Below are positions 1 to 64,000 of a stretch of DNA of 64,000 nucleotides, piece after piece; positions within the stretch are counted from its first letter, which is position 1, and the number at the start of each line of letters is the position of its first letter. The stretch comes from Thermococcus sp. M39 (GTDB lineage Archaea; Methanobacteriota_B; Thermococci; Thermococcales; Thermococcaceae). The position numbers and the translations under genes are program-made. The notes under the pieces were generated by a model. That model searched no databases and was not told the origin of the DNA. It was given only the letters and a program-made list of their open reading frames with translations. Where the stretch lies: NCBI RefSeq assembly GCF_012027325.1, contig NZ_SNUG01000002.1, positions 327,211 through 391,210 on the forward strand, in the 5' to 3' direction.

Positions 1-449
1 ATTATCATTCCAAAAAGTGTTCCAAATCCAAAAGCAGTTTGAATGTATGCATAGCCTTTTCCTCTGTGCTCTTCCTCAAACATATCCGCTATCAGAGAAT
101 ATCCTATCGGAATTATTGAACCAACCCCAATTCCAGTAAAAAGACGCATGAGTAAAAGCTGCCAATAGCTGTGAACAAATGCTGTTAAAAAACATGGAAT
201 TTCTCCGATTAGGACGCCAACTACGAGAAGCTTTTTCCTACGCCCAATGTCTGAAAGAAACCCCCAGATAAGGGTTATTAATGCACTTGTTGCAACAAAG
301 ATTGTCGAAACTAATCCCATTTGGGTTTCGCTTATGCCGAACTCCTGCATAATCTGCTGATAGTTTGGAGGCAAAAGATTCTGGTCAGCCATTAAGAAAG
401 CAGCCATTAAAACGAGAAGCGCAATAGAAACTTTACGCCTAATGCGCAT
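1..449 (-). CDS. MFS-family sugar transporter, N-terminal part (runs off the window)
   Basis: Membrane transporter of the major facilitator superfamily; only about the first 150 residues lie in the window. Reading leftward from ATG at 449, the protein begins MRIRRKVSIALLVLMAAFL and continues through hydrophobic helices. The loop between helices 2 and 3 carries the MFS signature in the form GFLSDIGRRKKLL. The start codon overlaps the TGA of the upstream GH57 gene by one base, so the two are translationally coupled. With galactokinase and alpha-galactosidase in the same operon the likely cargo is a galactoside or another sugar; that is inferred from context only. Confidence 0.8.
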   Translation of the reverse strand, partial: MRIRRKVSIALLVLMAAFLMADQNLLPPNYQQIMQEFGISETQMGLVSTIFVATSALITLIWGFLSDIGRRKKLLVVGVLIGEIPCFLTAFVHSYWQLLLMRLFTGIGVGSIIPIGYSLIADMFEEEHRGKGYAYIQTAFGFGTLFGMI

Positions 450-1537
450 CACCCAATTTCCCTCCAAGCTTGGTAGATAGCTCTAAAAGCGTCCAACCTC
501 CTCTCAGCCAGCGGCTCCCAACCGCGAGCATCACTGTTTTCAGCTAAAAACGCATGCTTCCACTTCAACTCCCACGAAAGCATGTTCAATCTTTGATTTC
601 CCCAATCTTTTGTCCAAATATCTAAACTTTTATCCGGTGCCCAGCTTGAAGTTCTTAGGTAAAGATTCCTTCCGCTGTGTTTCAGCTTGCTTGGAAGAAC
701 AATCTCATTGTTAAGCTCATTTATCAGTTCTTTAAGCCTCCGAATGCTCAATACGTAACCTGCTAAATCCCTGTATCCGAAAAACTCCAAGTCAGTGCTG
801 TATAATATTATTTCATCCAATCCTTTAATCCACTTCACGGCTTTCTTAATGTTCATCAGCGGAAATTTTCCTATTCCAAGCATAACGGCAGTGTTAACTG
901 CTACCCACACTGGGATGCCTGTTATTTCTTTTACCGCTTTAAGAGTCACTTTTCCACTAAATACAAGCTTTATTGCATTTTTTAGCTCTTTCAGACCGAG
1001 AAGGTAATTCCAATATAGGAATCTCTTTCCTCTTTGTGCTTTAATTAAATGAGGATAAAGAGGTTTTATGGGCCTAATTGCTGAATTTAAGTGATTTGAG
1101 AAAAGCAACGCTTCTCCATCAACAAAGACCCCCTTATACCCACAGTCTCTTAAGATGGCAGGTATTATAGGATCGTAAGCTAATTCGGGAAGCCAGAAGA
1201 TTTTCGGTTTCACTTCAAAAGTTCTCTCTTTAACTGCTATGTCCTTCATTATTTGTGCCTCTACTCTATCCAAGGGAAGGAGAGGCAGAATAGCATGAGT
1301 GTAAGCAGTGCCAGTAATCTCAACTAGATCGCTTTCAATACCTTCTTTTATGAGTGTTATCAGGTCTCTTGGCAAATACTGGAGAGAAAAACCCGTAATA
1401 TTCAAAGCAAAAGGAATCTCGCTTTTTATGAGCTCCGAGATTGTTGGAATATATGACTTTTTAACAACTTTTGGAATCTCACTCTTTGGAATTTCAGCGT
1501 ACTGGAGGTTTGCATGAAAGACCAAGGCATTTGCCAT
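449..1537 (-). CDS. galA: GH57 alpha-galactosidase (GalA type)
   Basis: Glycoside hydrolase family 57 protein of 362 residues, matching the length and gene context of Pyrococcus furiosus GalA, a thermostable alpha-galactosidase found beside galactokinase. The GH57 nucleophile motif is seen as FWLPELAY (Glu near residue 118). There is no signal peptide, so it should act on imported galactosides in the cytoplasm. ATG 1537 was chosen over GTG 1546 because GGTGG (1543-1547) sits just upstream and overlaps the TAG stop of galK. Together with galK and the MFS gene it forms an operon for uptake, hydrolysis and phosphorylation of galactose. Activity is inferred from homology. Confidence 0.85.
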   Translation of the reverse strand: MANALVFHANLQYAEIPKSEIPKVVKKSYIPTISELIKSEIPFALNITGFSLQYLPRDLITLIKEGIESDLVEITGTAYTHAILPLLPLDRVEAQIMKDIAVKERTFEVKPKIFWLPELAYDPIIPAILRDCGYKGVFVDGEALLFSNHLNSAIRPIKPLYPHLIKAQRGKRFLYWNYLLGLKELKNAIKLVFSGKVTLKAVKEITGIPVWVAVNTAVMLGIGKFPLMNIKKAVKWIKGLDEIILYSTDLEFFGYRDLAGYVLSIRRLKELINELNNEIVLPSKLKHSGRNLYLRTSSWAPDKSLDIWTKDWGNQRLNMLSWELKWKHAFLAENSDARGWEPLAERRLDAFRAIYQAWREIG

Positions 1538-1546
1538 TGTAACCAC

Positions 1547-2650
<1,104 letters not shown>

Positions 2651-2659
2651 TCAGAAACC

Positions 2660-2667
2660 TTTAAATA
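2660..2667 (+). promoter_or_regulatory. TATA box of the tRNA-Leu gene
   Basis: TTTAAATA lies about 25-32 bases before the mature 5' end of tRNA-Leu, the usual archaeal box A distance. It also lies in the gap between tRNA-Leu and the divergent galK gene. Confidence 0.75.
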
Positions 2668-2691
2668 TCCAGCATATTTCATTAATGCTGA

Positions 2692-2779
2692 GCGGGGGTT
2701 GCCGAGCCTGGTCAAAGGCGCGGGATTTAGGGTCCCGTCCCGCAGGGGTTCCCGGGTTCAAATCCCGGCCCCCGCACCA
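2692..2779 (+). tRNA. tRNA-Leu (anticodon UAG)
   Basis: Class II tRNA of 88 bases including an encoded CCA. The acceptor stem GCGGGGG pairs with CCCCCGC followed by discriminator A. The anticodon stem-loop is GGGA-TTTAGGG-TCCC with TAG as anticodon. The long variable arm is typical of leucine tRNAs, and the T loop is TTCAAAT. No intron. It is followed directly by a trailer sequence also found at 63301. Confidence 0.97.
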
Positions 2780-2812
2780 CAACAAACTCTTCTGAGAAAA
2801 GTTTGATCAAAG
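2780..2812 (+). repeat. tRNA 3' trailer element, copy 1
   Basis: The sequence immediately after the CCA of tRNA-Leu begins CAACAAACTCTTCTGAG and can form an imperfect hairpin (CAAACT pairing with AGTTTG). A close copy starts at 63301, also directly after a CCA. This looks like a tRNA-linked trailer or processing/termination element repeated in the genome. Confidence 0.6.
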
Positions 2813-3002
2813 TCCGTTTATCCTATTTAAATGCCATCTCTTGCCAGTTCTTCAAGAGCTTAGTTCCTTATTCCCTTTACCAGAAGAGCTTCGCTTCCTA
2901 ACCTCTTCGAATTTGTTCAAGCTTAAAAAGAGTTTGTGAATGCAAAAACCACTAGTTCACAAATCCTCAGTTCTGTTGAGATATAAAAGAAAAAACAAAA
3001 AC

Positions 3003-4181
3003 TCAGCCAATCTGAAATGCTGTACTTCTCAATTCTCCACGCTCGAATCTGTGTGGGTCATACCACTCCCAGTCAAGTGGAACTTTGCTCTTTCCTTTCA
3101 CTATCAGCTCTGCAATTGCCTCACCAACTCCAGGAGCCATCATAAAGCCGTGCCCAGAGAAGCCTGCAGCAATGTAAAGCTCATCTACATACTGAATCCT
3201 CCCAATTGCGGGATTGCTGTCTGGAGTTTTTGCATAAAATCCAGCCCATTGCCTAACGACATGCACATACTTCAAAGCCGGAATAATTTTTGTCGCCCAT
3301 TTCAAGACCTCTCTTAGGAAATCATAAGTTGGCTGGACATCATCTAGGCTTAAAGGCTCTTTTTCAAGCCCAGTTCCGCACATGACACCGCCATCTTCAC
3401 CATCTTGTATAACATAAGAGTCGTTCCACGCTGGAGGGCATGTTAAAGGCTCAATTTGGCCAGGAGCTATTGGTTCAGTTTTTACTATTTGGTGCTTATA
3501 CGGCCTTATTGGGATAAAATCTCTCTCCAATCCAGCCATTTCATTTATTATTGGTGCCCAAGCATTTGCAGCATTCACGACTATGCCAGTCTTTATCACA
3601 CCTTTCTCTGTTTTCACTCCCTTAATCTCTCCGTTCTCAACAATAAGTCCAGTCACTGGTGTGTGCTCATATATTTCAACTCCCATTTCCCTAGCTTTCC
3701 TTGCAAATGCATAGACTACCCTAAATGGGCATGCTTTTCCATCTGCTGGATTCCATGCTCCCGCTAAGAAAGGCTCTGTATTGAGGGGAGGGACAATTTC
3801 CTTAGCTTCGTCCATATCAATAAGCCTCGTGGGAACACCAAACTTGTTTTGGAGCTTTATATTCTGCTTGAAAGCTTCGACTTCTTCCTCAGTAGTCGCT
3901 AAAAACAGATATCCAGTTTGTTTAAAGTGGATATCATATTCAAGCTCCTCGCTCAAATTTTTCCATCTCTCAATGTTGTATTTTTGGAGCTTTATATTGG
4001 CTTCATCTGTAAATTGTGCCCTGATTCCAGAAGCACACCTGAAAGTTGAGCCCGAGCCGAGATAGTTCTTCTCAAGCAAAACAACGTCCTCAACGCCAAG
4101 TTTTGCCAAGTGATAGGCAATTGAAGCCCCTGTGCTTCCGCCGCCGATAATAACAACTTCGGCTTTACTCTTCATTCTCAT
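3003..4181 (-). CDS. pdhB: Dye-linked L-proline dehydrogenase, beta (catalytic FAD) subunit
   Basis: FAD-dependent amine/amino-acid dehydrogenase of the DAO/sarcosine oxidase beta family (about 392 residues). The N-terminal dinucleotide fold has VVIIGGGSTGASIAYHLA, followed by the family segment GSGSTFRCASGIRAQFTDE and the C-terminal FAD motif AAGFSGHGFMMAPG. In Thermococcales such a subunit oxidises L-proline to pyrroline-5-carboxylate in the alpha-beta-gamma-delta PDH complex. It is last in the operon pdhA-F-X-B; its start lies inside the end of pdhX. ATG 4181 was preferred because GGAG and AGGTGA lie upstream; ATG 4175 is also possible. The substrate could be another secondary amine. Confidence 0.85.
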   Translation of the reverse strand: MRMKSKAEVVIIGGGSTGASIAYHLAKLGVEDVVLLEKNYLGSGSTFRCASGIRAQFTDEANIKLQKYNIERWKNLSEELEYDIHFKQTGYLFLATTEEEVEAFKQNIKLQNKFGVPTRLIDMDEAKEIVPPLNTEPFLAGAWNPADGKACPFRVVYAFARKAREMGVEIYEHTPVTGLIVENGEIKGVKTEKGVIKTGIVVNAANAWAPIINEMAGLERDFIPIRPYKHQIVKTEPIAPGQIEPLTCPPAWNDSYVIQDGEDGGVMCGTGLEKEPLSLDDVQPTYDFLREVLKWATKIIPALKYVHVVRQWAGFYAKTPDSNPAIGRIQYVDELYIAAGFSGHGFMMAPGVGEAIAELIVKGKSKVPLDWEWYDPHRFERGELRSTAFQIG

Positions 4182-4458
4182 CACTCTCCATTTCACCTAC
4201 TAATACTCCAGCTGGAACAGGTCTCACGGGGATTCTCGTTGCAGGAAGCTTGATCTCCTCTGGTTTTTTACCAGTCTTCCTTGCGAGGATTGAAACTACC
4301 ATCGGAAGGCAAGTCCTCCCTTGACACGGCCCCATACCAATTCTTAGAAGCCTCTTTATCATCTCAATGTCTGTGATTCCTTGGTCAATTAAAGCCTCAA
4401 TCTCTTCTTGGGTAACTTCATTACAGCGACAAATTATGATGTTTTTCTTATCGCTCAT
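4165..4458 (-). CDS. pdhX: PDH delta subunit, BFD-like [2Fe-2S] protein
   Basis: Small protein (97 residues) of the bacterioferritin-associated-ferredoxin-like family. Four cysteines are in the expected CxC...CxxxxC pattern (CRC at the N-terminus and GPCQGRTC in the middle), so a [2Fe-2S] cluster is predicted. It should pass electrons between the flavin subunits of the proline dehydrogenase complex. It overlaps pdhF by four bases (ATGA) and pdhB by 17 bases. Confidence 0.85.
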   Translation of the reverse strand: MSDKKNIIICRCNEVTQEEIEALIDQGITDIEMIKRLLRIGMGPCQGRTCLPMVVSILARKTGKKPEEIKLPATRIPVRPVPAGVLVGEMESDENEE

Positions 4459-4961
4459 TCTCTCACCACCTTGACAGCCCTAACTTCCCAAGCGAGCTCA
4501 ATTGGCATCTCTACGGTTATTATTGGTGTATCCCCCTTGCTCTTCTCTCTTGGGACTACCGTAATCACTTTTCCTCTTCCCACTTCTTCTCCAACTCTAT
4601 TGAGCAGAATCACTTCCTCCCCAACCTTTGGGACTGGTAAAAGCTCATGAGGCATGGTCACCCTGGCTTTATCTCCAACGTAGTGAACCATGAAGAACGC
4701 CAAGCCGGGACAAATCTGCACACAGAGAGAACAGCCGATGCACTTCTCGTAATCAACAATTGGAATTGCATTCGGGTTTTCCATGAGAACAGCATTTGTA
4801 GGACAGATTTCCTTACATGGCGTACAGGGGATTTCTTGAGGACATTCCGGAATCGCAACGGGTCTCTTTCTCAATCTTTCTTCGCTGGGAAGCTTTATAA
4901 TCTGCTTGAGCTCTTCAACTGTTATGAATCCCTCTCTGAGGTAGTGCGGGATTTCACTCAT
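4455..4961 (-). CDS. pdhF: PDH gamma subunit, 2[4Fe-4S] ferredoxin-like protein
   Basis: Electron-transfer subunit of 168 residues. Two cysteine clusters are complete: C40, C46, C49, C53 and C74, C77, C80, C84, the second as CIGCSLCVQICP, giving two [4Fe-4S] sites. A C-terminal beta-rich part of about 80 residues follows. Its four-base overlaps with both pdhA and pdhX mark a tight operon. It is the subunit that separates this complete cluster from the paralogous cluster at 6554-9190, which has none. Confidence 0.85.
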   Translation of the reverse strand: MSEIPHYLREGFITVEELKQIIKLPSEERLRKRPVAIPECPQEIPCTPCKEICPTNAVLMENPNAIPIVDYEKCIGCSLCVQICPGLAFFMVHYVGDKARVTMPHELLPVPKVGEEVILLNRVGEEVGRGKVITVVPREKSKGDTPIITVEMPIELAWEVRAVKVVRE

Positions 4962-6394
4962 TCTATCACCACCTTCTTAATGCCCTCAAGAACTTTCCTA
5001 CCAAATGGTCCAGCTCTAAACTCATCAAGCTCCTTCTGAGCTTTTTCTATTTCCCTTAGCCATTCTGGTGAGGCGATGCCAATTTCCAGAGCAGCAGCAA
5101 TTCCAGCTATTTTGCCCTCAAGCATTGCCGTTGTTGCCTCTTCAATTCCTGCCGAATCTCCAGCAACAAATATACCCTTAATTGTTGTTTCCATTCTGCT
5201 GTCTCTAATCACAACGTGCCCTCCAAGTTCTGGGACGTATTTAATCTGACAGCCAACCTGATGAAGGAGCTCTATGCTCGGCCTTAGTCCAACAGCTAGG
5301 GCAATTACATCAACATCGAATACTTTTTCGGTTCCTGGAATTGGTCTCCATTTTTCGTCAATTTGGGCGACAACTGCTCTCTCAACCTTTTCTTTCCCTT
5401 CAGCTCTAAGAATAGTGTGCCTTGTCAGAATTGGGACGCCTAATCTTCTAACCTTTGCTGCGTGAACGAAATAGCCTCCAATCTTTGGCATAGCCTCAAC
5501 TATCGCTTTTACTTCAACGCCAGCTTGGATTAGCTGATAAGCTAAGATTAATCCAACGTTTCCGGCACCAACAATGAGAACTCTATCTCCCGGTTTGACT
5601 CCATATGTGTTCATGAGCGTTTGAATTGCTCCTGCCCCATAAACGCCCGGTAAGTCATTACCTTCAAAAGGTATCATCTTTTCCATTGCTCCAGTTGCCA
5701 CAATAACAGCTTTTCCTCTAAACTCAATCAGCTCTTTATTTTTCCTGACCCCAACTACGAGCTTTTCATCTCCATCTTGGAGAAGCATTATCGCTGAGGT
5801 TTCAAGGAAAATCTCGATGTTTTCTCTTTCCCTAATCTCTTCCTCTAAAATTTCTGCTATCTTAACTCCTCTAACTCCCGCAAACTGCTCCCTTTTTCCG
5901 AAGAACTTATGGGTCTGCTTTACCAACTGACCTCCGAGCATTGGGTTTTCATCAAGAAGGATAACTTTGGCCCCAGCATCGGCAGCATTTATTGCTGCCA
6001 TTAAGCCTGCTGGACCACCGCCAATAATTACAATATCCCCAGAAACCTTTTTTGCATCCTTCCATTTTGGAGGCTTTGCATCCTTGGGCAACTTTGGTTT
6101 GCCTTTTTGTCTCTCTACCCTCATACCATCCTCAACAAGGGTTATACAAGTTCTTACGTTTGGAATTCCATTTACTGTCATTAAACACGAAGCACACTTT
6201 CCAATTGCACAGAACAAGCCGCGGGGTCTGTGTTTGTTAGGAGTGTATCCAAGAACCCTTATGCCCGCAGCGTGTAATGCCGTGGCTATTGTCTCTCCTT
6301 CATATGCTTCAATTGGTTGCCCTTCAAAATAGATTGTGACTTTTTTGCCACGCTTTTCTTGAAAATTCAGAATAGGATGTTCAGTGAGACGCAT
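4958..6394 (-). CDS. pdhA: PDH alpha subunit, NAD(P)H/FAD oxidoreductase with N-terminal [2Fe-2S] domain
   Basis: 478 residues. Residues 15-95 are a Fer2_4-type [2Fe-2S] domain with C62, C67, C70 and C83. An FAD-binding fold starts at GGGPAG (125-130), and a second dinucleotide-binding fold shows GAGNVG (276-281). A C-terminal FAD motif follows (GIFVAGDSAG). In the known PDH2-type complexes this subunit is an NADH dehydrogenase/electron transferase partner of pdhB. ATG 6394 has GGTGA upstream and a TATA box at 6415-6423. First gene of the operon. Confidence 0.88.
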   Translation of the reverse strand: MRLTEHPILNFQEKRGKKVTIYFEGQPIEAYEGETIATALHAAGIRVLGYTPNKHRPRGLFCAIGKCASCLMTVNGIPNVRTCITLVEDGMRVERQKGKPKLPKDAKPPKWKDAKKVSGDIVIIGGGPAGLMAAINAADAGAKVILLDENPMLGGQLVKQTHKFFGKREQFAGVRGVKIAEILEEEIRERENIEIFLETSAIMLLQDGDEKLVVGVRKNKELIEFRGKAVIVATGAMEKMIPFEGNDLPGVYGAGAIQTLMNTYGVKPGDRVLIVGAGNVGLILAYQLIQAGVEVKAIVEAMPKIGGYFVHAAKVRRLGVPILTRHTILRAEGKEKVERAVVAQIDEKWRPIPGTEKVFDVDVIALAVGLRPSIELLHQVGCQIKYVPELGGHVVIRDSRMETTIKGIFVAGDSAGIEEATTAMLEGKIAGIAAALEIGIASPEWLREIEKAQKELDEFRAGPFGRKVLEGIKKVVIE

Positions 6395-6414
6395 TATGTT
6401 TCACCAGCATGAAA

Positions 6415-6423
6415 TATATAAAA
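6415..6423 (-). promoter_or_regulatory. TATA box of the pdhAFXB operon
   Basis: On the minus strand TTTTATATA lies 21-29 bases before the pdhA start codon, so the transcript has almost no leader. No clear palindrome is seen beside it. Confidence 0.6.
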
Positions 6424-6553
6424 CCTTATTTATGAGGATTTTTTCATAAAAAAGTTTTGCACCTTTGGTTGTTTTCCATTTTGGATTTTAAGCGAGAAAA
6501 ATGGATAAATACAAAAATAATCAGCTAATCAGTGAAAATTTTTCAATAAATTC

Positions 6554-7693
6554 TCATCCCATCTGCAGAGCTGTCTCTCTGAGCTCTCCCCTCTCAAAGC
6601 AATACGGGTCATACCATTCAATCGGCAAATCTGTCTTTCCTCTCGTCATCAAATCTGCAAGCATCTCAGCAACCGCCGGAGCCATCATGAAGCCGTGTCC
6701 GCTAAAGCCAGCAGCAATGTAGAATTCGTCTATCTCTTTTATTCTTCCAATCACCGGGTTGCTGTCTGGTGTTTTAGCATAAAATCCTGCCCACGTTCTA
6801 AGTATCAGAAGTTCTCCGAGAGCGGGAATTATCTTTGTAAAGGCCTTGCTGACTTCCCTTATGAACTCATAAGTAGGTGTCAAATCGTAGGTAGGACCGT
6901 ACTCAATACCTACACCGCCAATTATCCCTCCATGATCTGTTTGGGTTAGATATGCATCATTATATTTGAGGGATATAACCATTGGATTAATTTGCCCCTC
7001 TTTGAGCGGCTGTGTGATAACTCCTTGATGCTTGTATGGCTCAATCGGAATTCTAATTGGGATTTTAGCCATTGCATTGATGAGCTTAGCCCATGCATTT
7101 GCTGCATTGATAACAATCCCTGTCTCTATAACACCTTTGTTCGTTTTTACGCCCTTAATTTCACCGTTTTCAACTATTATGTCCTTGGCTTCAGTGTACT
7201 CAAGGATTTTGGCACCAAGTTTCTCTGCTTCCTTTGCAAACGCAGTTGTGGCAAAGAATGGGTCAGCCTTTCCATCAGTTGGGTTCCAAGATGCTGCAAT
7301 TACTTCACTTGTATCCAAAAGAGGAACAATTTCCTTAGCTTCTTCTGGAGTTATCAGCCTCGTGGGAACACCAAACTTGTTCTGAAGCTTGATGTTCCTT
7401 TTGAATTCCTTCACCTCTCCATCATCATACAAAAGAAACAGATATCCCGTTTGTTTAAACGGAAAATTAAGCTCCTCACTGTATTTTTTCCACAGCTCAA
7501 CTGAGCGTCTCATAACCCTAATGTTGGCCTCATCAGTAAACTGCTGTCTTATCCCAGTTCCGCACCTGAAAGTTGAACCTGAGCCGATATACTTCTTTTC
7601 CAGTACTGTAACATCCTCTCCCCTCTTTGCAAGCTCATAAGCAAGTGTAACTCCAACGATTCCACCGCCAATGATAACAATCTCACTCCTCAT
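6554..7693 (-). CDS. DAO-family FAD amino-acid/amine dehydrogenase, beta subunit of the second cluster
   Basis: 379 residues, clearly paralogous to the pdhB product at 3003: same GGGIVG FAD motif, same GSGSTFRCGTGIRQQFTDEA segment, same AAGFSGHGFMMAP motif and same RFERGEL-type ending. It keeps all expected flavin-binding features and so probably still oxidises an amine or imino acid. It overlaps the BFD-like gene upstream by 11 bases; GGTGAT just before ATG 7693 sets the start. Its redox partner (7976-9190) is altered, so its electron route must differ. The substrate is unknown. Confidence 0.8.
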   Translation of the reverse strand: MRSEIVIIGGGIVGVTLAYELAKRGEDVTVLEKKYIGSGSTFRCGTGIRQQFTDEANIRVMRRSVELWKKYSEELNFPFKQTGYLFLLYDDGEVKEFKRNIKLQNKFGVPTRLITPEEAKEIVPLLDTSEVIAASWNPTDGKADPFFATTAFAKEAEKLGAKILEYTEAKDIIVENGEIKGVKTNKGVIETGIVINAANAWAKLINAMAKIPIRIPIEPYKHQGVITQPLKEGQINPMVISLKYNDAYLTQTDHGGIIGGVGIEYGPTYDLTPTYEFIREVSKAFTKIIPALGELLILRTWAGFYAKTPDSNPVIGRIKEIDEFYIAAGFSGHGFMMAPAVAEMLADLMTRGKTDLPIEWYDPYCFERGELRETALQMG

Positions 7694-7979
7694 TTGCCAT
7701 CACCTTCATCTTCACTGGTCTGACGGGCATTCTGGCAACGGGCAGCTTTATCTCCTTCAAGTTCTTCCCCGTCCTCCATGCAATTATCTGAGCCACTGTG
7801 TCAATGCAGTACCTCCCTTGGCAGAACCCCATGCCTACATGGGTTAACCTTTTAATCAATTGGATGTCTGTAATCCCCTGATCAATTAAGTCGAGGATGT
7901 CTTTCAGCGTAACATCACATCCACAGATAAAGACTTTCTCGGGATTGACTTTCTCCAAATCAATGTTGAGCTTGATCAT
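7683..7979 (-). CDS. BFD-like [2Fe-2S] protein of the second dehydrogenase cluster
   Basis: 98 residues, paralogue of pdhX. All four cluster cysteines are kept (CGC and GFCQGRYC), so a [2Fe-2S] cluster is predicted even though the partner alpha subunit has lost its own. It overlaps both neighbours (4 and 11 bases) and belongs to the three-gene operon 9190-6554. N-terminal residues before CGC are longer than in pdhX. Confidence 0.8.
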   Translation of the reverse strand: MIKLNIDLEKVNPEKVFICGCDVTLKDILDLIDQGITDIQLIKRLTHVGMGFCQGRYCIDTVAQIIAWRTGKNLKEIKLPVARMPVRPVKMKVMANEE

Positions 7980-9190
7980 AAAATCACCTCCTCGAGAAGA
8001 GACGCCTTATCTCCAATTTTCTTGAAAAATTCCGCCTTTATATGGTTAGCATTGCTTTTGAACCTAAATTCTTCAAGGATATAAGCTCCGACCAATCTGC
8101 CCTCAAGATAGTTCTCATAACCCCCTTTAATCCAAGAAGCGTTTCCAGCTATGTAAACTCCGTCAACAACCTCGTTTCTCTTATTTCTCAGAGGAATGTA
8201 TCCACCCAATTCTTCTACATATGTTATCTTAGCTCCCACTTGCTGGGCTAAATGTATATCTGGCCTATATCCCTCCGCTATGATTAGAGCATCTGTTTCA
8301 TAGACGTTCCCTTCTGCATCTATAACCCTCTCAACTTCATTTTTACCTTCTGCCCTTACTATTGGGACCTCAATGAGCGTATAATTCAGACCGTGATTTT
8401 CCAATTCCTTTGCAATGTTTTGAGAATTGCTGCCGTAGAGTGTTATCTTGTTCCCAGGCTTGACGCCCCAGATGTTTAGCAATTCAAGAACAAAATCCTC
8501 TCTAAAGACTCCAGGCATTTCGTTGTTCTCAAATAGTGCAAATTTTGCTATTCCACCTGTTGAGATGACGATTCTCTTAGTAGTAACTTCTATCAGATCA
8601 TTCCCTCTATTTGCAACCACAATGAAATACTCTCCATTACGGAAGACACCAAGGACAGGTGTTCTTGTAAATGCTTTAGCCCTCAGCTTTTCAACAAGTT
8701 CCTTTCTGAACTCTTTCGACTTCTTGCCGTTACTGAGATGTGTGCTCCTCTTTAACAGACCCCAACCTAGCTTTCCTTTTTCCTCAAAAATCATGACATC
8801 CAGATCATCTTGCATTTCCAAAGCAGCACCTAATCCCGCAGCACCGCTGCCAACAATCACAACATCTGTATAATGTCCTTCTACTTTTCCAGTCTCTCCT
8901 AAATGCTCTGGCAGTGGCTCCATGTAGCTCTGCATTTCAATTTTCATCCCATCCCAGACTTTAGTTTTTCTACCATCATAGTTTCTAACACCGTTGATAG
9001 TTACAAGGACAGGGCCAAAAGTAAATGCTCCTCTCTTTCTCCCGTGTCCGCTTAATGTAATCCATTTTATTCCATTTGCAAGCAGTGCAACGTGAATCGG
9101 CTCTCCTTCGTATGCCTCCAAGGACTTTCCTTCAAAATATATTGTAACCTTTTTAGAAGAGTCCTTCTCGTACAAGTCCAAAGGACGCAT
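7976..9190 (-). CDS. Degenerate PDH alpha-like FAD protein without Fe-S cysteines
   Basis: 404 residues, homologous to pdhA over its whole length but shorter. The N-terminal ferredoxin-like domain is present (VTIYFEGKSLEAYEGE) yet the cysteine loop is shortened to GAFTFGPVLVTING, and the entire protein contains no cysteine. The FAD motif is kept as GSGAAG (114-119). The second nucleotide site, GAGNVG in pdhA, reads GSNSQN here, so NAD(P)H binding is doubtful. The C-terminal FAD motif survives as GVYIAGNAS. The frame is open with AGGTGAC before ATG 9190, so it is a functional gene, probably a structural or flavin-only subunit. Confidence 0.82.
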   Translation of the reverse strand: MRPLDLYEKDSSKKVTIYFEGKSLEAYEGEPIHVALLANGIKWITLSGHGRKRGAFTFGPVLVTINGVRNYDGRKTKVWDGMKIEMQSYMEPLPEHLGETGKVEGHYTDVVIVGSGAAGLGAALEMQDDLDVMIFEEKGKLGWGLLKRSTHLSNGKKSKEFRKELVEKLRAKAFTRTPVLGVFRNGEYFIVVANRGNDLIEVTTKRIVISTGGIAKFALFENNEMPGVFREDFVLELLNIWGVKPGNKITLYGSNSQNIAKELENHGLNYTLIEVPIVRAEGKNEVERVIDAEGNVYETDALIIAEGYRPDIHLAQQVGAKITYVEELGGYIPLRNKRNEVVDGVYIAGNASWIKGGYENYLEGRLVGAYILEEFRFKSNANHIKAEFFKKIGDKASLLEEVIL

Positions 9191-9204
9191 GATGTCACCT
9201 TCTT

Positions 9205-9285
9205 TGATTTTGGTCTTATAGTTTCATAATCGTAAAACTCTTTAAAACTTATAAACCTTGATATTAAAACTTATAGTTTTAAACC
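9205..9285 (-). promoter_or_regulatory. Promoter region with repeated CTTATA/TATAAG motifs
   Basis: Upstream of the second dehydrogenase operon, CTTATAGTTT occurs twice (near 9217 and 9270) and ACTTATAAA once. The copy at 9264-9282 is a perfect inverted repeat (TTAAAAC-TTATA-GTTTTAA). These may be operator copies around the TATA box. Confidence 0.4.
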
Positions 9286-9419
9286 AAAAGTTAAAAGAAA
9301 AGGAAATCAAGCAAGACTCTTAGCTTTAAACTAAGCAACATTTTCAATCTGGCTCTTTGCCGACAATCATGATACGCAGCCGATAGCAAAGATTACCGCA
9401 GGGTTGGCAGATCTTTTAA

Positions 9420-9563
9420 GGCGTCAATGAACTCATGACGAGCAAAATAAAGCGTGATAAATCCAACTAAGAATAGCACTAAAAGAAAGCCATTTCACTT
9501 CAGCTCTACTGCCTCTCTAAGGTCTTTTGACTTAGTGTATTCAGCAACTTCAAGCCATGCTTT
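9420..9563 (-). pseudogene. Decayed membrane-protein remnant
   Basis: The 9300-9775 interval has no intact gene. On the minus strand a coding-like stretch reads AWLEVAEYTKSKDLREAVEL and then stops at 9497-9495; a neighbouring frame continues KWLSFSAILSWIYHALF. This looks like a frameshifted piece of a small membrane protein, perhaps related to the DUF996-like type seen at 29162. The rest of the interval shows nothing recognisable. Confidence 0.3.
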
Positions 9564-9775
9564 TTATCGAAATAAGTCGAGGGAATTAAAGAGAAAACAA
9601 GTGTGCTTATAACTGTCCATATTTTAAGAGCATAACTTAGGAGTTTTGATGTCACATAAAGCCCACCAAAAACCCAAGAATACCTAAAAAGCTGGACACA
9701 ACAAAAAACTTATGGCAGTGAAAAGCATTTGAACCAGTTCTATATGAAAATATCTCAAAGCAACCAATATCTTTA

Positions 9776-10939
9776 TCATCGGGCATGAATTTCAACAATG
9801 TCACCATCCTCTAATACATGGTCTGCTCCGACCCTCTGCCCTGGGAACTTTACGCTCTTGCCCCACACCCTCGCATATTTGAAGTTCTTAGCAAAGTCCT
9901 TATGGATTCTCTTTGCAACATCCAAAACGGTCGCGCCTTTTTTAAGGGCAATTGGGGGATAAGCTGGCTCCTCTCCTGGTGATTTAGTGAAAATCCTAAT
10001 TATTCCGGCTAGATCATAAAGCGCATCCTTAAGCTTCTCAATATTTATTCCCTTCGTCGCTGAAACCGGGACTATCTTAAAGCGGTCTCCATAGGCCTTG
10101 ACCAATTTTTCATAATTCTCTTTGCTTCCCGGAGCATCGCCCTTGTTTGCGATAATGATGGCTCTCCTCCAAACCAAGCTATCATCTAAAGCATCAGCAA
10201 ACTCTTCAAGGGTTACAGGCTCTTTAACGGTTATCTCAGCTGAATGGATTTTCTCCTCACGGAGCATCCTCATAACTTCCTCAATGTCGCCCTTGATGTT
10301 CTCCTGCCCGTTAATTATAATTCCCCCATAGGGCATCTTCTTGATTTCGATTCTGGGTCTTCTCTTGTTGAGTTTTATTCCAGCTCTTTCAAACTCTTTC
10401 AAAATTATTTCCATCTGCTTGATAGGATCCTGTGAGAGGTCAATAACAATGGCAATTGCATCGGCATTCCTAATCACAGCTAAAAGCTGAGTCCCCATTC
10501 CTTTCCCTAATGCTGCACCCTCAACTAAACCCGGAACCTCAACTATCTGGATTTGAACGTCTTTGTGTTTCATCATTCCCGGAATGGGCTCAACGGTTGT
10601 GAACGGATAATCGGCAACATCAGTATCTACTCCAGTAAGCTGCCTTAGAAGAGAGGATTTACCCACGTTTGGAAGACCAGCGAGGACTATCTGGGCTGCG
10701 CCCTCCTTTTTGACACTAAAAGAATACCCTCCTCCCTTCTTTAAGCTCTGCTGCTTTTCAAGTTCCTTTCTAAGCTCTGCTAATCTTCGTTTTATTTGGA
10801 GTCTGAGCTTTTCTGTTCCTTTGTGCTTTGGAACAGTTGCATACATTTTTTCAAGTGCCCTAATTTTCTCTGCAATTGTCCTCGCGTTCCTATATTCTTC
10901 CTCGGCTGCTAAGTACTCTGCTGTAACATTAGTCGGCAT
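9776..10939 (-). CDS. DRG-family GTP-binding protein with TGS domain
   Basis: 387-residue translational GTPase of the Obg/DRG superfamily. The N-terminal helical part (1-75) is followed by the G domain with G1 GLPNVGKSS, the G3 region VEVPGLVEGAALGKGMG and G4 NKGD. The C-terminal TGS domain begins around IRIFTKSPGEEPAYPP. DRG proteins bind ribosomes and are widely conserved in archaea and eukaryotes. ATG 10939 was chosen because GAGGTGAT precedes it; GTG/ATG codons further up would add three residues. Divergently transcribed from the Lrp-type gene. Confidence 0.92.
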   Translation of the reverse strand: MPTNVTAEYLAAEEEYRNARTIAEKIRALEKMYATVPKHKGTEKLRLQIKRRLAELRKELEKQQSLKKGGGYSFSVKKEGAAQIVLAGLPNVGKSSLLRQLTGVDTDVADYPFTTVEPIPGMMKHKDVQIQIVEVPGLVEGAALGKGMGTQLLAVIRNADAIAIVIDLSQDPIKQMEIILKEFERAGIKLNKRRPRIEIKKMPYGGIIINGQENIKGDIEEVMRMLREEKIHSAEITVKEPVTLEEFADALDDSLVWRRAIIIANKGDAPGSKENYEKLVKAYGDRFKIVPVSATKGINIEKLKDALYDLAGIIRIFTKSPGEEPAYPPIALKKGATVLDVAKRIHKDFAKNFKYARVWGKSVKFPGQRVGADHVLEDGDIVEIHAR

Positions 10940-11079
10940 AGAAATCACCTCTCTCTAAAAGCTCCACTCTCACATTAGATGTTAATGGGGTGGTTTTATA
11001 AAGATATGGTTCCCAATACTTTTCGTTCAAATGTCGTCAAATTTATATAGTTTCTCGAAAAATTTTAGAAGGGTGGGCA

Positions 11080-11535
11080 ATGGTGAGAGCTACTTTAGAT
11101 GAAACCGACAAAAAAATTTTAGGAATACTTCAAAAGAACAGCCGGACCCCTCTAAGGGAGATTTCTAAGGCTGTCGGATTGGCCGAATCAACTATTTATG
11201 AGAGGATAAAGAAGCTTAAAGAAAACGGCGTAATTAAAAAGTTCACCGTTATCCTTGACCCAGAAGCCCTCGGATTTACAATGTTGTCATTTATTTTGAT
11301 TAAAGCAAAAGCTGGAAAATATGCCCACGTTGCTAAGGAGCTCGTTAAGTACCCCGAAATTGTTGAAATTTATGAGACTACAGGAGATTACGACATGATA
11401 GTTAAGATTAGAACAAGAGGCAGCGAAGAGCTGAATGAATTCCTTGATAGGATTGGGGAAATTGAGGGAGTTGAAGCAACCCACACAATGGTGGTTCTCA
11501 AAGTTCATAAAGAAACAACTGAATTACCACTCTAA
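11080..11535 (+). CDS. Lrp/AsnC-family transcription regulator, FL11 type
   Basis: Feast/famine regulatory protein of 151 residues. The winged HTH covers residues 6-60 (LREISKAVGLAESTIYERIKKLKENGVIKKF), followed by a RAM/AsnC ligand-binding domain (KYPEIVEIYETTGDYDMIVKI). Its C-terminus, LKVHKETTELPL, closely resembles Pyrococcus FL11 (PH1519 protein), a lysine-responsive global regulator. A TATA-like TTTATATAG lies at about 11040. It may autoregulate from the shared region with the DRG gene. Confidence 0.9.
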   Translation: MVRATLDETDKKILGILQKNSRTPLREISKAVGLAESTIYERIKKLKENGVIKKFTVILDPEALGFTMLSFILIKAKAGKYAHVAKELVKYPEIVEIYETTGDYDMIVKIRTRGSEELNEFLDRIGEIEGVEATHTMVVLKVHKETTELPL

Positions 11536-11629
11536 AGTTTATTACTCATTTTTGTCCATTCTTGAATGAAAATGCTTATAAGGGCTCAATTCTAATTTTT
11601 GTCTGAACGTTATTATGGAGGTGTACAGA

Positions 11630-12130
11630 GTGAAAGTGTTGTTTTTGAGTGCAGATGATTTTGAAGATATTGAGCTGATTTACCCGCTTCACCGTATAAA
11701 GGAGGAAGGTCATGAAGTGTTTGTAGCAAGCAACAAGAAGGATTACATAACTGGAAAGCACGGCTACAAAGTTAAGGTTGATTTAACTTTTGATGAAGTT
11801 GACCCGGACGAATTCGACGCTCTTGTTCTCCCAGGAGGAAAAGCACCAGAGAGAGTCAGGATTAATGAAAAAGCTGTGGCAATAGCAAGAAAGATGTTCA
11901 ATGATGGAAAGCCAGTGGCGACAATATGTCATGGGCCTCAAATTCTAATCTCAGCTGGTGTTCTAAAAGGCAGAAAGGGAACATGCGTAATAACAATTAA
12001 AGACGATTTGATAAACGCCGGTGCAGAGTTTATCGACAAAGAAGTTGTCGTCGATGGAAATTGGGTAAGCTCAAGGCACCCTGGTGACCTATACGCCTGG
12101 ATGAGGGAGTTTGTTAAGCTACTAAAGTGA
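11630..12130 (+). CDS. pfpI: PfpI/DJ-1 family intracellular protease or deglycase
   Basis: 166 residues from GTG 11630, the exact length of Pyrococcus PfpI; GGAGGTG at 11617-11623 favours this start over ATG 11615. The nucleophile elbow ATICHGPQ has Cys100 and His101, and Glu12 is present. The hexameric Pyrococcus enzyme was described as a protease and later linked to deglycase activity. One difference stands out: the segment around residue 120, TSYPGIKDD in PfpI, reads TCVITIKDD here, so the active-site tyrosine is replaced by valine. A TATA-like GCTTATAAGG lies about 50 bases upstream. Confidence 0.9.
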   Translation: MKVLFLSADDFEDIELIYPLHRIKEEGHEVFVASNKKDYITGKHGYKVKVDLTFDEVDPDEFDALVLPGGKAPERVRINEKAVAIARKMFNDGKPVATICHGPQILISAGVLKGRKGTCVITIKDDLINAGAEFIDKEVVVDGNWVSSRHPGDLYAWMREFVKLLK

Positions 12131-12250
12131 CCCTCTTCTCTAACTTTTTTCAATAGTAATTTTTATATATCCTCGATGGGATTTTGTGATTAAGAATAAC
12201 CATTGTTTATATAAACCGCGAACACTGATGTTGCATATGGAGGTGTAGAA

Positions 12251-12706
12251 ATGAAGAAGAGACTTTATCGTGCAAAGGATGAGAGGATATTTTTGGGTGT
12301 TTTAGGAGGAATAGCAAAGTACCTTGATGTTGACCCTACAGTTGTGAGGATAATCTACATAGTCCTACTCTTTTTGGCTCCTGTAACAGCAATACTGCTC
12401 TACTTCGTTCTAGCTCTCATAATGCCGGAAGAACCTGGGGAAGAGATATCTCTTGATAAGCTCCCCGAAAAAGCTGAAAAGATAGCAAAAGAAATTGATG
12501 AAACCTTAACACAAGCATTTAGCTCCAAAAAACCAGTATCAACGACTAAAGGTGACAATGAAAAGATCCTTGCGTTGATTTTGATAATTCTTGGAGGAGT
12601 TTTAATTTTAAGAAAGATCACTCCCTTCATGTGGTATCTTCAAGGGGACATTCTTTTGGCAGTGCTGTTGCTCTTATTTGGAATATACCTGCTGGTGAGG
12701 GGGTGA
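12251..12706 (+). CDS. PspC-domain membrane protein
   Basis: 151 residues. Residues 3-60 form a PspC domain (KRLYRAKDERIFLGVLGGIA, then a transmembrane helix). Residues 103-120 and 131-150 form two more transmembrane segments, the last ending just before the stop. Members of this family are envelope-stress or membrane-organisation proteins. Four bases separate it from the DUF4097-like gene, so the two probably work together. TATA box TTTATATAAA near 12208 and GGAGGTG before the ATG. Confidence 0.82.
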   Translation: MKKRLYRAKDERIFLGVLGGIAKYLDVDPTVVRIIYIVLLFLAPVTAILLYFVLALIMPEEPGEEISLDKLPEKAEKIAKEIDETLTQAFSSKKPVSTTKGDNEKILALILIILGGVLILRKITPFMWYLQGDILLAVLLLLFGIYLLVRG

Positions 12707-12710
12707 AAAC

Positions 12711-13583
12711 ATGGGAAGAACGCTTGGACTTTTCTTTTTGTTCCTTGGGGCTTTAATACTGCTTAAAAAATTTTACCCCGAGACGGTAACATACTTGGCC
12801 CCCTATGCTCATTACATAAAAGCATCATTTTGGGGCGTTGCTCTTGTTTGCTTTGGATTGTACTTGCTCTCAAAGAATAGAGCTTGGAGAACTGCAATCG
12901 GTACAATTTTTGTCCTCTATGTTGCTCTTTACCTAGTAACTCCTGACGTCGGCACTACTACTTGGTACTCGATAGGAGACTGGTTTTTTGAAGAGAAAAT
13001 TGAAGGGGAGATGCATACCATCGGAGAATTCCAAGCCTCTGAGCTAATTATTCAGGACATTGTAGCTGGAACTAAAATAGTAAGCACCGAAGGGGATTCA
13101 ATAAAAGTTGTCTCAAATCTTCCCATTCAAGCAGAAGTAGATGGGAATGTCCTCATTCTTAAATGCACTAAGATGTGTAGCAGATATAAAAACGGCAAGC
13201 TGATTGTGGAAGTAGGAAAAGGTCTCTTAAAGAGCCTTGAAATAAGCGACACTGTGGGAGACTATTACATAAATCTCGAAGACAGTCTAAGCAAACTCAC
13301 AATAAAAAACACCGTTGGAAGATTCGACCTCTCAAAACTGAAAAGTGAAGAGCTATATCTAAGCGACTTCGTTGGGGATTTCACCATGGGGATTGAGGAA
13401 TGCTCTCAAATCACCATAGAGGACGGAATCGGAGATGTAACAATCGATGTACCTCCAGAATATAAAGTGATTCCAGTCATAAGAGACTCCGCAACAAAGC
13501 TTGAAATCAATTCCAATGAAAGCGGCATAAAAACATTAAAGCTGATAGTTGACAGCGTAATAGGAAGAGTCAAGGTGAGCTGA
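12711..13583 (+). CDS. Membrane protein with DUF4097/LiaF-like beta-helix domain
   Basis: 290 residues. Three to four hydrophobic segments fill residues 3-85; from about 100 onward the chain becomes a repetitive beta structure with recurrent patterns (SDTVGDYYI, KNTVGRFDL, SDFVGDFTM, EDGIGDVTI). This agrees with the adhesin-like DUF4097 or the LiaF C-terminal fold. In bacteria LiaF-type proteins pair with PspC in cell-envelope stress sensing; a similar pairing is inferred here from the adjacent gene. Confidence 0.7.
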   Translation: MGRTLGLFFLFLGALILLKKFYPETVTYLAPYAHYIKASFWGVALVCFGLYLLSKNRAWRTAIGTIFVLYVALYLVTPDVGTTTWYSIGDWFFEEKIEGEMHTIGEFQASELIIQDIVAGTKIVSTEGDSIKVVSNLPIQAEVDGNVLILKCTKMCSRYKNGKLIVEVGKGLLKSLEISDTVGDYYINLEDSLSKLTIKNTVGRFDLSKLKSEELYLSDFVGDFTMGIEECSQITIEDGIGDVTIDVPPEYKVIPVIRDSATKLEINSNESGIKTLKLIVDSVIGRVKVS

Positions 13584-13588
13584 TAGAA

Positions 13589-14479
13589 ATGGAGAGGTGG
13601 AAAATAATAAAAGCTTTCACACTTGGACCTTTACTAGAAGCTACAATCCCAAAACCCGGCAACGTAAATCGCTTTAAAGATTTCGAGGATTTAACCCTTT
13701 ATCATTTTCTCTTTGGAAATGTGGCCGTTGTTGATATACTCTATGAAGCAACAGAAGTAGGCAAATTAATTAGGAGAGGATATTATCAGCTAAGTGAAGC
13801 TAATATAGGAGAAATGATAAAGAGGGCTGTCCAAAATGCAAAAGCTGTGCAAGATGCAAATCCCAATTTTGGCATAATAGCACTGGAGATTCCTCTCGTA
13901 ATTGCTCTAGTTATTTCAAGACATATCTATGATGCCAGAGAAGTTGTAAAAAGATTGATTGCCCACTCAACAGTTAGAGACACAATGGAGTTCTATAAAG
14001 CCATAAGAGTTGCTAATCCTAAAGGAATAAAGAGTGGAGTTAAATATGATGTTTACGATGAGAATGTTTTTGATGAACTTTTTAAAGATAGGATTAACCT
14101 CAAGCGTTTAGCAGAAATTAGCTGTGAAAGGGAGCTAATCTTTTGTGAATGGATAAATGGTTATGAGCTTAGTTACAAAACATTCCTAAGACTCAAAGAG
14201 CTAACCGAAGAATTTAACCTCGAAGAAGCTGTTTTAAAGGCGTTTATCGAACTCCTAGCATCAACACCTGACACCCTTATTATCAGAAAAGCTGGAAAGG
14301 CTGAGGCTGAACTTGTAATGAGGACTGCAAAAGAAGTATTGGATGGAAATCTCAGCATTGACGAACTGGATAAATTACTAAGAGAAAAGGGAGATCTAAG
14401 GAATCCTGGGAGCTTGGCAGATATAATGGCAATTGCTTTGAGTTTGCTGATTCTTGATGGTTACAAACTTAATCTTTAA
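13589..14479 (+). CDS. CitG/MdcB-like triphosphoribosyl-dephospho-CoA synthase family protein
   Basis: 296 residues with the family motif EATIPKPGNVNRFKDF near the N-terminus and the C-terminal GDLRNPGSLADIMAIALSLL. Bacterial CitG makes the prosthetic-group precursor of citrate lyase from ATP and dephospho-CoA. No citrate or malonate lyase gene is in the window, so the archaeal substrate is uncertain. It follows the DUF4097 gene by five bases and overlaps the convergent DUF1884 gene by 11 bases. Confidence 0.75.
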   Translation: MERWKIIKAFTLGPLLEATIPKPGNVNRFKDFEDLTLYHFLFGNVAVVDILYEATEVGKLIRRGYYQLSEANIGEMIKRAVQNAKAVQDANPNFGIIALEIPLVIALVISRHIYDAREVVKRLIAHSTVRDTMEFYKAIRVANPKGIKSGVKYDVYDENVFDELFKDRINLKRLAEISCERELIFCEWINGYELSYKTFLRLKELTEEFNLEEAVLKAFIELLASTPDTLIIRKAGKAEAELVMRTAKEVLDGNLSIDELDKLLREKGDLRNPGSLADIMAIALSLLILDGYKLNL

Positions 14480-14753
14480 TTACCCTTATCCTCTTTGCTC
14501 CTCCCAGTCCAACTCCAAGCATTTTGGAGTCTATAACAACAGCATCTTTGCCAAGCTCTTCAAGGAGTTTTACCTTTAAGCCTGAAATCTCTGTGACCTT
14601 TTCATCTCCACCAAATTCCTCATCAACTTGAGCCTTTAAGAACTCATAAGCCTCTTTTCCAAAGAGAACAATATCTGGCTCAAAACCGTCCATCTTGAGC
14701 TCGTTGGCCTTTTCTTCAACTGCACTTAAAACCCTAATCAGCTCTCCTCTCAT
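14469..14753 (-). CDS. DUF1884 protein, A-domain encapsulin-like (Family 4)
   Basis: 94 residues, strongly similar to P. furiosus PF0899 (for example ELKMDGFEPDIVLFGKEAY and LEELGKDAVVIDSKMLG). The structure of that family has the A-domain of the HK97 phage capsid fold, and it has been classified as Family 4 encapsulin in genome surveys. A TATA-like TTTAAATG about 40 bases upstream suggests its own promoter. The neighbour upstream on the same strand is an OsmC-like gene. Whether it assembles into a shell is unknown. Confidence 0.8.
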   Translation of the reverse strand: MRGELIRVLSAVEEKANELKMDGFEPDIVLFGKEAYEFLKAQVDEEFGGDEKVTEISGLKVKLLEELGKDAVVIDSKMLGVGLGGAKRIRVIKD

Positions 14754-14816
14754 TCAGCTCACCTTGAAATAGTCTATGAAGTCCAAACATTTAAAGTTTT
14801 TCATGCCTGTAAAACT

Positions 14817-15212
14817 TCATTCATTGATGACCTCAAATGTGTATGTAACCTCAGTTCCACTGAGCTTCAAATGGGCTGAGGCTGAGCAATATTTGTTTTG
14901 ACTGAGTTCTATTGCTCGCTTAGCCTTCTCTGGCCTTACATTTCCATAGATTTTATAGTGGATGTTAACCTTTTTGTAAATCCTTGGATGTTCTTCTCTC
15001 CTTTCCCCGCTTATCTCAACTTCAAGTCCCTCGATTGGCTCTCTCATCTTTTGGAGAATCATGACAACATCAATAGCTGTACATCCGGCAACAGCCAAGA
15101 GGAGAGTCTTCATGGGAAAAATGCCCTTTTCGCCAAAGATTATCTTTCCTCCCTCTTCAACACTTGCTTCAAATTTTTCATCTCCAAGCCACTTAACTTT
15201 TCCCATTATCAT
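14817..15212 (-). CDS. OsmC/Ohr-family protein
   Basis: 131 residues from ATG 15212 (MIMGKVKWLG), supported by GGTGAT directly upstream; an upstream in-frame start would overlap the divergent radical SAM gene. The two family cysteines are visible in LAVAGCTAIDVV and LSQNKYCSASAHL, as expected for a thiol-dependent peroxidase of the OsmC type. Its function is probably removal of organic hydroperoxides; many archaeal members are uncharacterised. Confidence 0.82.
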   Translation of the reverse strand: MIMGKVKWLGDEKFEASVEEGGKIIFGEKGIFPMKTLLLAVAGCTAIDVVMILQKMREPIEGLEVEISGERREEHPRIYKKVNIHYKIYGNVRPEKAKRAIELSQNKYCSASAHLKLSGTEVTYTFEVINE

Positions 15213-15273
15213 TTGATCACCCACTAAATAGTAGGGAAAATGCTTTTTAAATAGCTTTGCTAAACTTTCTTTC

Positions 15274-16116
15274 ATGTATATAAGGCCGTTTGACCCCTGG
15301 AAATCGAAGCTCTGCACATGTCCTTTCAAATACACGCTAAACGTTTATACTGGTTGCGACCATGCCTGTGTCTACTGCTACATAACCGCTTATATTCCCA
15401 AAGCTTTTAAGGTTAGAATTAAAGAAAATCTTCTTCCTACACTAGAAAGGGAGCTCAGAAAATTTGATAAAAGGTTCATAATTTCGCTCTCATACTCTTC
15501 TGATCCATACCCAACGATTGAGAGGCAATTTGGCATTACACGAAAAGTTCTACAGCTCTTCAAAAGATACAACATGAGGTGCATGATCTTAACAAAATCA
15601 GATATTTTTGAGCGTGATTTGGACATTCTAAGAGAACTCAAATGTGCTGTTGGCATAACCGTGACGACAATAGATGAAGAAAAAGCTAAGGCATTAGAGC
15701 CAAATGCTCCCTCACCTAAAGACAGAATAAGAGCTCTAAAAAGAGCAAAAGATAGTGGAATTCCAGTTTATGCAAGGATAGACCCGATAATACCCTTTTA
15801 CACATGGGAAGACTTTGAGGAAACCGTCAATGCATTAAGCTTTGTCTCCCATATAACAGTTTCAACTCTGAAGCTCAGAGCAGATTCATGGAAAAGAATG
15901 AAAGCGAAGTTTCCAGCACTCATGAAGAAGCTTGAGCCACTGTATAGAAAAGGAGAAAAAATTGGTGGCTATTCCTACTTGCCCAAAGACTTCAGAATGA
16001 AAATCTTGGAGGAGGCAAGAAGAATCATTGAAGAGAAAGGGATTTCCTTTGGCTCATGTAGAGAAGGCTACTATTCTTATCCTACGTGCGATGGCTCTCA
16101 CTTAGTTCCTCTATGA
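15274..16116 (+). CDS. Radical SAM protein, SplB-like
   Basis: 280 residues with the radical SAM cluster motif YTGCDHACVYCY (cysteines in CxxxCxxC), then SLSYSSDPYPTIER and a TIM-barrel-like remainder. It belongs to the group annotated as DNA repair photolyase/SplB-like, but it lacks the features needed to call it a true spore photoproduct lyase, and the substrate is unknown. Its 3' end overlaps the convergent C26-like gene by 35 bases. Confidence 0.8.
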   Translation: MYIRPFDPWKSKLCTCPFKYTLNVYTGCDHACVYCYITAYIPKAFKVRIKENLLPTLERELRKFDKRFIISLSYSSDPYPTIERQFGITRKVLQLFKRYNMRCMILTKSDIFERDLDILRELKCAVGITVTTIDEEKAKALEPNAPSPKDRIRALKRAKDSGIPVYARIDPIIPFYTWEDFEETVNALSFVSHITVSTLKLRADSWKRMKAKFPALMKKLEPLYRKGEKIGGYSYLPKDFRMKILEEARRIIEEKGISFGSCREGYYSYPTCDGSHLVPL

Positions 16117-16933
16117 TTTCCTCAACTATCTTTTCCGCAGCTTTTCCTGTCTCGCTCTCTTGTCTCCTAATTTCCTCTCTTATTTCTTCTTTAATTTTGC
16201 TCTTCTTGTATTCAAGTGCTTTTTCAACTAGTGCATCAAAGAGGGGCTGCATTTCATCCAGATATTCCGCAAGCCACTGGACGCCGATAGCGAATTTTTC
16301 TGGAATCTCAATACCTTCAATTATGCCATCGTCAGCATAGGCAACGGGTTTAATGCCTTCGCCAAGCTTTTTGATGGCTTGATGATGGAAGCTGTTAACG
16401 CCGATAAATACCTCATTTGTCCCTTCAATGTTTAATTTTTCCTTTAGAATCTCAAACAGCATTGAGTTAGTTTTTATCCTGACTTCATGGACTTTGCAGC
16501 TGGGATGCACTAAAAATTTGCCACCGCTTGTCCAGTCATGCTTTATTGCTTTTGGAATTTCGCTAACGACATCTTGATATAGGCTGCCTCCAAGAGCAAC
16601 GTTTAACGCTTGAGCACCTCTTCCAATACCTAAAAGGGGTAGATTTCTCTCAAGAGCAGCTTTTATTAATGTTAACTCAAACTCATCCCTCTGCACATCT
16701 AGACTTCTTATTTTCGTCGTCAGCTCGCCTCCGTAGTATTTAGGGTGTATATCTGGACCCTCTGGGAAAATTAGGCCGTCTATAGCCTCAAGAACGTCTG
16801 TTATTCCAACAAGAGGAGGAATTGCAACTGGAATTCCCCCAGCCTTTTTAATTCTTTTGACGTACATGTCATTTATTGTCAGAGCACCAGTTTCCCAATC
16901 AAACTGAGCAACAATGCCTATTATAGGTTTCAT
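16082..16933 (-). CDS. C26-type glutamine amidotransferase homologue lacking the catalytic cysteine
   Basis: 283 residues, homologous to PuuD-like gamma-glutamyl hydrolases. The nucleophile elbow, normally GICRG, reads LLGIGRGAQALNVALGG with Gly104 (codon GGA) in place of Cys. The His region is NSFHHQA, and the usual GVQWHPE reads GVQWLAE. A charged helical tail of about 55 residues (from KALEYKKSKIKEE to SESHRT) is added at the C-terminus. It is therefore unlikely to hydrolyse glutamine amides by the standard mechanism, and may be a binding or regulatory protein. The frame is intact. Confidence 0.8.
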   Translation of the reverse strand: MKPIIGIVAQFDWETGALTINDMYVKRIKKAGGIPVAIPPLVGITDVLEAIDGLIFPEGPDIHPKYYGGELTTKIRSLDVQRDEFELTLIKAALERNLPLLGIGRGAQALNVALGGSLYQDVVSEIPKAIKHDWTSGGKFLVHPSCKVHEVRIKTNSMLFEILKEKLNIEGTNEVFIGVNSFHHQAIKKLGEGIKPVAYADDGIIEGIEIPEKFAIGVQWLAEYLDEMQPLFDALVEKALEYKKSKIKEEIREEIRRQESETGKAAEKIVEEIIEELSESHRT

Positions 16934-17019
16934 AACTGCACCACCAGATAATAATTACAAAGGAGGTATAAAAACTCAACTGAATAAAATGACAAGAAAA
17001 GTGGAAAAGATTAAGGAGA

Positions 17020-18372
17020 TCACTCTTTCTTCTTGAGCTTCTCGCACTTCTCGACGAAGTCTTTGAGGATGTCGTAGAGCTTTGGCTGCCCAATTTCCTC
17101 GAGCTCATAGCGGACTCTGACGGCTGGCTTGTTGATGTTTAGGATTCTTCTCAAGTCAATTGGTGTTCCAATGACGACGACATCAGCATCTGCTCTGTTG
17201 ATAGTTTCTTCAAGCTCCTTTATCTGCTTTGGACTGTATCCCATTGCTGGGAGAATGACATCTAAGTGTGGATACTTCTTGTAAGTCTCAACTATTGAAC
17301 CAACTGCATATGGTCTTGGGTCAATGATTTCCTTAGCACCGAACTTCTTGGCAGCAACATAACCAGCACCGTACTTCATGCCGCCGTGTGTGAGTGTTGG
17401 ACCATCTTCAACAACAAGAACTCTCTTGCCCTTAATTAATTCTGGCTTGTCAACGAAGATTGGTGACGCTGCTTCAATAACAATAGCGTTTGGATTGACT
17501 TTCTCGATGTTCTCTCTGACCTTCTGCACGTTCTCGGGGTAAGCTGTCTCAATCTTGTTGATGATTATGACATCAGCAGCTCTGAAGTTGGTCTCACCTG
17601 GGTGGTACTTGAGCTCGTGTCCGGGTCTGTGCGGGTCAGCTACAACAATCCAAAGGTCTGGCTCGTAGAATGGGAAGTCGTTGTTTCCTCCATCCCAGAG
17701 GATTATATCGGCTTCTTTCTCTGCCTCTCTGAGAATCTTCTCATAGTCAACACCAGCATAAACTACATGACCATAGTCAATGTGTGGCTCATACTCCTCT
17801 CTCTCCTCTATTGTACATTCATACTTGTCGAGGTCTTCATAGGTTGCGAATCTCTGGACAATTTGCTTCCTCAAGTCACCATAAGGCATTGGGTGTCTTA
17901 TGACAGCAACCTTGTAGCCTAAGTCCTTGAGAATCTTGGCAACTTTTCTTGAGGTCTGGCTCTTTCCACAGCCCGTTCTAACAGCTGTAACAGCTATAAC
18001 TGGTTTGCTTGACTTGAGCATTGTGCTCTTAGGTCCTAAGAGCCAGAAGTCAGCCCCAGCAGCATGAACTCTTGATGCTAAGTGCATAACGTGCTCATGT
18101 GATACGTCAGAGTAAGCGAAGACTGCAATATCAATGTTGTGCTCTTTGATGATTTTCTCTAAATCATCCTCGCTCCAGATTGGAATTCCATTTGGATAAA
18201 GTGGACCAGCTAATTCTGGTGGGTAAATTCTACCCTCAATATCTGGAATCTGGGTAGCTGTAAATGCAACGACTTCATAATCAGGGTTGTTCCTAAAGAA
18301 GACGTTGAAGTTGTGGAAGTCTCTTCCAGCAGCACCCAGAATAATAACTCTCTTCTTCTTTTTCTCAGTCAT
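17020..18372 (-). CDS. cpgS: Cyclic 2,3-diphosphoglycerate synthetase family protein
   Basis: 450 residues from ATG 18372, preceded by GAGGTGAT. The N-terminal Rossmann-like part begins RVIILGAAGRDFHNFNVFF, and a P-loop NTPase core is marked by VRTGCGKSQTSRKV. Family enzymes cyclise 2,3-diphosphoglycerate with ATP to give the thermoprotectant cDPG, known from Methanothermus; Thermococcales carry close homologues whose product is less certain. Upstream of the C26-like gene with an 86-base gap, so independent transcription is possible. Confidence 0.82.
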   Translation of the reverse strand: MTEKKKKRVIILGAAGRDFHNFNVFFRNNPDYEVVAFTATQIPDIEGRIYPPELAGPLYPNGIPIWSEDDLEKIIKEHNIDIAVFAYSDVSHEHVMHLASRVHAAGADFWLLGPKSTMLKSSKPVIAVTAVRTGCGKSQTSRKVAKILKDLGYKVAVIRHPMPYGDLRKQIVQRFATYEDLDKYECTIEEREEYEPHIDYGHVVYAGVDYEKILREAEKEADIILWDGGNNDFPFYEPDLWIVVADPHRPGHELKYHPGETNFRAADVIIINKIETAYPENVQKVRENIEKVNPNAIVIEAASPIFVDKPELIKGKRVLVVEDGPTLTHGGMKYGAGYVAAKKFGAKEIIDPRPYAVGSIVETYKKYPHLDVILPAMGYSPKQIKELEETINRADADVVVIGTPIDLRRILNINKPAVRVRYELEEIGQPKLYDILKDFVEKCEKLKKKE

Positions 18373-18588
18373 TTCAATCACCTCAAAATATTTCATATCG
18401 GCAAAAAGGTATCAATTTTGGCATTTATAACCATTTTCGTTGAATAATGAAAGAAATTGGCAAAAATTCTTTGGATGTGCATTTTTAAATTGGAAGAAGC
18501 TTCGAAAATCAAGTGGTTATCTTTGATTTACAATTACCAGCGAACTTAATAATTTTAAAAAAACCCCACCTAATTTCTGGTGCCTCCA

Positions 18589-18747
18589 ATGGATGAGATT
18601 GAAATAGGACCCACACAGCCTTTCATATTGTTAACATGCAACAAAGAGCACGTGAAAACGACGGGAAAAGTCAGAGATATAAAAATCAGGAAGGTAAGAT
18701 TTAGAAAGAGCAAAGAGCTACTGGAGATTAGTTTTGATGTTCTATGA
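18589..18747 (+). CDS. Small basic protein, 52 residues, unknown function
   Basis: ATG 18589 with GGTG about eight bases upstream and a TATA-like TTTTAAAAA near 18553. The protein starts [20 protein letters not shown] and ends with a basic helix-strand part ([17 protein letters not shown]). It is placed cleanly between the divergent cpgS promoter and the convergent lipoprotein gene. I do not recognise the family; codon pattern and signals support a real gene. Confidence 0.55.
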
Positions 18748-18761
18748 TTGTTACTTATGCA

Positions 18762-19511
18762 TCACTTCCCAGAGCTTATCATTTTATCGACCCATTCCGG
18801 CTTCATAAAACCCTTTTTCAGTCCACTGTAGGTGATTATATACATCAGAGGCTTTTCAATGTCTGGAGTCTTAAAGATGATATAATGCCTTATTGTGTCA
18901 AGCTTTCCATCCTTGTAGACAACCTCAACCTTATATTGAAAGCTTTCGAGTTTCTTCATATCCTCCTCTGTGATCTCAGTACCCATAATTTTGGAAAGAT
19001 CATCCTTATTCGTTACATTCATCATTGCAGTGTACTCATTATTTCCAGTTTTCTTGAATGTAAGTTTTTTGAGGATGTCGTTGTTAATTATCCAGCCCTG
19101 ATGATCTTTCGGAACAGTTAGCATTACGAATGTGCCTACCTCTTTTAAAAACTCCTTTTCTGAAGTATACATGGTCGCGTTCTCTGGGTTGTCAATGGCA
19201 AAGTATCCTCTAAAAGTGCTTTCATTCTCAAAGTATATGTAACCGTGGGTTTCCGTTATTAGAGAGACTGTAAAGTTTATCGCCTCCCTGACGATCTTAC
19301 CGTTTTTAGACTCAACGCTAACCCACATATCAACCATATCATAAACTCCGGCGCTGTTGGGATCAAACATCTTAATTGAGAACTGAGTAGTCAAACTATC
19401 TGCAGAGTTAAGCTCCATAAGATCAGCCTTTGGATTCGGCTCCCCCGTGCATCCCGCAGAGAAGACAACAAGCAGCATTGCTATAATCAAGACAGTGCCA
19501 ATTTTCCTCAT
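18762..19511 (-). CDS. Putative lipoprotein of unknown function
   Basis: 249 residues with signal peptide MRKIGTVLIIAMLLVVFSAG followed by Cys21 in a lipobox (FSAGC). The mature part is a beta-rich domain (FTVSLITETHGYIYFENEST, later FQYKVEVVYKDGKL) that resembles LolA/LppX-like outer-surface folds, with several N-x-S/T sites. GGAGGGG precedes the ATG. It is probably anchored outside the membrane. Its 3' end lies 14 bases from the convergent 52-residue gene. Confidence 0.7.
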   Translation of the reverse strand: MRKIGTVLIIAMLLVVFSAGCTGEPNPKADLMELNSADSLTTQFSIKMFDPNSAGVYDMVDMWVSVESKNGKIVREAINFTVSLITETHGYIYFENESTFRGYFAIDNPENATMYTSEKEFLKEVGTFVMLTVPKDHQGWIINNDILKKLTFKKTGNNEYTAMMNVTNKDDLSKIMGTEITEEDMKKLESFQYKVEVVYKDGKLDTIRHYIIFKTPDIEKPLMYIITYSGLKKGFMKPEWVDKMISSGK

Positions 19512-19547
19512 AGCTACCCCTCCTTAGTACTCAATATTCTTGACTGC

Positions 19548-20693
19548 TCATACCAACTCTTCCAGCTTTTCCATTTCAAATTCTTTAACTTCAAATCCTC
19601 CCAACTGATGCAGTGTTTTGAGTCCAGCTCCCGTTAGTACGCTCACAATCTTTTCGTCTTCCTTGATTCTGCCTTCTTCTCTGAGCTTTTTCACAGCCGC
19701 TATACCAGTTGCAGAAGCTGGCTGGACAAATATACCCTCTTGAGCGAGCATTCTCTGAGCTTTAAGGATTTCCTCATCGCTAACAGCAACACAGATGCCG
19801 TTGAGCTTTCTCAAAAGCATCAGCACAGCGTTTCCGCTCGGCGGATATGGATTTTCAATTGCATGCGCTATTGTGTGCGGATTTTCAAATCTTTCAATTT
19901 TTTCTTTCCCTTCAATGAAAGCTTTGTAAATCGGTGAACAACCTTCAGCTTGGACACAAACAAATGTAGGCAGCCTATCAATAAGCTCACTCTTTTTGAG
20001 CTCAAGGAAGCCCTTTATGATTCCTCTAATCAGTCCACCAGAGCTTGTTGGAACTACAACGTAATCTGGCATCATCTCTTCCACAATCTCAAAGCTTATA
20101 CTCTTATATCCCTCTATACGAAATGGATCGTCAGAATTTATGAAGTAAATGCCTAGTTTTTGTCCAAGCTTAAGGCTTTCATAGTAGAGCTTTCCATAAT
20201 CACCCCTAACTTTTATAACCTCAGCTCCATAAACAGCAATCTGCTTGAGCTTTTCTTCTGCTATATTTGAAGAGACGAGAATGTAAGCCTTCAACCCTGC
20301 TCTCGATGCATAAGCTGCAACACTTGTAGCCATATTGCCCGTTGAAACAGTCCCAACTTTGTCAAAGTCTAGCTGTAAAGCCCTATGGGTTCCTAAAAAC
20401 GTCCCCCTATCCTTAAAGCTCCAAGTTGGATTAACAGTTTCGTTTTTTAAATAAAGCTGAATTCCAAGCTTTTTTGAGAGTTTTCTTGCTCTTATAAGTG
20501 GAGTATCCCCCTCCCCGAGACTTAAATCCAAGTCAAGTTCAAAAGGAAAGAACTGAACAAAGCGCTCCCAAACACTTTTCCCGATTCCAGCAAAGCCTTC
20601 AAAAAGCTCAAGCTCTAAAGGCTCTCCACATTCACACCTCTGATATGGCTTTCTCAAAGAATATTCTCTACCACAAGCTGTACATCTAAGCAT
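19548..20693 (-). CDS. thrC: Threonine synthase
   Basis: PLP enzyme (381 residues) that converts O-phosphohomoserine to threonine. An N-terminal zinc-ribbon-like segment (CTACGREY...CECGEP) precedes the fold type II core. PLP lysine is seen in NPTWSFKDRGT, the phosphate loop in TSSGGLIRG, and the serine/threonine-rich motif in VSTGNMATSVAAYA. The length and the N-terminal ribbon fit archaeal ThrC. The start overlaps the end of the metalloprotease gene by eight bases. Confidence 0.93.
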   Translation of the reverse strand: MLRCTACGREYSLRKPYQRCECGEPLELELFEGFAGIGKSVWERFVQFFPFELDLDLSLGEGDTPLIRARKLSKKLGIQLYLKNETVNPTWSFKDRGTFLGTHRALQLDFDKVGTVSTGNMATSVAAYASRAGLKAYILVSSNIAEEKLKQIAVYGAEVIKVRGDYGKLYYESLKLGQKLGIYFINSDDPFRIEGYKSISFEIVEEMMPDYVVVPTSSGGLIRGIIKGFLELKKSELIDRLPTFVCVQAEGCSPIYKAFIEGKEKIERFENPHTIAHAIENPYPPSGNAVLMLLRKLNGICVAVSDEEILKAQRMLAQEGIFVQPASATGIAAVKKLREEGRIKEDEKIVSVLTGAGLKTLHQLGGFEVKEFEMEKLEELV

Positions 20694-21804
20694 TCTTCAG
20701 CCTCCTAACCGCTGTAAAAATAACATATCTTCCTTCTTGCTTAATTGTAAACGATAACTCAAATTCTGGATGTGCCCTAATGTAGTTATTCCCAATCTTC
20801 TTGAGCGCACTATAGAACTTCTCAGCACTGATATCATCTTTCCAAGCAGTTTTCCATATTAGAATTAGGCTTGTAGAATTTTGGCTCAAAATTAACTTAT
20901 CCCCCCTCCACCCATCTGCGATCTTCTTTGCTTCTTTTTCCTCATAATTGTGAACAAGTAAGAGCAAATAGACATAAAATTCTCCCATCGTGTCTTCATG
21001 GATTACCTCACCATTTCTAACGCTTAAACTCACATTTTCTGGCAATGTATAGCTCAGATACATTTCTGGGTTCATTACTTGCTGGGTTGTGACTGGTAAC
21101 TTTAAGTAAGCCCCATTAACCAAACCCCAACCACCTTTCTCGTAGAGATACTGCACAAATTTATCGCCAAAAACATAAGGAAAAGCGTTCAAGCTCCAAA
21201 CGGGGTTTTCAAGGTATAGAGATGTTATCTTCTCTATTAGAATGTGGTGCCTTTTGCAGTATAAATCAGCGACTAAGTCAGCATCTCCTTCGACCAAGGC
21301 CCTTATAGCGAGGGTTGAATCCAAAGTTGGCCCAGAATAAGGAGCATTAAAATTCTGCTTCTGCAAAACATGAGTTAGCTCATGAGCAACAACTCTATAA
21401 GCAGTTTCTCCACTTTCCAAGAAGTTCTCCTCAATGATATAGACTTTATTCCCCATGGTTGCAGCAATCCATGAGGCTGTTTGCTCTTTTTTCTCTTTTG
21501 TTAAATTATAGCTAGGAGGAACAAGAAAAGTCATCTTATAAATTGCTTCCCACATTCTGAGCTCATATATATCTCCCTTCGAAGGGCCCCATTTTTTTAA
21601 AGCTTCTTGCCTCGTAATCACAATTATCTTAGGTTGTTCTTTGAATGTGAGATTTCTAATCTCCTGAACTTCACCCTCAATCTCTTGAACCTTCTGGAGT
21701 ACTTGTTTAGCCCTCTCATCTATTGAACCAACTCTGATTTGATAAAATGATGCGAGAAGAATGACAACCAAGGTAAGTGCTATCAACCCGGATTTCTTTT
21801 TCAC
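20686..21804 (-). CDS. Membrane-anchored zinc metalloprotease (HExxH, gluzincin-like)
   Basis: About 372 residues from GTG 21804, which has GGTGAG upstream. One N-terminal transmembrane helix (SGLIALTLVVILLASFYQ) and a short coiled coil (ERAKQVLQKVQEIEGEVQEI) anchor the protein. The catalytic motif AHELTHVLQ and a downstream EGDAD, a candidate third zinc ligand, mark a metallopeptidase facing outside. The substrate is unknown. It belongs to the minus-strand pair with thrC and is divergent from the CoA-transferase gene. Confidence 0.75.
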   Translation of the reverse strand: MKKKSGLIALTLVVILLASFYQIRVGSIDERAKQVLQKVQEIEGEVQEIRNLTFKEQPKIIVITRQEALKKWGPSKGDIYELRMWEAIYKMTFLVPPSYNLTKEKKEQTASWIAATMGNKVYIIEENFLESGETAYRVVAHELTHVLQKQNFNAPYSGPTLDSTLAIRALVEGDADLVADLYCKRHHILIEKITSLYLENPVWSLNAFPYVFGDKFVQYLYEKGGWGLVNGAYLKLPVTTQQVMNPEMYLSYTLPENVSLSVRNGEVIHEDTMGEFYVYLLLLVHNYEEKEAKKIADGWRGDKLILSQNSTSLILIWKTAWKDDISAEKFYSALKKIGNNYIRAHPEFELSFTIKQEGRYVIFTAVRRLKNA

Positions 21805-21865
21805 ATCACTCACCTTCGAAAGGTTATTTAGTGGAATACGCTTATAATCCATTTGGTGTCGTTAC

Positions 21866-23491
21866 ATGGGAAGGATTGTGGATGTAAATGAGGCAATTGA
21901 TGAAATTCCAGACAATTCAGTGATAGCTGTTTCAGGCTTTAATCTGCTTGTAGCCCCAGAGTATCTGATCCTCAAACTGTTCGAGCACTACAAAGAAACA
22001 GGACATCCGAAGAATATTTTCTTGGAAGTCAATCCAATTCCAACAGCCCCCAATGGTGTTCTCGACAGGATAATGGAAGAGCTCTACAATGATCCAGATC
22101 AAGATTTCCTCTCAGGAATCCTTGTTACATATCCAGGCTGGTCTCCCTATCTGCAAAAGCTGATTCAAGAAAACAGAATTGAAGGATACACATGGCCTAT
22201 TGGAACGGCTTCGTGGTTTTTCAGAGAAGTTGCGAGAGGCTTTCCAGGAGTTATAACGAAAGTTGGAATAGGGACGTTCCTTGATGGAAGACAAGATGCC
22301 GGGTATTTAAATGACCTCGCAAAAGAAAAGAAGAGATGTAAGGTTCAGCCGATCGAAATTAACGGGGATGAATATCTCCTATACACCGCTCCGAAGCCAA
22401 ATGTTACATTTATAAGAGGAACAACAAGCGATGAAATCGGAAACATAACGACAGAAAGAGAGGGAGCATTTACAGATATTTTGAATATGGCTCAAGCTGC
22501 TAAATCTCTACCAAATCCAGGGATTGTAATAGCCCAAGTTGAAAGGATCGCAAGATTTGGCTCTCTTCACCCCCAAGATGTGAAGGTTCCAGCACCCTTA
22601 GTAGATTATGTAGTCATTGCCCCAAAGGAATACCACAAGCAGAGTGCAAACATTCAGTATGACCCAAGAATTTCCGGTGAGATTATCCCTCCAGCTAAGC
22701 CAAGAATTCCAGAAATCCCATTAAATATCCGAAAAGTCATTGCAAGAAGAATTCTGCTTGAGATGGTTGAGATTATCAAAAAGCTCGGTAGACCAATCTT
22801 AGTCAACTTAGGAATTGGTATCCCATCAGAGGTGGCAGCAATTGCAACCGAGGAAGGCGTTCAAGATTATCTCTTTACTACAGTCGAATCAGGGCCTTTT
22901 GGAGGTGTCGCACTGGGTGGGCCAGATTTTGGAGCATCAATAGGACCATTTGCAATAATCTCCATGGCAGACCAGTTTGCCAATTATGAAGGTGGCGTTA
23001 TTGATGCCGCGAGCTTAGGGTTCATGCAAGTAGATAAATGTGGAAATGTTAATCCATCAATTCTGCCTGGCAGATTGCCCGGACCTGGAGGTTTCCCAGT
23101 GATATCATTTGGCTCTCCAAGAATAATCTTTGCTGGAGGATTTACTGCAGGGAAGAGAGACATCAGAGTCGAAGATGGGCAATTAAAGATTGTCAAAGAT
23201 GGCAGTGTTATTAAATTCGTCAATCAAGTCTACAAAATAGTTTACAACGGTAAAGTTGGCATAGAAAGGGGTCAAGAAGTTATATACGTAACGGAAAGAG
23301 CAGTATTTAAACTGACGAGAAATGGATTAGTTCTTGAAGAAGTTGCCCCGGGTGTGGATGTAGAAAAAGACATCTTGGCAAAAATGGAGTTTGAGCCCAA
23401 AGTGAGCTCGAAGCTGGAAGAAATGGATAAGAGATTGTTCCTAGCAGGGAAAATGGGATTGAAAGAGGAAATCAAAAAAGTACTCAGCTGA
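21866..23491 (+). CDS. Family I acyl-CoA:carboxylate CoA-transferase (fused alpha-beta)
   Basis: 541 residues holding both subunit types of family I CoA-transferases in one chain. The N-terminal half has the CoA-binding loop region (VSGFNLLVAPEYL), and the C-terminal half has the catalytic glutamate in TTVESGPFGGVALGGPDFG and the GGFTAGKRD motif. Similar to acetate/propionate CoA-transferases (YdiF type). It may move CoA between organic acids from amino-acid fermentation; the exact substrates cannot be told. GTTACATGGG at the start leaves little leader. Confidence 0.85.
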   Translation: MGRIVDVNEAIDEIPDNSVIAVSGFNLLVAPEYLILKLFEHYKETGHPKNIFLEVNPIPTAPNGVLDRIMEELYNDPDQDFLSGILVTYPGWSPYLQKLIQENRIEGYTWPIGTASWFFREVARGFPGVITKVGIGTFLDGRQDAGYLNDLAKEKKRCKVQPIEINGDEYLLYTAPKPNVTFIRGTTSDEIGNITTEREGAFTDILNMAQAAKSLPNPGIVIAQVERIARFGSLHPQDVKVPAPLVDYVVIAPKEYHKQSANIQYDPRISGEIIPPAKPRIPEIPLNIRKVIARRILLEMVEIIKKLGRPILVNLGIGIPSEVAAIATEEGVQDYLFTTVESGPFGGVALGGPDFGASIGPFAIISMADQFANYEGGVIDAASLGFMQVDKCGNVNPSILPGRLPGPGGFPVISFGSPRIIFAGGFTAGKRDIRVEDGQLKIVKDGSVIKFVNQVYKIVYNGKVGIERGQEVIYVTERAVFKLTRNGLVLEEVAPGVDVEKDILAKMEFEPKVSSKLEEMDKRLFLAGKMGLKEEIKKVLS

Positions 23492-23507
23492 GTGCTTTTG
23501 TTTTATC

Positions 23508-24107
23508 TTACTCTTTGAACTCCACAAACTCCTCTTTCATACCGTCTTTCGTGATTACAACCACTTGTATTTTCCTATCTCCTGTATAAACGTCCCTCTT
23601 GCCGGCTGTTCTGACAGCTCTAATGGCTAATTCTCTTGCCTCTTCAATGCTCATATCCTTCTTATACCCTTCCTCAAGAATTGCTATTGCAAAAGGTGAG
23701 CCTGAGCCTGTTGCTGTATAGTCGTCAAATATTAAGCCCCCAAGAGGATCCAGATTCGCTAGAGTTGGCTCCTCAACGTATCCCCCGATAATTATCTGCA
23801 CTAAATATGGGAACCATTTGTTCTCATTCAATATGTTGCTCAAGAGATTAGCCATTGCTTTTGCAGTCATTGGTCTTCCCCATGTGAACTGATAATAACG
23901 AGCTTCAGCTTCGAGCATTCTTGCAAGCATCTGAACATCTCCCACGCTTCCTGCAGTTGTTATTGCTATTCTATCAGTAATCGGAAGAATTTTTTTGATG
24001 TTGAGCGTTTCAATCATGTGCTCAAGTGAAGCTTGAGTATCAGCCGCTAAAACAACACCCTCTTTAACTTTAATTCCAACAGTTGTAGTTCCAGTTTTCT
24101 TTTCCAT
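23508..24107 (-). CDS. psmB: 20S proteasome beta subunit
   Basis: 199 residues. A six-residue propeptide MEKKTG is followed by the catalytic threonine in [21 protein letters not shown]. The core Lys, Asp and Ser positions (LNIKKI, GSGSPFA) are present, so this is an active subunit of the archaeal 20S core particle. GGAGGTGAG lies just before the ATG. Many Thermococcales have two beta genes; this is one of them, and its placement beside a CBS-domain gene does not indicate further function. Confidence 0.95.
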
Positions 24108-24232
24108 AATCTCACCTCCTAAAAGTGGATAGACAAAAGAAGTTTTTAAAGTTTGGCTTATATGTGAATAGTCCGAGAAGAAACAAGAAGCTCACTAACC
24201 TAAAAGAGAATTCAAAAGCAGTGCTTGGAAAT

Positions 24233-24772
24233 TTACTGTTCTATTGAATCTTTACAGTTCTCACAGACCCACTTCTCTTGCCCACCAATATAGACCTTAT
24301 AGAGTGGACCATACTGCCCACAAACCTCACAGATTCCGTAGACTTCAGTCTCGGTTTCTATTTGTTCTGCCTCTTTTTCCTCGCTGTTATATGCTGCTAA
24401 TGCTGCAAGCAAGTCAGCTGCAGTTACGAACCCTATAGGCTTGCCCAATTTTGTAACAAGGATTCTTCTAACTCCTTTGTCCATCATGAGCTCAATTGCA
24501 TCCTGGATATCATAGTCGTATTCAATCCTAACTGGATTTTTAGTCATTATTTCCTTGACTTTAACCTCTTTGGGACTCTTTCCTTTAGCAACAACCTTAT
24601 CCAGAATGTCTCTGTCGGTTAATATGCCCACTATCTCTTCATCCTCAATAACAACTGCACTGCTAACTTTATTTTTGGCCAGTATTTTGGCAACTTTATC
24701 AATTGTATCATCCGGCCCAACAACCACTGCCCTTCTCTTAAGCACTTGTTCCACAGTTATTTTTGGCATCAT
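24233..24772 (-). CDS. CBS-pair protein with C-terminal zinc ribbon
   Basis: 179 residues. Two CBS motifs cover about 5-125 (KNKVSSAVVIEDEEIVGILTDRDIL and DKGVRRILVTKLGKPIGFVTAADLL), forming one Bateman module that normally binds adenosine nucleotides. A zinc ribbon follows with CEVC near 150 and CENC near 170. The combination suggests a ligand-sensing protein that also binds nucleic acid or protein. Start at ATG 24772 or 24769, with AGGAGGG upstream. Confidence 0.85.
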   Translation of the reverse strand: MMPKITVEQVLKRRAVVVGPDDTIDKVAKILAKNKVSSAVVIEDEEIVGILTDRDILDKVVAKGKSPKEVKVKEIMTKNPVRIEYDYDIQDAIELMMDKGVRRILVTKLGKPIGFVTAADLLAALAAYNSEEKEAEQIETETEVYGICEVCGQYGPLYKVYIGGQEKWVCENCKDSIEQ

Positions 24773-24829
24773 TGCTATTCCCTCCTACTCATGTGGAGAT
24801 ATGAGAAGAAACTTAAAAATGTTTTGGGA

Positions 24830-25501
24830 TTAAAGGTTTCTCCTTGCAAGCCAGTGTGTAAACGCTAAGAAGAGGATTACAAACGTTACAATTCCAATAT
24901 AAGGAAGGTATGATACTTGAGGAGTGACAGATTTCTGAAGTGCCGGTGTGGGTGTAGATGTAACTGTGAAAGGAGTTGTAACTGTTGGTACCCTCTCTAT
25001 CGTTGCCTGAGTAACGGTCTCAGTTACAGTTTTTGTTAAATTCTGAGTAACATTCTGAACAGCATACTCTTGTGCAAACTTTGAACCAGCTTTCATTGGA
25101 GTCAAGAGGACTTTCGAGAACTTGTAAACCCCATAAGCAATTAAACCTGCAATACTCAAACTAATAACTTGAATTTTCTCAAAAGTTCTCAATATTCTAT
25201 CCTTCACAGATATTTTTCTTGGGAGAAGAAGTATCGGCCTTGGGGATGCACGATAAAGTTTAACTTCCTGCAGTCTTTTTCCATACTTTTTACCTACAAC
25301 CTCGACTAATCCTACTTTGATCATTTTATCAATATGATATGAGACCGTTGAAAGGGGAAGATCTAGCTCTCGAGCAATTTCAGAAAGTGAGAGCGTTTTC
25401 TCCTGAAGAAGTCTCAGAATGGCCAGAGATTTCTCATTCATCAATATTTGAGCAAGCTCCTTAGCTTTTTCATCATCAACACTAATAGTCTCAAATTCCA
25501 C
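24830..25501 (-). CDS. Membrane-bound ArsR-like winged-HTH regulator
   Basis: 223 residues beginning with GTG. The N-terminal winged HTH (LSLSEIARELDLPLSTVSYHI) is of ArsR/DUF7343 type. Two hydrophobic segments follow: about 112-130 (VISLSIAGLIAYGVYKF) and the C-terminal 200-218 (IGIVTFVILFLAFTHWLA). The stretch between is rich in Thr and Val (VTQNLTKTVTETVTQ), as in an exported linker. This suggests a regulator that senses a signal outside the membrane while binding DNA inside. Target genes are not known. Confidence 0.75.
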   Translation of the reverse strand: MEFETISVDDEKAKELAQILMNEKSLAILRLLQEKTLSLSEIARELDLPLSTVSYHIDKMIKVGLVEVVGKKYGKRLQEVKLYRASPRPILLLPRKISVKDRILRTFEKIQVISLSIAGLIAYGVYKFSKVLLTPMKAGSKFAQEYAVQNVTQNLTKTVTETVTQATIERVPTVTTPFTVTSTPTPALQKSVTPQVSYLPYIGIVTFVILFLAFTHWLARRNL

Positions 25502-25626
25502 AAAACCCCACCAATAGAACTAGTGAGCAACGGAATATTAAGATTTCCTTTAACTTCAACGTAATCTGGACTAAAACTCAAAATTAGTAAAGTGATGAAA
25601 AGGAAAGAAAAGCTAAACTATTAAAT

Positions 25627-25902
25627 TCATGGCTTCTCCAAAATGATCTCAATTGTTGAGGTGTTTGCTGTTCTTCCGTCTGCAGTTGGAAGCTCCTCTG
25701 TGCCGATCTTGATCTCCTTAACTCTAACCTCTGGCAAGAATCTGTTCCTGACGATCTCTGCAACGTCAACAGCTCTGCTGATAGCCCTTCCTCTTGCCTT
25801 AATTGAGACCTCCTTTGCACCCTCGTTGAACTGGGTTATAACGGCAAGGACGTAGTTCATAACAGGCTTCTTTCCGATGTAAACAACATGCTCCTCTGCC
25901 AT
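25627..25902 (-). CDS. albA: Chromatin protein Alba
   Basis: 91 residues from ATG 25902, where GGAGGTG is well placed; the upstream in-frame codon at 25929 would add nine residues. The sequence [20 protein letters not shown] and the loop [16 protein letters not shown] are characteristic; Lys residues near 16-17 bind DNA/RNA and can be acetylated in some archaea. Alba is an abundant nucleoid and RNA-binding protein. TTTTTACG/TTAAATACTTTTC upstream gives an AT-rich promoter. Confidence 0.96.
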
Positions 25903-26076
25903 CTTTGGCACCTCCGAAAGTTTTGTCATAGCCTTTTCGTGATTTTTACGTTAAATACTTTTCGGTTGTTTGGATATTTCAGCAAAAATGTACCATGAAG
26001 TGTTCGAACTGCTTAACATGAAAATGTTCATAGCAAATGCTTTTAAGATGTATTATTACATGTATTTGGTGATATC

Positions 26077-27438
26077 ATGGCTGTTCATCCGATCGATTAT
26101 CGCTATGGTAGTGAAGAGATGAGGAGGATTTGGGAAGAAGGAAATAAGCTACAGAAGCTCCTTGACGTTGAGGCGGCTTTAGCGAGAGCACATGCGAAAG
26201 TTGGAAATATCCCAGAGGAGAGTGCAAAAGTAATAAGTGAAAAAGCTAATATAAAATACGTTAAGCTTGAAAGAGTGAAAGAAATTGAGGCTGAAATTCA
26301 TCATGATATTATGGCTGTAGTAAAAGCTTTAAGCGAAGTTTGCGGTGAGCATGGCAAATATGTTCATCTTGGAGCTACTTCAAATGATATAATTGACACT
26401 GCAAATGCTCTTCTTATTAAAGACTCCCTGGAGATAGTTCTTAAAGATCTGAGGGAACTGAGAACAATCCTAAAAGAACTCGCAAAAGAGCACAAATACA
26501 CCGTTTGTATTGGAAGAACTCACGGACAACACGCTGTTCCCACAACTTACGGGATGAAGTTTGCTATATGGCTTGATGAGATACAGAGACACATTGAAAG
26601 AATAGAGCAAGCAAAAGAAAGAATTTTAGTCGGACAGATGAGCGGTGCTGTTGGAACTATGGCATCTTTCGGAGAAAAAGGGTTGGAAATCCAACGTTTA
26701 GTTATGGAATATTTAGGACTAAAACCTGCAAGAATAAGTAATCAGATAATCCAAAGAGATATCTATGCTGAGCTCATGATGATTCTAGCTTTAATCGCGT
26801 CCACACTTGACAAAATTGCTCTTGAGATTAGAAACCTCCAAAGAACTGAAATCCTTGAGGTTAGCGAGCCTTTTGGAAAGAAGCAAGTTGGCTCATCAAC
26901 AATGCCTCACAAGAGGAATCCAATAAGGAGCGAAAAAATCTGTGGACTTGCGAGAATCATATACTCTAATGTTATCCCAGCACTTCTAAACAACCCACTA
27001 TGGCATGAGAGAGACTTAACGAACTCCTCAGTGGAGAGAGTAATCCTTCCAGAAACATTCATGCTGTTAGATGAAATGTTAAAAAACATGAAAAAAGTGC
27101 TCTCTGGTTTGGAATTTTTCCCGGAGAATATAAAACGCAACCTCTACTTAACAAATAATCTTATAATGGCAGAACCATTGATGCTAAAGCTAACAGAGAA
27201 GGGAATGGGAAGACAAGAGGCTCATGAAATTGTTAGACAAATCGCTATGAAAGCATTCTATGAAAAAAGAGACTTAATCGAGGTTGCTAGAGAAAATGAA
27301 GTTGTGAGAGAATACTTAGATGATAAGGATTTTGAGGAGTTAAAACCGGAGAACTACATTGGACTCGCTCCACAGATAGTGGATAATATAATTCAGTACA
27401 TAGAAGAAATTGAACAAAAAGAAGCCCAAGAATCTTAG
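26077..27438 (+). CDS. purB: Adenylosuccinate lyase
   Basis: 453 residues of the fumarase/aspartase superfamily. It cleaves SAICAR and adenylosuccinate in purine synthesis. Signature loop GSSTMPHKRNPIRSE (residues about 270-284) and catalytic His in RTHGQHAVPTTYG are visible, plus the N-terminal HLGATSNDIIDTA motif. Single-gene unit with GGTGAT before the ATG and a TATA-like region near 26040 (TTTTAAGATG). Confidence 0.95.
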   Translation: MAVHPIDYRYGSEEMRRIWEEGNKLQKLLDVEAALARAHAKVGNIPEESAKVISEKANIKYVKLERVKEIEAEIHHDIMAVVKALSEVCGEHGKYVHLGATSNDIIDTANALLIKDSLEIVLKDLRELRTILKELAKEHKYTVCIGRTHGQHAVPTTYGMKFAIWLDEIQRHIERIEQAKERILVGQMSGAVGTMASFGEKGLEIQRLVMEYLGLKPARISNQIIQRDIYAELMMILALIASTLDKIALEIRNLQRTEILEVSEPFGKKQVGSSTMPHKRNPIRSEKICGLARIIYSNVIPALLNNPLWHERDLTNSSVERVILPETFMLLDEMLKNMKKVLSGLEFFPENIKRNLYLTNNLIMAEPLMLKLTEKGMGRQEAHEIVRQIAMKAFYEKRDLIEVARENEVVREYLDDKDFEELKPENYIGLAPQIVDNIIQYIEEIEQKEAQES

Positions 27439-27757
27439 GCATCTGTTTTCTTGCTGTATCCATTTTTATTAACTTTTTGTTAGTTTATAACTTCATTATT
27501 GGGCACCTCTCAATATTTTCAGAGAGTTTTTACTTATAATAAATGTATAATTTATACTTTTTAAATTCAATTTTTGAATTTCTTTTTTAGAGGTATTTAC
27601 GAATTTAAACGAATTAGAAAAATATCAAACACTAATTATTGTGATAAAATATTAAACTTAAAATAGTAAAAAATTTGAAAAAATTACGATATTTGGTATT
27701 AAATTTAACAAAAAGATTTAATAACATGCCCAGGAACTCAAAAATGAGGAGAATAAT
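27439..27757. other. Gene-free, very AT-rich interval
   Basis: About 320 bases with no plausible gene. A perfect inverted repeat AAATTCAA-TTT-TTGAATTT lies near 27565-27583 and may be the terminator of purB or an operator. The promoter of the downstream methyltransferase is likely AGATTTAATAA near 27713, with GAGGAG before the ATG. Nothing else is seen. Confidence 0.6.
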
Positions 27758-29155
27758 ATGGAAGAGCTCTCAAATGCCATAATACAACTTATTGAGAAAG
27801 AAAAAGAGGGAGAAAAGAAATTATCTATCCCCCCAAAAGGAGTCAGAGCATTAATTGAAGCAGTGAGATTAGCGGAGATTATAAAGCCCAGCCAATATGC
27901 AAAGAGGGAAGCGTTTAAAAAACACCAGATTGATGAGTATTATCTAAACAGAATGCTTACAATGCTTTTTTATGACATCATGAAGAAGCAAGGACTAATT
28001 GACAGAGCAATTGAAGACATTGTTGGTGTCAACCCTCTAATTCTGGATCCCTGGTTAAGGGCAGCTCTTAGGGTTGTAATAGACGTGTCGCTCTTTCATC
28101 CTTCTAAACCCGGTACGCTTAAGGCTTTAAAATGGAAAGGATCAGACTTTATATCCTCTAAGACACATCCCTATGTTGGCATGTATTATTGGGACATCTT
28201 TGATAAAATCATTGGCTATAAGCCAAGACCCAAAAGTAGAGATGAATTCCTCGAATGGAAGTATATTGCACCCATTTGGTTTATAAGAAGAATGAAGAGG
28301 TTATTGGGTGAGGAAACAGAACAGTTCTTCCAAGCTGTGAACTCAAAACACAGCTGGACAAGTATTAGGGTGAACACCCTCAAAGCTACCGTAGACGAGG
28401 TAGTGGAAACTCTAAGAAGCGAAGGAAAAGAAGTAAAGGTAAGCGAAAGAGTTCCAACTATAGTGAAAATAAAGGGACCATACGATTTTGATAGAAGCAA
28501 ACTCTTCAGAGAAGGGAAGATTTTGGTACAGGAAGAAGCAAGTGCAGTAGCTTCTCTAATTCTTGATCCTAAACCCGGAATGACTGTTGTGGATTTAGCC
28601 GCAGCTCCGGGGGGTAAAACAAGTCACGTCGCAGAGCTCATGAAGAATAAAGGAAAGATTTATGCTTTTGACATTGATGAATTCAGAATAAAGCGGATGA
28701 GAGAAATCCTAAAGAGAATAGGCATAGGCATAGTAAAAATCATCAAAAAAGATGGTAGGAAAGCTCCAAAAATCCTTGGAACAGAAATTGCAGATAGAGT
28801 TTTACTAGATGCACCATGTACTTCATCCGGGACTATAGGGAAGAATCCGGAATTAAGATGGAGATTAAGGGAAATGAAGATCCAAGAAATGGCTGAGCTG
28901 CAGAAAGATTTACTTAAAGCTGCTGCCCAGCTCTTAAAGCCTGGAGGAAGACTATTATATGCAACATGCAGTCTTTTCCCTGAGGAGAATGAAGAGAATA
29001 TAGAATGGTTTTTGGAAATACATGATAACTTTAGATTAATACCACTAAATAGCCCATATGATGAATCTCCACTGCTAAAAGGCACTATGAGGGCATATCC
29101 TCATAGGCATAACACCATAGGGTTCTTCTATGCTCTTCTAGAGAAGATTGAATGA
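27758..29155 (+). CDS. NOL1/NOP2/Sun-family RNA m5C methyltransferase
   Basis: 465 residues. The N-terminal half resembles a NusB/RsmB-type helical domain with the pre-catalytic region SWTSIRVNTLK. The SAM-binding motif is VVDLAAAPGGKTSHVAELM, and the two catalytic cysteines are in LLDAPCTSSGTIGKNP and LLYATCSLFPEENEE. It methylates cytosine C5 in rRNA or tRNA; which one cannot be decided from sequence. A small membrane-protein gene follows after six bases. Confidence 0.9.
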   Translation: MEELSNAIIQLIEKEKEGEKKLSIPPKGVRALIEAVRLAEIIKPSQYAKREAFKKHQIDEYYLNRMLTMLFYDIMKKQGLIDRAIEDIVGVNPLILDPWLRAALRVVIDVSLFHPSKPGTLKALKWKGSDFISSKTHPYVGMYYWDIFDKIIGYKPRPKSRDEFLEWKYIAPIWFIRRMKRLLGEETEQFFQAVNSKHSWTSIRVNTLKATVDEVVETLRSEGKEVKVSERVPTIVKIKGPYDFDRSKLFREGKILVQEEASAVASLILDPKPGMTVVDLAAAPGGKTSHVAELMKNKGKIYAFDIDEFRIKRMREILKRIGIGIVKIIKKDGRKAPKILGTEIADRVLLDAPCTSSGTIGKNPELRWRLREMKIQEMAELQKDLLKAAAQLLKPGGRLLYATCSLFPEENEENIEWFLEIHDNFRLIPLNSPYDESPLLKGTMRAYPHRHNTIGFFYALLEKIE

Positions 29156-29161
29156 ACAAAC

Positions 29162-29545
29162 ATGGTGGATAAAGTTAAAAATATAGCCATCAATGGAGTT
29201 AAGGTGCCAAAAATGCTGGAGATACTAGGGTTTATATTCTACGCTGGAGCTGCATTGGTAATACTGTTTATAGCGGCATTTTCTGGAGGAATCTCAAGAA
29301 TACTAGCACTTCCAGCAGCGATAGGCTATATGCTCCTTGCATTTTGGTCAATAGAGCAGGTAGGATCCGATATAGTTTCAAGAGGGCAGAACAGAGATAA
29401 AAGACTGATGCTTGCATTAAACTTAGCTTCCTTTGGTCTAGGGGCAGTTTCGTTCTATATCTACATGGAGAGCATTGCAACACCAGCTTTGCTCCTTGGG
29501 CCTGCCTTTGTCATTGGGCTTTGGAAGAGTTATAAGGGGCATTGA
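29162..29545 (+). CDS. Four-helix membrane protein, DUF996-like
   Basis: 127 residues with about four hydrophobic segments (ILGFIFYAGAALVILFIAAF, LALPAAIGYMLLAFWS, ASFGLGAVSFYIYM, ALLLGPAFVIGLW). Family identity is tentative; it resembles the small membrane proteins annotated DUF996 in Thermococcales. It is probably cotranscribed with the methyltransferase because only six bases separate them. Confidence 0.6.
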   Translation: MVDKVKNIAINGVKVPKMLEILGFIFYAGAALVILFIAAFSGGISRILALPAAIGYMLLAFWSIEQVGSDIVSRGQNRDKRLMLALNLASFGLGAVSFYIYMESIATPALLLGPAFVIGLWKSYKGH

Positions 29546-30352
29546 CTCTTGTTTTCTTCTCTTCTTATCATTTTCATGGCCTTTTGTATTCATCTGTTCA
29601 AAAACTTTGGATATAATGAATCTTATATCTAAAATTCATGTACATTAATAGGCATCAAAAATTAAATCCTCGAGCAGTACATTAAACGAAATAGTAAACG
29701 GAAAGATATGTACTGCCTAATAATCTCTATTGTTCTTAGCGTAGTTGCCCATTTCACATTACCACCTTTCTCCATTAAAGACCTTTAGCGATACTGCCCT
29801 CTTCCTAATGAAGTTTGAAAATTCCTGACTTTATAGAGAAATTGAGACTACTAGAATCCAAAGAAATCCAGAATTTGCTTGATGCATGTATTGAGAAATG
29901 TAGCAGTTTGTTGCACCCATTGATGGGGAACACTCGAGATCTAGTAACTATATGCTGGCACATTATTGGCAAGCACAAGTGCCAAGTCCAAGATATGTAC
30001 TACCATGAATTGTAACTAACTTTTGTAGTATTGGAGCGGGGTTAGAGAATAAAATTATGCAATTCTGGATAACATGCCAGAGCAAGTGGGTATTTGCCAA
30101 AACCCACACTATATAAAACAACTAGACGTAGAAAATTTTACTTCATTTATCGTAAAATTTTTCAAATTCTTACAATTATATCAAATTTGCAATATAACTA
30201 TTAAAGATAGTTAGATTTAACCTATTGTGAGGTTTTATTTTTAATAACAATAGTACAAATTAATAATAATGAAACTCAATTATATATTAAAAATTATCCA
30301 ACATTAACGTCAAAACTCCCACAAAATTCTGAGGGATAATTTTCATAATTTT
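29546..30352. other. Long non-coding or decayed interval
   Basis: About 800 bases with a lower coding signal than the surroundings. An open frame at 29815-30015 (66 codons, TTG start) reads FIEKLRLLESKEIQNLLDAC with no recognisable family and may be a gene remnant. GTGGGT and ACCCAC near 30087-30109 form a hairpin, followed by TATATAAAAC at about 30111. From 30120 to 30350 the sequence is nearly pure A/T. I see no transposase, tRNA or repeat array. Confidence 0.4.
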
Positions 30353-30362
30353 TGCATATGCA
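30353..30362 (+). promoter_or_regulatory. Operator A1: GCATATGC palindrome upstream of the ATPase operon
   Basis: TGCATATGCA, extended with T-rich left and A-rich right arms, lies just before the TATA-like TTTTTTAAG (about 30366-30374). The same core recurs at 35996-36011 and 36873-36892, always within a promoter of this gene block. Likely a repressor or activator site. Confidence 0.7.
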
Positions 30363-30378
30363 CAAATTTTTTAAGCTG

Positions 30379-30392
30379 TTAGGCTTCCCTAA
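30379..30392 (+). promoter_or_regulatory. Operator A2: TTAGG-N4-CCTAA box
   Basis: TTAGGCTTCCCTAA, a perfect inverted repeat between the TATA box and the start codon at 30410. The half-sites are those of DtxR/IdeR-family iron-box sequences, so iron-responsive repression is suggested. A second copy is at 35973-35986. Confidence 0.65.
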
Positions 30393-30409
30393 TTTGTGGG
30401 GGTGAAGAT

Positions 30410-31270
30410 ATGCAGATAGCAGTTAGCGGAGGAAAAGGAGGAACTGGAAAATCAACGATTGCAATTAACTTGGCTATTGCTTTAAGAGATTACTTTGATT
30501 TGGCACTTGCTGATTTGGATGTTGAGGCACCAAATGACCATATACTCTTAGGAGTGGAGCTTCAAAATGAAGAGCCTGTCGAGCTTTTTATGCCACGTTT
30601 TGACTATTCCAAATGTATCAGGTGCAGAAAATGTGCAGAGGTTTGTGAAGAGCACGCAATAATTGCTATGAAAGATGGAACACCGTTTTTGATGCCAACA
30701 CTGTGCTCCTGTTGTGGTGCCTGTCAGATAGTTTGTCCCGTTGAGGGAGCAATCCTGGAGGGTAAAAAGCTCATGGGTTATACATATCTGACAGAAACTC
30801 CCTATGGATTTCCGCTCGTTACAGGGAAGCTCTTGGAAGGGGAAGAGAGGGCAATGCCAGTAGTTGTAGCAGCAAAGAAGAAAGCCCAAAAGCTAGAGAA
30901 AGAGCTTTTAATGGTGGACACAGCTGCAGGAACGAGCAACACAGTATCAAAAGCTCTAGAGGATTCTCAACTTATAATCGCTGTTACAGAGCCAACTCCA
31001 TTAGGCTTGCATGACCTTGAGCTTATCCTTGAACTGTCAGAGCTCATGAAAACTCCAGCTTGGATTATAGTCAATAGGAGTGATTTAGGGCCAATAGAAA
31101 AGGTGAAGGAAATAGCGAGCAAATATAATGCCGAAATCGTTGCTGAGATCCCATACAGCGAAAACATAATCAAAAGCTATGTTGAAGGAAGGCCCATAAT
31201 TCTAAGCAGCTGTGAAGAGGCCGAGATTTTCAGAAAGCTTGCTGAAAAAGTTGCTGAGTATTTGGGGTGA
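30410..31270 (+). CDS. ParA/MinD-type ATPase with inserted 2[4Fe-4S] ferredoxin domain (first copy)
   Basis: 286 residues. The deviant Walker A GGKGGTGKST begins at residue 7. A ferredoxin insertion in the middle has CIRCRKCAEVCEEHA and CSCCGACQIVCPVEGA, sufficient for two [4Fe-4S] clusters. DTAAGTSNT is the switch II region. Proteins of this make-up occur in pairs in the orange-protein operons of Desulfovibrio and beside NifX-type proteins in many anaerobes. It probably couples ATP hydrolysis to Fe-S or metal-cluster handling. GGGGGTGA precedes ATG 30410; two operator palindromes lie in the promoter. Confidence 0.9.
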   Translation: MQIAVSGGKGGTGKSTIAINLAIALRDYFDLALADLDVEAPNDHILLGVELQNEEPVELFMPRFDYSKCIRCRKCAEVCEEHAIIAMKDGTPFLMPTLCSCCGACQIVCPVEGAILEGKKLMGYTYLTETPYGFPLVTGKLLEGEERAMPVVVAAKKKAQKLEKELLMVDTAAGTSNTVSKALEDSQLIIAVTEPTPLGLHDLELILELSELMKTPAWIIVNRSDLGPIEKVKEIASKYNAEIVAEIPYSENIIKSYVEGRPIILSSCEEAEIFRKLAEKVAEYLG

Positions 31271-31275
31271 TAGAA

Positions 31276-32163
31276 ATGCAGATTGTCATTGCAAGCGGTA
31301 AGGGTGGAGTCGGGAAATCAACAGTTGCAGCTTCGCTATTATACCTCCTAAAGGAAAAGTACAGCTTCGTCGCTGTTGATGCAGATGCCGATGCCCCAAA
31401 TCTGCATCTCCTCCTTGGAGTCGAACGCTGGGAAGAAGAAAAAGAGCTGACTGGTGCAAAGGTTGCAAGGATAAATCCCGATACCTGCATCAGATGCGGA
31501 ATCTGTGCAGAAAGGTGTCCATACGACTGCATAAAGCTCATTGATGGAGAATATGTTGTGAATAAGCTCACATGTGAAGGCTGTGGAGTGTGTAAACTTG
31601 TGTGCCCAGTTAAGGGAACAATAACTCTTGAAGAAGTTCACTCTGGAGTGATAAGGAAAACCACAACAAAATACGGATTCCCACTAATTTCAGCTCAGCT
31701 GGACGTTGGGAGGCCTAATAGTGGGAAGCTCGTTACAGAAGAGAAGGAATGGGCGAAGAAGATAATGAAAGAGCAAAAGCTGGAGCACATGATAGTCGAT
31801 TCAGCTGCGGGGATTGGGTGTCAAGTAATTGCAAGCGTCGGTGGAGCTGATGTCGCAATCCTCATTGCAGAGCCCACTCCAGCATCACTGAGCGATGTTA
31901 AAAGGGTTTACAAGGTTGTCCAGCACTTTAGGGAGCCAGCTTATTTGATAATCAACAAAGCGGATATAAATCCAGGATTCAAAGCCCTTGAGAAGTGGGC
32001 TGAGGAGGAAGGAATACCCATATTGGGTAGAGTTCCCTATGACAGAGCAATACCCGAAAGCATGACAATGCTCAAACCTGTTGTGGAGGCGTTTCCAGAT
32101 TCAAAAGCCAGCAGAGCACTTAAAGAAATTGCAAAAGCTGTGGAAGATGAAATTTTGAAGTAG
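31276..32163 (+). CDS. ParA/MinD-type ATPase with inserted 2[4Fe-4S] ferredoxin domain (second copy)
   Basis: 295 residues, paralogue of the preceding gene. It has GKGGVGKSTVAASL as Walker A, CIRCGICAERCPYDC and CEGCGVCKLVCPVKG as ferredoxin motifs, and DSAAGIGCQVIASV as the switch II segment. The two proteins may form a heterodimer, since ParA-type ATPases work as dimers. The GGGGTGATAG that contains the stop of the first gene serves as its ribosome-binding site, with ATG at 31276, so the pair is translationally coupled. Confidence 0.9.
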   Translation: MQIVIASGKGGVGKSTVAASLLYLLKEKYSFVAVDADADAPNLHLLLGVERWEEEKELTGAKVARINPDTCIRCGICAERCPYDCIKLIDGEYVVNKLTCEGCGVCKLVCPVKGTITLEEVHSGVIRKTTTKYGFPLISAQLDVGRPNSGKLVTEEKEWAKKIMKEQKLEHMIVDSAAGIGCQVIASVGGADVAILIAEPTPASLSDVKRVYKVVQHFREPAYLIINKADINPGFKALEKWAEEEGIPILGRVPYDRAIPESMTMLKPVVEAFPDSKASRALKEIAKAVEDEILK

Positions 32164-32363
32164 CTTTCTTCTTAACTAATTTTTAAATAATAAATAAATA
32201 GCTTTTTAATTAAATAAACAGCAATCAAGTTTTTGATAATATCGAGGCAACATTTGTAATTTTTGCTTGTTTCTAGGACCTTAAATCTGTGTTATATCAC
32301 TGGTCTTAGTTGTTAAACACTACCGATAAGCATAAAGCCAAAATAAGTGTAATATTTCTTGGA

Positions 32364-33461
32364 ATGACAAAGTGCAAGCTATGTGGTTATGAATTCGAAG
32401 AGATTAGCAGATCAATTGGGGTATGTGTTAACTGCCTTAGAAAAGATAAGCAAGCTTTGAAAACAGCGATGGAAAGTCACTTCAAGTGGCGCGAACTTAT
32501 GGGGCTTCCCCCAGAGCCGCCAAAGGATGGAGAACTTCAATGTAAAATCTGTGTTAATGAGTGCAAAATTCCAAGAAATAGTTCAGGCTACTGTGGAATA
32601 ATATGGAACAGAGAGAGAAAGATGACTACAATAACTGGGACATTTGATAAAGCTTATCTTCACTGGTATCTCGACCCCCACCCAACAAACTGTGTTGCTG
32701 AGCCTGTCTGCCCTGAGCGGGAGCACTATGGTTTTTATAACTTAGCTGTCTTCTTTGCTGGATGCAACTTGGACTGCCTCTTCTGCCAGAACATCCACCA
32801 CAAATACATGATAAAAGAAGGCAGAATTGACCTAGGAGAAGGCGTTGTATTAAGCACAGAGGAGCTTGTAAATATTGCTATGCAGAGACGGATTACTTGT
32901 GTCTGCTACTTCGGAGGCGATCCAACGCCGCACAGCATTTATGCTCTGAAAGTATCAAGGAAAATTCTAAAGCGGGCTGAAGAAAGTAAAGAAATGAAAA
33001 GAATTTGCTGGGAGACAAATGGCTTGGAAAATCCAAAGATTATGGTGAAAATGGCAGAGCTCAGTCTCAAAAGTGGAGGGATTATCAAGATTGACTGGAA
33101 AGCATATACACCAAGCATTTATCAAGCTCTGACAGGCATAAATGGGGAAAAAGCCATCGAAAGGATAAAAGAGAACGTTAAGCTTGTCTTGAAGATGAGT
33201 GAAGGAAGAAAGCCACCTCTTTTAGTTGTCAGCACTCTTGTAGTTCCTCACTATGTTGATGAGCATGAGGTGTTTAATATTGCGAGCTATATAGCTGAAA
33301 TAAATCCAGAAACGCCTTACGTACTGTTAGCTTTTGCTCCCCAGCATTTAATGTATGATGTCCCAACAACAAGCAGGAGGCAAATGGAAAAGGTTTACAA
33401 AGCAGCTCAAGAGGCAGGGTTGAAAAACATTTACATCGGGAATCCATGGCTACTGAGATAA
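32364..33461 (+). CDS. Radical SAM protein with N-terminal zinc ribbon
   Basis: 365 residues from ATG 32364; upstream in-frame codons are less likely because the conserved part begins MTKCKLCGYEF. A zinc-ribbon-like part (CKLC...CVNC) and a second cysteine set (CKICVNECKIP...GYCG) precede the radical SAM motif AGCNLDCLFCQN. The fold resembles PflA/AmmeMemoRadiSam activating enzymes. Its target could be one of the neighbouring Fe-S proteins, or a glycyl radical enzyme not in the window. The stop is adjacent to that of the convergent DUF134 gene. Confidence 0.82.
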   Translation: MTKCKLCGYEFEEISRSIGVCVNCLRKDKQALKTAMESHFKWRELMGLPPEPPKDGELQCKICVNECKIPRNSSGYCGIIWNRERKMTTITGTFDKAYLHWYLDPHPTNCVAEPVCPEREHYGFYNLAVFFAGCNLDCLFCQNIHHKYMIKEGRIDLGEGVVLSTEELVNIAMQRRITCVCYFGGDPTPHSIYALKVSRKILKRAEESKEMKRICWETNGLENPKIMVKMAELSLKSGGIIKIDWKAYTPSIYQALTGINGEKAIERIKENVKLVLKMSEGRKPPLLVVSTLVVPHYVDEHEVFNIASYIAEINPETPYVLLAFAPQHLMYDVPTTSRRQMEKVYKAAQEAGLKNIYIGNPWLLR

Positions 33462-33815
33462 CTATTCCTCGTTATCTGAGCTTTGAGTCTTTGGCACCTC
33501 ATTTCCCTGAGCCAAAATTATCAGCTCTCTCCCCTCAACAAGCATCTGTGCAACTTTCTTCCTTGCTGAGCTTAAAGCTCTCCAGACCGTTCCTCTTGAA
33601 ACGCCCATTCTCTTTCCTGCTTCTTCTTGAGTTAGTCCTTCATAATCCACTAATCTCAATGCCTCGAACTCCTCATATGTCATGAAAATCGGCGGCTGGG
33701 GAGGTCCAATAGGCGGGCGCGCTGGGTAGAAGTGCCTAATCTCCGGAATAAGACCAATAAAGCGCATCTTTCTCCTTCGTCCTCTGCCTCTACCCCTTCC
33801 CATTCCCCAAGGCAT
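33462..33815 (-). CDS. DUF134 helix-turn-helix protein
   Basis: 117 residues from ATG 33815, with GGTG upstream. A basic, Gly/Arg-rich N-terminus (MPWGMGRGRGRGRRRK) is followed by the conserved DUF134 region with FMTYEEFEALRLVDYEGLTQ and an HTH (EEAGKRMGVSRGTVWRALSSARKKVA). DUF134 genes often sit beside NifX-type and MinD-type genes in anaerobes. It is a candidate regulator of the GCATATGC palindromes in this block; its own promoter does not contain one. Confidence 0.85.
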   Translation of the reverse strand: MPWGMGRGRGRGRRRKMRFIGLIPEIRHFYPARPPIGPPQPPIFMTYEEFEALRLVDYEGLTQEEAGKRMGVSRGTVWRALSSARKKVAQMLVEGRELIILAQGNEVPKTQSSDNEE

Positions 33816-34018
33816 TTTAACACCAAACAAGAATTCTCATCTAGGATTTATAGAGATTTCCCTTCAAGTTCGTTTGAAACCATCAAAGATTTTTTAACAC
33901 AATTAACCAAATCAAGTTTAGATGTGATAAAAATGAATAAGTTTATTAACAGCCATTGTTGTGCTGATTATTGTTTAGAGTCATTGTTGCTTGGAACTAC
34001 AATACGGAGGAGAAGAAA

Positions 34019-34285
34019 GTGATCATACTTAAAGCTACATTTAGAATGGGAGGTGTAACCTACGAGGGATATGAAGTGCAAGGAGACACTTTAGTTTTCA
34101 AATTCAAGCGGACTGGAAACTTCTTCACCCAAGCAATAGTGGAGAAGGAAGCTAAAGCAGAAGTTGATGAGTTTCTGGCTAAGGTCATTATGGAAGTTGA
34201 CACCAACGGAAATGTTAAGAGATATGAGGCAAAATTAATTTTTGATGATGGCAATGAGAAAATTTACAAAGCCTCAGAGCTTTGA
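34019..34285 (+). CDS. Conserved hypothetical protein, 88 residues
   Basis: Starts at GTG 34019 with GGAGG eight bases upstream, in preference to ATG 33971. The protein is predicted mostly beta with charged strands (VIILKATFRMGGVTYEGYEV, then VIMEVDTNGNVKRYEAKLIF). I do not recognise the family. Its end overlaps the next small zinc-finger gene by 38 bases. Confidence 0.55.
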   Translation: MIILKATFRMGGVTYEGYEVQGDTLVFKFKRTGNFFTQAIVEKEAKAEVDEFLAKVIMEVDTNGNVKRYEAKLIFDDGNEKIYKASEL

Positions 34286-34406
34286 GTTTGTGTGTCCTTT
34301 CTGTGGATATAGAGCAAAGAGCCTTGAAAAGCTTAAACAACATATTTTAGAAAGGCACACCCTCAATAGAGAAGATATCAGAGGTCCTAGGTTCATCAAG
34401 GTTTAA
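34248..34406 (+). CDS. Small C2H2-type zinc-finger protein, 52 residues
   Basis: Reads from ATG 34248 (or ATG 34254). A single zinc finger is complete: Cys16-P-F-Cys19, a 12-residue helix region, then His32 and His37 (FVCPFCGYRAKSLEKLKQHI). Small C2H2 proteins are a recurrent class in Thermococcales and may bind DNA. The overlap with the preceding gene suggests coupled translation. No strong ribosome-binding site is seen. Confidence 0.65.
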   Translation: MAMRKFTKPQSFEFVCPFCGYRAKSLEKLKQHILERHTLNREDIRGPRFIKV

Positions 34407-34464
34407 TGCAAAGTGCTTAGAAAGGTTAATAACTTCTCAAAAAGAACTTTCTGTGGTGAGCAGA

Positions 34465-34920
34465 ATGGAATTTAAAGTTGTAGAGAGAAAGATAGGATGG
34501 CACAAGGACTTTGACAGTTCGCATTTTTTGGCTCTGCCCTATGACAGCAAATGCTTGAGAATTCACGGGCATACTTACAACGTTGATGTTGAGATTTGGG
34601 GAGACTTAGATGAGAGGGGCATGATTTTTGACTTCAATCACTTAAGCAACCTCATTAAGGAAGTTGATCACCGCATTTTAACAAGTGCAGAGTGGGTTAA
34701 AGAAGAGGGAGAATACATAGTGATTGAAAAGAACAATAAAACTTTAAAACTCCCAAAAAAAGACGTAGTCCTAATTGATGCTCCCAATGTTACTGCTGAG
34801 CTTATAGCGGAGTGGTTTGCCAAGAAGATAGCAGAAAAAGCCGGGAAAAATGTAAAGCGAATAAAAGTCAAAGTCTGGGAAGACCCAAGGAGCTATGCCG
34901 AAATAGTATTAGAACGTTAA
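34465..34920 (+). CDS. 6-pyruvoyl-tetrahydropterin synthase / QueD family protein
   Basis: 151 residues from ATG 34465, preceded by GGTGA. The zinc ligands are visible in DFDSSHFL and IHGHTYNVDVEIWG, and the family residues in DFNHL and DHRIL. This family works on 7,8-dihydroneopterin triphosphate in folate, tetrahydropterin or queuosine/archaeosine biosynthesis. In Thermococcales one paralogue serves methanopterin-like or folate-like synthesis and another archaeosine; which one this is cannot be told. Confidence 0.85.
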   Translation: MEFKVVERKIGWHKDFDSSHFLALPYDSKCLRIHGHTYNVDVEIWGDLDERGMIFDFNHLSNLIKEVDHRILTSAEWVKEEGEYIVIEKNNKTLKLPKKDVVLIDAPNVTAELIAEWFAKKIAEKAGKNVKRIKVKVWEDPRSYAEIVLER

Positions 34921-35005
34921 CGTTTTAATTTTTGGACATTATTTTGATAATTTTGTTCCAAAAAAATTAAATTCTGTTTACCTTATTTCTTTTGAGGTGA
35001 AAAAC

Positions 35006-35428
35006 ATGAGACTCTCAAGGGGAAGGAACTTCATGTTTAGAATCCCTGAAGGGGAAGAGTTTCTGACATTTATCAACAAATTTGCAGAAAAGAACAACAT
35101 ACTTATTGGAACAGTGACAGCAATTGGAACGCTTAGAAACCCAAAAATCGGATATTTTGAAGAAGAAAAAGGCGAATATAAGGTTATTGAGTTAAGTGGT
35201 GTTTACGAGCTGCTCTCCGCGTTGGGTAACATCAGCCTAAAGGACGGGAAGCCCTTTGCCCATATCCACGTAGCTTTGGGAGACAAGGAAGGTAAAGTCT
35301 GGGGTGGTCACTTAATTGAGGGAGAAGTATTTGTCGCTGAGGTTATCATTCATGAACTACTTGGAGAGCCCTTGGAAAGAAAGCCTCAAGAAAATGGATT
35401 ATCCCTCTGGGATGCTGAAAAGCTTTGA
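35006..35428 (+). CDS. PCC/PPC-domain protein (DUF296)
   Basis: 140 residues from ATG 35006 with GAGGTGAAAA upstream. The plant-and-prokaryote-conserved domain covers nearly the whole chain: MRLSRGRNFMFRIPEGEEF, then IGTVTAIGTLRNPKIGYF and the metal-binding-like HIHVALGDKEGKVWGGHL. In bacteria and archaea these stand-alone domains form trimers; the function is unknown, DNA binding being inferred only from plant AT-hook proteins. Confidence 0.8.
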   Translation: MRLSRGRNFMFRIPEGEEFLTFINKFAEKNNILIGTVTAIGTLRNPKIGYFEEEKGEYKVIELSGVYELLSALGNISLKDGKPFAHIHVALGDKEGKVWGGHLIEGEVFVAEVIIHELLGEPLERKPQENGLSLWDAEKL

Positions 35429-35534
35429 TCTCTAGAAAATCAAGATATAACATACTTACCGCAAGAACAATGCCCAAAGAGCTACACTTATTATCTCGTC
35501 CAAAAAATCAAAGAGAAATCTAGGAGAAAGCTCT

Positions 35535-35951
35535 TTACCATCCCCCTCTACCACGTCTCATTCCTCTTCCCATACCACGACCCATACCTCTACCTTCAGC
35601 TCCAAGGATTGGCTGTGTTAATTCCCCTCTAAGATAAGCATGAACAGCTTGTTCAACTGTCATAGTCGGTGGTGCTGAGACGAATCTTATGCCCGCAGCT
35701 TGAAGAACTTGTGAAGAATTTGGGCCAAACTGTCCAGCTATAACAACATCTGCACCCTCATCTATACAGAACTGTGCTGCCTGAATCCCCGCACCTCTTG
35801 GGGCTGAGTAGCTTGAATTCTGGACCACTTGAACGTTTGTTATGTTTCTATTTTCATCAACATCAACAATTGTGAATGTTGGAGCCCTCCCAAAAGATTG
35901 GCTTACGAAATCGTCTAGTCCCCCTTTTCTCGTAGCTATGATAAACCTCAT
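35535..35951 (-). CDS. NifX/dinitrogenase iron-molybdenum cofactor domain protein with Gly/Arg tail (IssA/ORP-like)
   Basis: 138 residues from ATG 35951, with GGAGGTGAAAAT upstream. Residues 1-110 are a NifX/NifB C-terminal-like domain (SQSFGRAPTFTIVDVDENRN, DVVIAGQFGPNSSQVLQAAG). The tail GRGMGRGMGRGMRRGRGGW is strongly cationic. P. furiosus IssA, a thioferrate-storing protein, has the same layout, and Desulfovibrio ORP shares the domain. Its promoter carries both operator palindromes. It could store Fe-S polymer or deliver a cofactor. Confidence 0.82.
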   Translation of the reverse strand: MRFIIATRKGGLDDFVSQSFGRAPTFTIVDVDENRNITNVQVVQNSSYSAPRGAGIQAAQFCIDEGADVVIAGQFGPNSSQVLQAAGIRFVSAPPTMTVEQAVHAYLRGELTQPILGAEGRGMGRGMGRGMRRGRGGW

Positions 35952-35972
35952 TATTTTCACCTCCGCTTAAAA

Positions 35973-35986
35973 TTAGGACAGCCTAA
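35973..35986 (-). promoter_or_regulatory. Operator B2: TTAGG-N4-CCTAA box
   Basis: TTAGGACAGCCTAA is a perfect inverted repeat between the TATA-like CTTTTTAAG (35988-35996 on the minus strand) and the start codon at 35951. The arrangement is the same as at the ATPase operon: GCATATGC, TATA, TTAGG box, gene. Confidence 0.65.
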
Positions 35987-35995
35987 CTTAAAAAG

Positions 35996-36011
35996 TTTTG
36001 CATATGCAAAA
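35996..36011 (-). promoter_or_regulatory. Operator B1: GCATATGC palindrome
   Basis: TTTTGCATATGCAAAA is a perfect 16-base palindrome directly upstream of the TATA box of the NifX-type gene and just after the stop of the 72-residue membrane-protein gene. Confidence 0.7.
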
Positions 36012-36014
36012 AAA

Positions 36015-36233
36015 TTAAAACCACATTCTCGATCTTAAAAACTCCCTCAGCAGAAGCAGAACCACCAAGGCTATCACATACGGTGCTGCAACGAGGAACA
36101 GCTTAATTAAGATGTACAGTATCGCAATTAGAAACAAAAGGTCCACGATTCCAAAAAATCCGCCGAATCTTCTAAAGCCCCAGAAGCTTCTCCCATATCC
36201 CCTTCCGTATCCTCTACTCATCCATCTCGGCAT
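36015..36233 (-). CDS. Small membrane protein with Gly/Arg/Tyr-rich N-terminus
   Basis: 72 residues. The first 25 are rich in Arg, Gly, Tyr and Trp (MPRWMSRGYGRGYGRSFWGF), followed by a long hydrophobic stretch able to form two helices (IVDLLFLIAILYILIKLFL, then VIALVVLLLLREFL). It lies between the two NifX-type genes, 31 bases after the upstream one, and is likely cotranscribed with it. It may anchor the tailed NifX proteins at the membrane; this is inference. Confidence 0.65.
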   Translation of the reverse strand: MPRWMSRGYGRGYGRSFWGFRRFGGFFGIVDLLFLIAILYILIKLFLVAAPYVIALVVLLLLREFLRSRMWF

Positions 36234-36264
36234 TGTATCACCTCAAAAATGGAAAAATAGGAAA

Positions 36265-36840
36265 TCACCACCAGCCATAAAGCCACCTAAGCGTTCTCCT
36301 GCTGGGCATTCCTGTCCACGGGCAGTATCCCAAGCGAGCGCCCCAGCCTCTTCCTCCTCTGCCGCCACCTCTTCCCCAACCACGGCCTCTACCCCAACCG
36401 TAGCCAAAGCCATAAGCTGGGATCGGATAAGCTGGCCCATAGGCTGGTGCTGGTGGAATTGGATATGCTGGTGCTGTAACTTGAGGCTGAGCTGTTTGAG
36501 GAGCACCCTTAATCATACTCTCAACAGCTTCTTTAATTGGTATTCCTGGTGGGAATGTGTAAACATTAATTCCTGCAGCTTGGATTGCTCCTAAAGCGTT
36601 TGGCCCAAGCTGGGGTGCTATTACTGTATCAACGCCTTCATTTATGAGCATTTGCACAACCATAGGACCAGCTCCACTTGGAGCAGTAACTGCCGGATTC
36701 TGAATTGTCTTGACATCCTTTATTTCACCGTTTTCAACTTCAATTATAGTGAAAACTGGAGCTCTAGCGAAAACTGGTGCAATTGTGTCCTCTAATCCCC
36801 CATTAGCTGAGCTTGGAACTGCAATTTTCATCCTCACCAT
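36265..36840 (-). CDS. NifX-domain protein with Tyr/Pro linker and Gly/Arg/Trp tail (IssA-like)
   Basis: 191 residues from ATG 36840, spaced well from GGAGGTG. The N-terminal 110 residues are a NifX-type domain (SSANGGLEDTIAPVFARAPV, GVDTVIAPQLGPNALGAIQA). A Pro/Tyr-rich linker with repeated AYPIP and AYG motifs leads to a tail of Gly, Arg and Trp (YGWGRGRGWGRGGGRGG), ending in CPWTGMPSRRTLRW. Tail-driven assembly is known for IssA. It is the longer of the two paralogues. Confidence 0.82.
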   Translation of the reverse strand: MVRMKIAVPSSANGGLEDTIAPVFARAPVFTIIEVENGEIKDVKTIQNPAVTAPSGAGPMVVQMLINEGVDTVIAPQLGPNALGAIQAAGINVYTFPPGIPIKEAVESMIKGAPQTAQPQVTAPAYPIPPAPAYGPAYPIPAYGFGYGWGRGRGWGRGGGRGGRGWGARLGYCPWTGMPSRRTLRWLYGWW

Positions 36841-36872
36841 ATTCATCACCTCCACTTCTTAATCCTTTTCTA

Positions 36873-36892
36873 TTTTGTGCATATGCACAAAA
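36873..36892 (-). promoter_or_regulatory. Operator C1: extended GCATATGC palindrome
   Basis: TTTTGTGCATATGCACAAAA is a perfect palindrome (a further A/T pair outside also matches) upstream of the longer NifX-type gene. Here it lies downstream of the TATA-like GCTTTTAAG (about 36895-36903), the reverse order to sites A and B. Confidence 0.7.
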
Positions 36893-36904
36893 TCTTAAAA
36901 GCTT

Positions 36905-36918
36905 TTCGGTTGACCTAA
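36905..36918 (-). promoter_or_regulatory. Operator C2: TTAGG-N4-CCGAA box (one mismatch)
   Basis: On the minus strand TTAGGTCAACCGAA lies on the upstream side of the TATA box. It differs by one base from the symmetric TTAGG-N4-CCTAA pattern. It is also close to the divergent hef promoter, whose TATA is TTTATAAATA at about 36927. Confidence 0.5.
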
Positions 36919-36965
36919 CATACTGGTTTATAAATACCGGATAGGAGAAAATAATTGAGATAACC

Positions 36966-39287
36966 ATGTACTTACGAAGGGACTTAATCCAACCTCGTGT
37001 TTATCAGGAAGTCATTTATGCCAAGTGTAAGGATAAGAATAGTTTAATTGTTCTTCCAACTGGTTTAGGAAAAACGCTCATTGCAATGATGATTGCTGAT
37101 TATAGACTGTCAAAATACGGTGGGAAGGTTTTAATGCTTGCCCCTACAAAGCCTCTTGCTCTTCAGCACAGAGAAAGCTTCGTTAGGCTTTTCAATTTAC
37201 CTCCAGAGAAAATTAATGTCTTAACAGGTGAGCTCTCACCAGAGCAGCGAGCCAAAATCTGGGAGAGGAGCATAATCATCACGGCAACTCCTCAAACGAT
37301 TGAAAATGATCTCCTCGTTGGGAGAATAAGCTTAGAAGATGTTGTTCTGCTTGTATTTGATGAAGCTCATAGAGCAGTTGGCAACTATGCATATGTTTAC
37401 ATTGCCAAAGAATACATGCGGCAGGCAAAGCATCCCCTCATTTTAGGTCTAACCGCCTCACCGGGTAATGATGAGGAAAAAATAAGACAAGTTCTAAAGA
37501 ATTTGTACATCGAGCATGTTGAAGTGAGAACTGAAAGCTCTCCAGATGTTAGACCTTATGTACAAGGTATCAGATTTGAGTGGATTAAAGTTGAACTGCC
37601 CGAGATTTACAAAGAGGTTAGAAAGCTCTTGAGGGAAATGCTTAAGGATGCCTTAAAACCTTTAGCCGAAGCTGGCTTGGTGGATTCCTACTCTCCAGAC
37701 ATACCAAAGAAAGACGTCCTCAAAGCAGGGCAGATAATCAATGCCGAAGTTGCGAAAGGCAATTATGAAGTTGGGAAACTCATGCTCTATCAAGCTAAAG
37801 CTATGAAGCTCCACCATGCCATTGAGCTTTTGGAAACTCAAGGACTAACAGCACTAAGGGCTTATTTAAAAAAGCTTTACGAAGAGAGGCAAACAAAATC
37901 AAACAAAGAGCTCATGAGCGATCCAAGAATGAAGAGGGCAATATCACTTTTAATTCAAGCCAGAGATTTAGGATTAGATCATCCAAAAATGGACAAGCTA
38001 AAGGAGCTTATAAAAGAGCAGCTTGAGAAAAAACCAAACTCAAAAATAATCGTTTTCACGAATTATAGAGACACTGCGAAGAAAATAGTTAAGGAGTTAG
38101 TTGATATTGGGATTAAAGTTTCACGCTTTGTCGGACAAGCAAGCAGAGAGAATGACAAGGGAATGAGCCAGAAGAAGCAGAAAGAAATTCTTGACCTCTT
38201 CTCTCAGGGGGTATTCAACGTTCTAGTGGCTACAAGTGTTGGTGAGGAGGGTTTGGATGTTCCAGAAGTAGATTTGGTTGTATTCTATGAGCCGGTACCC
38301 TCAGCAATTAGGAGCATACAGAGAAGGGGAAGGACTGGAAGGCACAAGCCCGGCAGAGTTGTGATTTTAATGGCAAAAGGAACGAGAGATGAAGCCTACT
38401 ACTGGAGTTCACGGCACAAAGAAAAGCAGATGATAGCTGTCCTTAAGAAGGTGAGTGAAATGGTTAAAAAAGAGAAGCAGGCTTCCCTTTTGGGATTTGT
38501 TAAGCCCAAAAAAGAGGAAGAAGAAAAAGGAGAGCTTATTGTTGAAGAAGAAAAAGAACAGCAGAAAGCTGAAGTTTCAACGGAAGAAGTCTATGAGAAA
38601 CTTCCGGTTAAGCCAATTTTTGTGAAAAAGCCTAAAGGGATTGTCATCTATGTTGATTCTCGCGAGCTGAAGAGTCAAGTGCCCAAGTATCTTAAGGAAC
38701 TTGGGGCTCACATTGAAGTCAAAACTCTGGATGTCGGTGATTACATAGTCAGCGAGGATGTAGCTGTTGAGAGGAAGTCGGCAAATGATTTCATTCAGTC
38801 CATAATTGACGGCCGTCTCTTTGACCAAGTGAAGAGGTTAACAGAGGCATATGCGAGACCCGTGATAATCATTGAGGGGCAGCTTTATGGAATTAGGAAT
38901 GTTCATCCTAATGCAATTAGAGGGGCTTTAGCTGCCGTAACCATCGATTGGGGTGTGCCGATTCTCTTTTCTGCTGATGCTAAAGAGACAGCACAGTTCA
39001 TCTACTTAATCGCAAAGAGAGAGCAGGAGGAAAGGAAAAAGGAAGTTGCTGTAAGGAGCGAGAAGAAGGCGTTGACTTTAGCGGATAGGCAGAGGCTGAT
39101 AGTTGAAGGCTTACCTTATGTTTCAGCAACTTTAGCAAAGCGTTTGCTTAGGCATTTTGGAAGCGTTGAAAGGGTTTTCACAGCAAAAGAAAGCGAACTC
39201 ATGGAAGTCGAAGGCATTGGAGAGAAAATAGCGAGGGAAATTAGGAAAGTTATCACAGCTCCTTATGTAGAAGACGAAAATAAATGA
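36966..39287 (+). CDS. hef: Hef helicase/nuclease (XPF/FANCM family)
   Basis: 773 residues. N-terminal superfamily 2 helicase: Walker A LPTGLGKT (residues 30-37), VFDEAHRA, GLTASPG, and motif VI QRRGRTGRH. A charged linker (about 505-555) joins to the XPF-type nuclease with VDSRELKSQ, DVGDYIVSEDVAVERKSAND (GD...ERK...D signature), and a C-terminal tandem HhH region (VEGLPYVSATLAKRLLRHFG and VEGIGEKIAREI). Hef processes stalled replication forks. TATA TTTATAAATA lies about 30 bases before ATG, so the mRNA is nearly leaderless. Confidence 0.97.
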   Translation: MYLRRDLIQPRVYQEVIYAKCKDKNSLIVLPTGLGKTLIAMMIADYRLSKYGGKVLMLAPTKPLALQHRESFVRLFNLPPEKINVLTGELSPEQRAKIWERSIIITATPQTIENDLLVGRISLEDVVLLVFDEAHRAVGNYAYVYIAKEYMRQAKHPLILGLTASPGNDEEKIRQVLKNLYIEHVEVRTESSPDVRPYVQGIRFEWIKVELPEIYKEVRKLLREMLKDALKPLAEAGLVDSYSPDIPKKDVLKAGQIINAEVAKGNYEVGKLMLYQAKAMKLHHAIELLETQGLTALRAYLKKLYEERQTKSNKELMSDPRMKRAISLLIQARDLGLDHPKMDKLKELIKEQLEKKPNSKIIVFTNYRDTAKKIVKELVDIGIKVSRFVGQASRENDKGMSQKKQKEILDLFSQGVFNVLVATSVGEEGLDVPEVDLVVFYEPVPSAIRSIQRRGRTGRHKPGRVVILMAKGTRDEAYYWSSRHKEKQMIAVLKKVSEMVKKEKQASLLGFVKPKKEEEEKGELIVEEEKEQQKAEVSTEEVYEKLPVKPIFVKKPKGIVIYVDSRELKSQVPKYLKELGAHIEVKTLDVGDYIVSEDVAVERKSANDFIQSIIDGRLFDQVKRLTEAYARPVIIIEGQLYGIRNVHPNAIRGALAAVTIDWGVPILFSADAKETAQFIYLIAKREQEERKKEVAVRSEKKALTLADRQRLIVEGLPYVSATLAKRLLRHFGSVERVFTAKESELMEVEGIGEKIAREIRKVITAPYVEDENK

Positions 39288-39290
39288 ATG

Positions 39291-39357
39291 TGCCCCGGGG
39301 GAGCGGAGGGAACTCACAGCTCGCCTCCGCGCTCATTCCCCACGGTTGCCCGGGGCA
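39291..39357 (+). ncRNA. GC-rich structured RNA candidate downstream of hef
   Basis: A 67-base segment of about 70% G+C in an AT-rich genome. The ends pair perfectly: TGCCCCGGG (39291-39299) with CCCGGGGCA (39349-39357). Inside, GCGGAGG (39303-39309) pairs with CCTCCGC (39324-39330). A GC-rich island with nested stems is the usual sign of a structured RNA in hyperthermophiles. It begins three bases after the hef stop codon. It may be an independent small RNA, an H/ACA-like RNA or a 3' UTR/terminator structure. Confidence 0.6.
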
Positions 39358-39487
39358 TTATAAATTCCGCACATTCAAACTTAAGCTTTTTTCATAACCT
39401 TCAGGAATATTTATGAAGAACTGTAATAATTGCGGCTCATGAAAAGGTTATATAGAGCTTTTTTCTTAAAATAAAGTGGTGATATGT

Positions 39488-39727
39488 ATGAAAATCGTTG
39501 AATTAGACATTAAGTTACCATATGACAAAAGAGGAAAAATTCTAAGCAAATTATGTGATAGGGTTAGGGGTAAGATTAAGGATATACACTTCTTCCCACC
39601 CACAGCTTCTGGAATAAGTGAAATAAAGATGGAAGTTGAAACTGAAAACGTTCAAAAACTTCTCCAAGACTTGAAGAGGATCATAAAAGAAGGAAAAATA
39701 AGCTTCAAAGTCTTGGCTGAGGCTTAA
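39488..39727 (+). CDS. Hypothetical protein, 79 residues
   Basis: Starts at ATG 39488 after GGTGATAT; a TATA-like GGTTATATAG lies near 39446. Predicted alpha/beta (MKIVELDIKLPYDKRGKILS, ENVQKLLQDLKRIIKEGKIS). It is unrecognised but resembles small conserved proteins of the Thermococcales. It ends two bases before the convergent DppA-like gene. Confidence 0.6.
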   Translation: MKIVELDIKLPYDKRGKILSKLCDRVRGKIKDIHFFPPTASGISEIKMEVETENVQKLLQDLKRIIKEGKISFKVLAEA

Positions 39728-39729
39728 CT

Positions 39730-40572
39730 TTAACGCTGAACTATCGCCCTAACTCCTGCCGCTGCAAACACTAAAAGCTCAAAGAGCTTGTATGCCTCTT
39801 CTACATTCTTTGCTTCAAACTCCACAGTTTTTCCATCAATTCTCTTCACAGTAGGTAAGAGCTCAGCTGTGTCTGCCATCTCACTTCCTAAGAAGCGAAG
39901 CTTAACCTTCACAGGCTCTTCTGTTTTTAACGGTTTAGTTTCTCCACGCTTAAACTTTTCAACAGCTCTATCTACTGCTTCCCTTAGCTCCTTTTCAAGC
40001 TTCGCTAAGCTTGGACTTTTGGCTGAGTATCTTGATAAAGCGTTTTTAAACACAACGCCCTCAGCCCAAGGGGTGAAACTTTCCACGTCTTCTTCAATCA
40101 GCTTTGCATCTCCACCAACAAGAACAACTGGAATGTCCCAGCTACCTAAGAGGTAACTGTTGAGGAGGAATTCGCTCACTTTAACCCCGTTTATCTCGAG
40201 ATAATCAACTGTCGCACCGCTGTAAGTGTGATCAAAAGTTGCATAGGGAGTTCCAGCTTTTGCATGATAGCCTAGGAACATTGCAATGTCGCTTCCTTTA
40301 GCAAAAGCCACCATGCTTAAAGGCCTTGGGAATCCTCTCACAAGCTCAACGTATTCTGGCAGTTCATCAACCAAGAGGTTGACCATAGGGCCATGGCTGT
40401 CTGCTATGATAATCTCGTCAAAACCTTTTTCGTGAAGTGCTTCTGCGACAGTCAATGTTATTTTGGTTGCTATCTTTCTTGCCTCATTATATAAGGCTCC
40501 TTTAACAAAGAGATGCTCTCTGCTGACGACAAAGGGCATGCCTTCTAAATCTATGGAGATGAAGGCTTTCAT
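39730..40572 (-). CDS. D-aminopeptidase DppA family protein (peptidase M55)
   Basis: 280 residues. The N-terminal metal-binding motif SIDLEGMPFVV (Asp8 and Glu10) and the later zinc-ligand segments ADSHGPMVNLL and FLGYHAKAGTPYATFDHTYSG are typical for DppA-type zinc aminopeptidases. Bacterial DppA cleaves D-amino-acid peptides; substrates in archaea are not established. Cytoplasmic, single-gene unit. Confidence 0.88.
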   Translation of the reverse strand: MKAFISIDLEGMPFVVSREHLFVKGALYNEARKIATKITLTVAEALHEKGFDEIIIADSHGPMVNLLVDELPEYVELVRGFPRPLSMVAFAKGSDIAMFLGYHAKAGTPYATFDHTYSGATVDYLEINGVKVSEFLLNSYLLGSWDIPVVLVGGDAKLIEEDVESFTPWAEGVVFKNALSRYSAKSPSLAKLEKELREAVDRAVEKFKRGETKPLKTEEPVKVKLRFLGSEMADTAELLPTVKRIDGKTVEFEAKNVEEAYKLFELLVFAAAGVRAIVQR

Positions 40573-40633
40573 TTACATCACCAAGACAAATATCGAAACG
40601 ATAAAAGAAAAGTTTTGTGGTTAGGTTGTTTCT

Positions 40634-41743
40634 TTAATGTCTTAAACGTGAAAACACAATCATAAGCGTCAGTACCGCCAAGAAGAGCACAAGAACATCG
40701 GGAAGCTGACTTTGGTACCATTTTTTAGGAGTGAGTTCACTGTATTTAACAGGAAGTGCCAGCACCCGCACCCCTTCTTCTGAAACCTGAAGGAGCGGCA
40801 GTTCTTTAAGGGTTCTACCGTCGTAATAATACAAGGAAACTTTTAAGGGTTTTTGGGGACGCCCTTGACCAGGATACAGAATGATGGTATATAGCCCATG
40901 ATAGTTGTATCCAGACTGCACCCACATGCTCTCGTTGGCAAATCCAACACCCAGACTCGGAGGGACTATTAGCAGGCCATCACCAAAGAAGATTGCGCAA
41001 GAGCGGTTGACCGGCTCGAACCTCTGCTTTAACTCCCTGAGCGGGACTCTAAAGTGAGAGGGCTCAAACAAAACGTAACTTCCCTTAACCACTGGGCGCA
41101 GGCACTGTTTGTTCTGAAGGTTGCCCGGATCAAAGGGAAGCTTACGCAACCACGACTCGTAAGGCTCACTTTTGAGGGTTAGATTCCTCTCGTTGCCAAT
41201 GGCGATAAGCTCAACCGAGTCATCAATTTTGTACAGGACTCTTTTCCCTTTTGGCCACTCGTAGAGTAGGAGGTAAAGCATTGAAACGTTTATCTCACCA
41301 ATCCATAGCACCTCTCCGAGCTTCTGAAGCACTCCCTCCCGATAGCGGATTACGGTGACCCTGTCAGAGGCTGGAGGGTTCTTCATTGGAAAACTTGTGT
41401 TGGTTGAAGTGAGGAGGAAAAGATAGAGCCACCCTTTGTAGAAGGCTAAAGGTGGGAGCTCATATCCAGAAAACCCCATAAAATCAACGTAGTAAACACC
41501 GCTTTTGTTAACATAGAAGATGAAGTAAGTCCAAAGCTCCATTGGTTTAAGAACTCCCTCCGAAAAATGGCCTGCTTCCTCGTAGTAACCATAATCAACA
41601 CCAACAAGGGCACCTTCTGAATCGGAATATATGACAAAGGGCTGGAGTGATATTCCCCAGGGATTAAGGCTGGAATCCTGTAATGCTGATGCCAGCGGGA
41701 GGGCTAAAAAGAGGAGCAAGAGTATCAGAACGACTTCTTTCAT
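40634..41743 (-). CDS. Exported membrane-anchored protein, paralogue pair member 2
   Basis: 369 residues from ATG 41743 (GGGGGAG upstream; ATGA overlap with the previous gene). An N-terminal signal peptide MKEVVLILLLLFLALPLASA, a large extracellular beta-rich domain (about 30-335), and a C-terminal transmembrane helix (PDVLVLFLAVLTLMIVFSRL). It shares segments with its neighbour: IFYVNKSGVYYVDFMG compares with VFYLNKTGAFLVGIY. No known family is recognised. Probably displayed on the cell surface. Confidence 0.65.
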   Translation of the reverse strand: MKEVVLILLLLFLALPLASALQDSSLNPWGISLQPFVIYSDSEGALVGVDYGYYEEAGHFSEGVLKPMELWTYFIFYVNKSGVYYVDFMGFSGYELPPLAFYKGWLYLFLLTSTNTSFPMKNPPASDRVTVIRYREGVLQKLGEVLWIGEINVSMLYLLLYEWPKGKRVLYKIDDSVELIAIGNERNLTLKSEPYESWLRKLPFDPGNLQNKQCLRPVVKGSYVLFEPSHFRVPLRELKQRFEPVNRSCAIFFGDGLLIVPPSLGVGFANESMWVQSGYNYHGLYTIILYPGQGRPQKPLKVSLYYYDGRTLKELPLLQVSEEGVRVLALPVKYSELTPKKWYQSQLPDVLVLFLAVLTLMIVFSRLRH

Positions 41744-42696
41744 GAGAACTCCCCCCTGAGGAGTAGGAATGCTATGACTATTAAAACAATAAGGATAAAC
41801 TTCAGAGACTGAGAATATGGGTATGGTGCATATTTTGCCGAGCACTCTCTAAGAGTCAAATTTCCTTTGACATAGAAAATGTCAATATATTTCGCTCTCT
41901 GTCTCATGGTATCCACGTCATAAACCCAGTAAAGTACTGGAAGTGCTTCCAGCTTTTTCCCATCATACAAAAAGACGGAGAGAGGTTTAAGAGAGCCTCT
42001 AACACCCTCTGCTACTTTATATGGAGGAGAATACAGACTGACTAAAAAGCTACCGTTCTTAAGTACCAATATCTCTTTCTGAAGTGGTGAATATATTAAT
42101 AGGCTGTTTCCCAAAACAACTCCCTTTAGGTGCTTACTTTCCCCATCGAGCCACAGATACGGCTTAACTTGCATTAAAGGAATTTTCCATGTTCTATTTT
42201 CGTCAGAAAATATTATAGTGTCATTAGAGAGAGTCCCACTAATTTCTTTGCCAGAGTGGATAAGAGGTATAGAGCCAGTGATGTTGCGTAGTGGAGTGAG
42301 GCATTTTGACGTTAGATTAACTGAATAAACCGTGTAATGGCTGTAATCTTGGTATTTCTCCATTATCCACGAACCATTTTCGTAGTAGAACCATATATCA
42401 TCAGAATAAATCCCAACTAAAAACGCTCCAGTCTTGTTCAGATAAAAAACGTAAGTTTGCCGAGATGCAGGAGCCATTGTACACTGATATCTCAAATCTC
42501 TACTCCAATTTATCCCTGGACATTTAACATAATCAAGAGGTTGTACATCAATCAAAAGAAAAGCATCAGACTCTCCACCATTAACAAACAGCTTTAAGCT
42601 AACCCCATTAGCGCTCCAGTCATAACCTAAAGCTAATGGACTAAAAAGGAACAAAATAAAAATTAACAAGAATTCTTCATAGATACTTTTCACCAA
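41740..42696 (-). CDS. Exported membrane-anchored protein, paralogue pair member 1
   Basis: 318 residues beginning TTG or GTG just after AGGTGAGG. Signal peptide (FLLIFILFLFSPLALG), a beta-rich extracellular domain with many N-x-S/T sites, and a C-terminal helix (LKFILIVLIVIAFLLL). Paralogous to the following gene. It overlaps the barrel-like protein gene upstream by 20 bases and the next gene by four, so all three are one operon. Confidence 0.65.
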   Translation of the reverse strand: MVKSIYEEFLLIFILFLFSPLALGYDWSANGVSLKLFVNGGESDAFLLIDVQPLDYVKCPGINWSRDLRYQCTMAPASRQTYVFYLNKTGAFLVGIYSDDIWFYYENGSWIMEKYQDYSHYTVYSVNLTSKCLTPLRNITGSIPLIHSGKEISGTLSNDTIIFSDENRTWKIPLMQVKPYLWLDGESKHLKGVVLGNSLLIYSPLQKEILVLKNGSFLVSLYSPPYKVAEGVRGSLKPLSVFLYDGKKLEALPVLYWVYDVDTMRQRAKYIDIFYVKGNLTLRECSAKYAPYPYSQSLKFILIVLIVIAFLLLRGEFS

Positions 42697-43600
42697 GCCT
42701 CACCTGACAGTAACTATTCAAACTGTCTATGACCTCAAGACTTACTCCAAAATAGTAAAGTCTGTGATAGAACTTTCTACCTAAAATTTCTTTTTGTGCT
42801 TTTATGTAATGGGACGCAAGTTCCTTACATTCCTCTGGTGAATTAAGAGTACACTGTCTACAATTCCCACAACCAGTGATTACCCCTTCATCAGCTTCCA
42901 TTGTTATGTATAATCCATTGTTGTGTATCCATCTGATGTATTCCTTTAATTCACTGTAGGTATATGGTGTTTCTCTATTGCCCTCTGTAGCAATTGTGGG
43001 GTATTGATAATAATTTGACTGAACAAAGATGTAATCAAATAGACCATCCCTGTGAATTGATGGTATGTCCGTATTGTCTCTTTCTGTTGTTCGAGCATAG
43101 GGTGCCCAGATAAATTTCAAGCCATATGAATGAACTATATCAGATAAAATCTCAATGGTTTGAGGATTAATTTGAGGATCTTTGTTCTTTCTATAGTTTG
43201 CAAACATCCACCCATTTTCTAATGACCAGTAGAATCCTTTTAAATTAGAACCTGCAAATTTTAAGACACCTTCAATCCAGTCTGACCAGTATTTATGACT
43301 CCCTCTGGGATTATCTCTTGGTTCTGAACTTCTATATTGATAATATGGGATTGTCACATAGAGTGGAATTGTATGTATTACTCTAAATACATCCTCTGCA
43401 AAAGTTTCTCCGTCTAATTTTCCATTTCCGGTATACTGAATAGACACTCCCGCTAATCCCTCAGCTATTGCATAGTTAAAACCTCTGCGTTTGAAATCAC
43501 TCCAATCTGCTGTTCCTTCTTTGTCTTCAACACTTTCTTTAAGTCTTGATTTGTGATATTCTCCGTCCCAGCTGAAATACCACAATCCAAACGTTGCCAT
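42677..43600 (-). CDS. TIM-barrel-like protein, possibly DUF4855/glycosidase-like
   Basis: 307 residues without signal peptide. The strand-end motifs of a (beta/alpha)8 barrel are visible: FGLWYFSWDGEYHKSRL, GFYWSLENGWMFANYR, LKFIWAPYART, DYIFVQSNYYQYP, LYITMEADEGV. These resemble DUF4855 or other glycoside-hydrolase-like proteins. Acidic residues in the Glu-Asn and Glu-Ala-Asp segments could be catalytic. A C-terminal Cys motif (CGNCRQC) is unusual. First gene of the operon with the two exported proteins. Confidence 0.55.
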   Translation of the reverse strand: MATFGLWYFSWDGEYHKSRLKESVEDKEGTADWSDFKRRGFNYAIAEGLAGVSIQYTGNGKLDGETFAEDVFRVIHTIPLYVTIPYYQYRSSEPRDNPRGSHKYWSDWIEGVLKFAGSNLKGFYWSLENGWMFANYRKNKDPQINPQTIEILSDIVHSYGLKFIWAPYARTTERDNTDIPSIHRDGLFDYIFVQSNYYQYPTIATEGNRETPYTYSELKEYIRWIHNNGLYITMEADEGVITGCGNCRQCTLNSPEECKELASHYIKAQKEILGRKFYHRLYYFGVSLEVIDSLNSYCQVRLGEKYL

Positions 43601-43712
43601 ATTAATACCTCCAAAGATTTCTCATTGATTACTATAGTCTATTAATTTTTGTAATTCTTTCTCTTCAAATTTTACATACCTTACAAAATAGTAAACAAAA
43701 TCTGTTAAAGTG

Positions 43713-44474
43713 TTATCCTTTAACCCCTTTGATTAAACTCTCAAGTCTCTTTCTGGCTTCTTCCAAAGAACCAGCTTTTTCGATAGCTGTTCCCGTAACA
43801 ATGATATCTGCTCCGCTCTGGGCAACCTCTCTGGCATCTTCATAGGTCCTTATTCCACCTCCAACGATGAGTGGAACATCAATGACGCTCTTAACAACCC
43901 TAATCATCCTATTTGGGACGTGTTCAGGCGCCCCACTTCCAGCCTCAAGGTATACTAATCTCATTCCCAAATATTGACCAGCTAAAGCATAAGCTGCTGC
44001 TATCTTTGGCTTGTGTCTCGGAATTGGCTTTGCATCTCCAACCCATCCAACAGTTTCGCCCGGCTCAATTATTAAGTAAGCCATCGGAATTGGTTCAATT
44101 CCATATCTTTTTACGGTAAATGCACCTAAAGCTTGAGCACCCGTAATAAAGAATGGATTTCTCGAATTGAGAAGGCTCATGAAGAAGATTGCATCAGCAT
44201 ACTTTGTAATCCCCCCATGTGAACCAGGGAAGAGTATTACGGGTAGAGAGGAGCTTTCTTTTATGGCTTTGACTACTTCATCAAGAACCTCGCCTTCAGC
44301 ACCAGTCGAGCCTCCCACCATTATTGCATCTACTCCAACTTCCTCGCACATTTGAGCTATTTTTGAAGCCTCTTCTGGTGAAACATCATCTGGATCAAGC
44401 AGAACAAAGTGCAGCTTTTCCTTTTCAAGCTTTTCGTGAATATATGATTCAACCTTTCCAAGCTTCAGTTTCAT
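43713..44474 (-). CDS. Geranylgeranylglyceryl phosphate synthase
   Basis: 253 residues, PcrB/GGGPS family TIM barrel. It joins geranylgeranyl diphosphate to sn-glycerol 1-phosphate, the first ether bond of archaeal lipids. The conserved segments LLDPDD, VGGSTG, FPGSHGGI, YLEAGSGAP and GGGIRTYEDA are all visible. The G1P-producing enzyme is at 58728. It overlaps the GIY-YIG-like gene by four bases. Confidence 0.94.
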   Translation of the reverse strand: MKLKLGKVESYIHEKLEKEKLHFVLLDPDDVSPEEASKIAQMCEEVGVDAIMVGGSTGAEGEVLDEVVKAIKESSSLPVILFPGSHGGITKYADAIFFMSLLNSRNPFFITGAQALGAFTVKRYGIEPIPMAYLIIEPGETVGWVGDAKPIPRHKPKIAAAYALAGQYLGMRLVYLEAGSGAPEHVPNRMIRVVKSVIDVPLIVGGGIRTYEDAREVAQSGADIIVTGTAIEKAGSLEEARKRLESLIKGVKG

Positions 44475-44914
44475 TTCTCTCCCTCCAATTCTCTAACTTC
44501 ATTGGGACTTTTAATCCTTTTCCACTTTAATTCCAATTTTTGGAGAATACCAATTAAGATTTTATCCGGCTCATCTTTGAAATAATGGAGATTTGAGCCT
44601 ATTCTTAAATCGCTCGCACCAAATCCTTTAACGGGCTTTCCAAATTTTGCAACTTCTCTTGAGAGTTCTTCTTCGATCTTTGCATCACTTGGGATTAGGT
44701 AGGCTCTCAGAAGTTCGGCTTCTTTAAGAAGAAAATCAATATGCCAGTGAAGCTTTTTGTCTTTTTTAAAGTGCCTCTCAACTCTCTTCTCAAGGGAGTT
44801 CATTGCAGAGCCCACATAAACATAATACCCCGCTTTAAGGGGGAACTCTTTTCTTTTGGTTCGTACAACAAGGTCTCTTTCGACTTTAATAACTAGAAGA
44901 TATGAGCCTCTCAT
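44471..44914 (-). CDS. DUF123/GIY-YIG-like protein
   Basis: 147 residues from ATG 44914, preceded by AGGTGAT. The segment FPLKAGYYVYVGSAMNSLEKRVERHFKK is the DUF123 form of a GIY-YIG nuclease-like fold; HWHIDFLL follows. Its role in archaea is unknown, possibly a nuclease. Cotranscribed with GGGP synthase. Confidence 0.8.
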   Translation of the reverse strand: MRGSYLLVIKVERDLVVRTKRKEFPLKAGYYVYVGSAMNSLEKRVERHFKKDKKLHWHIDFLLKEAELLRAYLIPSDAKIEEELSREVAKFGKPVKGFGASDLRIGSNLHYFKDEPDKILIGILQKLELKWKRIKSPNEVRELEGEK

Positions 44915-44978
44915 AATATCACCTTGCAAAAAAGGTTTTATAAACCAACCCCTAACCCATTATGTAGGTGGACCCATC

Positions 44979-45377
44979 ATGGATAAGAAAAAGAAGAAAC
45001 CCGTTGATGAATTCGCTTGGCAAGAATACGACAAAGAGGAGTTTAGAGAAAAATTCCCGGCTTTGGCTAAAGAACTTGAAGAAAATGAAGGCATTGTTAT
45101 TGAAGGTTATCGCATAGATGAATTCCAAGTTCTTGAAGAGGAGGAGCTTGAAGAAGAGAAGATAGACTTTTCAGGGTATAACCCCACAGTGATTGATTTC
45201 TTAAGAAGGTGTGAAACCGATGAAGAGGCTTTAGAGATTATCAACTGGCTTGAGGAAAGAGGAGAAATAACTCACGAGATGGCTAAGGATTTGAGGATTA
45301 CCCTTGTCAAGAAAGGAGTCAGAGCTTTTGGGCCAAAGAAGGAGTGGGGTTGGTACGAAAGACACGGAAAGCATTAA
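44979..45377 (+). CDS. DUF2095 protein, acidic
   Basis: 132 residues from ATG 44979 with TAGGTGG upstream; longer frames start inside the divergent DUF123 gene. The protein is acidic (EEEELEEEKIDFSGYNPTVI) with a helical C-terminal part (EDEEALEII-like region and WLEERGEITHEMAKDLR). DUF2095 is a Thermococcales-type family of unknown function. Ends 14 bases before the convergent AMP phosphorylase gene. Confidence 0.75.
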   Translation: MDKKKKKPVDEFAWQEYDKEEFREKFPALAKELEENEGIVIEGYRIDEFQVLEEEELEEEKIDFSGYNPTVIDFLRRCETDEEALEIINWLEERGEITHEMAKDLRITLVKKGVRAFGPKKEWGWYERHGKH

Positions 45378-45391
45378 AAGAAGGAAAGAAG

Positions 45392-46903
45392 TCAAATATT
45401 TCCTATCCTCTGAAGAACCATCCCTTCAATTCTTATTGGCTCTGTCCTTCTTGCATAGACAATAGCTTGGTCAAGCCTTGCCTCGCTCTCAGCATATATT
45501 GTGAACAATGGATCTCCTTCTTTGACTTTCTCCCCAACCTTAACATAAAGCTCAAGTCCAGCTCCCTTGTCCTCTGGCGCTCCAGCTGCTCTTGCAATTC
45601 CTGTTATAGCTTTGTTGTCAATAAATGTTATATATCCGCTTGTTGGAGCTGTGAAAGTATAGGTCTTGTCTCCAATTGGAATTTCCTCTGGCTTAATATC
45701 TGGATTTCCTCCCTGCTCCTCGATGATTTCTCTCATCTTCTGGTAAGCTTTTCCACTCTCAAGAATCTCCCTTGCCATCTTCTTACCCATTCCAGCTGGT
45801 GCAACACCACCCATCTCTAAGAGGATTCCAGCCAAGCCCGTTGCCTTCTCAACGAGGCTTCCGGGACCTTTTCCGGTCATGAGTGTCTGCAGTGCTTCCT
45901 TAGCTTCAAGGGCTGGACCAACTGTGTGTCCAACTGGTTGTCCACCATAGGTTATTGCAACCTCAACATACTGTCCCAATCTCTTTCCAAGCTCAATGAA
46001 GTCTCTTGCTAGTGACCTCGCTTCTTCCATTGTTTCAACTTTAACTCCCTTACCCGTTGGAATATCAATTAAAATGTACTGAGAACCCATTGCATACTTC
46101 TTTGACATAATGCTTGCAAGCATTAAGCCTCTTGGATCAATGCTTAGGGCTCTCTCTGCCTTAATTGTTATATCATCAGCTGGGGCTAAGTTCAATGCTC
46201 CACCCCACACGAGGCAAGCACCAATCTTTTCAACAATTCTCTTAATCTCATCCAAGCTGAGTGAGACGTTTGTAAGGACTTCAACAACATCAGCTGTTCC
46301 TGCTGCACTAGTGATGGCTCTTGATGATGTCTTTGGAATTGTTAATCCAGCGGCAGCAACAATTGGGACAACAAGAATGTTTGTCTTGTTTCCTGGAACT
46401 CCACCAATGCTGTGAACATCCATGATTGGTTTTCTGTCTATATCTAACATATCACCCGTCTCTGCCATTGCAACGGTAAGGGCAGCGATTTCATCCATAT
46501 CAAGGCCGTTAATCTCGAGAGCAGTGACGAATGCACTAATTTCAATTTCTCTAAGCTTTCTATCAACAATATCTTTAATTATGCTCTCGATCTCAACTTT
46601 TCTCAGCTTTGCTCCATGCATCTTTTTCTTTATGTAACGTATGCTTTCTGGAGTTCCCGCTGGAGCTATGTTAACAACCTCCCCTTGGGAAAAGCTATGC
46701 ACTTGGAGAATATCTTTGCTTAATCCAATTTCGCCCTCTTCAACCATATTACTTATCACAACATCTCCATACACTGTTTTTTTGCCACTCTCGATTTTAA
46801 CCAAGTCCTCTGGGTGTAATTTGACTTTCTTAGCGTCCTTTTCATTTATAACCACCGTAAATCTCCCAGTGTATACATCAAGAATCCTTATCTTTGCTTT
46901 CAT
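45392..46903 (-). CDS. deoA: AMP phosphorylase
   Basis: 503 residues from ATG 46903, identical in length to the T. kodakarensis enzyme. An N-terminal domain of about 80 residues precedes the thymidine-phosphorylase-type fold; phosphate-binding [18 protein letters not shown] and GGVPGNKTN are visible. It releases adenine from AMP to give ribose 1,5-bisphosphate, which feeds archaeal Rubisco through R15P isomerase in the pentose-bisphosphate pathway. The other two genes of the pathway are not in the window. Confidence 0.94.
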
Positions 46904-47042
46904 TTCTCTCACCCCTAAAAAGCTGATAGTGTCTTATTATTGAGAAAAAACACTACTTAAAGATTTTTAACTAAATTATGAAAAATTCAGAAAAGATCAG
47001 CTCAGATAGTCACAAAAATCTGTAAAGAAACTAGAATCCAAC

Positions 47043-47294
47043 TTAGGCAGTAACCCCTCTTGAAAAATCGGACAGAACGAATTTTGAAACATTACCCTCT
47101 CCAGAAATTATGTTGAACACTCTCAAAACGTCATGCGCGACTTTCTTCAATTCTTCTGGGAGAACAGCATCTTTCCCATAGGCATAATAGAGCACTTCAT
47201 CGAGGGGAGCACTCACAAGTTTACCGTTGAACAGATAAACTTCATTTTCTGTTACTTCAACTATGTAGTTTGGATAAGCCAATTTTACCTTCAT
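47043..47294 (-). CDS. Hypothetical protein, 83 residues
   Basis: Starts at ATG 47294 after GGAGGTGAGG. N-terminal beta strands (MKVKLAYPNYIVEVTENEVYL) are followed by a helical part (LPEELKKVAHDVLRVFNIIS). No family recognised; probably a small conserved Thermococcales protein. Followed by 125 bases without a gene. Confidence 0.6.
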   Translation of the reverse strand: MKVKLAYPNYIVEVTENEVYLFNGKLVSAPLDEVLYYAYGKDAVLPEELKKVAHDVLRVFNIISGEGNVSKFVLSDFSRGVTA

Positions 47295-47419
47295 TACCCT
47301 CACCTCCAATATATAATTAACAATAATAGCCCATTTTTAAAATTAACGCTGTAGAAGTTTTAGTTACAAAAATTGTATAATAATATTTGTATAATAAAAA
47401 TATTGTAAAAACGCAAAAA

Positions 47420-47665
47420 TTAGAGGTTCTTAATTTCCTCTTCAATGGATTCTTCAAGTGTTCTCTCCCACTCTGCAACATCAAAGTCAACAAGCTCTGA
47501 TTCCAAGTCCTCCTTTAGATGAAGCACTCTCCTCTTTAGGGCATTTTTTGTCTCTTCATCATAGACAACATAGTATGGACTCCTTCTTGCTGAGAGGTAG
47601 AGAAGAGCCAACACGATATTAAGCATAAGTAGGATAACAATGATGCCATAAATTATTGCGTTCAT
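47420..47665 (-). CDS. Small membrane protein downstream of minD
   Basis: 81 residues: one N-terminal transmembrane helix ([22 protein letters not shown]) and a charged coiled-coil-like cytoplasmic tail ([20 protein letters not shown]). The start overlaps the stop of minD by four bases, so the pair is translationally coupled. It could anchor or stimulate the ATPase at the membrane; this is inference. Confidence 0.65.
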
Positions 47666-48444
47666 CGCCTCTTCCCCCCAAAGAGTGCTCTGAACACTCT
47701 CTTAATGGGGCTTTCAGGTTCAGGCGGCTGCCACTTAATTCCTGCAAGCTTCGCTGCCAACTGCTTAATTGCTATAGCTGCTGGTGAGGTGGGGTTCTTA
47801 ACAACCAAGGGCACACCATAAGCTGATGCCCTCTTAACCTCTGGATCCTCTGGAATCACTGCCAAAACGGGAACTTCAAGTATCGCCTCAATCTCCTCTT
47901 TTGTAAGTTCAGTCTTCTCGTTTGTAACTCTGTTGAGCACTGCTCCTAGTGGAAGTGTTCCGAGTTTTTCTGCAACGAGCTTAGTCTTAAGAGAGTCAGT
48001 AATAGCCGAAATTTCTGGGTTTGTAACAACTATAAGCTCTTTACCAATGAGCAAAGCTGTAACGGATGTAATCTCCAGTCCAGCTGGGGCATCGATAAGA
48101 ATGAAATCCCCCATTTGAGATATTTCCCTGATTAGTTCCCTCAATCGCTCAGGCTTTGCTTTTTTAACTTTCTCCAAGCTCAATCCACCAGGTATAACTT
48201 TAACTCCCGCAGGTCCCTCGTATATTGCATCTCTCAAGTCCGCTTCTCCAGCCAAAACATCGTGGAGTGTTATTGGTATGTCCTCCATTCCAAGAATTAG
48301 ACTTAAGTTTGCCATTGTAATATCTGCATCTATCAATATTACTTCCTTTCCAAATTGAGCTAAAGCAACACCCAAATTTGCAACTATCGTGGTTTTACCG
48401 GTTCCACCTTTACCAGAAGCAAATACAATTGACCTTCCTTCCAC
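47662..48444 (-). CDS. minD: MinD/ParA-family ATPase
   Basis: 260 residues with deviant Walker [18 protein letters not shown], switch [14 protein letters not shown] and switch [13 protein letters not shown]-terminal Arg/Lys-rich amphipathic end ([15 protein letters not shown]) could be a membrane-targeting sequence as in bacterial MinD. In archaea such proteins organise cell-surface or positioning functions, not Min-type division control, since MinC/E are missing. It lacks the ferredoxin insert present in the two ATPases at 30.4-32.2 kb. Confidence 0.88.
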
Positions 48445-48694
48445 ATTTACCCCCCCAGCATATCTTAATTACTCTCCTCCAGATTATGTACGCTTTAATT
48501 AATAGGCTTTTTGGTTTGTAATTGTTGAACTGACAATAGTTAATATTGTTGCTTCTACAGTGTTTCCAAACACCTTACCCATTTTTGCATTGGGATGTAT
48601 ATTAAACTAACGGTTTCAAGGTTTGAGCAGAATTACTACTTCAAGAAAAGAACTAACAAAGACTCAAGGAAAATATTGAAAAGAAACAAAAACA

Positions 48695-49537
48695 TTACTC
48701 AGACTTTTCTTCCTTTTTCTCTTCCTCTATTTCCTTTTCAAGCTTCTTTCTAGCGACCTCTGAGGTGTCAGCTAGGCTTCTGAAGAGCTTGAGCATTTCC
48801 ATTGGTAGTGTAAGTACTATGACATTGCTCTTGTCACTTGCAACATCGCTAATCGTTTGCAGTGTTCTCAATTGCAGTGCCATTGGGTGTTCTGAGATTA
48901 TCTCGGCAGCTTCTCTAAGCTTCTCAGCTGCTTGCCTTTCTGCTTCAGCAAGTGTAATCCTTGCTCTCCTTTCTCTCTCTGCCTCAGCCTGTCTTGCCAT
49001 TGCTCTCTGCATTCCGCTTGGAAGCTCCACATCCTTAATCTCCACTGTTGAGACTTTGATTCCCCATGGGTCTGTTGCCTCATCTATAATCCTCTGTAAT
49101 TCTCTGTTCAGCTTGTCTCTCGCACTCAAAAGTTCATCCAAATGTGCCTGACCAATTACACTTCTCAAGGTTGTCTGGGCAATTTGGGAGGTCGCCATGA
49201 CGAAGTTCTTAACTTGAGTTACTGTCTTTATTGGGTCAACAACTCTGAAGTAAACGACTGCATTAACCCTAACTGGAACGTTGTCCCTTGTTATTGTTTC
49301 CTGCACTGGAACGTCTAAAACTTGGGTTCTCAAATCCACTATAACTGCTTTTTCAAAGATTGGTATTATGAAGAACAAACCTGGACCTCTGGCTCCAACA
49401 ACTCTACCCAGTCTAAAAATTACTGCCCTTTCATATTCCTTAACTATTTTCAGTGCTGAACCCAAAAACACTAAAATAAACAACAAAACAATTGCTGTAA
49501 CTATATAACTTCCACCAATAAAGCTTACCATTTTCAT
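48695..49537 (-). CDS. Stomatin/slipin-family SPFH protein (PH1511 type)
   Basis: 280 residues. N-terminal membrane helix (YIVTAIVLLFILVFLGSA), then the SPFH domain (YERAVIFRLGRVVGARGPGL, DVPVQETITRDNVPVRVNAV) and a C-terminal coiled-coil/oligomerisation region (ERRARITLAEAERQAAEKL). The Pyrococcus counterpart is the substrate cleaved by the 1510-N protease, encoded by the next gene upstream. Overlap of four bases with that gene. Confidence 0.92.
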   Translation of the reverse strand: MKMVSFIGGSYIVTAIVLLFILVFLGSALKIVKEYERAVIFRLGRVVGARGPGLFFIIPIFEKAVIVDLRTQVLDVPVQETITRDNVPVRVNAVVYFRVVDPIKTVTQVKNFVMATSQIAQTTLRSVIGQAHLDELLSARDKLNRELQRIIDEATDPWGIKVSTVEIKDVELPSGMQRAMARQAEAERERRARITLAEAERQAAEKLREAAEIISEHPMALQLRTLQTISDVASDKSNVIVLTLPMEMLKLFRSLADTSEVARKKLEKEIEEEKKEEKSE

Positions 49538-50883
49538 TCACCACCTTTACTTTCTTCCTCAAACTTTTTCTCTTTTTCCCTAACAACAATAAGCTTCAGC
49601 CCTTCCATTCCAACGACCTTGACTTTTTCACCGATGTTTATGTTTTCTCCAGTTTTGCTAACTGCTCTCCAAAGTTCACCTCTGATTTTTACCATGCCTT
49701 CGGGCACGAGAGGTTCAATGACCTCGCCAGTGAGACCTATCATCTCTTCTTTTCCAGTTTGAGCCTTTCTCCTGTGAGCTCTTATTACTGCTGCCATTCC
49801 AAAGGCAAAGAACAACGCTAATAAGACACCAATTGTTATTATCACGAGCCTAAGCTGTGTGTACACTTCTTTGCTTACTAAATAATCCACGCCACCACCT
49901 CCGCTGAATAGGAATATGCTGCCCAAAACAAACGAGATAAATCCAGCAACTGTGAACAGACCAAATGTTGGGGTTAATGCCTCGGCTATGAAGAACAGAA
50001 TTGCAAGGAATATAAGCAAAAGTCCCGCGCTTCTGTAGCCGAAGTATCCCAGGCCGATTATTGCAAGGACAATCATTATTGCTCCGGTAGTTTCTGGGAC
50101 ATGCCATCCCGGACTTAAGAATCCTAGAATCAGCGCCCAGATTCCAAGGGTTAAGAGAACATAAGCAATAACTGGGTCTGTGACGTATGTAATCAACTTG
50201 TCCTTGAGGGTAGGGTGCAGATACATAATTTGCGCACCTTTTAGGTCTAATGTTACATACTTCCCGTTTACTGGGAGCTTTGTCTTCATTCCATCTGCCT
50301 TGTTGAGAAGGTCATCCAAATCATAGGCTATAACTTCAATGATATGATACTTCAGTGCTTCTTCAGGTGTTATGCTTAAATCTTCGAGTATGAACTTTTC
50401 AGCAATCGTTGCATTCCTTCCGCTTGCTTCGGCAAGACTTTTGATATAAGCTACGTAAAAGTTTATAATCTTGGTTGGAGCCTCAATTATGGTTCCATTT
50501 TGAGAATAACCGAGAATTGGTCTGCAAGCTCCAATGCTGGTTCCCGGTGCCATTGCTATCAAGTGAGATCCCAATGCTATGTATGTTCCAGCAGAAGCTC
50601 CCATGGCCCCAGAGGGGTAAACGTATATTATAACGGGCACTTTTGCAGTCTGAATCCTCTGTATTATGTTCTGCATTGCGTCTCCTCTTCCTCCAGGTGT
50701 GTCAAGCTCAATGATTATAGCATTTGCATTCGCTTTTTCTGCTTCGCTTATGTATCTATCAAATTGATCATAGGTATATGAGGTTATTTGGCCCCTAATC
50801 TGAGCTACATAAACGGTTTTAGCTTGAGCAAATGCAGGTGTGAGAAGTATGAATAACGCTATAAACAATAGAACTTTTCGCAT
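49534..50883 (-). CDS. NfeD-family membrane serine protease (1510 type)
   Basis: 449 residues. A signal peptide is followed by a ClpP-like protease domain with the Ser97-Lys138 dyad (GAMGASAGTY and EAPTKIIN); both positions match those of Pyrococcus 1510-N. Four to five transmembrane segments (225-360) and the C-terminal NfeD OB-fold domain (EEMIGLTGEVIEPLVPEGMV) follow. It cleaves the C-terminal hydrophobic region of the partner stomatin. TTGTATAAAATTTG near 50893 carries the TATA box. Confidence 0.93.
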   Translation of the reverse strand: MRKVLLFIALFILLTPAFAQAKTVYVAQIRGQITSYTYDQFDRYISEAEKANANAIIIELDTPGGRGDAMQNIIQRIQTAKVPVIIYVYPSGAMGASAGTYIALGSHLIAMAPGTSIGACRPILGYSQNGTIIEAPTKIINFYVAYIKSLAEASGRNATIAEKFILEDLSITPEEALKYHIIEVIAYDLDDLLNKADGMKTKLPVNGKYVTLDLKGAQIMYLHPTLKDKLITYVTDPVIAYVLLTLGIWALILGFLSPGWHVPETTGAIMIVLAIIGLGYFGYRSAGLLLIFLAILFFIAEALTPTFGLFTVAGFISFVLGSIFLFSGGGGVDYLVSKEVYTQLRLVIITIGVLLALFFAFGMAAVIRAHRRKAQTGKEEMIGLTGEVIEPLVPEGMVKIRGELWRAVSKTGENINIGEKVKVVGMEGLKLIVVREKEKKFEEESKGGE

Positions 50884-51025
50884 TTATCACCACCTTGTAT
50901 AAAATTTGTTCCTTCAAACTAATTAAAGTTTTCTCTCTATTTTTACTAACGCTCAGATTCACATTAAATATCCAGAAATCTCGAAAAAACTATAAAGAAG
51001 AAGCGAGATCTTTTACTGATGGACT

Positions 51026-51313
51026 ATGAGAGAGGAAATTAAAAAATTCAAGGTCGCTAGAGGAAATGAGAAAATTAAAACTGCATGGAGGATTATACGA
51101 AATACAGCAAAGTACTCAAATAGAGAGCCATTTTGGGAATTCCTACAAGAGCAGTTTGGAATAAGAGACAGAGAAATTAAAGAAATCATGTTGTTCTTAG
51201 AGGAGACCAATGAGTTAAAAATTAAACGTTCTCAAGATGGGAAACGTCTCTATGTCTCTACCCTAAAGGATATAAAGGAAAATCCAGTCAAACTTGATCA
51301 ATGGTTAAAATGA
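51026..51313 (+). CDS. Small helical protein, unknown function
   Basis: 95 residues (MREEIKKFKVARGNEKIKTA), charged and helical, with a pattern (GIRDREIKEIMLFLEETNEL) that could be a winged HTH and a beta-hairpin-like end (IKRSQDGKRLYVST). Overlaps the DNA glycosylase gene by 13 bases. TATA ACTATAAAG lies at about 50988. Function unknown; the context suggests DNA repair. Confidence 0.6.
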   Translation: MREEIKKFKVARGNEKIKTAWRIIRNTAKYSNREPFWEFLQEQFGIRDREIKEIMLFLEETNELKIKRSQDGKRLYVSTLKDIKENPVKLDQWLK

Positions 51314-52182
51314 TAGACCTTAAAAAGGTAACCCATGAGATGATAAAGAACAAAACTTGGAAATACGGGAAGGGGATATTCTGGCAAGCTTTAGATTACG
51401 GTATAGTTGGTTTTGATGGAGAGAACTTTTATCTGCCATATTATCTTTCATCAAAAGAAAAGAAAGACGCAAAAGAGAAAATTAAGTTCATTCTTGGACT
51501 TGACACCGATTTAGAGAAATTTTACAATGAAATTCAAGATTCAAAGTTTGCATTCCTTATCGAAGAGTTTTATGGATTAACGATTCCTGCTTCACCTTAT
51601 AAGTATCAAGCCCTCGTTGAAACAATAGCCCAACAACAAGTGAGTTTCGAATTTGCTATGAGAACTATTAGGAATTTAGTTGAGCTAGCTGGCAAGAAAA
51701 TTGGAGATCTATACGTGTTTCCAAAGCCAGAGGACATATCAGAGCTGAGCATTGAAGATCTGAAGAAAGCAAAGCTCGGGTATAGAGCAGAATACATTAG
51801 AGAGCTTACTGACCTTTATCTAAAAGGGAAGCTCAATTTAAGCCTTGACCATTTAACAGAGCAAGAGGCAATAAGGTATCTTACAAAATTCCGAGGAATT
51901 GGGAAATGGAGCGCTGAGCTTTTCCTCCTTTATGGACTCAGACGAAATGTTTACCCAGCTGGAGATTTGGGTCTGAGAAGAGGGATTGCTAAGATTTTTG
52001 GGAAAAAGGTTAAAGAAGTAAAAGAAAAAGACGTGAGAGAGATTATAGAGCCTTATGGAAAGTGGAAGAGCTTACTAGCATTCTACATCTTATGTTATGA
52101 CAGAAAGACTGAAATGGAAAAGAGAGAAAAAGGTGAACTTCATGGAGATAATTCTTCCAAAAGAGAAGTTCAAGGAGCTTAA
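51301..52182 (+). CDS. AlkA-like HhH-GPD DNA glycosylase
   Basis: 293 residues. The N-terminal part is followed by the conserved core YQALVETIAQQQVSFEFAMR, the helix-hairpin-helix LTKFRGIGKWSAELFLLYG, and the catalytic aspartate in YPAGDLGLRRGI. Such glycosylases remove alkylated bases such as 3-methyladenine. Start is ATG 51301 or 51310. A short hydrophilic C-terminal extension overlaps the next gene. Confidence 0.88.
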   Translation: MVKMIDLKKVTHEMIKNKTWKYGKGIFWQALDYGIVGFDGENFYLPYYLSSKEKKDAKEKIKFILGLDTDLEKFYNEIQDSKFAFLIEEFYGLTIPASPYKYQALVETIAQQQVSFEFAMRTIRNLVELAGKKIGDLYVFPKPEDISELSIEDLKKAKLGYRAEYIRELTDLYLKGKLNLSLDHLTEQEAIRYLTKFRGIGKWSAELFLLYGLRRNVYPAGDLGLRRGIAKIFGKKVKEVKEKDVREIIEPYGKWKSLLAFYILCYDRKTEMEKREKGELHGDNSSKREVQGA

Positions 52183-52468
52183 AAAGCTCAGCGAGACTGA
52201 AATTATAAAATTAATTGAGGAAAATCTTGAAAAAGCTGAAGAAACCTTAAAAGCTGAACGAGAAGCATTTCTTAATGAAAAGAAAGCCAAGCTTGAGGAG
52301 AAGCTAAAAGAAATCGAAGACCAACTTGAAGCTCTTGAGAGGTTTTATGAAAAAGCTCTGCAAGATAGAGAATTCATGCGTGAAATGAGTGAGAAGCTGA
52401 GAGAAGAAAATGAAGCTTTGAGAAAGGAACTGGAGGAGAAAAAGCGTGCTCTTGAAAATAAGACCTGA
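52142..52468 (+). CDS. Coiled-coil protein, 108 residues
   Basis: Starts at ATG 52142 with AAAGGTGAA upstream, inside the end of the glycosylase gene. Almost the whole sequence is a coiled coil rich in Glu, Lys and Leu (AEETLKAEREAFLNEKKAKL and so on). Third gene of a run of four overlapping genes. Function unknown; probably an architectural or partner protein. Confidence 0.65.
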   Translation: MEIILPKEKFKELKKLSETEIIKLIEENLEKAEETLKAEREAFLNEKKAKLEEKLKEIEDQLEALERFYEKALQDREFMREMSEKLREENEALRKELEEKKRALENKT

Positions 52469-52841
52469 GAGAGGATTTGGAAAAATTGAGATTGAAATTA
52501 ATGAAGATCTTCGGAAGAAAATAAAAAGCCTCAGTGAAAAATACCGAGTTAGTGAGGAATACATCTTGAGGATAATTCTTACTGGAGAATTTAAAACTTC
52601 ACGGGGAGACGTTGAGAAGCTGGAGAACGAAATTAAAGAGCTTGAAAAGAGGGTTTATGACCTTGAAAAAAAGTGGGCGCCTCTCAGATACAAAGCTTAT
52701 GGAGTTAGTGAGGACAATAAAATTTTGGCTATAGAGCTGAGCGGGCTTTTAGCTGAAAACACACAGCTTAAAAGGTTTTTAAGGAAAAAAACTGAGCCAA
52801 ATTTTGAACTTAGAAAACTTATTGAATACTACATCCGATAA
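52446..52841 (+). CDS. Protein with ribbon-helix-helix-like start and coiled coil
   Basis: 131 residues from GTG 52446, overlapping the previous gene by 23 bases. Residues 14-55 (IEIEINEDLRKKIKSLSEKY) resemble a ribbon-helix-helix or similar helical DNA-binding element; 55-80 form a coiled coil (VEKLENEIKELEKRVYDLEK). The last part is helical. No named family. The 51.0-52.84 kb genes are likely one operon. Confidence 0.6.
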   Translation: MLLKIRPERGFGKIEIEINEDLRKKIKSLSEKYRVSEEYILRIILTGEFKTSRGDVEKLENEIKELEKRVYDLEKKWAPLRYKAYGVSEDNKILAIELSGLLAENTQLKRFLRKKTEPNFELRKLIEYYIR

Positions 52842-52846
52842 AATTA

Positions 52847-52905
52847 TAGCGGATGATGAGTAAATTTAAGCTGAGCGATGAAGAACCCTATGAGCGCTGA
52901 CGCCT
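52847..52905 (+). ncRNA. Box C/D guide sRNA targeting C34 of tRNA-Met
   Basis: Box C ATGATGA (52853-52859), D' CTGA (52871-52874), C' GCGATGA (52875-52881) and D CTGA (52897-52900) are correctly spaced, and GCG/CGC closes the terminal stem. The guide before D, AGAACCCTATGAGCG (52882-52896), contains ten bases complementary to pre-tRNA-Met at 61683-61692. The fifth base before box D (G52892) pairs with C61686, the wobble C34, so Cm34 is predicted. This matches the known Pyrococcus guide activity on elongator tRNA-Met. It overlaps the convergent nob1 3' end. Confidence 0.85.
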
Positions 52906-53373
52906 CTTTCTCTTTTTCCTTGGAAGCAATCTAACAGGACTTCCACAATCAGGACAGATGCCCTCCTTTGGATAGCGCTCAAATTTTTTACCACAACCGA
53001 TGCACACATATCTCCAGTGGATTACCTTCCTTATGCCCTTTTTGAGCGTTTTAAATTTTATTCCAAGAGTTCTAGCAATGTTCTGAAGGTTGTAATCATC
53101 AGTGAAAAGGATAGCCTTGAGCTCATACGCCAAAGCCAAAACTTGAATATCTGTTTCACTCAGCTCATCCAATTCTCCCGTCTCGAGGGCTTTCTTCCTA
53201 ATAATCTCAATGCTTTCTTTTGAGGGCATTAAAACTCTTACCTTGCCAGCGCTGATTAAGCTCTCCAAAAAGAGCTTCGACTCGGGATCTTTCACTTCTT
53301 CCACTACTTTTGGTGTGGTATAACCTTCAACATCAATTCCCTGAATGAATATTGCAGCATCAATGACAAACAT
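52888..53373 (-). CDS. nob1: Endonuclease Nob1 (PIN domain and zinc ribbon)
   Basis: 161 residues. The PIN domain (1-110) has the acidic residues in [28 protein letters not shown] and [10 protein letters not shown] zinc ribbon (CIGCGKKF...CPDCGSP) and a basic tail ([11 protein letters not shown]) follow. Nob1 cleaves the 3' end of pre-16S rRNA in 30S maturation. Its 3' end overlaps the C/D sRNA gene on the other strand. Confidence 0.94.
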
Positions 53374-53438
53374 GGTTATGAGTTCAACGTTAGGGTTAAA
53401 GCTTTATCTGTCATAAACTTTTAATGAGGTGCGGGTTT

Positions 53439-53903
53439 ATGAAAATTACAAGAATAAAACCCCTTTACATTCCTGAGAATCAAGAAAAAGTAAAGGAAGT
53501 GTACTATCCCGTCTGGATATACGTTTTCTCATATGTTGTAAAAAGACGAGTATTTGGCGATATAAAGGGAAGCATTATCGTTTTAGTGGATGGAATAAAC
53601 CAGAGAGGTTATCTCGCAGATATATTTCCTGAAATTGAAGAAATCAGTGTCATCGATAATAAAGCCAAAATTCTCGAGCCTCAAATAAGCGATGAAAAAA
53701 GTGAAGAAATTGCAAAGGATCGAGCTGAGGCATTATTGTTCAGAAAGTATGCATACTTGAAATTCACCTATCAGCTAACTCAGAAAGCCTTTACATACAA
53801 GCTTTTCTGGGCAAAAAAAGAGGGAGATAGGTACTTTTTAATGGACAGTATAACTGGAGAGGAGATAGAAGTTCTGCCGTATGAAGAACACGAGAAAAAG
53901 TAG
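53439..53903 (+). CDS. Hypothetical protein, 154 residues
   Basis: Starts at ATG 53439 after GAGGTG. Alpha/beta protein (ITRIKPLYIPENQEKVKEVY, then FGDIKGSIIVLVDGINQRGY and a final YRYFLMDSITGEEIEV-like segment). I do not recognise a family; similar proteins of unknown function occur in Thermococcales. Ends 22 bases from the convergent symporter gene. Confidence 0.6.
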   Translation: MKITRIKPLYIPENQEKVKEVYYPVWIYVFSYVVKRRVFGDIKGSIIVLVDGINQRGYLADIFPEIEEISVIDNKAKILEPQISDEKSEEIAKDRAEALLFRKYAYLKFTYQLTQKAFTYKLFWAKKEGDRYFLMDSITGEEIEVLPYEEHEKK

Positions 53904-53924
53904 AAAAGTAAATGGAAACGGAAA

Positions 53925-55439
53925 TCAGAAGAGCTCGTCAACGATTCCTGCCAAGGTCTTGAGCTCTGGAGTGGCCGCTCCTCCTTTTATTACAACCTTT
54001 TTACCCGCCGCATACTCTACAATTTCTTGTATTTCCTTTGGTGGCTCTTTAGTGAGCAAGCTGACTACTATTATTGCAATCATTGAGAACACGAAGCCAG
54101 GTATCATTTCGTACCATGGACGCCAGCTTAAACCCGCTTGCTTCCATGCAATGACTGTAAGGGCACCCACAATCATACCTGCAATTGCCCCTTCCTTTGT
54201 GGCCCTCTTCCAATAAAGTCCCAAGATGACAACTGGGCCAAATGAACACGCTAAGCCGGCCCATGCATATAGAACTAGCTTGAACACTGTCTCAGTCGCT
54301 CCAAGTGCTAAGTAGATTGATAGCAAGCTCACTACAAGAACCGAGATTCTGCTTATCCAGACAAGCTTGTCTTGATCAGCATCTGGGTTTATCATCTTGT
54401 TGTAGATGTCTCTCGCTAATGCAGAAGCTACAACTAGGAGATATGAGTTTGCACTCGACATTATTGCCGCGGCCATGGCTGCTATCAAGATTCCAGCAAA
54501 AACAGGCGGAAGCATTTCCTTCGTCAAAGCCATTAGTGAAAGCTCAGGCTTTACATCTGGGAGGAGAACCCTTGCAGCAATACCACCAAGTGTTACCCCA
54601 TAGAGAGCTATTACAGCCCAGACAACTGCTGCAAGAAGCGAGTACTTGAGCATCTTTGAATCTTTAATTGCCATGAATCTTACATGAAGCTGAGGCTGAC
54701 CAAGGTAGCCAAGGTAGCCTATTGCGAGGAAGCCGAGAAGTGTTATTGGAGCAACCCAAACATTGGTAAGCTTAGGATCAATTGCATTCAGCTTATCGTA
54801 CATCGCTGTAAATCCACCGATTTTTGCTATTGCAAGTCCTGGAACAACAACGGCACCAATAAACATCAGGACTGCCTGCACAACGTCGGTGTAAACCGCT
54901 GCAGCGAATCCACCAAGAAGAACATATATGAGAACAGTAAGCGCTCCGATTATAGCTCCCCATTTGTATGGGATTCCAGTTAGGAACTCAAGAGTTCTAC
55001 CCATTGCAACGGTTTGAGCCGCTGTATAAGCTGTTAGGAATATAAATATTATAGCCACTGAAATTATTCTAACATAATGGCTCTGGTCATAATACCTTGC
55101 CTCGAGGAAGTCTGGAATTGTTATTGCTCCTACTTTCTCTGTAAATCTCCTAAGCCTCTTTCCGAGTATTGTGAAGTTCACTAAAGGCCCACCAGCACTT
55201 GTCATTGGCACCCAGACACTTCCGAATCCTAAAGAGTATCCTTTACCGGGCATTCCTTGGAACATATAACCACTCATTGCTGTTGCTTGGTGGGTAAGGG
55301 CTATTGTAAATGGTCCAAAGCGCCTCTTTCCAAGGAAGTATCCCTCTATCGATTCGCTGCCTATCCTATATGTTAGTACTCCAATAGCTATCATTGCCAC
55401 CAGATAGACCACAAAGGAAGCTACTATTATGTCCATCAT
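53925..55439 (-). CDS. Sodium:solute symporter (SSS family, PutP-like)
   Basis: 504 residues with 12-13 hydrophobic segments. The SSS family signatures are visible: GYFLGKRRFGPFTIALTHQA at the start and the region GGFAAAVYTDVVQAVLMFIG. It should use the sodium gradient to import an organic solute; annotated as proline symporter in relatives. Its start overlaps the stop of a 33-residue gene. The divergent neighbour is the 5-oxoprolinase operon, so 5-oxoproline is a reasonable alternative substrate. Confidence 0.88.
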   Translation of the reverse strand: MMDIIVASFVVYLVAMIAIGVLTYRIGSESIEGYFLGKRRFGPFTIALTHQATAMSGYMFQGMPGKGYSLGFGSVWVPMTSAGGPLVNFTILGKRLRRFTEKVGAITIPDFLEARYYDQSHYVRIISVAIIFIFLTAYTAAQTVAMGRTLEFLTGIPYKWGAIIGALTVLIYVLLGGFAAAVYTDVVQAVLMFIGAVVVPGLAIAKIGGFTAMYDKLNAIDPKLTNVWVAPITLLGFLAIGYLGYLGQPQLHVRFMAIKDSKMLKYSLLAAVVWAVIALYGVTLGGIAARVLLPDVKPELSLMALTKEMLPPVFAGILIAAMAAAIMSSANSYLLVVASALARDIYNKMINPDADQDKLVWISRISVLVVSLLSIYLALGATETVFKLVLYAWAGLACSFGPVVILGLYWKRATKEGAIAGMIVGALTVIAWKQAGLSWRPWYEMIPGFVFSMIAIIVVSLLTKEPPKEIQEIVEYAAGKKVVIKGGAATPELKTLAGIVDELF

Positions 55440-55537
55440 GCTCCCTCCTCGTCTTTGCTAAGGAAGAAATATGCCAAAGCTAACAAAACGTATATCACAG
55501 GTACTCCAAACCACAAAAAGACGATAGACGCTGGCAT
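55436..55537 (-). CDS. Small symporter-associated membrane peptide, 33 residues
   Basis: ATG 55537 with AGGAGG upstream. The peptide has one transmembrane helix (PASIVFLWFGVPVIYVLLAL) and a short charged end (SKDEEGA). Its TGA overlaps the ATG of the symporter gene. Small one-helix partners encoded immediately before SSS symporters are known in bacteria, so a subunit role is likely. Confidence 0.7.
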   Translation of the reverse strand: MPASIVFLWFGVPVIYVLLALAYFFLSKDEEGA

Positions 55538-55569
55538 TTCAAGGCCTCCTGTTGGTTATCATTTGTAAA

Positions 55570-55592
55570 TATATTGCCTTGGCAAATATATA
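55570..55592. promoter_or_regulatory. Palindrome in the symporter/pxp divergent region
   Basis: TTGCCTTGGCAA (55574-55585) flanked by ATAT-rich arms overlaps the likely TATA region of the symporter promoter (ATATATTTACAAATG on the minus strand). It may be an operator. Nearer the pxpA start, CTTTTAAG at about 55765 is a candidate TATA box. Confidence 0.4.
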
Positions 55593-55803
55593 CTTTTCGT
55601 CAAGTTAGTTTCTATGTTAGGTAATTTTTGACAACTTCGATGAGAAATGTTTCTAAAATAGTGAAATAAATGATGAATATTTCCCCGAATTTCATTGTAC
55701 AATGTAAATACAATAGGAGCATATTCAGAAACAAATAAGACATGATGCTCGACCTTGAAAAAACTTTTAAGTTTGTAAATGGTAGCTTCTTTTGGTGATG
55801 CTC

Positions 55804-56571
55804 ATGAAAGTTGACCTCAATTCTGATCTTGGTGAAAGCTTTGGAAGATACAAACTCGGCATGGACGAGGAAGTTATGAAATACATTACATCAGCCAACG
55901 TTGCATGCGGCTGGCACGCTGGAGACCCATTAGTAATGAGAAAAACTGTAAAGCTTGCAAAAGAAAACGGCGTTGAAGTAGGTGCTCACCCAGGCTACCC
56001 AGACCTTATGGGCTTTGGTAGGAGATACATGAAGATAACGAGAGAAGAAGCGAGGAATTATATTCTTTACCAAATTGGAGCTTTATATGCGTTTGTTAAA
56101 GCAGAAGGCTTAACGCTACAGCATGTTAAACCCCATGGAGCTCTCTATAATGCTTTAGTCACAGATGAAGAGCTTGCAAGGGGAGTTCTTGAGGGGATAG
56201 CAGATTTTGATAAAAAGCTGATTTTTGTAGGATTATCACTCTCAAAACCCTTAGAGATTGCCGAGGAGATGGGGCTTAAAGTTGCTCACGAAGTTTTTGC
56301 TGATAGGGCTTACAACCCAGATGGAACCCTAGTTCCAAGGAGCAAAGAAGGTGCAGTAATTCACGATAAGGAGCTTATAGCGGAAAGAGTAATTTCAATG
56401 GTCAAGGATGGTGGCGTTAAAGCAATCAACGGTGAGTGGATTGAGCTTAAAGCTGATACAATTTGCGTCCACGGTGACAATCCAAAAGCTCTTGAGATTA
56501 CAGCATACATTAGAAAGCGCTTAGAGGAAGAAGGAATCAAGATTGTGCCAATGAAGGAAGTTATAAGGTGA
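55804..56571 (+). CDS. pxpA: 5-oxoprolinase subunit A (LamB/YcsF family)
   Basis: 255 residues from ATG 55804 with GGTGATG upstream. The N-terminal [16 protein letters not shown] motif and the conserved [19 protein letters not shown] and VKPHGALYN segments identify PxpA. With PxpB and PxpC it forms the ATP-dependent enzyme that opens 5-oxoproline (pyroglutamate), a damage product of glutamine, to glutamate. First gene of the operon pxpABC; five bases to pxpB. Confidence 0.95.
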
Positions 56572-56575
56572 TTCC

Positions 56576-57268
56576 ATGTTCCCTCAGTTCAAACCAGCTG
56601 GAGACTCTGCTTTAGTTATTATTTTTGGGGATAGAATAGACGAGGGAATTAACAAAAAAGTCCATGCAGTTGCCAATGCCATAGAAAAAGCCTCTCCAGA
56701 CTGGCTTATTGAAGTTGTTCCCACCTATACAAGCATCTATGTGTATTATGACCCACTCAAGCTCAGCTATCAAGAAGCCCTCGATGCCATTAAGCCTTTC
56801 CTCTCAGCGGAACCAAAAGAAGAAAAGCCAAGGATTGTAGAAATTCCGACGGTCTATGGTGGAGAATTTGGACCAGACATTGAGTTTGTAGCTCAGCATA
56901 ACGGTTTGACTATTGATGATGTCATCGAAATTCACTCAAAGCCCCTCTATAGAGTTTACATGCTTGGATTTACGCCGGGATTTGCTTATCTTGGAGGAAT
57001 GGATGAAAGGATTGCAACTCCTCGTTTAGAAAAGCCACGCTTGAAAGTGCCAGCAGGGAGTGTTGGCATAGCTGGAAAGCAGACAGGTATTTATCCCATA
57101 GAAAGCCCCGGCGGATGGAGACTGATTGGGAGAACACCGCTAAGACTTTTCACTCCAGAGAAAGATCCACCAACTCTGTTACAGCCGGGTGATTACGTCA
57201 AGTTCGTACCGATAAGTGAGGAAGAGTTTTGGGAAATTTATAAGAGAGAGTGGGGCGAGCAGAAATGA
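56576..57268 (+). CDS. pxpB: 5-oxoprolinase subunit B
   Basis: 230 residues, allophanate-hydrolase subunit 1-like domain (KipI type). Visible motifs are PAGDSALVIIFGD at the start and YMLGFTPGFAYLGGMDERIATPRL with VPAGSVGIAGKQTGIYP. Stop TGA at 57266-57268 overlaps the ATG of pxpC (ATGA). Confidence 0.95.
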   Translation: MFPQFKPAGDSALVIIFGDRIDEGINKKVHAVANAIEKASPDWLIEVVPTYTSIYVYYDPLKLSYQEALDAIKPFLSAEPKEEKPRIVEIPTVYGGEFGPDIEFVAQHNGLTIDDVIEIHSKPLYRVYMLGFTPGFAYLGGMDERIATPRLEKPRLKVPAGSVGIAGKQTGIYPIESPGGWRLIGRTPLRLFTPEKDPPTLLQPGDYVKFVPISEEEFWEIYKREWGEQK

Positions 57269-58260
57269 TTGAGCTCATTAATGTTCCATCCCTCACTACA
57301 ATCCAAGACCTTGGAAGACACAGCTACCAGAAGTTTGGAATCCCCGTTAGCGGAGTCATGGACGAAATGAGTGCGCGCTTAGCTAACTACCTCGTTGGGA
57401 ATCATGACAATGCCCCTTTAATCGAATTTGTCTTAAAAGGTCCCACGATAAAATTTCACTCCTCAGCAGTTTTTGCAGTTGCTGGAAATGTTGAAGTCAA
57501 GCTCAATGGTGTTCCTATTGAGCCTTGGCAGAGCCATTGGGCTAAGCGGGGAGATGTTCTTGAGATAGGAACTCTAAAGAGCGGTGTTTATGGATATATA
57601 GCATTCGCTGGTGGAATTTTATGTGATAAAATCCTTGGAAGCTGTTCAACATATTTAAGGGCAAAGCTTGGGAGAGCTTTGAAGCAGGGAGATAAGCTCA
57701 AGCTTGGATATGCAATTCTGACAGGGAAAGAAGGAAGAGTTCTGCCAGAACCATTAATCCCACGCTACTCAAACGAAAGTGAAATTAGAGTGATTCTAGG
57801 CCCTCAGCTCGAGCATTTCACAGAAAAAGGCATTGAAACTTTTCTAAGCTCAACTTATGAAGTCACGCCAAATTCAGACAGAATGGGCTATCGTCTGGAA
57901 GGTCCAGAGATAGAGCACTCCGAAAAAGGGGCAGACATAATCACCGATGCAATTCCTTTGGGAGCTATTCAGGTTCCAGCCAACGGGAAGCCAATAATCA
58001 TGCTAGCTGATAGGCAGACAACGGGAGGTTATGCAAAAATTGGGGTAGTTGCAAGAGTTGATGTGCCAAAGGTTGCCCAAACAAGAGCGGGAGGAAAGCT
58101 GAGATTCAAAGCAATAAATGTGGAAGAAGCCCAAGAGCTGCTTAGAAAGAGGGAATTTTTATTCAGAAACATCAAGCGTCTCCTTGATGGAGAAGTGAGA
58201 GGTTACAAGATAAAAGCGTTTGGAGAAGAGTTCATGGTTTTTGTAGAAAAAGAGAAATAG
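57265..58260 (+). CDS. pxpC: 5-oxoprolinase subunit C
   Basis: 331 residues, allophanate-hydrolase subunit 2-like (KipA type), starting at ATG 57265. Characteristic segments are VPSLTTIQDLGRHSYQKFGI, SGVMDEMSARLAN and MLADRQTTGGYAKIGVVA. Third subunit of the same complex; the convergent UPF0179 gene ends 10 bases away. Confidence 0.95.
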   Translation: MIELINVPSLTTIQDLGRHSYQKFGIPVSGVMDEMSARLANYLVGNHDNAPLIEFVLKGPTIKFHSSAVFAVAGNVEVKLNGVPIEPWQSHWAKRGDVLEIGTLKSGVYGYIAFAGGILCDKILGSCSTYLRAKLGRALKQGDKLKLGYAILTGKEGRVLPEPLIPRYSNESEIRVILGPQLEHFTEKGIETFLSSTYEVTPNSDRMGYRLEGPEIEHSEKGADIITDAIPLGAIQVPANGKPIIMLADRQTTGGYAKIGVVARVDVPKVAQTRAGGKLRFKAINVEEAQELLRKREFLFRNIKRLLDGEVRGYKIKAFGEEFMVFVEKEK

Positions 58261-58269
58261 AAAAGGGAA

Positions 58270-58698
58270 CTACTCCTTCTCCCTCATAACTTTGACTACT
58301 TTGTATTTTTTACCGTTGCACTCGATTTCACCGACAATTTCAAGGATTTTAACAGTGTCCCCTTCAAAAAGCCCCTCTGGCCTAATTATGTCCCTCTTTT
58401 CTGGATCATCGCATTCAACGAAGCTCAGCTTTATCTTTGAACCAACTATTGCAAGCCTAGGCTCTATTGCCACCTCTATAGAAGGTTCAACGACCTCAAC
58501 GACTCTGACTTTTCCTTCATGGAGGGGACAGGAGTGCTCTATGTTCCTTACTCGTACCACTTTATACCTCCTTCCCGGCTCTAGGTTCCCAACGCAGACC
58601 CTAGCTAATCTGCAGGTTTTGCATGGGTCAGCTGGGCCGTAATAAATGAATTCAACACCAGGTTTAGCTAACTTTTCACCAACTAATGTGATTACCAT
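58270..58698 (-). CDS. UPF0179 family protein
   Basis: 142 residues from ATG 58698, with AGGTGTCAG upstream. Four cysteines in a possible metal site ([14 protein letters not shown] and [12 protein letters not shown]) and a beta-rich rest. Typical archaeal UPF0179; function unknown. Located just before egsA, whose stop lies 30 bases upstream on the same strand, so the two may be cotranscribed. Confidence 0.85.
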
Positions 58699-58727
58699 TC
58701 TGACACCTCCTACGTGAATGGTGATAG

Positions 58728-59768
58728 TCAAATAACTCCAGTGATTTTAGCAGCTTTTTCAGCTGCTTCTCGCGTTAAACCATCCTTTCCCAAGATGGTG
58801 TATCTCTCAGGTCTGATTGTATGCGCAATGGTTAGAGCTTCAATAATATACTCCGGATCAATACCTAGTTCATATGCATTTGTTGGAGCGTTGACCTTCT
58901 TTAAGGTTTCTCTAATTTTCTGCCACTTTAGTCCATGAAGATAGGCCATTATTATCGTTCCAACACCGCATTGCTCACCGTGTAGGGCTGGTTTAGGAGC
59001 AATTAAATCCAGGGCATGGCTGAAAAGATGCTCAGCTCCACTTGCTGGTCTCGAAGAACCAGCTATGCTCATAGCAACACCACTTGAAATTAAGCCTTTT
59101 ATCACTTTTCTAACGCTTTCTTCATTACCCAGTCTTATAATGTCAGCGTTCTTTATCACCATTTTGGCACTCATTAAAGAAAGAGAAGCCGCATACTCGC
59201 TGTAATATTCTCCCTTGAGCTTATGTGCTAACTGCCAGTCTTTTACTGCTGTTAAGTTAGAAATCATGTCCCCAACTCCAGCGGCTAAGTAGCGGTATGG
59301 GGCAGTTTTGATGACTTTTACATCGGCGATAACAGCTATTGGCGGCTTTGCCTTTATCGAAGTCTTAGCATTAAGGTCTTTAATTGAAGCATTTGCGCTT
59401 GCTATACCATCATGAGAAGCAGTTGTAGGGAAGCTGATGAAAGGAATATCACTCTTGAATGAGGCAAGTTTGGCAACATCAATTATGCTCCCACCGCCGA
59501 CAGCAACAACCCATTGAATATTCTCATTTTTTATCTTCTCAAATGTTTTCTCAACTTCTTTCATTGAAGCTTTTTTAATTGTTAAACTGTGAACATCAAA
59601 GCTTTCTTTTAAGTGATGCTTAACCTCCCTTCCAGCAATCTCTTTAGTTTTAGGCCCATAAAGAATCAAGACTCTTTCGCCTAATTTTAGCCTTTTAGCA
59701 ACTTCTCCGACCTTATCTTTCAAATTTTCTCCAAGAAGAACCTCGCGAGGTAATTCCATTAAGTGCAT
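58728..59768 (-). CDS. egsA: sn-glycerol-1-phosphate dehydrogenase
   Basis: 346 residues from ATG 59768 (AAGGTGATG upstream). NAD-binding motif [16 protein letters not shown] and substrate region [17 protein letters not shown] mark the family; zinc-binding His in HALHGEQCG-like segment ([13 protein letters not shown]). It reduces dihydroxyacetone phosphate to sn-glycerol 1-phosphate, the lipid backbone used by the GGGP synthase at 43713. Confidence 0.95.
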
Positions 59769-59864
59769 GACCATCACCTTTGCTTATATTTCTCTCTCGA
59801 AGCTTAAAAATTAATTGGAAAGAAAAGCTTTAATTAGAAAGGGCAAACTCTTAGTGGTGATTAA

Positions 59865-60671
59865 ATGGGATTAAGTGAGATATTCCAAGAGTACTTCGTG
59901 AATCCGATAAAATACAACACTGGCTATAATGTCGTTAACACACTAACCTACGCAATCATTTTGGGAATAGCGGCCTTAGGAGTTTACAAAATCCTAAAAC
60001 GGCTGGGAATAAAATACGACAATGCATTTTTTAGAGCGTTAATCCCTTACATGATATTTGGAGCATTTACGAGGGCATTAACTGATGCAACTATCTATCC
60101 AAGGACGTATTTAACAGTGACTCCTGGAATATATGTGCTTACTTTTGCAATAACCTTCACCGCACTACTTATTGCACATAAGCTCTTTGAAGACTGGAGA
60201 AAGGTGTTTCTCTACTTTGGCTGGGCACTGGTAGGCTTTGATTTCGTTATGTTGCTGACACATTTGGATAAAGTTCACTTCACTTGGATTGTGCTAAAGT
60301 ACTTCATCCCAGCTGTGATAATAGCGGAAGGCATTATCTATTTAATGACTAAAAAAATTGAGCTCGTTAGAGAAAACAGCTACCTCTTCTATGCCCACTT
60401 TTATGATGCAACAACTACTTTTGTTGGCATCCAGTTCATGGGCTATTGGGAACAACATGTCCTTCCAAGATTTTTGATAAATCTAACTGGAACAGCAGCA
60501 GTTATGTATCTCTTAAAGTTTGTAACCCTAATGGTGGCGCTCTATCTCATGAGAGAATTGCAAGAAACCGAAAGTGATAAAGAGCTTATGGATTTCATCA
60601 AAACAGTGATTTTTATTCTCGGATTTGCTCCGGGAACGAGAAATCTATTAAGAATGCTCATGGGGGTTTGA
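59865..60671 (+). CDS. DUF63 membrane protein
   Basis: 268 residues with about seven to eight hydrophobic helices and the DUF63 features FVNPIKYNTGYNVVNTLTYA and FFRALIPYMIFGAFTRALTD. A typical archaeal family of unknown function. GGTGATT lies before ATG 59865. The end overlaps the start region of the phosphatase gene. Confidence 0.88.
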   Translation: MGLSEIFQEYFVNPIKYNTGYNVVNTLTYAIILGIAALGVYKILKRLGIKYDNAFFRALIPYMIFGAFTRALTDATIYPRTYLTVTPGIYVLTFAITFTALLIAHKLFEDWRKVFLYFGWALVGFDFVMLLTHLDKVHFTWIVLKYFIPAVIIAEGIIYLMTKKIELVRENSYLFYAHFYDATTTFVGIQFMGYWEQHVLPRFLINLTGTAAVMYLLKFVTLMVALYLMRELQETESDKELMDFIKTVIFILGFAPGTRNLLRMLMGV

Positions 60672-60673
60672 AA

Positions 60674-61429
60674 ATGTATGAATGGAATGAAATTGCCTTA
60701 AATATTGCAAAGGAAGTTGAGAAGGAGATACTTCCTCTTTTTGGGAAGCCCGAAGGTGGGAAAGTTATTGGAGTTAGTCCTAGCGGAGATAAGACAAAAC
60801 TCGTTGACAAGATTGCCGAGGATATTGTTCTTAACGCACTAAAACCTCTTGGTGTGAATATTGTTAGCGAAGAAATTGGAAATATTGATGTTGGAAGTGA
60901 TTACACAATTGTAGTTGACCCCGTTGATGGTTCGTTCAACTTCATCCACGGTATTCCAATTTTCGGCTTCAGTTTTGCTGTGTTTAAAGGTAGCAAGCCA
61001 GAGTACGCAATGCTCTATGAATTTATGACAAAGAGCGTTTATGAGGGAATTTCTGGGGAAGGAGCTTATCTCAATGGCAGATTAATTCATGTCAGAGAAC
61101 TCAACGAGAAAGCAATAGCGATAAGCTTTTACACGAGGGGAAGAGGCGTAGAGCTGATAAATAAGGTTAAGCGCATTAGAGTGCTTGGAGCTATTGCGAT
61201 AGAGCTTGCATACTTGGCAAAAGGCTCTCTCGATGGAGTTTTAGACATTAGGAACTACGTAAGACCAACAGACATAGCGGCGAGTGCTTTAATAGCTAAA
61301 GAAGCTGGAGCAATAATAACCGATGACACTGGGAAGGAGCTGAAATTTGACTTAAGCGCCTCCGAAAAGCTGAACATCATAGCAGTTAACGACAAAAGAT
61401 TGCTCAAGCTGATACTTGAGACCATTTAG
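60674..61429 (+). CDS. suhB: Archaeal inositol monophosphatase / fructose-1,6-bisphosphatase
   Basis: 251 residues from ATG 60674 (GGGGGTT upstream). The metal-binding motif VVDPVDGSFNFIHGIP and the first loop SEEIG are visible, and the C-terminal motif PTDIAASALIAKEAGA. In Thermococcales this enzyme hydrolyses inositol 1-phosphate and fructose 1,6-bisphosphate. It is cotranscribed with DUF63. Confidence 0.9.
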   Translation: MYEWNEIALNIAKEVEKEILPLFGKPEGGKVIGVSPSGDKTKLVDKIAEDIVLNALKPLGVNIVSEEIGNIDVGSDYTIVVDPVDGSFNFIHGIPIFGFSFAVFKGSKPEYAMLYEFMTKSVYEGISGEGAYLNGRLIHVRELNEKAIAISFYTRGRGVELINKVKRIRVLGAIAIELAYLAKGSLDGVLDIRNYVRPTDIAASALIAKEAGAIITDDTGKELKFDLSASEKLNIIAVNDKRLLKLILETI

Positions 61430-61480
61430 GAACATCATCCGAGAACCAACACATTCCTCACTTATAATATAGGCAAGAGA

Positions 61481-61540
61481 GTGGGGTTCCTCAATAGTTG
61501 AGAGGAAAGGAAAGGCATGGGAAACGTAGTTTCCCCAGTA
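61481..61540 (+). ncRNA. Possible small RNA upstream of tRNA-Met
   Basis: TATA-like CTTATAATAT (61461-61470) is followed about 20 bases later by GTGGGG. Two hairpins are possible: CCTCAA-TAG-TTGAG(A)GG (61489-61505) and GGGAAAC-GTA-GTTTCCC (61519-61535); the outer TGGGG can alternatively pair with CCCCA. No boxes C/D are found. It may be a small RNA or part of the suhB 3' region. Confidence 0.35.
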
Positions 61541-61570
61541 ATAAAAAAGAGAGGGAGAGTGGGTAAGATA

Positions 61571-61601
61571 GGAGACGGGGGAGATTCTTCTCCCCCTCTC
61601 C
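61571..61601 (+). terminator. Strong hairpin before tRNA-Met
   Basis: GGAGA-C-GGGGGAG, loop ATTCTT, CTCCCCC-TCTCC gives a 12-base-pair stem with one bulged C. It lies between suhB or the possible small RNA and the tRNA promoter (TTTAAAAAT at 61615-61623). It is most likely a transcript end structure or the last stem of a small RNA. Confidence 0.5.
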
Positions 61602-61650
61602 TGCTAACGAAAGATTTAAAAATGCATCATAAGGAGGTATATGCGGGCGT

Positions 61651-61758
61651 GCCGGGGTAGCTTAGCCTGGTCAAAGCGCCCGGCTCATAGGGCGACTCCC
61701 CTTCGGGGGAGCCTGAGAAACCGGGAGATCCGGGGTTCGAAGCCCCGCCCCGGCACCA
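61651..61758 (+). tRNA. tRNA-Met (elongator, CAU) with 30-base intron
   Basis: Acceptor stem GCCGGGG pairs with CCCCGGC, discriminator A, encoded CCA. The anticodon stem CCCGG (61679-61683) pairs with CCGGG; the loop C-T-CAT-A is interrupted after position 37 by an intron at 61690-61719 that contains a CTCCCC-TTCG-GGGGAG hairpin (bulge-helix-bulge type). The anticodon stem lacks the three G:C pairs of initiators, so it is the elongator. Its 3' part is the attL of an integrated-element relic. Confidence 0.95.
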
Positions 61759-61870
61759 TTCTACCTTCAGAAAAAATTTCAGAACTTCTCTTCTCGGCGT
61801 AATCTCCTTCCATGCCGAGCTTCTCGAAGAGCAAACCCTCCACAACGGATCTTGTGAATCTCTTTGTACC
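61685..61870 (-). pseudogene. Int(N) remnant of an SSV/TKV-type tyrosine integrase
   Basis: Reading leftward from 61870 an open frame without a start codon gives KRFTRSVVEGLLFEKLGMEG, DYAEKRSSEIFSEGR and then passes into the tRNA 3' end as MVPGRGFEPR. The GFEP-type sequence from a tRNA T-arm is the usual att signature of split archaeal integrases. TAA TAA lies directly upstream of the frame, so the start has been lost. Confidence 0.7.
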
Positions 61871-61887
61871 TTATTATGTTTTATCAC

Positions 61888-62022
61888 TCAAGCTACTGCC
61901 TTGACTGTATTTTCTCCGCCCAATCCAGAGTAGAGTATTGTCACACCAAGATTTACCGAAAGCCCTTTAATCCTCCCGTGCCTTTCGTAAATGTCCCCTT
62001 CAACCAGCACTGCTGAACCACT
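61888..62022 (-). pseudogene. Gene fragment of unknown family in the element relic
   Basis: A 44-codon open stretch without start ends at TGA 61890-61888: SGSAVLVEGDIYERHGRIKG, then LSVNLGVTILYSGLGGENTV. The composition is clearly protein-like, and it looks like the C-terminus of a larger beta-rich protein. I cannot name the family. Confidence 0.4.
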
Positions 62023-62071
62023 TCAATTTGGAAAGTAAGATAAATGTTCTCAAGAATGGGCTCCATGCTGC

Positions 62072-62182
62072 ATGAGCCAAGGAGAAACAATTGAAGGAGC
62101 GCTCAGGAATATTGCTGAAGCTATTTCACTGTATTTTGAAACAGAAAAACAACGAAAAAGAGTGTCATGGAGTCTCTGCTAA
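62072..62182 (+). pseudogene. HicB-type antitoxin remnant
   Basis: The stretch CMSQGETIEGALRNIAEAIS, followed by LYFETEKQRKR, is the second half of a HicB-like partial RNase H fold (typical CISQGETIEEALENIKEAI). The N-terminal half is lost; stops and frameshifts lie upstream. No HicA toxin is found beside it. Its end overlaps the DUF257 gene on the other strand. Confidence 0.55.
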
Positions 62183-62854
62183 GTATTCCTGCAGCTCTTG
62201 TGCCTTAACCTTGAGTTCTCTTCCGTATTCATTGAAATCCACTGACCTGCGGATTTTCCATGCTATTTCTCCCTCGCCTAGCTCTATATCGAAAACCCTG
62301 CTTACAAGCTCCTCGAACTCCAAGACCGCATTCCTACCTACAATGTCAGTGTTCAAGAAGTATATTGATGTTCTGCTCTTATCCCCCAAGTATGGGCGGA
62401 TTGCATATCCGAAGAATGCTTCCAGCCTCGCTGGATTCTCCTCGTACAGCGGGAGTACTTTATCTATACCCACAATTATCCTCAGAGTGTAATCAGAGTG
62501 AACCTTCTTCAGCAGTTCATCGTAGTGCTTCTTCCAGACTGGAGTAGTCTCCTCCAAGTCAACTCTGCCAAGAACTTTTCCTGTCGTTATAATGCCTCCG
62601 AGTTTTATTACTTGAGCTTCGTCAATCATCCTAGTATCAATTCCAGCCAGCTCGAGATGCGCCTTGAGGACATGGAGTTGATCCACGGCGTCAACTATTA
62701 ACACGGGTATATTATTCTGCTTTGCATACTTCAAGAGAATGTAAAATATCAAGTGTATCGGCTCGTTTGAGGTATACTCAACAAGAATATCCTCTCCCTT
62801 CTGTATTGCTTTGAGGTAATCAAACATACTCTGCTCAAATTTCCCGCTTATCAT
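62165..62854 (-). CDS. DUF257 protein
   Basis: 229 residues, the Pyrococcus/Thermococcus family DUF257: DILVEYTSNEPIHLIFYILL, then IPVLIVDAVDQLHVLKAHLE and VIKLGGIITTGKVLGRVD. The fold is RecA/KaiC-like without an obvious Walker A, and the function is unknown. It is the only intact gene inside the integrated-element relic. GGGAGG lies right before the start; the promoter region shows repeated TGTAAAAAT motifs. Confidence 0.8.
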   Translation of the reverse strand: MISGKFEQSMFDYLKAIQKGEDILVEYTSNEPIHLIFYILLKYAKQNNIPVLIVDAVDQLHVLKAHLELAGIDTRMIDEAQVIKLGGIITTGKVLGRVDLEETTPVWKKHYDELLKKVHSDYTLRIIVGIDKVLPLYEENPARLEAFFGYAIRPYLGDKSRTSIYFLNTDIVGRNAVLEFEELVSRVFDIELGEGEIAWKIRRSVDFNEYGRELKVKAQELQEYLAETP

Positions 62855-62889
62855 CACCCTCCCCCCACGAAAATCAGTCTCTCTGTGTG

Positions 62890-63150
62890 GTGATTAGTAA
62901 CCACAAGTATAAAAAAGTATCTGTAAAAATCCCAAAAATATTTGTAAAAATCACAAGTACTTGAAATATATACAATTTTGTGCTTAGAGTTTTTACAAAA
63001 AGATAAAAAATATTCAAAGGCATTTGTAAAAATTCCAATTCTCTCGAGCGGAACGAAGGGATTGTGCTCTAGAGTGAAGTGTTTTCTTTGTACATGCTTA
63101 AGTATTCTAGCTAGAATGCCTAACATTGTTCATTATGATATTTTACAAAA
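62890..63150. repeat. Repeated TGTAAAAAT motifs upstream of DUF257
   Basis: TGTAAAAAT occurs near 62923, 62943 and 63025, with inverted forms TTTTTACA near 62990 and TTTTACA near 63140. The first two copies are about 20 bases apart, close to a two-turn helical spacing. They flank the likely DUF257 promoter and could be operators. The interval holds no convincing gene. Confidence 0.45.
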
Positions 63151-63154
63151 CAGC

Positions 63155-63300
63155 TCAGTTCACCGAACGAAGAATTTTCAGCACTTGCAAAAACTCCTCA
63201 ACCTCCGAGCGCTTTACTACATTATTTTCAATGAGAAAGTCCAGAAAGCTTCTCAGCGCAAGATAAAATAGCTTGGGATTCGAAACCCCACCAGGCACCA
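63155..63300 (-). pseudogene. Int(C) remnant of an SSV/TKV-type integrase
   Basis: From the decayed att at 63300-63275 the minus strand reads VPGGVSNP and continues LFYLALRSFLDFLIENNVVK, then RSEVEEFLQVLKILRSVN and stops. The segment resembles the helical core-binding domain at the start of archaeal integrase C-parts. The catalytic domain is gone. Its frame through the att differs by one base from that of Int(N), in keeping with decay. Confidence 0.55.
63275..63300 (+). repeat. Decayed copy of the tRNA-Met 3' end (attR)
   Basis: GGGATTCGAAACCCCACCAG followed by GCACCA matches the 3' end of tRNA-Met (61732-61758) with three G-to-A changes and a small deletion, in the same orientation. It is followed at once by a trailer like that behind tRNA-Leu. 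This is what remains of a tRNA 3' end after element integration. Confidence 0.7.
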
Positions 63301-63330
63301 CAACAAACTTTTCTGTGAAAGTTTGATTAA
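63301..63330 (+). repeat. tRNA 3' trailer element, copy 2
   Basis: CAACAAACTTTTCTGTGAAA and the following GTTTGATTAA match the sequence after tRNA-Leu at 2780. CAAACTTT and AAAGTTTG form a perfect 8-base-pair stem. Its place behind the att copy suggests it was the original trailer of tRNA-Met. Confidence 0.65.
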
Positions 63331-63376
63331 CCTCTGGACACATCACATTTTTAAACTCCCTCTCCAACCTTAACCC

Positions 63377-63868
63377 ATGCTTCTAACGAACCACGCAAAA
63401 CAGCGAATTATCAAAAGGCTGTCCAAGAGGAGAAAGCTTGAGCGAGTTTATTCTGCACTTTTAGATTTCCTCAAAAATGCAGAAAGGATTGAGATTAACG
63501 AAAAAATCATCATCTTCACCGATAAAAGGAAATCTCTTGTATGTACCAGACTCGATGCCGAGTTCTTGAGTTTTAATGAAGTTATGGAAAGAGTCAGGGA
63601 TATCGATGAAACCTATGAGTGCGTTTTCTGGGGAAAAGAGAAATTTGCAAAATCCACTATCCCCCGAAAATTCTTGGAGAAAATTCCGGAAGGTAGATAT
63701 TACTTCTATATCAACAAGGAAAAGAAAGCGCTCTACATTGGAAATGAACCTCCGCTGTTGGCAATAACTCTCAGACCAGCAAAGAGAAAAGAGAGAACCC
63801 CAGAAGGCGAAACCAATCATCAAGCTTCCACTGGAACGACATATATATCCCCAAATGGCTCCTCTTGA
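63377..63868 (+). CDS. Hypothetical protein, 163 residues
   Basis: Basic N-terminus (MLLTNHAKQRIIKRLSKRRK), then alpha/beta segments (IEINEKIIIFTDKRKSLVCT, EGRYYFYINKEKKALYIGNE). A TATA-like TTTTTAAAC at about 63347 implies a leaderless mRNA. The 3' end overlaps the convergent scpA by 49 bases. No family recognised with confidence; the N-terminus resembles DUF4258-type small proteins. Confidence 0.55.
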   Translation: MLLTNHAKQRIIKRLSKRRKLERVYSALLDFLKNAERIEINEKIIIFTDKRKSLVCTRLDAEFLSFNEVMERVRDIDETYECVFWGKEKFAKSTIPRKFLEKIPEGRYYFYINKEKKALYIGNEPPLLAITLRPAKRKERTPEGETNHQASTGTTYISPNGSS

Positions 63869-64000
63869 ATAAGCTCAATCTTTCCCATGTTTGCTAAAAA
63901 CAGCAGATAGAGGAAAGTTCTTGCAACTATCTTTGGACTTGGATCAAACACAAGCTCCCAAAAGTTTATCTTTTCCTTCGTCTCCTCATAGAGCTTCTTA
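63820..64000 (-). CDS. scpA: Segregation and condensation protein A, C-terminal end (partial)
   Basis: The last 59 codons of a gene that enters from the right. The sequence KIVARTFLYLLFLANMGKIE and then LIQEEPFGDIYVVPVEA is the winged-helix C-terminus of the ScpA kleisin, which bridges the heads of SMC. Stop TGA is at 63822-63820. Confidence 0.8.
   Translation of the reverse strand, partial: KKLYEETKEKINFWELVFDPSPKIVARTFLYLLFLANMGKIELIQEEPFGDIYVVPVEA

What the first reader, a model, noticed from the sequence alone, without database searches (positions are those of the whole stretch)
7976..9190. PDH alpha-like subunit that has lost all cysteines and the NAD(P)H motif
Compared with pdhA (C62, C67, C70, C83; GAGNVG), this protein has a shortened ferredoxin loop with no cysteine and reads GSNSQN at the second nucleotide site. 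The FAD motif is intact, and the frame is open with good signals. The neighbouring beta and BFD-like subunits keep all their ligands, and the gamma ferredoxin is missing. The complex must therefore use another electron route, with the BFD-like [2Fe-2S] as the only cluster.
Basis: seen in the sequence. Interest (0 to 1): 0.65.

Follow-up and report, generated by a model that had tools for sequence, protein, structure and literature searches.

The report
Ordinary ATP-type proline dehydrogenase alpha subunit
This gene encodes one subunit of a known heat-loving archaeal enzyme complex that oxidises the amino acid proline; the missing cysteines and changed nucleotide site are the normal, long-conserved state of this enzyme type, and the only unusual point is that its iron-sulfur part is a separate small protein instead of being fused on.

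Summary
The 404-aa protein has no cysteine, reads TFGPV where pdhA has CAIGKCASC, and GSNSQN where pdhA has GAGNVG. It is not a strange loss. The protein is the orthologue of PH1363 (1Y56 chain A), the alpha subunit of the PDH1-type dye-linked L-proline dehydrogenase of Pyrococcus horikoshii, whose complex was solved in 2005 with FAD, FMN and ATP. All 75 Thermococcaceae PDH1 alphas long enough to compare lack the ferredoxin cysteines and the NAD motif, and have lost about 29 residues of the NAD domain; the cysteine loss was published in 2007. The gene is under strong purifying selection, so decay is excluded. One correction: the FAD signature is only half kept; the distal Gly-Asp is Asn or Ser in every PDH1, consistent with ATP instead of FAD in this subunit. 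Likely electron path: proline to FAD (beta) to FMN (alpha/beta interface), then probably the BFD-like [2Fe-2S]; no NAD(P)H branch. Slightly new: in this species and six relatives the Cys-cluster (BFD) domain is a separate gene, whereas 67 other PDH1 alphas carry it fused. Outgroup comparison suggests the split state preceded the fusion.

The parts
7976..9190 (-). PDH1-type alpha subunit, 404 aa, split form (no C-terminal BFD domain)
   Evidence: phmmer to 1Y56_A (PH1363) E 3.5e-111 over residues 1-379; Foldseek of the model to 1Y56_A E 1.7e-49, TM 0.84
9008..9022 (-). TFGPV (residues 57-61) in place of the Cys loop of the ferredoxin-like N-terminal domain
   Evidence: alignment of 75 PDH1 alpha and 19 pdhA sequences
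8834..8851 (-). GSGAAG (residues 114-119), first dinucleotide-fold motif; by orthology the ATP site
   Evidence: ATP assignment from the 1Y56 paper title and memory
8417..8434 (-). GSNSQN (residues 253-258), remnant of the second (NAD) motif; about 29 residues that follow in pdhA are deleted
8132..8149 (-). AGNASW (residues 348-353), where FAD-binding pdhA has AGD; the flavin-ribityl Asp is lost
7683..7979 (-). BFD-like [2Fe-2S] subunit, 98 aa, C19/C21/C53/C58; equals residues 402-492 of fused PH1363
6554..7693 (-). PDH1 beta subunit (FAD, DAO family), catalytic proline dehydrogenase by orthology
   Evidence: 80% identical to the beta beside PH1363 in L054
9195..9202 (-). Shine-Dalgarno-like GAAGGTGA before the alpha start, conserved in relatives
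9248..9257 (-). TATA-like element GGTTTATAAG, conserved upstream of the operon in relatives
   Evidence: read by eye from the alignment; not tested for function
4958..6394 (-). pdhA, alpha subunit of the neighbouring PDH2-type (alpha-beta-gamma-delta) complex, the paralogue used for comparison
3003..4961 (-). pdhF (gamma ferredoxin), pdhX (BFD-like delta) and pdhB (beta) of the PDH2-type complex
   Evidence: layout matches OCC_00347-00332 in PMC4364671

Best explanation
The protein is the alpha subunit of a PDH1-type dye-linked L-proline dehydrogenase, orthologous to PH1363 of P. horikoshii, in a split form where the C-terminal Cys-cluster (BFD) domain is encoded by the next gene. Shown by sequence: orthology, conserved absence of the ferredoxin cysteines, loss of the NAD domain core and of the FAD Gly-Asp, conservation of the BFD cysteines, purifying selection. 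Inferred: beta oxidises L-proline with FAD; electrons pass to FMN at the alpha/beta interface, then probably to the BFD-type [2Fe-2S] and out to an unknown acceptor; alpha holds ATP structurally or as a regulator and has no NAD(P)H-oxidising branch. The N-terminal ferredoxin-like domain is a structural relic or reused interface.
For: 1Y56_A is the best match by sequence (E 3.5e-111) and by fold (E 1.7e-49), and the 98-aa protein matches its residues 402-492 (E 8.2e-31). 75 of 75 PDH1 alphas lack the cysteines, the NAD motif and the Gly-Asp, whereas every PDH2 alpha with residues at those places keeps them. 67 of 67 fused alphas and 7 of 7 distinct split BFD proteins keep CxCx31Cx4C. dN/dS of alpha 0.04-0.08, like beta and pdhA. 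R-x-W FMN motif kept in beta (motif from PMC4575208). Cysteine loss in the 1Y56 N-terminal domain published (PMC1949818).
Against: Identity to PH1363 is only 51% in alpha (80% in beta), and the crystal structure is of the fused form. ATP and FMN binding, the cluster, the substrate and the assembly were not tested for this protein.
Confidence: 0.88

Rival explanations
1. A decaying PDH2-type alpha in one strain: cysteines and NAD motif were lost by relaxed selection.
For: A neighbouring sodium:solute symporter gene, intact beside the operon in G087, G090, G092 and G002, is reduced to a remnant here, so there is some erosion upstream.
Against: Same losses in all orthologues over the whole family; dN/dS 0.04-0.08; tandem, overlapping intact reading frames and conserved signals.
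Confidence: 0.01
2. Alpha still binds FAD in the first dinucleotide site, as in opine and hydroxyproline dehydrogenases, and works as a relay to the BFD cluster.
For: GxGxxG and the ribose-binding acid are conserved; the related OpnDH alpha was reported to hold FAD (PMC4575208).
Against: The distal Gly-Asp is lost in all 75 PDH1 alphas; the solved orthologous complex is described as FAD-, FMN- and ATP-containing (title cited in PMC4575208 and PMC1949818).
Confidence: 0.07
3. The split BFD subunit is exchangeable between the PDH1-type and the adjacent PDH2-type complexes, so the two share electron exits.
For: Both operons encode a free BFD-like protein with a similar Cys spacing; subunit exchange is documented in the related opine dehydrogenases (PMC4575208).
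Against: The two BFD proteins differ clearly (PDH2-type ones match the query BFD at about 52-60% in archaea); in most genomes the PDH1 one is fused and so cannot exchange.
Confidence: 0.04

Closest known systems
PDH1, hetero-octameric (alpha4 beta4) dye-linked L-proline dehydrogenase of Pyrococcus horikoshii (PH1363/PH1364, PDB 1Y56)
   Same: Alpha fold and sequence, cysteine-free ferredoxin-like domain, collapsed NAD domain, DAO-family beta with R-x-W, Cys-clustered BFD domain, no gamma ferredoxin
   Different: BFD domain is a separate 98-aa protein here; alpha is 51% identical
PDH2 / T. profundus PDH (alpha-beta-gamma-delta; pdhA, pdhF, pdhX, pdhB)
   Same: Paralogous subunits, separate BFD-like subunit, tandem neighbour operon in this window
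   Different: pdhA keeps four ferredoxin cysteines, NAD motif and FAD Gly-Asp; it has a gamma ferredoxin; alpha 37% identical
Heterotetrameric sarcosine oxidase (1VRQ, 2GAG)
   Same: The N-terminal part of its alpha subunit has the same fold order; diflavin FAD/FMN logic
   Different: Alpha is about 965 aa with extra domains; bacterial; weak sequence similarity (E 4e-15)
Flavin-containing opine and D-hydroxyproline dehydrogenases (OdhABC)
   Same: FMN between alpha and beta, BFD-type motif in alpha (PMC4575208)
   Different: The ferredoxin-like domain is a separate gamma subunit with its [2Fe-2S]; alpha holds FAD

Membership tests
PDH1-type L-proline dehydrogenase | Alpha homologous to PH1363 over its length | tested here: met
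   PDH1 clade 100/100 against pdhA
PDH1-type L-proline dehydrogenase | Ferredoxin-like N-terminal domain without cysteines; no NAD motif | tested here: met
PDH1-type L-proline dehydrogenase | Cys-cluster (BFD) domain with four cysteines | tested here: met
   CxCx31Cx4C present, as a separate gene
PDH1-type L-proline dehydrogenase | BFD domain fused to alpha (about 490 aa), two-subunit complex; a feature of the characterised member, not needed for the family as drawn by the tree | tested here: not met
   404 + 98 aa in two overlapping genes; six relatives the same. The claim is therefore 'split variant of the PDH1 type', not 'identical to PDH1'
PDH1-type L-proline dehydrogenase | DAO-family beta subunit with FMN-site R-x-W | tested here: met
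PDH1-type L-proline dehydrogenase | Contains FAD, FMN and ATP; L-proline:dye activity; no NADH dehydrogenase activity | not testable with these tools
   needs purified complex
PDH2-type (alpha-beta-gamma-delta) L-proline dehydrogenase | Ferredoxin cysteines and NAD(P)H motif in alpha | tested here: not met
PDH2-type (alpha-beta-gamma-delta) L-proline dehydrogenase | Gamma ferredoxin subunit in the operon | tested here: not met
Heterotetrameric sarcosine oxidase | About 965-aa alpha subunit with extra C-terminal domains | tested here: not met
   404 aa; best matched stretch limited to residues 13-256

The most novel reading that the evidence does not exclude
The seven split-form species preserve the intermediate through which PDH1 arose: a tandem copy of the pdhA-F-X-B operon lost the gamma ferredoxin, the alpha ferredoxin cluster and the NAD site first, and only later fused alpha to the BFD protein; in the split form the [2Fe-2S] subunit could still dissociate or be regulated separately.
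Probability: 0.5. Interest if true: 0.3.

Novelty: new member of a known kind. Interest (0 to 1): 0.17.

Why it matters
It settles that the apparent loss is a family trait, not a new electron route. For specialists it adds a split-gene form of PDH1 that suggests the Fe-S domain was fused after the ferredoxin and NAD sites had been lost, and gives a convenient complex in which the [2Fe-2S] subunit can be left out by omitting one gene.

Tried and rejected
Pseudogene or strain-specific decay: rejected by orthologues and dN/dS. NAD(P) site merely mutated: rejected, about 29 residues are missing in the PDH1 alphas shown, and the acidic end of that beta-alpha-beta unit is a gap in all 75. PDH1-like cysteine-free alphas outside Thermococcaceae: the phylum search and a genome-collection scan gave only weaker matches there, and those that I classified match the pdhA type. 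Full text of the 2005 papers: not held. Claim that the fusion happened exactly once: favoured (98/93) but grouping the fused G088 with the split forms is not rejected (p-AU 0.286).

Full report
Observation. The ORF at 7976-9190 on the minus strand encodes 404 residues with no cysteine. Against pdhA of the neighbouring operon, the loop with three of the four ferredoxin cysteines is shortened to TFGPV, the fourth cysteine is replaced, and GAGNVG reads GSNSQN. The following gene (98 aa) keeps four BFD-type cysteines (C19, C21, C53, C58) and the beta gene is intact. The three genes overlap by 4 and 11 bases. So the description is accurate, except that the FAD fingerprint is only half intact: the distal Gly-Asp of pdhA is Gly-Asn here.

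Identity. The best solved relative is 1Y56 chain A, PH1363 (E 3.5e-111), the alpha subunit of the P. horikoshii L-proline dehydrogenase that the title of its paper calls FAD-, FMN- and ATP-containing (cited in PMC4575208). The 98-aa protein matches residues 402-492 of the same chain. So alpha plus BFD equals PH1363 cut in two. An AlphaFold2 model (mean pLDDT 81, pTM 0.62) has 1Y56_A as its first PDB match by a wide margin. The window therefore holds a PDH1-type operon beside a PDH2-type operon (pdhA, F, X, B), a layout described in T. litoralis (PMC4364671).

Is the loss special? No. I collected PDH1 alphas from 94 Thermococcaceae genomes and a genome collection; 76 distinct sequences were found and 75 were long enough to align. 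None has the ferredoxin cysteines (one has a single unrelated C88). All have the shortened loop, none of the motifs listed at the second site is GxGxxG, the acidic end of the NAD-type fold is a gap in all, and the Gly-Asp is lost in all variants listed; in the sequences shown about 29 residues of the NAD domain are gone. All pdhA sequences keep the cysteines and GAGNVG, and the 14 of 19 that have residues at that place keep the Gly-Asp. The published analysis of the beta-grasp fold already stated that the N-terminal domain of 1Y56 derives from 2Fe-2S ferredoxins by loss of the cysteines (PMC1949818). From memory, not re-read here, the 2005 FEBS J paper reported that PDH1 alpha binds ATP, lacks NADH dehydrogenase activity and has a different ADP-binding motif from PDH2 alpha.

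Function. Purifying selection is strong (dN/dS 0.04-0.08 for alpha, similar for beta, BFD and pdhA). The PDH1 beta subunits keep the R-x-W motif proposed for FMN (PMC4575208). The Cys cluster is invariant in 67 fused and 7 distinct split sequences. The most likely path is proline to FAD to FMN, then the BFD cluster and an unidentified acceptor. The last two steps are inference; ATP in alpha is by orthology.

The split form. Seven Thermococcaceae (the window's genome, G087, G090, G091, G092, G002, G093) have separate alpha and BFD genes; the others examined have a fused alpha of about 490-500 aa. In a tree with pdhA as outgroup the fused forms are one clade (98/93) and the split forms the other (94/63). 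As the PDH2 outgroup also has a separate BFD gene (pdhX), separate genes are the likely older state and fusion came later. This is favoured, not proven: joining the fused form of G088 with the split ones is not rejected (p-AU 0.286). G088 lies in the same genus and its pdhA is 95% identical to that of the window, yet its PDH1 alpha is only 52% identical and fused, which hints at replacement or differential retention of the PDH1 operon in place.

Verdict. The finding is a correct reading of an ordinary, characterised enzyme type. Interest is low; the split form is a small addition.

Noticed in passing
window 9310-9360 (-) and 9300-9776: Remnant of the 3' end (about 18 codons, with an in-frame stop) of a sodium:solute symporter gene that stands intact directly upstream of the PDH1 operon in G087, G092, G090 and G002; no close copy elsewhere in the window's genome (best other match 37%).
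   Followed up: yes
L092 (G088) 5698-7200 and 4569-5711: PDH1 operon of a same-genus genome is fused and only 52% identical in alpha although the adjacent pdhA is 95% identical: possible replacement of the PDH1 operon in place.
   Followed up: partly
L092 7331-8317 and 8378-9385: Ornithine cyclodeaminase-family and proline racemase-family genes beside the PDH cluster, like the hydroxyproline cluster described in T. litoralis; not seen directly beside the cluster in the window.
   Followed up: no
L046-L049: Bacterial relatives (WOR-3, Bacillota, Vermiphilus) seem to encode the pdhA-type ferredoxin domain and the flavin domain as two adjacent reading frames.
   Followed up: no
window 53925-55439: A second sodium:solute symporter-like gene, 34-37% identical to the lost one, which might take over proline uptake.
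   Followed up: no

Follow-up and report, generated by a model that had tools for sequence, protein, structure and literature searches.

A candidate iron-sulfide storage locus of Thermococcaceae: an IssA/SipA orthologue, a second tailed NifX-type protein and a conserved membrane peptide in Thermococcus sp. M39

Genes and features of the locus

The stretch of DNA analysed here (the window) comprises 64,000 nucleotides of contig NZ_SNUG01000002.1 of Thermococcus sp. M39. On its minus strand NifX2, a 72-residue membrane peptide and NifX1 are encoded in this order (Table 1), and the three ORFs are real and lie where an earlier sequence-only reading had placed them. Both long products belong to PF02579 (78.8 bits for NifX1 and 73 bits for NifX2, cut-off 26.3), a family with five genes in this 2.28 Mb genome. 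The coordinates in Table 1 are counted from the conserved Met; the NifX2 ORF opens with GTG at 36855, 8 codons before that Met, and the NifX1 ORF (35535-35960) opens at 35960. A Thermococcus metagenome genome (L140) shows 95% identity in NifX2. In several genomes the gene maps place NifX1 kilobases away from NifX2, under its own promoter.

A PTPS/QueD-like protein, a PCC-domain protein and a small zinc-finger-like ORF are conserved neighbours at 34242-35428; neither of the two promoter motifs described below accompanies the PTPS and PCC genes. The radical-SAM gene beside the DUF134 gene (L050:4677-5794) is broken into two ORFs in this genome. At three other loci (L147:3696-4184, L149:1264-1758, L187:15385-15885) the downstream NifX protein seems to be a NifX1/NifX2 hybrid, perhaps originating from gene conversion.

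Table 1. Features of the locus in window coordinates
Feature	Position	Strand	Evidence
Palindrome core, ATPase promoter	30353..30362	.	exact core
Iron-box-like TTAGGN4CCTAA, ATPase promoter	30379..30392	.	motif search
MinD-type ATPase A with 4Fe-4S ferredoxin domain (Orp3/Orp4-like)	30410..31270	+	CbiA, ParA/NUBPL and Fer4 matches
MinD-type ATPase B with 4Fe-4S ferredoxin domain	31267..32163	+	domain matches
DUF134 helix-turn-helix protein with Gly/Arg N-terminus; candidate regulator	33462..33830	-	PF02001, 90 bits vs 27
NifX1, second tailed NifX-type protein	35535..35951	-	138 aa from conserved Met; PF02579, conserved GMGRG tail
NifX1 Gly/Arg/Met tail	35538..35609	-	orthologue comparison
Iron-box-like TTAGGN4CCTAA, NifX1 promoter	35973..35986	.	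motif search
Palindrome core, NifX1 promoter	35999..36008	.	exact core
Membrane peptide, 72 aa, Gly/Arg/Tyr N-terminus	36015..36233	-	family-wide conservation, hydrophobicity, predicted helix
NifX2, IssA/SipA orthologue by sequence	36265..36831	-	188 aa from conserved Met; PF02579; published IssA features
Tail of NifX2, comprising a Pro/Tyr linker, a Gly/Arg/Trp stretch and a conserved C-terminal motif that bears the sole Cys	36268..36495	-	
20-bp palindrome TTTTGTGCATATGCACAAAA, NifX2 promoter	36873..36892	.	exact core and family-wide occurrence
Iron-box variant TTAGGTCAACCGAA, upstream of NifX2 TATA-like box	36905..36918	-	orthologous promoters

NifX2 as an orthologue of IssA

IssA/SipA (PF2025) of Pyrococcus furiosus is known as a thioferrate nanoparticle protein forming particles of 20-300 nm around thioferrate. 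According to the accessible text of the paper (PMC5524996), its domain of about 109 residues is followed by a Pro-rich part and by a Gly/aromatic/cationic tail with the only cysteine, the tail being conserved in Thermococcales. The same text describes assembly as driven by the iron-sulfide polymer: the tail-less domain already oligomerises given iron and sulfide, the apo-protein is monomeric, and the tail is proposed to bind thioferrate. The mineral-bearing particles were reported to be homomeric; the description of purified ones names IssA, iron and sulfur, and immunoprecipitated particles yielded no further protein. IssA sedimented with membranes, was not released by detergent and was purified through size and density (PMC5524996).

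NifX2 has the N-terminal IPR003731/PF02579 domain followed by a Pro-rich stretch and a Gly/aromatic/cationic tail holding the Cys. Judged from its sequence, it is the IssA/SipA orthologue, the comparison being with the published description of IssA and not with the PF2025 sequence. In the AlphaFold model residues 1-112 mostly have pLDDT >80, with values <50 for 115-171 and 173-176. Foldseek matches of this model include TM1816, PH0822, TM1290, ORP, MTH1175, MJ0327, NifX and NafY.

The sequence-only reading had proposed co-assembly or phase separation of the three neighbouring proteins. Assembly holds for the longer one as an IssA orthologue and is thus already published for one of the three, but as a mineral-driven process, and the immunoprecipitates oppose stoichiometric co-assembly (PMC5524996, accessible text). 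That text does not mention a second tailed NifX, a membrane peptide or a promoter signature, and a term search of it gave 0 occurrences of 'operon' and 'PF2026'. Nor do the peptide, the operon, the paralogue tail or the palindrome appear in the IssA/SipA/thioferrate literature that we could reach; SipA papers in subscription journals may differ in this respect.

Gly/Arg tails

Low-complexity Gly/Arg ends on both NifX proteins and a similar N-terminus of the peptide had been noticed earlier, and their densities are indeed above chance. We ranked 171 non-overlapping ORFs of at least 60 aa from the window and five other loci of the same genome by Gly+Arg density in 20 residues. The four highest values belong to NifX2 (0.85), NifX1 (0.75), the DUF134 protein (0.65) and the peptide (0.60), the fifth being 0.45. 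A GRGxGRG-coding pattern has 7 matches genome-wide (1 in the reversed control), 5 of them within NifX1, NifX2 and DUF134; the remaining two lie beside another PF02579 gene and on the strand opposite a long unrelated ORF. The signature is not limited to the three proteins noticed earlier: DUF134, which that reading had missed along with the operator-like palindromes, carries it as well, and Trp/Gly/Arg mini-proteins occur at other palindrome sites.

NifX1 ends with GRGMGRGMGRGMRRGRGGW. Among orthologues from 56 chosen loci, 41 of 46 NifX1 proteins have a tail of at least 20 aa, on average 48% Gly, 17% Arg and 10% Met, and in five it is short or absent. All 51 NifX2 orthologues have a tail of at least 20 aa, made up of 22% Gly, 12% Arg, 15% Pro, 9% Trp and 8% Tyr with a median net charge of +10. 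A Cys lies within this tail in 49 of 51 cases, and 47 of the 51 proteins have exactly one Cys. Of the final 28 residues of NifX2, RGWGARLGYCPWTGMPSRRTLRWLYGWW, the majority hardly vary among orthologues; by sequence, this end is more than low complexity. The AYPIP repeat ascribed to the longer protein is present here (AYPIPPAPAYGPAYPIPAYG), but orthologues keep only a Pro/Tyr/Ala-rich linker and not the repeat itself.

A conserved membrane peptide

The peptide begins with MPRWMSRGYGRGYGR, an MPR start being found in 40 of 42 orthologues. Strong hydrophobicity marks the second half (Kyte-Doolittle maximum over 19 residues at least 2.50 in 42/42), the AlphaFold model predicts one helix (residues 27-71), and Y40, K44 and Y52 are invariant in an alignment of 18 rows. 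A single-sequence search found the peptide in 76 of 94 Thermococcaceae genomes at E <=0.1, and a profile found it in 74 of 115 phylum genomes at E 0.001, all of them Thermococcaceae. Single-sequence matches with E >0.001 (G002 and G046 have only such matches) were taken as noise, lacking confirmation by the profile. Up to E 1 the peptide had no match in Pfam or NCBIfam, and its sequence points to a Thermococcaceae family that is new here.

The peptide is conserved and usually encoded beside IssA, with cationic Gly/Arg chemistry common to both. It is not essential, because some genomes (G002, G048, G071, G072, G081 and G093) hold IssA and NifX1 without it. In G093 a different small protein with MPWGRGRWWMWKSWPGNGPFSYLPPWQRPGWLYGR lies between NifX2 and NifX1.

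Palindrome and iron-box-like motifs in mirror-image promoters

The window has three exact TGCATATGCA cores, located before the MinD-type ATPase genes (30353), NifX1 (35999) and NifX2 (36878). The longer palindrome TGTGCATATGCACA occurs in 85 of 94 family genomes in one to three copies each, with 0 in the reversed control in all, and in none of the 21 phylum genomes outside Thermococcaceae. DUF134, a candidate binder of the palindrome, is equally near-universal, being present in 85 of the 94 genomes too. In the M39 genome exact cores were also seen in L046, L047 and L048; these fall within or beside unrelated genes, and we took them as chance.

Promoter and orthologue counts come from 56 loci picked since most of them hold these genes, and do not represent a random genome sample. 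For NifX1, NifX2 and the ATPases only phmmer matches of at least 90 bits were counted, gene starts were trimmed by hand-written patterns, and the own-genome loci L044-L048 were left out of the promoter counts. The exact core lies within 250 bp before 45 of 51 NifX2, 7 of 46 NifX1 and 3 of 34 ATPase A genes, and before none of the peptide (42), ATPase B (31), DUF134 (37), PTPS (24) and PCC (25) genes. It also precedes 6 of 16 hef genes, where, judged by position, it belongs to the divergently oriented IssA promoter. All 51 NifX2 promoters have the shorter core GCATATGC, the six without an exact core carrying near-copies. This 8-bp core is kept in only 15 of 46 NifX1 and 14 of 34 ATPase A promoters and is absent from the other 31 and 20, respectively.

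Where the palindrome occurs, its placement is strict. IssA promoters have a TATA-like box 13-17 bp upstream of the palindrome centre (50/51); among promoters having the shorter core, the box lies 13-15 bp downstream of the centre in 13 of 15 NifX1 and 14 of 14 ATPase A cases.

A second motif, TTAGGN4CCTAA, is situated opposite the palindrome, near the start codon, in 24 of 34 ATPase A and 19 of 46 NifX1 promoters. Its variant TTAGGN4CCGAA is found in 43 of 51 IssA promoters; in the nine that were viewed it lies on the upstream side of the TATA-like box. Genome-wide TTAGGN4CCTAA is mildly enriched (12 sites vs 7 in the reversed control). Ten of the 12 sites were viewed: they include those of feoAB, a ZIP transporter gene, a gene whose product resembles, by eye, a metal-binding lipoprotein, and a short PF02579 gene and its radical-SAM-like neighbour, while others are situated within or beside unrelated genes. 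NifX1 and ATPase A are likewise preceded by the motif. We take TTAGGN4CCTAA to resemble the core of DtxR/IdeR operators, presumably being shorter than the classical box. For both motifs, we infer the repressing or activating sense from position.

A possible wider regulon and mini-proteins

We fetched 20 further palindrome regions with 21 sites from family genomes. In 11 of the 20 a CDF cation exporter gene follows or borders the palindrome (L114, L116-L121, L123-L125 and L128, with the palindrome near position 3000; PF01545 confirmed for L119, the others assigned by eye from their sequence likeness). In L128 the palindrome lies between the exporter and another gene. In L126 and L127 a site lies at the MinD-type ATPase genes, in L129 at a short PF02579 gene (confirmed), and in L130, L132 and L133 at FmdE-type genes, the first of these judged by eye and the other two confirmed. 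L115 has a SLAC1-type channel gene at the palindrome, and L122 an SBF-type transporter gene. CDF exporters at the IssA palindrome suggest that metal export and IssA are under a common regulator.

In L201 and L204 members of a mini-protein family, MPRGWGRG...PWPGNGPFSYLPPWQRPGW, begin 13 and 10 bp from the palindrome core; the family is also encoded behind the third PF02579 gene of this genome, is found in 11 of 94 genomes and has no Pfam or NCBIfam match. The two small Trp/Gly/Arg-rich proteins encoded behind that third gene (L044:8926-9132 and L188:1374-1535; contig C1 of this genome, ~154.2-154.6 kb) share PWPGNGPFSxLPPWxRPGW. After the palindromes at L126:5130 and L131:3078 there are only Gly/Arg reading frames that are short or interrupted, perhaps the remains of mini-protein genes. 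A third NifX-type paralogue behind a palindrome (L044:9132-9749; L055:15107-15694) has a Cys-containing tail, CIHYKxGKCEFWNLxVHADDPACPFF, and not a Gly/Arg one.

Induction by sulfur in relatives

In the Palaeococcus pacificus RNA-seq data, as given in the accessible part of PMC6981617, the top sulfur-induced genes are PAP_06520 (SipA, log2 6.23) and PAP_06515 (Fe-Mo cofactor-binding, 4.29), next to which stand PAP_06425 (CobQ/Fe-S, 3.74), HypF (3.43) and PAP_06430 (CobQ/Fe-S, 3.41). The presumed Pa. pacificus genome G002 has the gene order ATPase A, ATPase B, NifX1, NifX2 (L179 and L053). Read through this genome and the published excerpt, IssA, NifX1 and both ATPase genes are very probably four of the five most sulfur-induced Pa. 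pacificus genes. Since G002 carries the genes with the common promoter signature in order, they very probably represent the co-induced set. Thus an IssA-centred conserved gene set is apparently switched on together; G002 itself lacks the peptide.

In the Thermococcus onnurineus proteome SipA and 'SipB' are up on sulfur (PMC4463584, accessible text). In the available parts of the two sulfur papers (PMC6981617, PMC4463584), one labels TON_0916 'ATPase C-terminus (SipB)' and the other reports no SipB in Pa. pacificus. SipB (PF2026) may correspond either to the membrane peptide or to NifX1; G002 has NifX1 and lacks the peptide.

A probable storage locus for iron sulfide

Overall, the locus can probably be considered an iron-sulfide (thioferrate) storage locus of Thermococcaceae. 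This reading draws on well-supported elements: the identity of IssA, the conservation of operon and tails, the common promoter signature and co-induction in a relative. NifX1, the peptide and the two MinD-type Fe-S ATPases probably serve the same task as IssA. We join NifX1 and the ATPases to it because of the two-motif promoter signature in common and their sulfur co-induction in Pa. pacificus, and the peptide because it lies within the IssA operon and shares its tail chemistry. NifX1 may be a smaller, Met-rich-tailed companion scaffold or carrier, and the ATPases may load or unload iron-sulfur clusters by analogy with Orp3/Orp4 as described in the accessible text of PMC6345978.

It is possible, if less than even in our estimate, that the peptide uses its cationic Gly/Arg end to bind the same polyanion and retains particles, whether nascent or mature, at the membrane. 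Such tethering would keep particles near iron entry and sulfide production by the electrostatics proposed for the IssA tail. Two observations count against a tether: the IssA immunoprecipitates free of other protein (PMC5524996, accessible text) and the genomes that have IssA without the peptide. An 8-kDa peptide of such hydrophobicity could, however, escape mass spectrometry based on trypsin. As for control, a regulator bound to the palindrome just downstream of the TATA box would keep the IssA operon repressed as long as sulfide and iron are not in excess, and NifX1 and the ATPases would be gated by a DtxR-like protein that binds the iron box.

A different division of labour, which we regard as unlikely, would make NifX1 and the ATPases an ORP-like carrier system that matures other Fe-S or Mo/W proteins, IssA storage being a separate function and the peptide a membrane factor with no relation to it. 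In favour of this, NifX1 is matched by the ORP structure 2wfb (E 6.5e-20) and is often encoded away from IssA, and the ferredoxin-domain ATPases fit the description of Orp3/Orp4 in the available text of PMC6345978; however, NifX1 and the ATPases have the promoter signature in common with IssA and are co-induced with it, and NifX1 carries a cationic Gly tail, which Orp9 is stated to lack in the same source. Phase separation by protein alone, involving the three Gly/Arg proteins and anchored by the peptide, could draw on the low-complexity stretches common to all three and on the IssA tail, predicted to be disordered in the AlphaFold model, but it is improbable in view of the iron- and sulfide-dependent oligomerisation of the tail-less domain, the monomeric apo-protein and the mineral-bearing particles reported as homomeric (PMC5524996, accessible text). 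We set it aside because orthologous IssA is known to assemble around mineral.

In composition the Gly/Arg stretches presumably resemble RGG motifs, and the DUF134 protein has a helix-turn-helix match, both of which would suit RGG-like nucleic-acid binders within a stress- or RNA-related gene set. We hold this to be very improbable: the conserved Cys/Trp tail end is not RGG-like, and the IssA tail is proposed to bind thioferrate in particles described as IssA, iron and sulfur (PMC5524996, accessible text).

Returning to the storage reading, we speculate, rather doubtfully, that Thermococcaceae possess a membrane-attached mineral compartment in which tail chemistry works in cis (IssA) and in trans (the peptide, the second scaffold and the mini-proteins), and in which one dedicated palindrome regulon reads sulfide and iron via two motifs mirrored around the TATA box. 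If the peptide does hold thioferrate at the membrane, archaea would own a membrane-attached iron-sulfide store. Candidates that the locus offers are the conserved membrane peptide, a further scaffold with a tail, the pair of Fe-S ATPases, metal exporters and two operator motifs of strict geometry. Some Thermococcus species are genetically tractable, and therefore each part of the locus can be deleted or tagged.

Comparison with known systems

The domain common to NifX1 and NifX2 is also that of NifX, NifB and NafY of the nitrogenase pathway, the difference being that the proteins studied here carry conserved tails where those have radical-SAM or nitrogenase partners. We set aside a role in nitrogenase cofactor synthesis because the NifB profile score (19.2) is far below the cut-off of 343.65. 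The TTAGGN4CCTAA motif is similar to the core of DtxR/IdeR iron boxes and, judged by motif positions, precedes feoAB in this genome.

The Desulfovibrio ORP complex (Orp3, Orp4, Orp5, Orp8 and Orp9/MrpORP) is alike in combining NifX-family proteins with MinD-type 4Fe-4S ATPases, and the gene maps likewise show such ATPases beside a NifX-type protein. The present locus, in contrast, has no MrpORP fusion (profile NF041136 gave partial matches only, 35.5-69.4 bits vs a cut-off of 450) and no sigma-54 control, as the host is an archaeon, and it has Gly/Arg tails and a membrane peptide. We know of no ORP with a cationic Gly tail.

The closest likeness is that of NifX2 to IssA/SipA, with a NifX-type domain, a Pro-rich linker and a Gly/aromatic/cationic tail with the only Cys; for NifX2 itself we see no essential difference. 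With IssA already known, what is new is the peptide family, the palindrome, the mirror geometry around the TATA box and the sites before CDF exporters and Trp/Gly mini-proteins.
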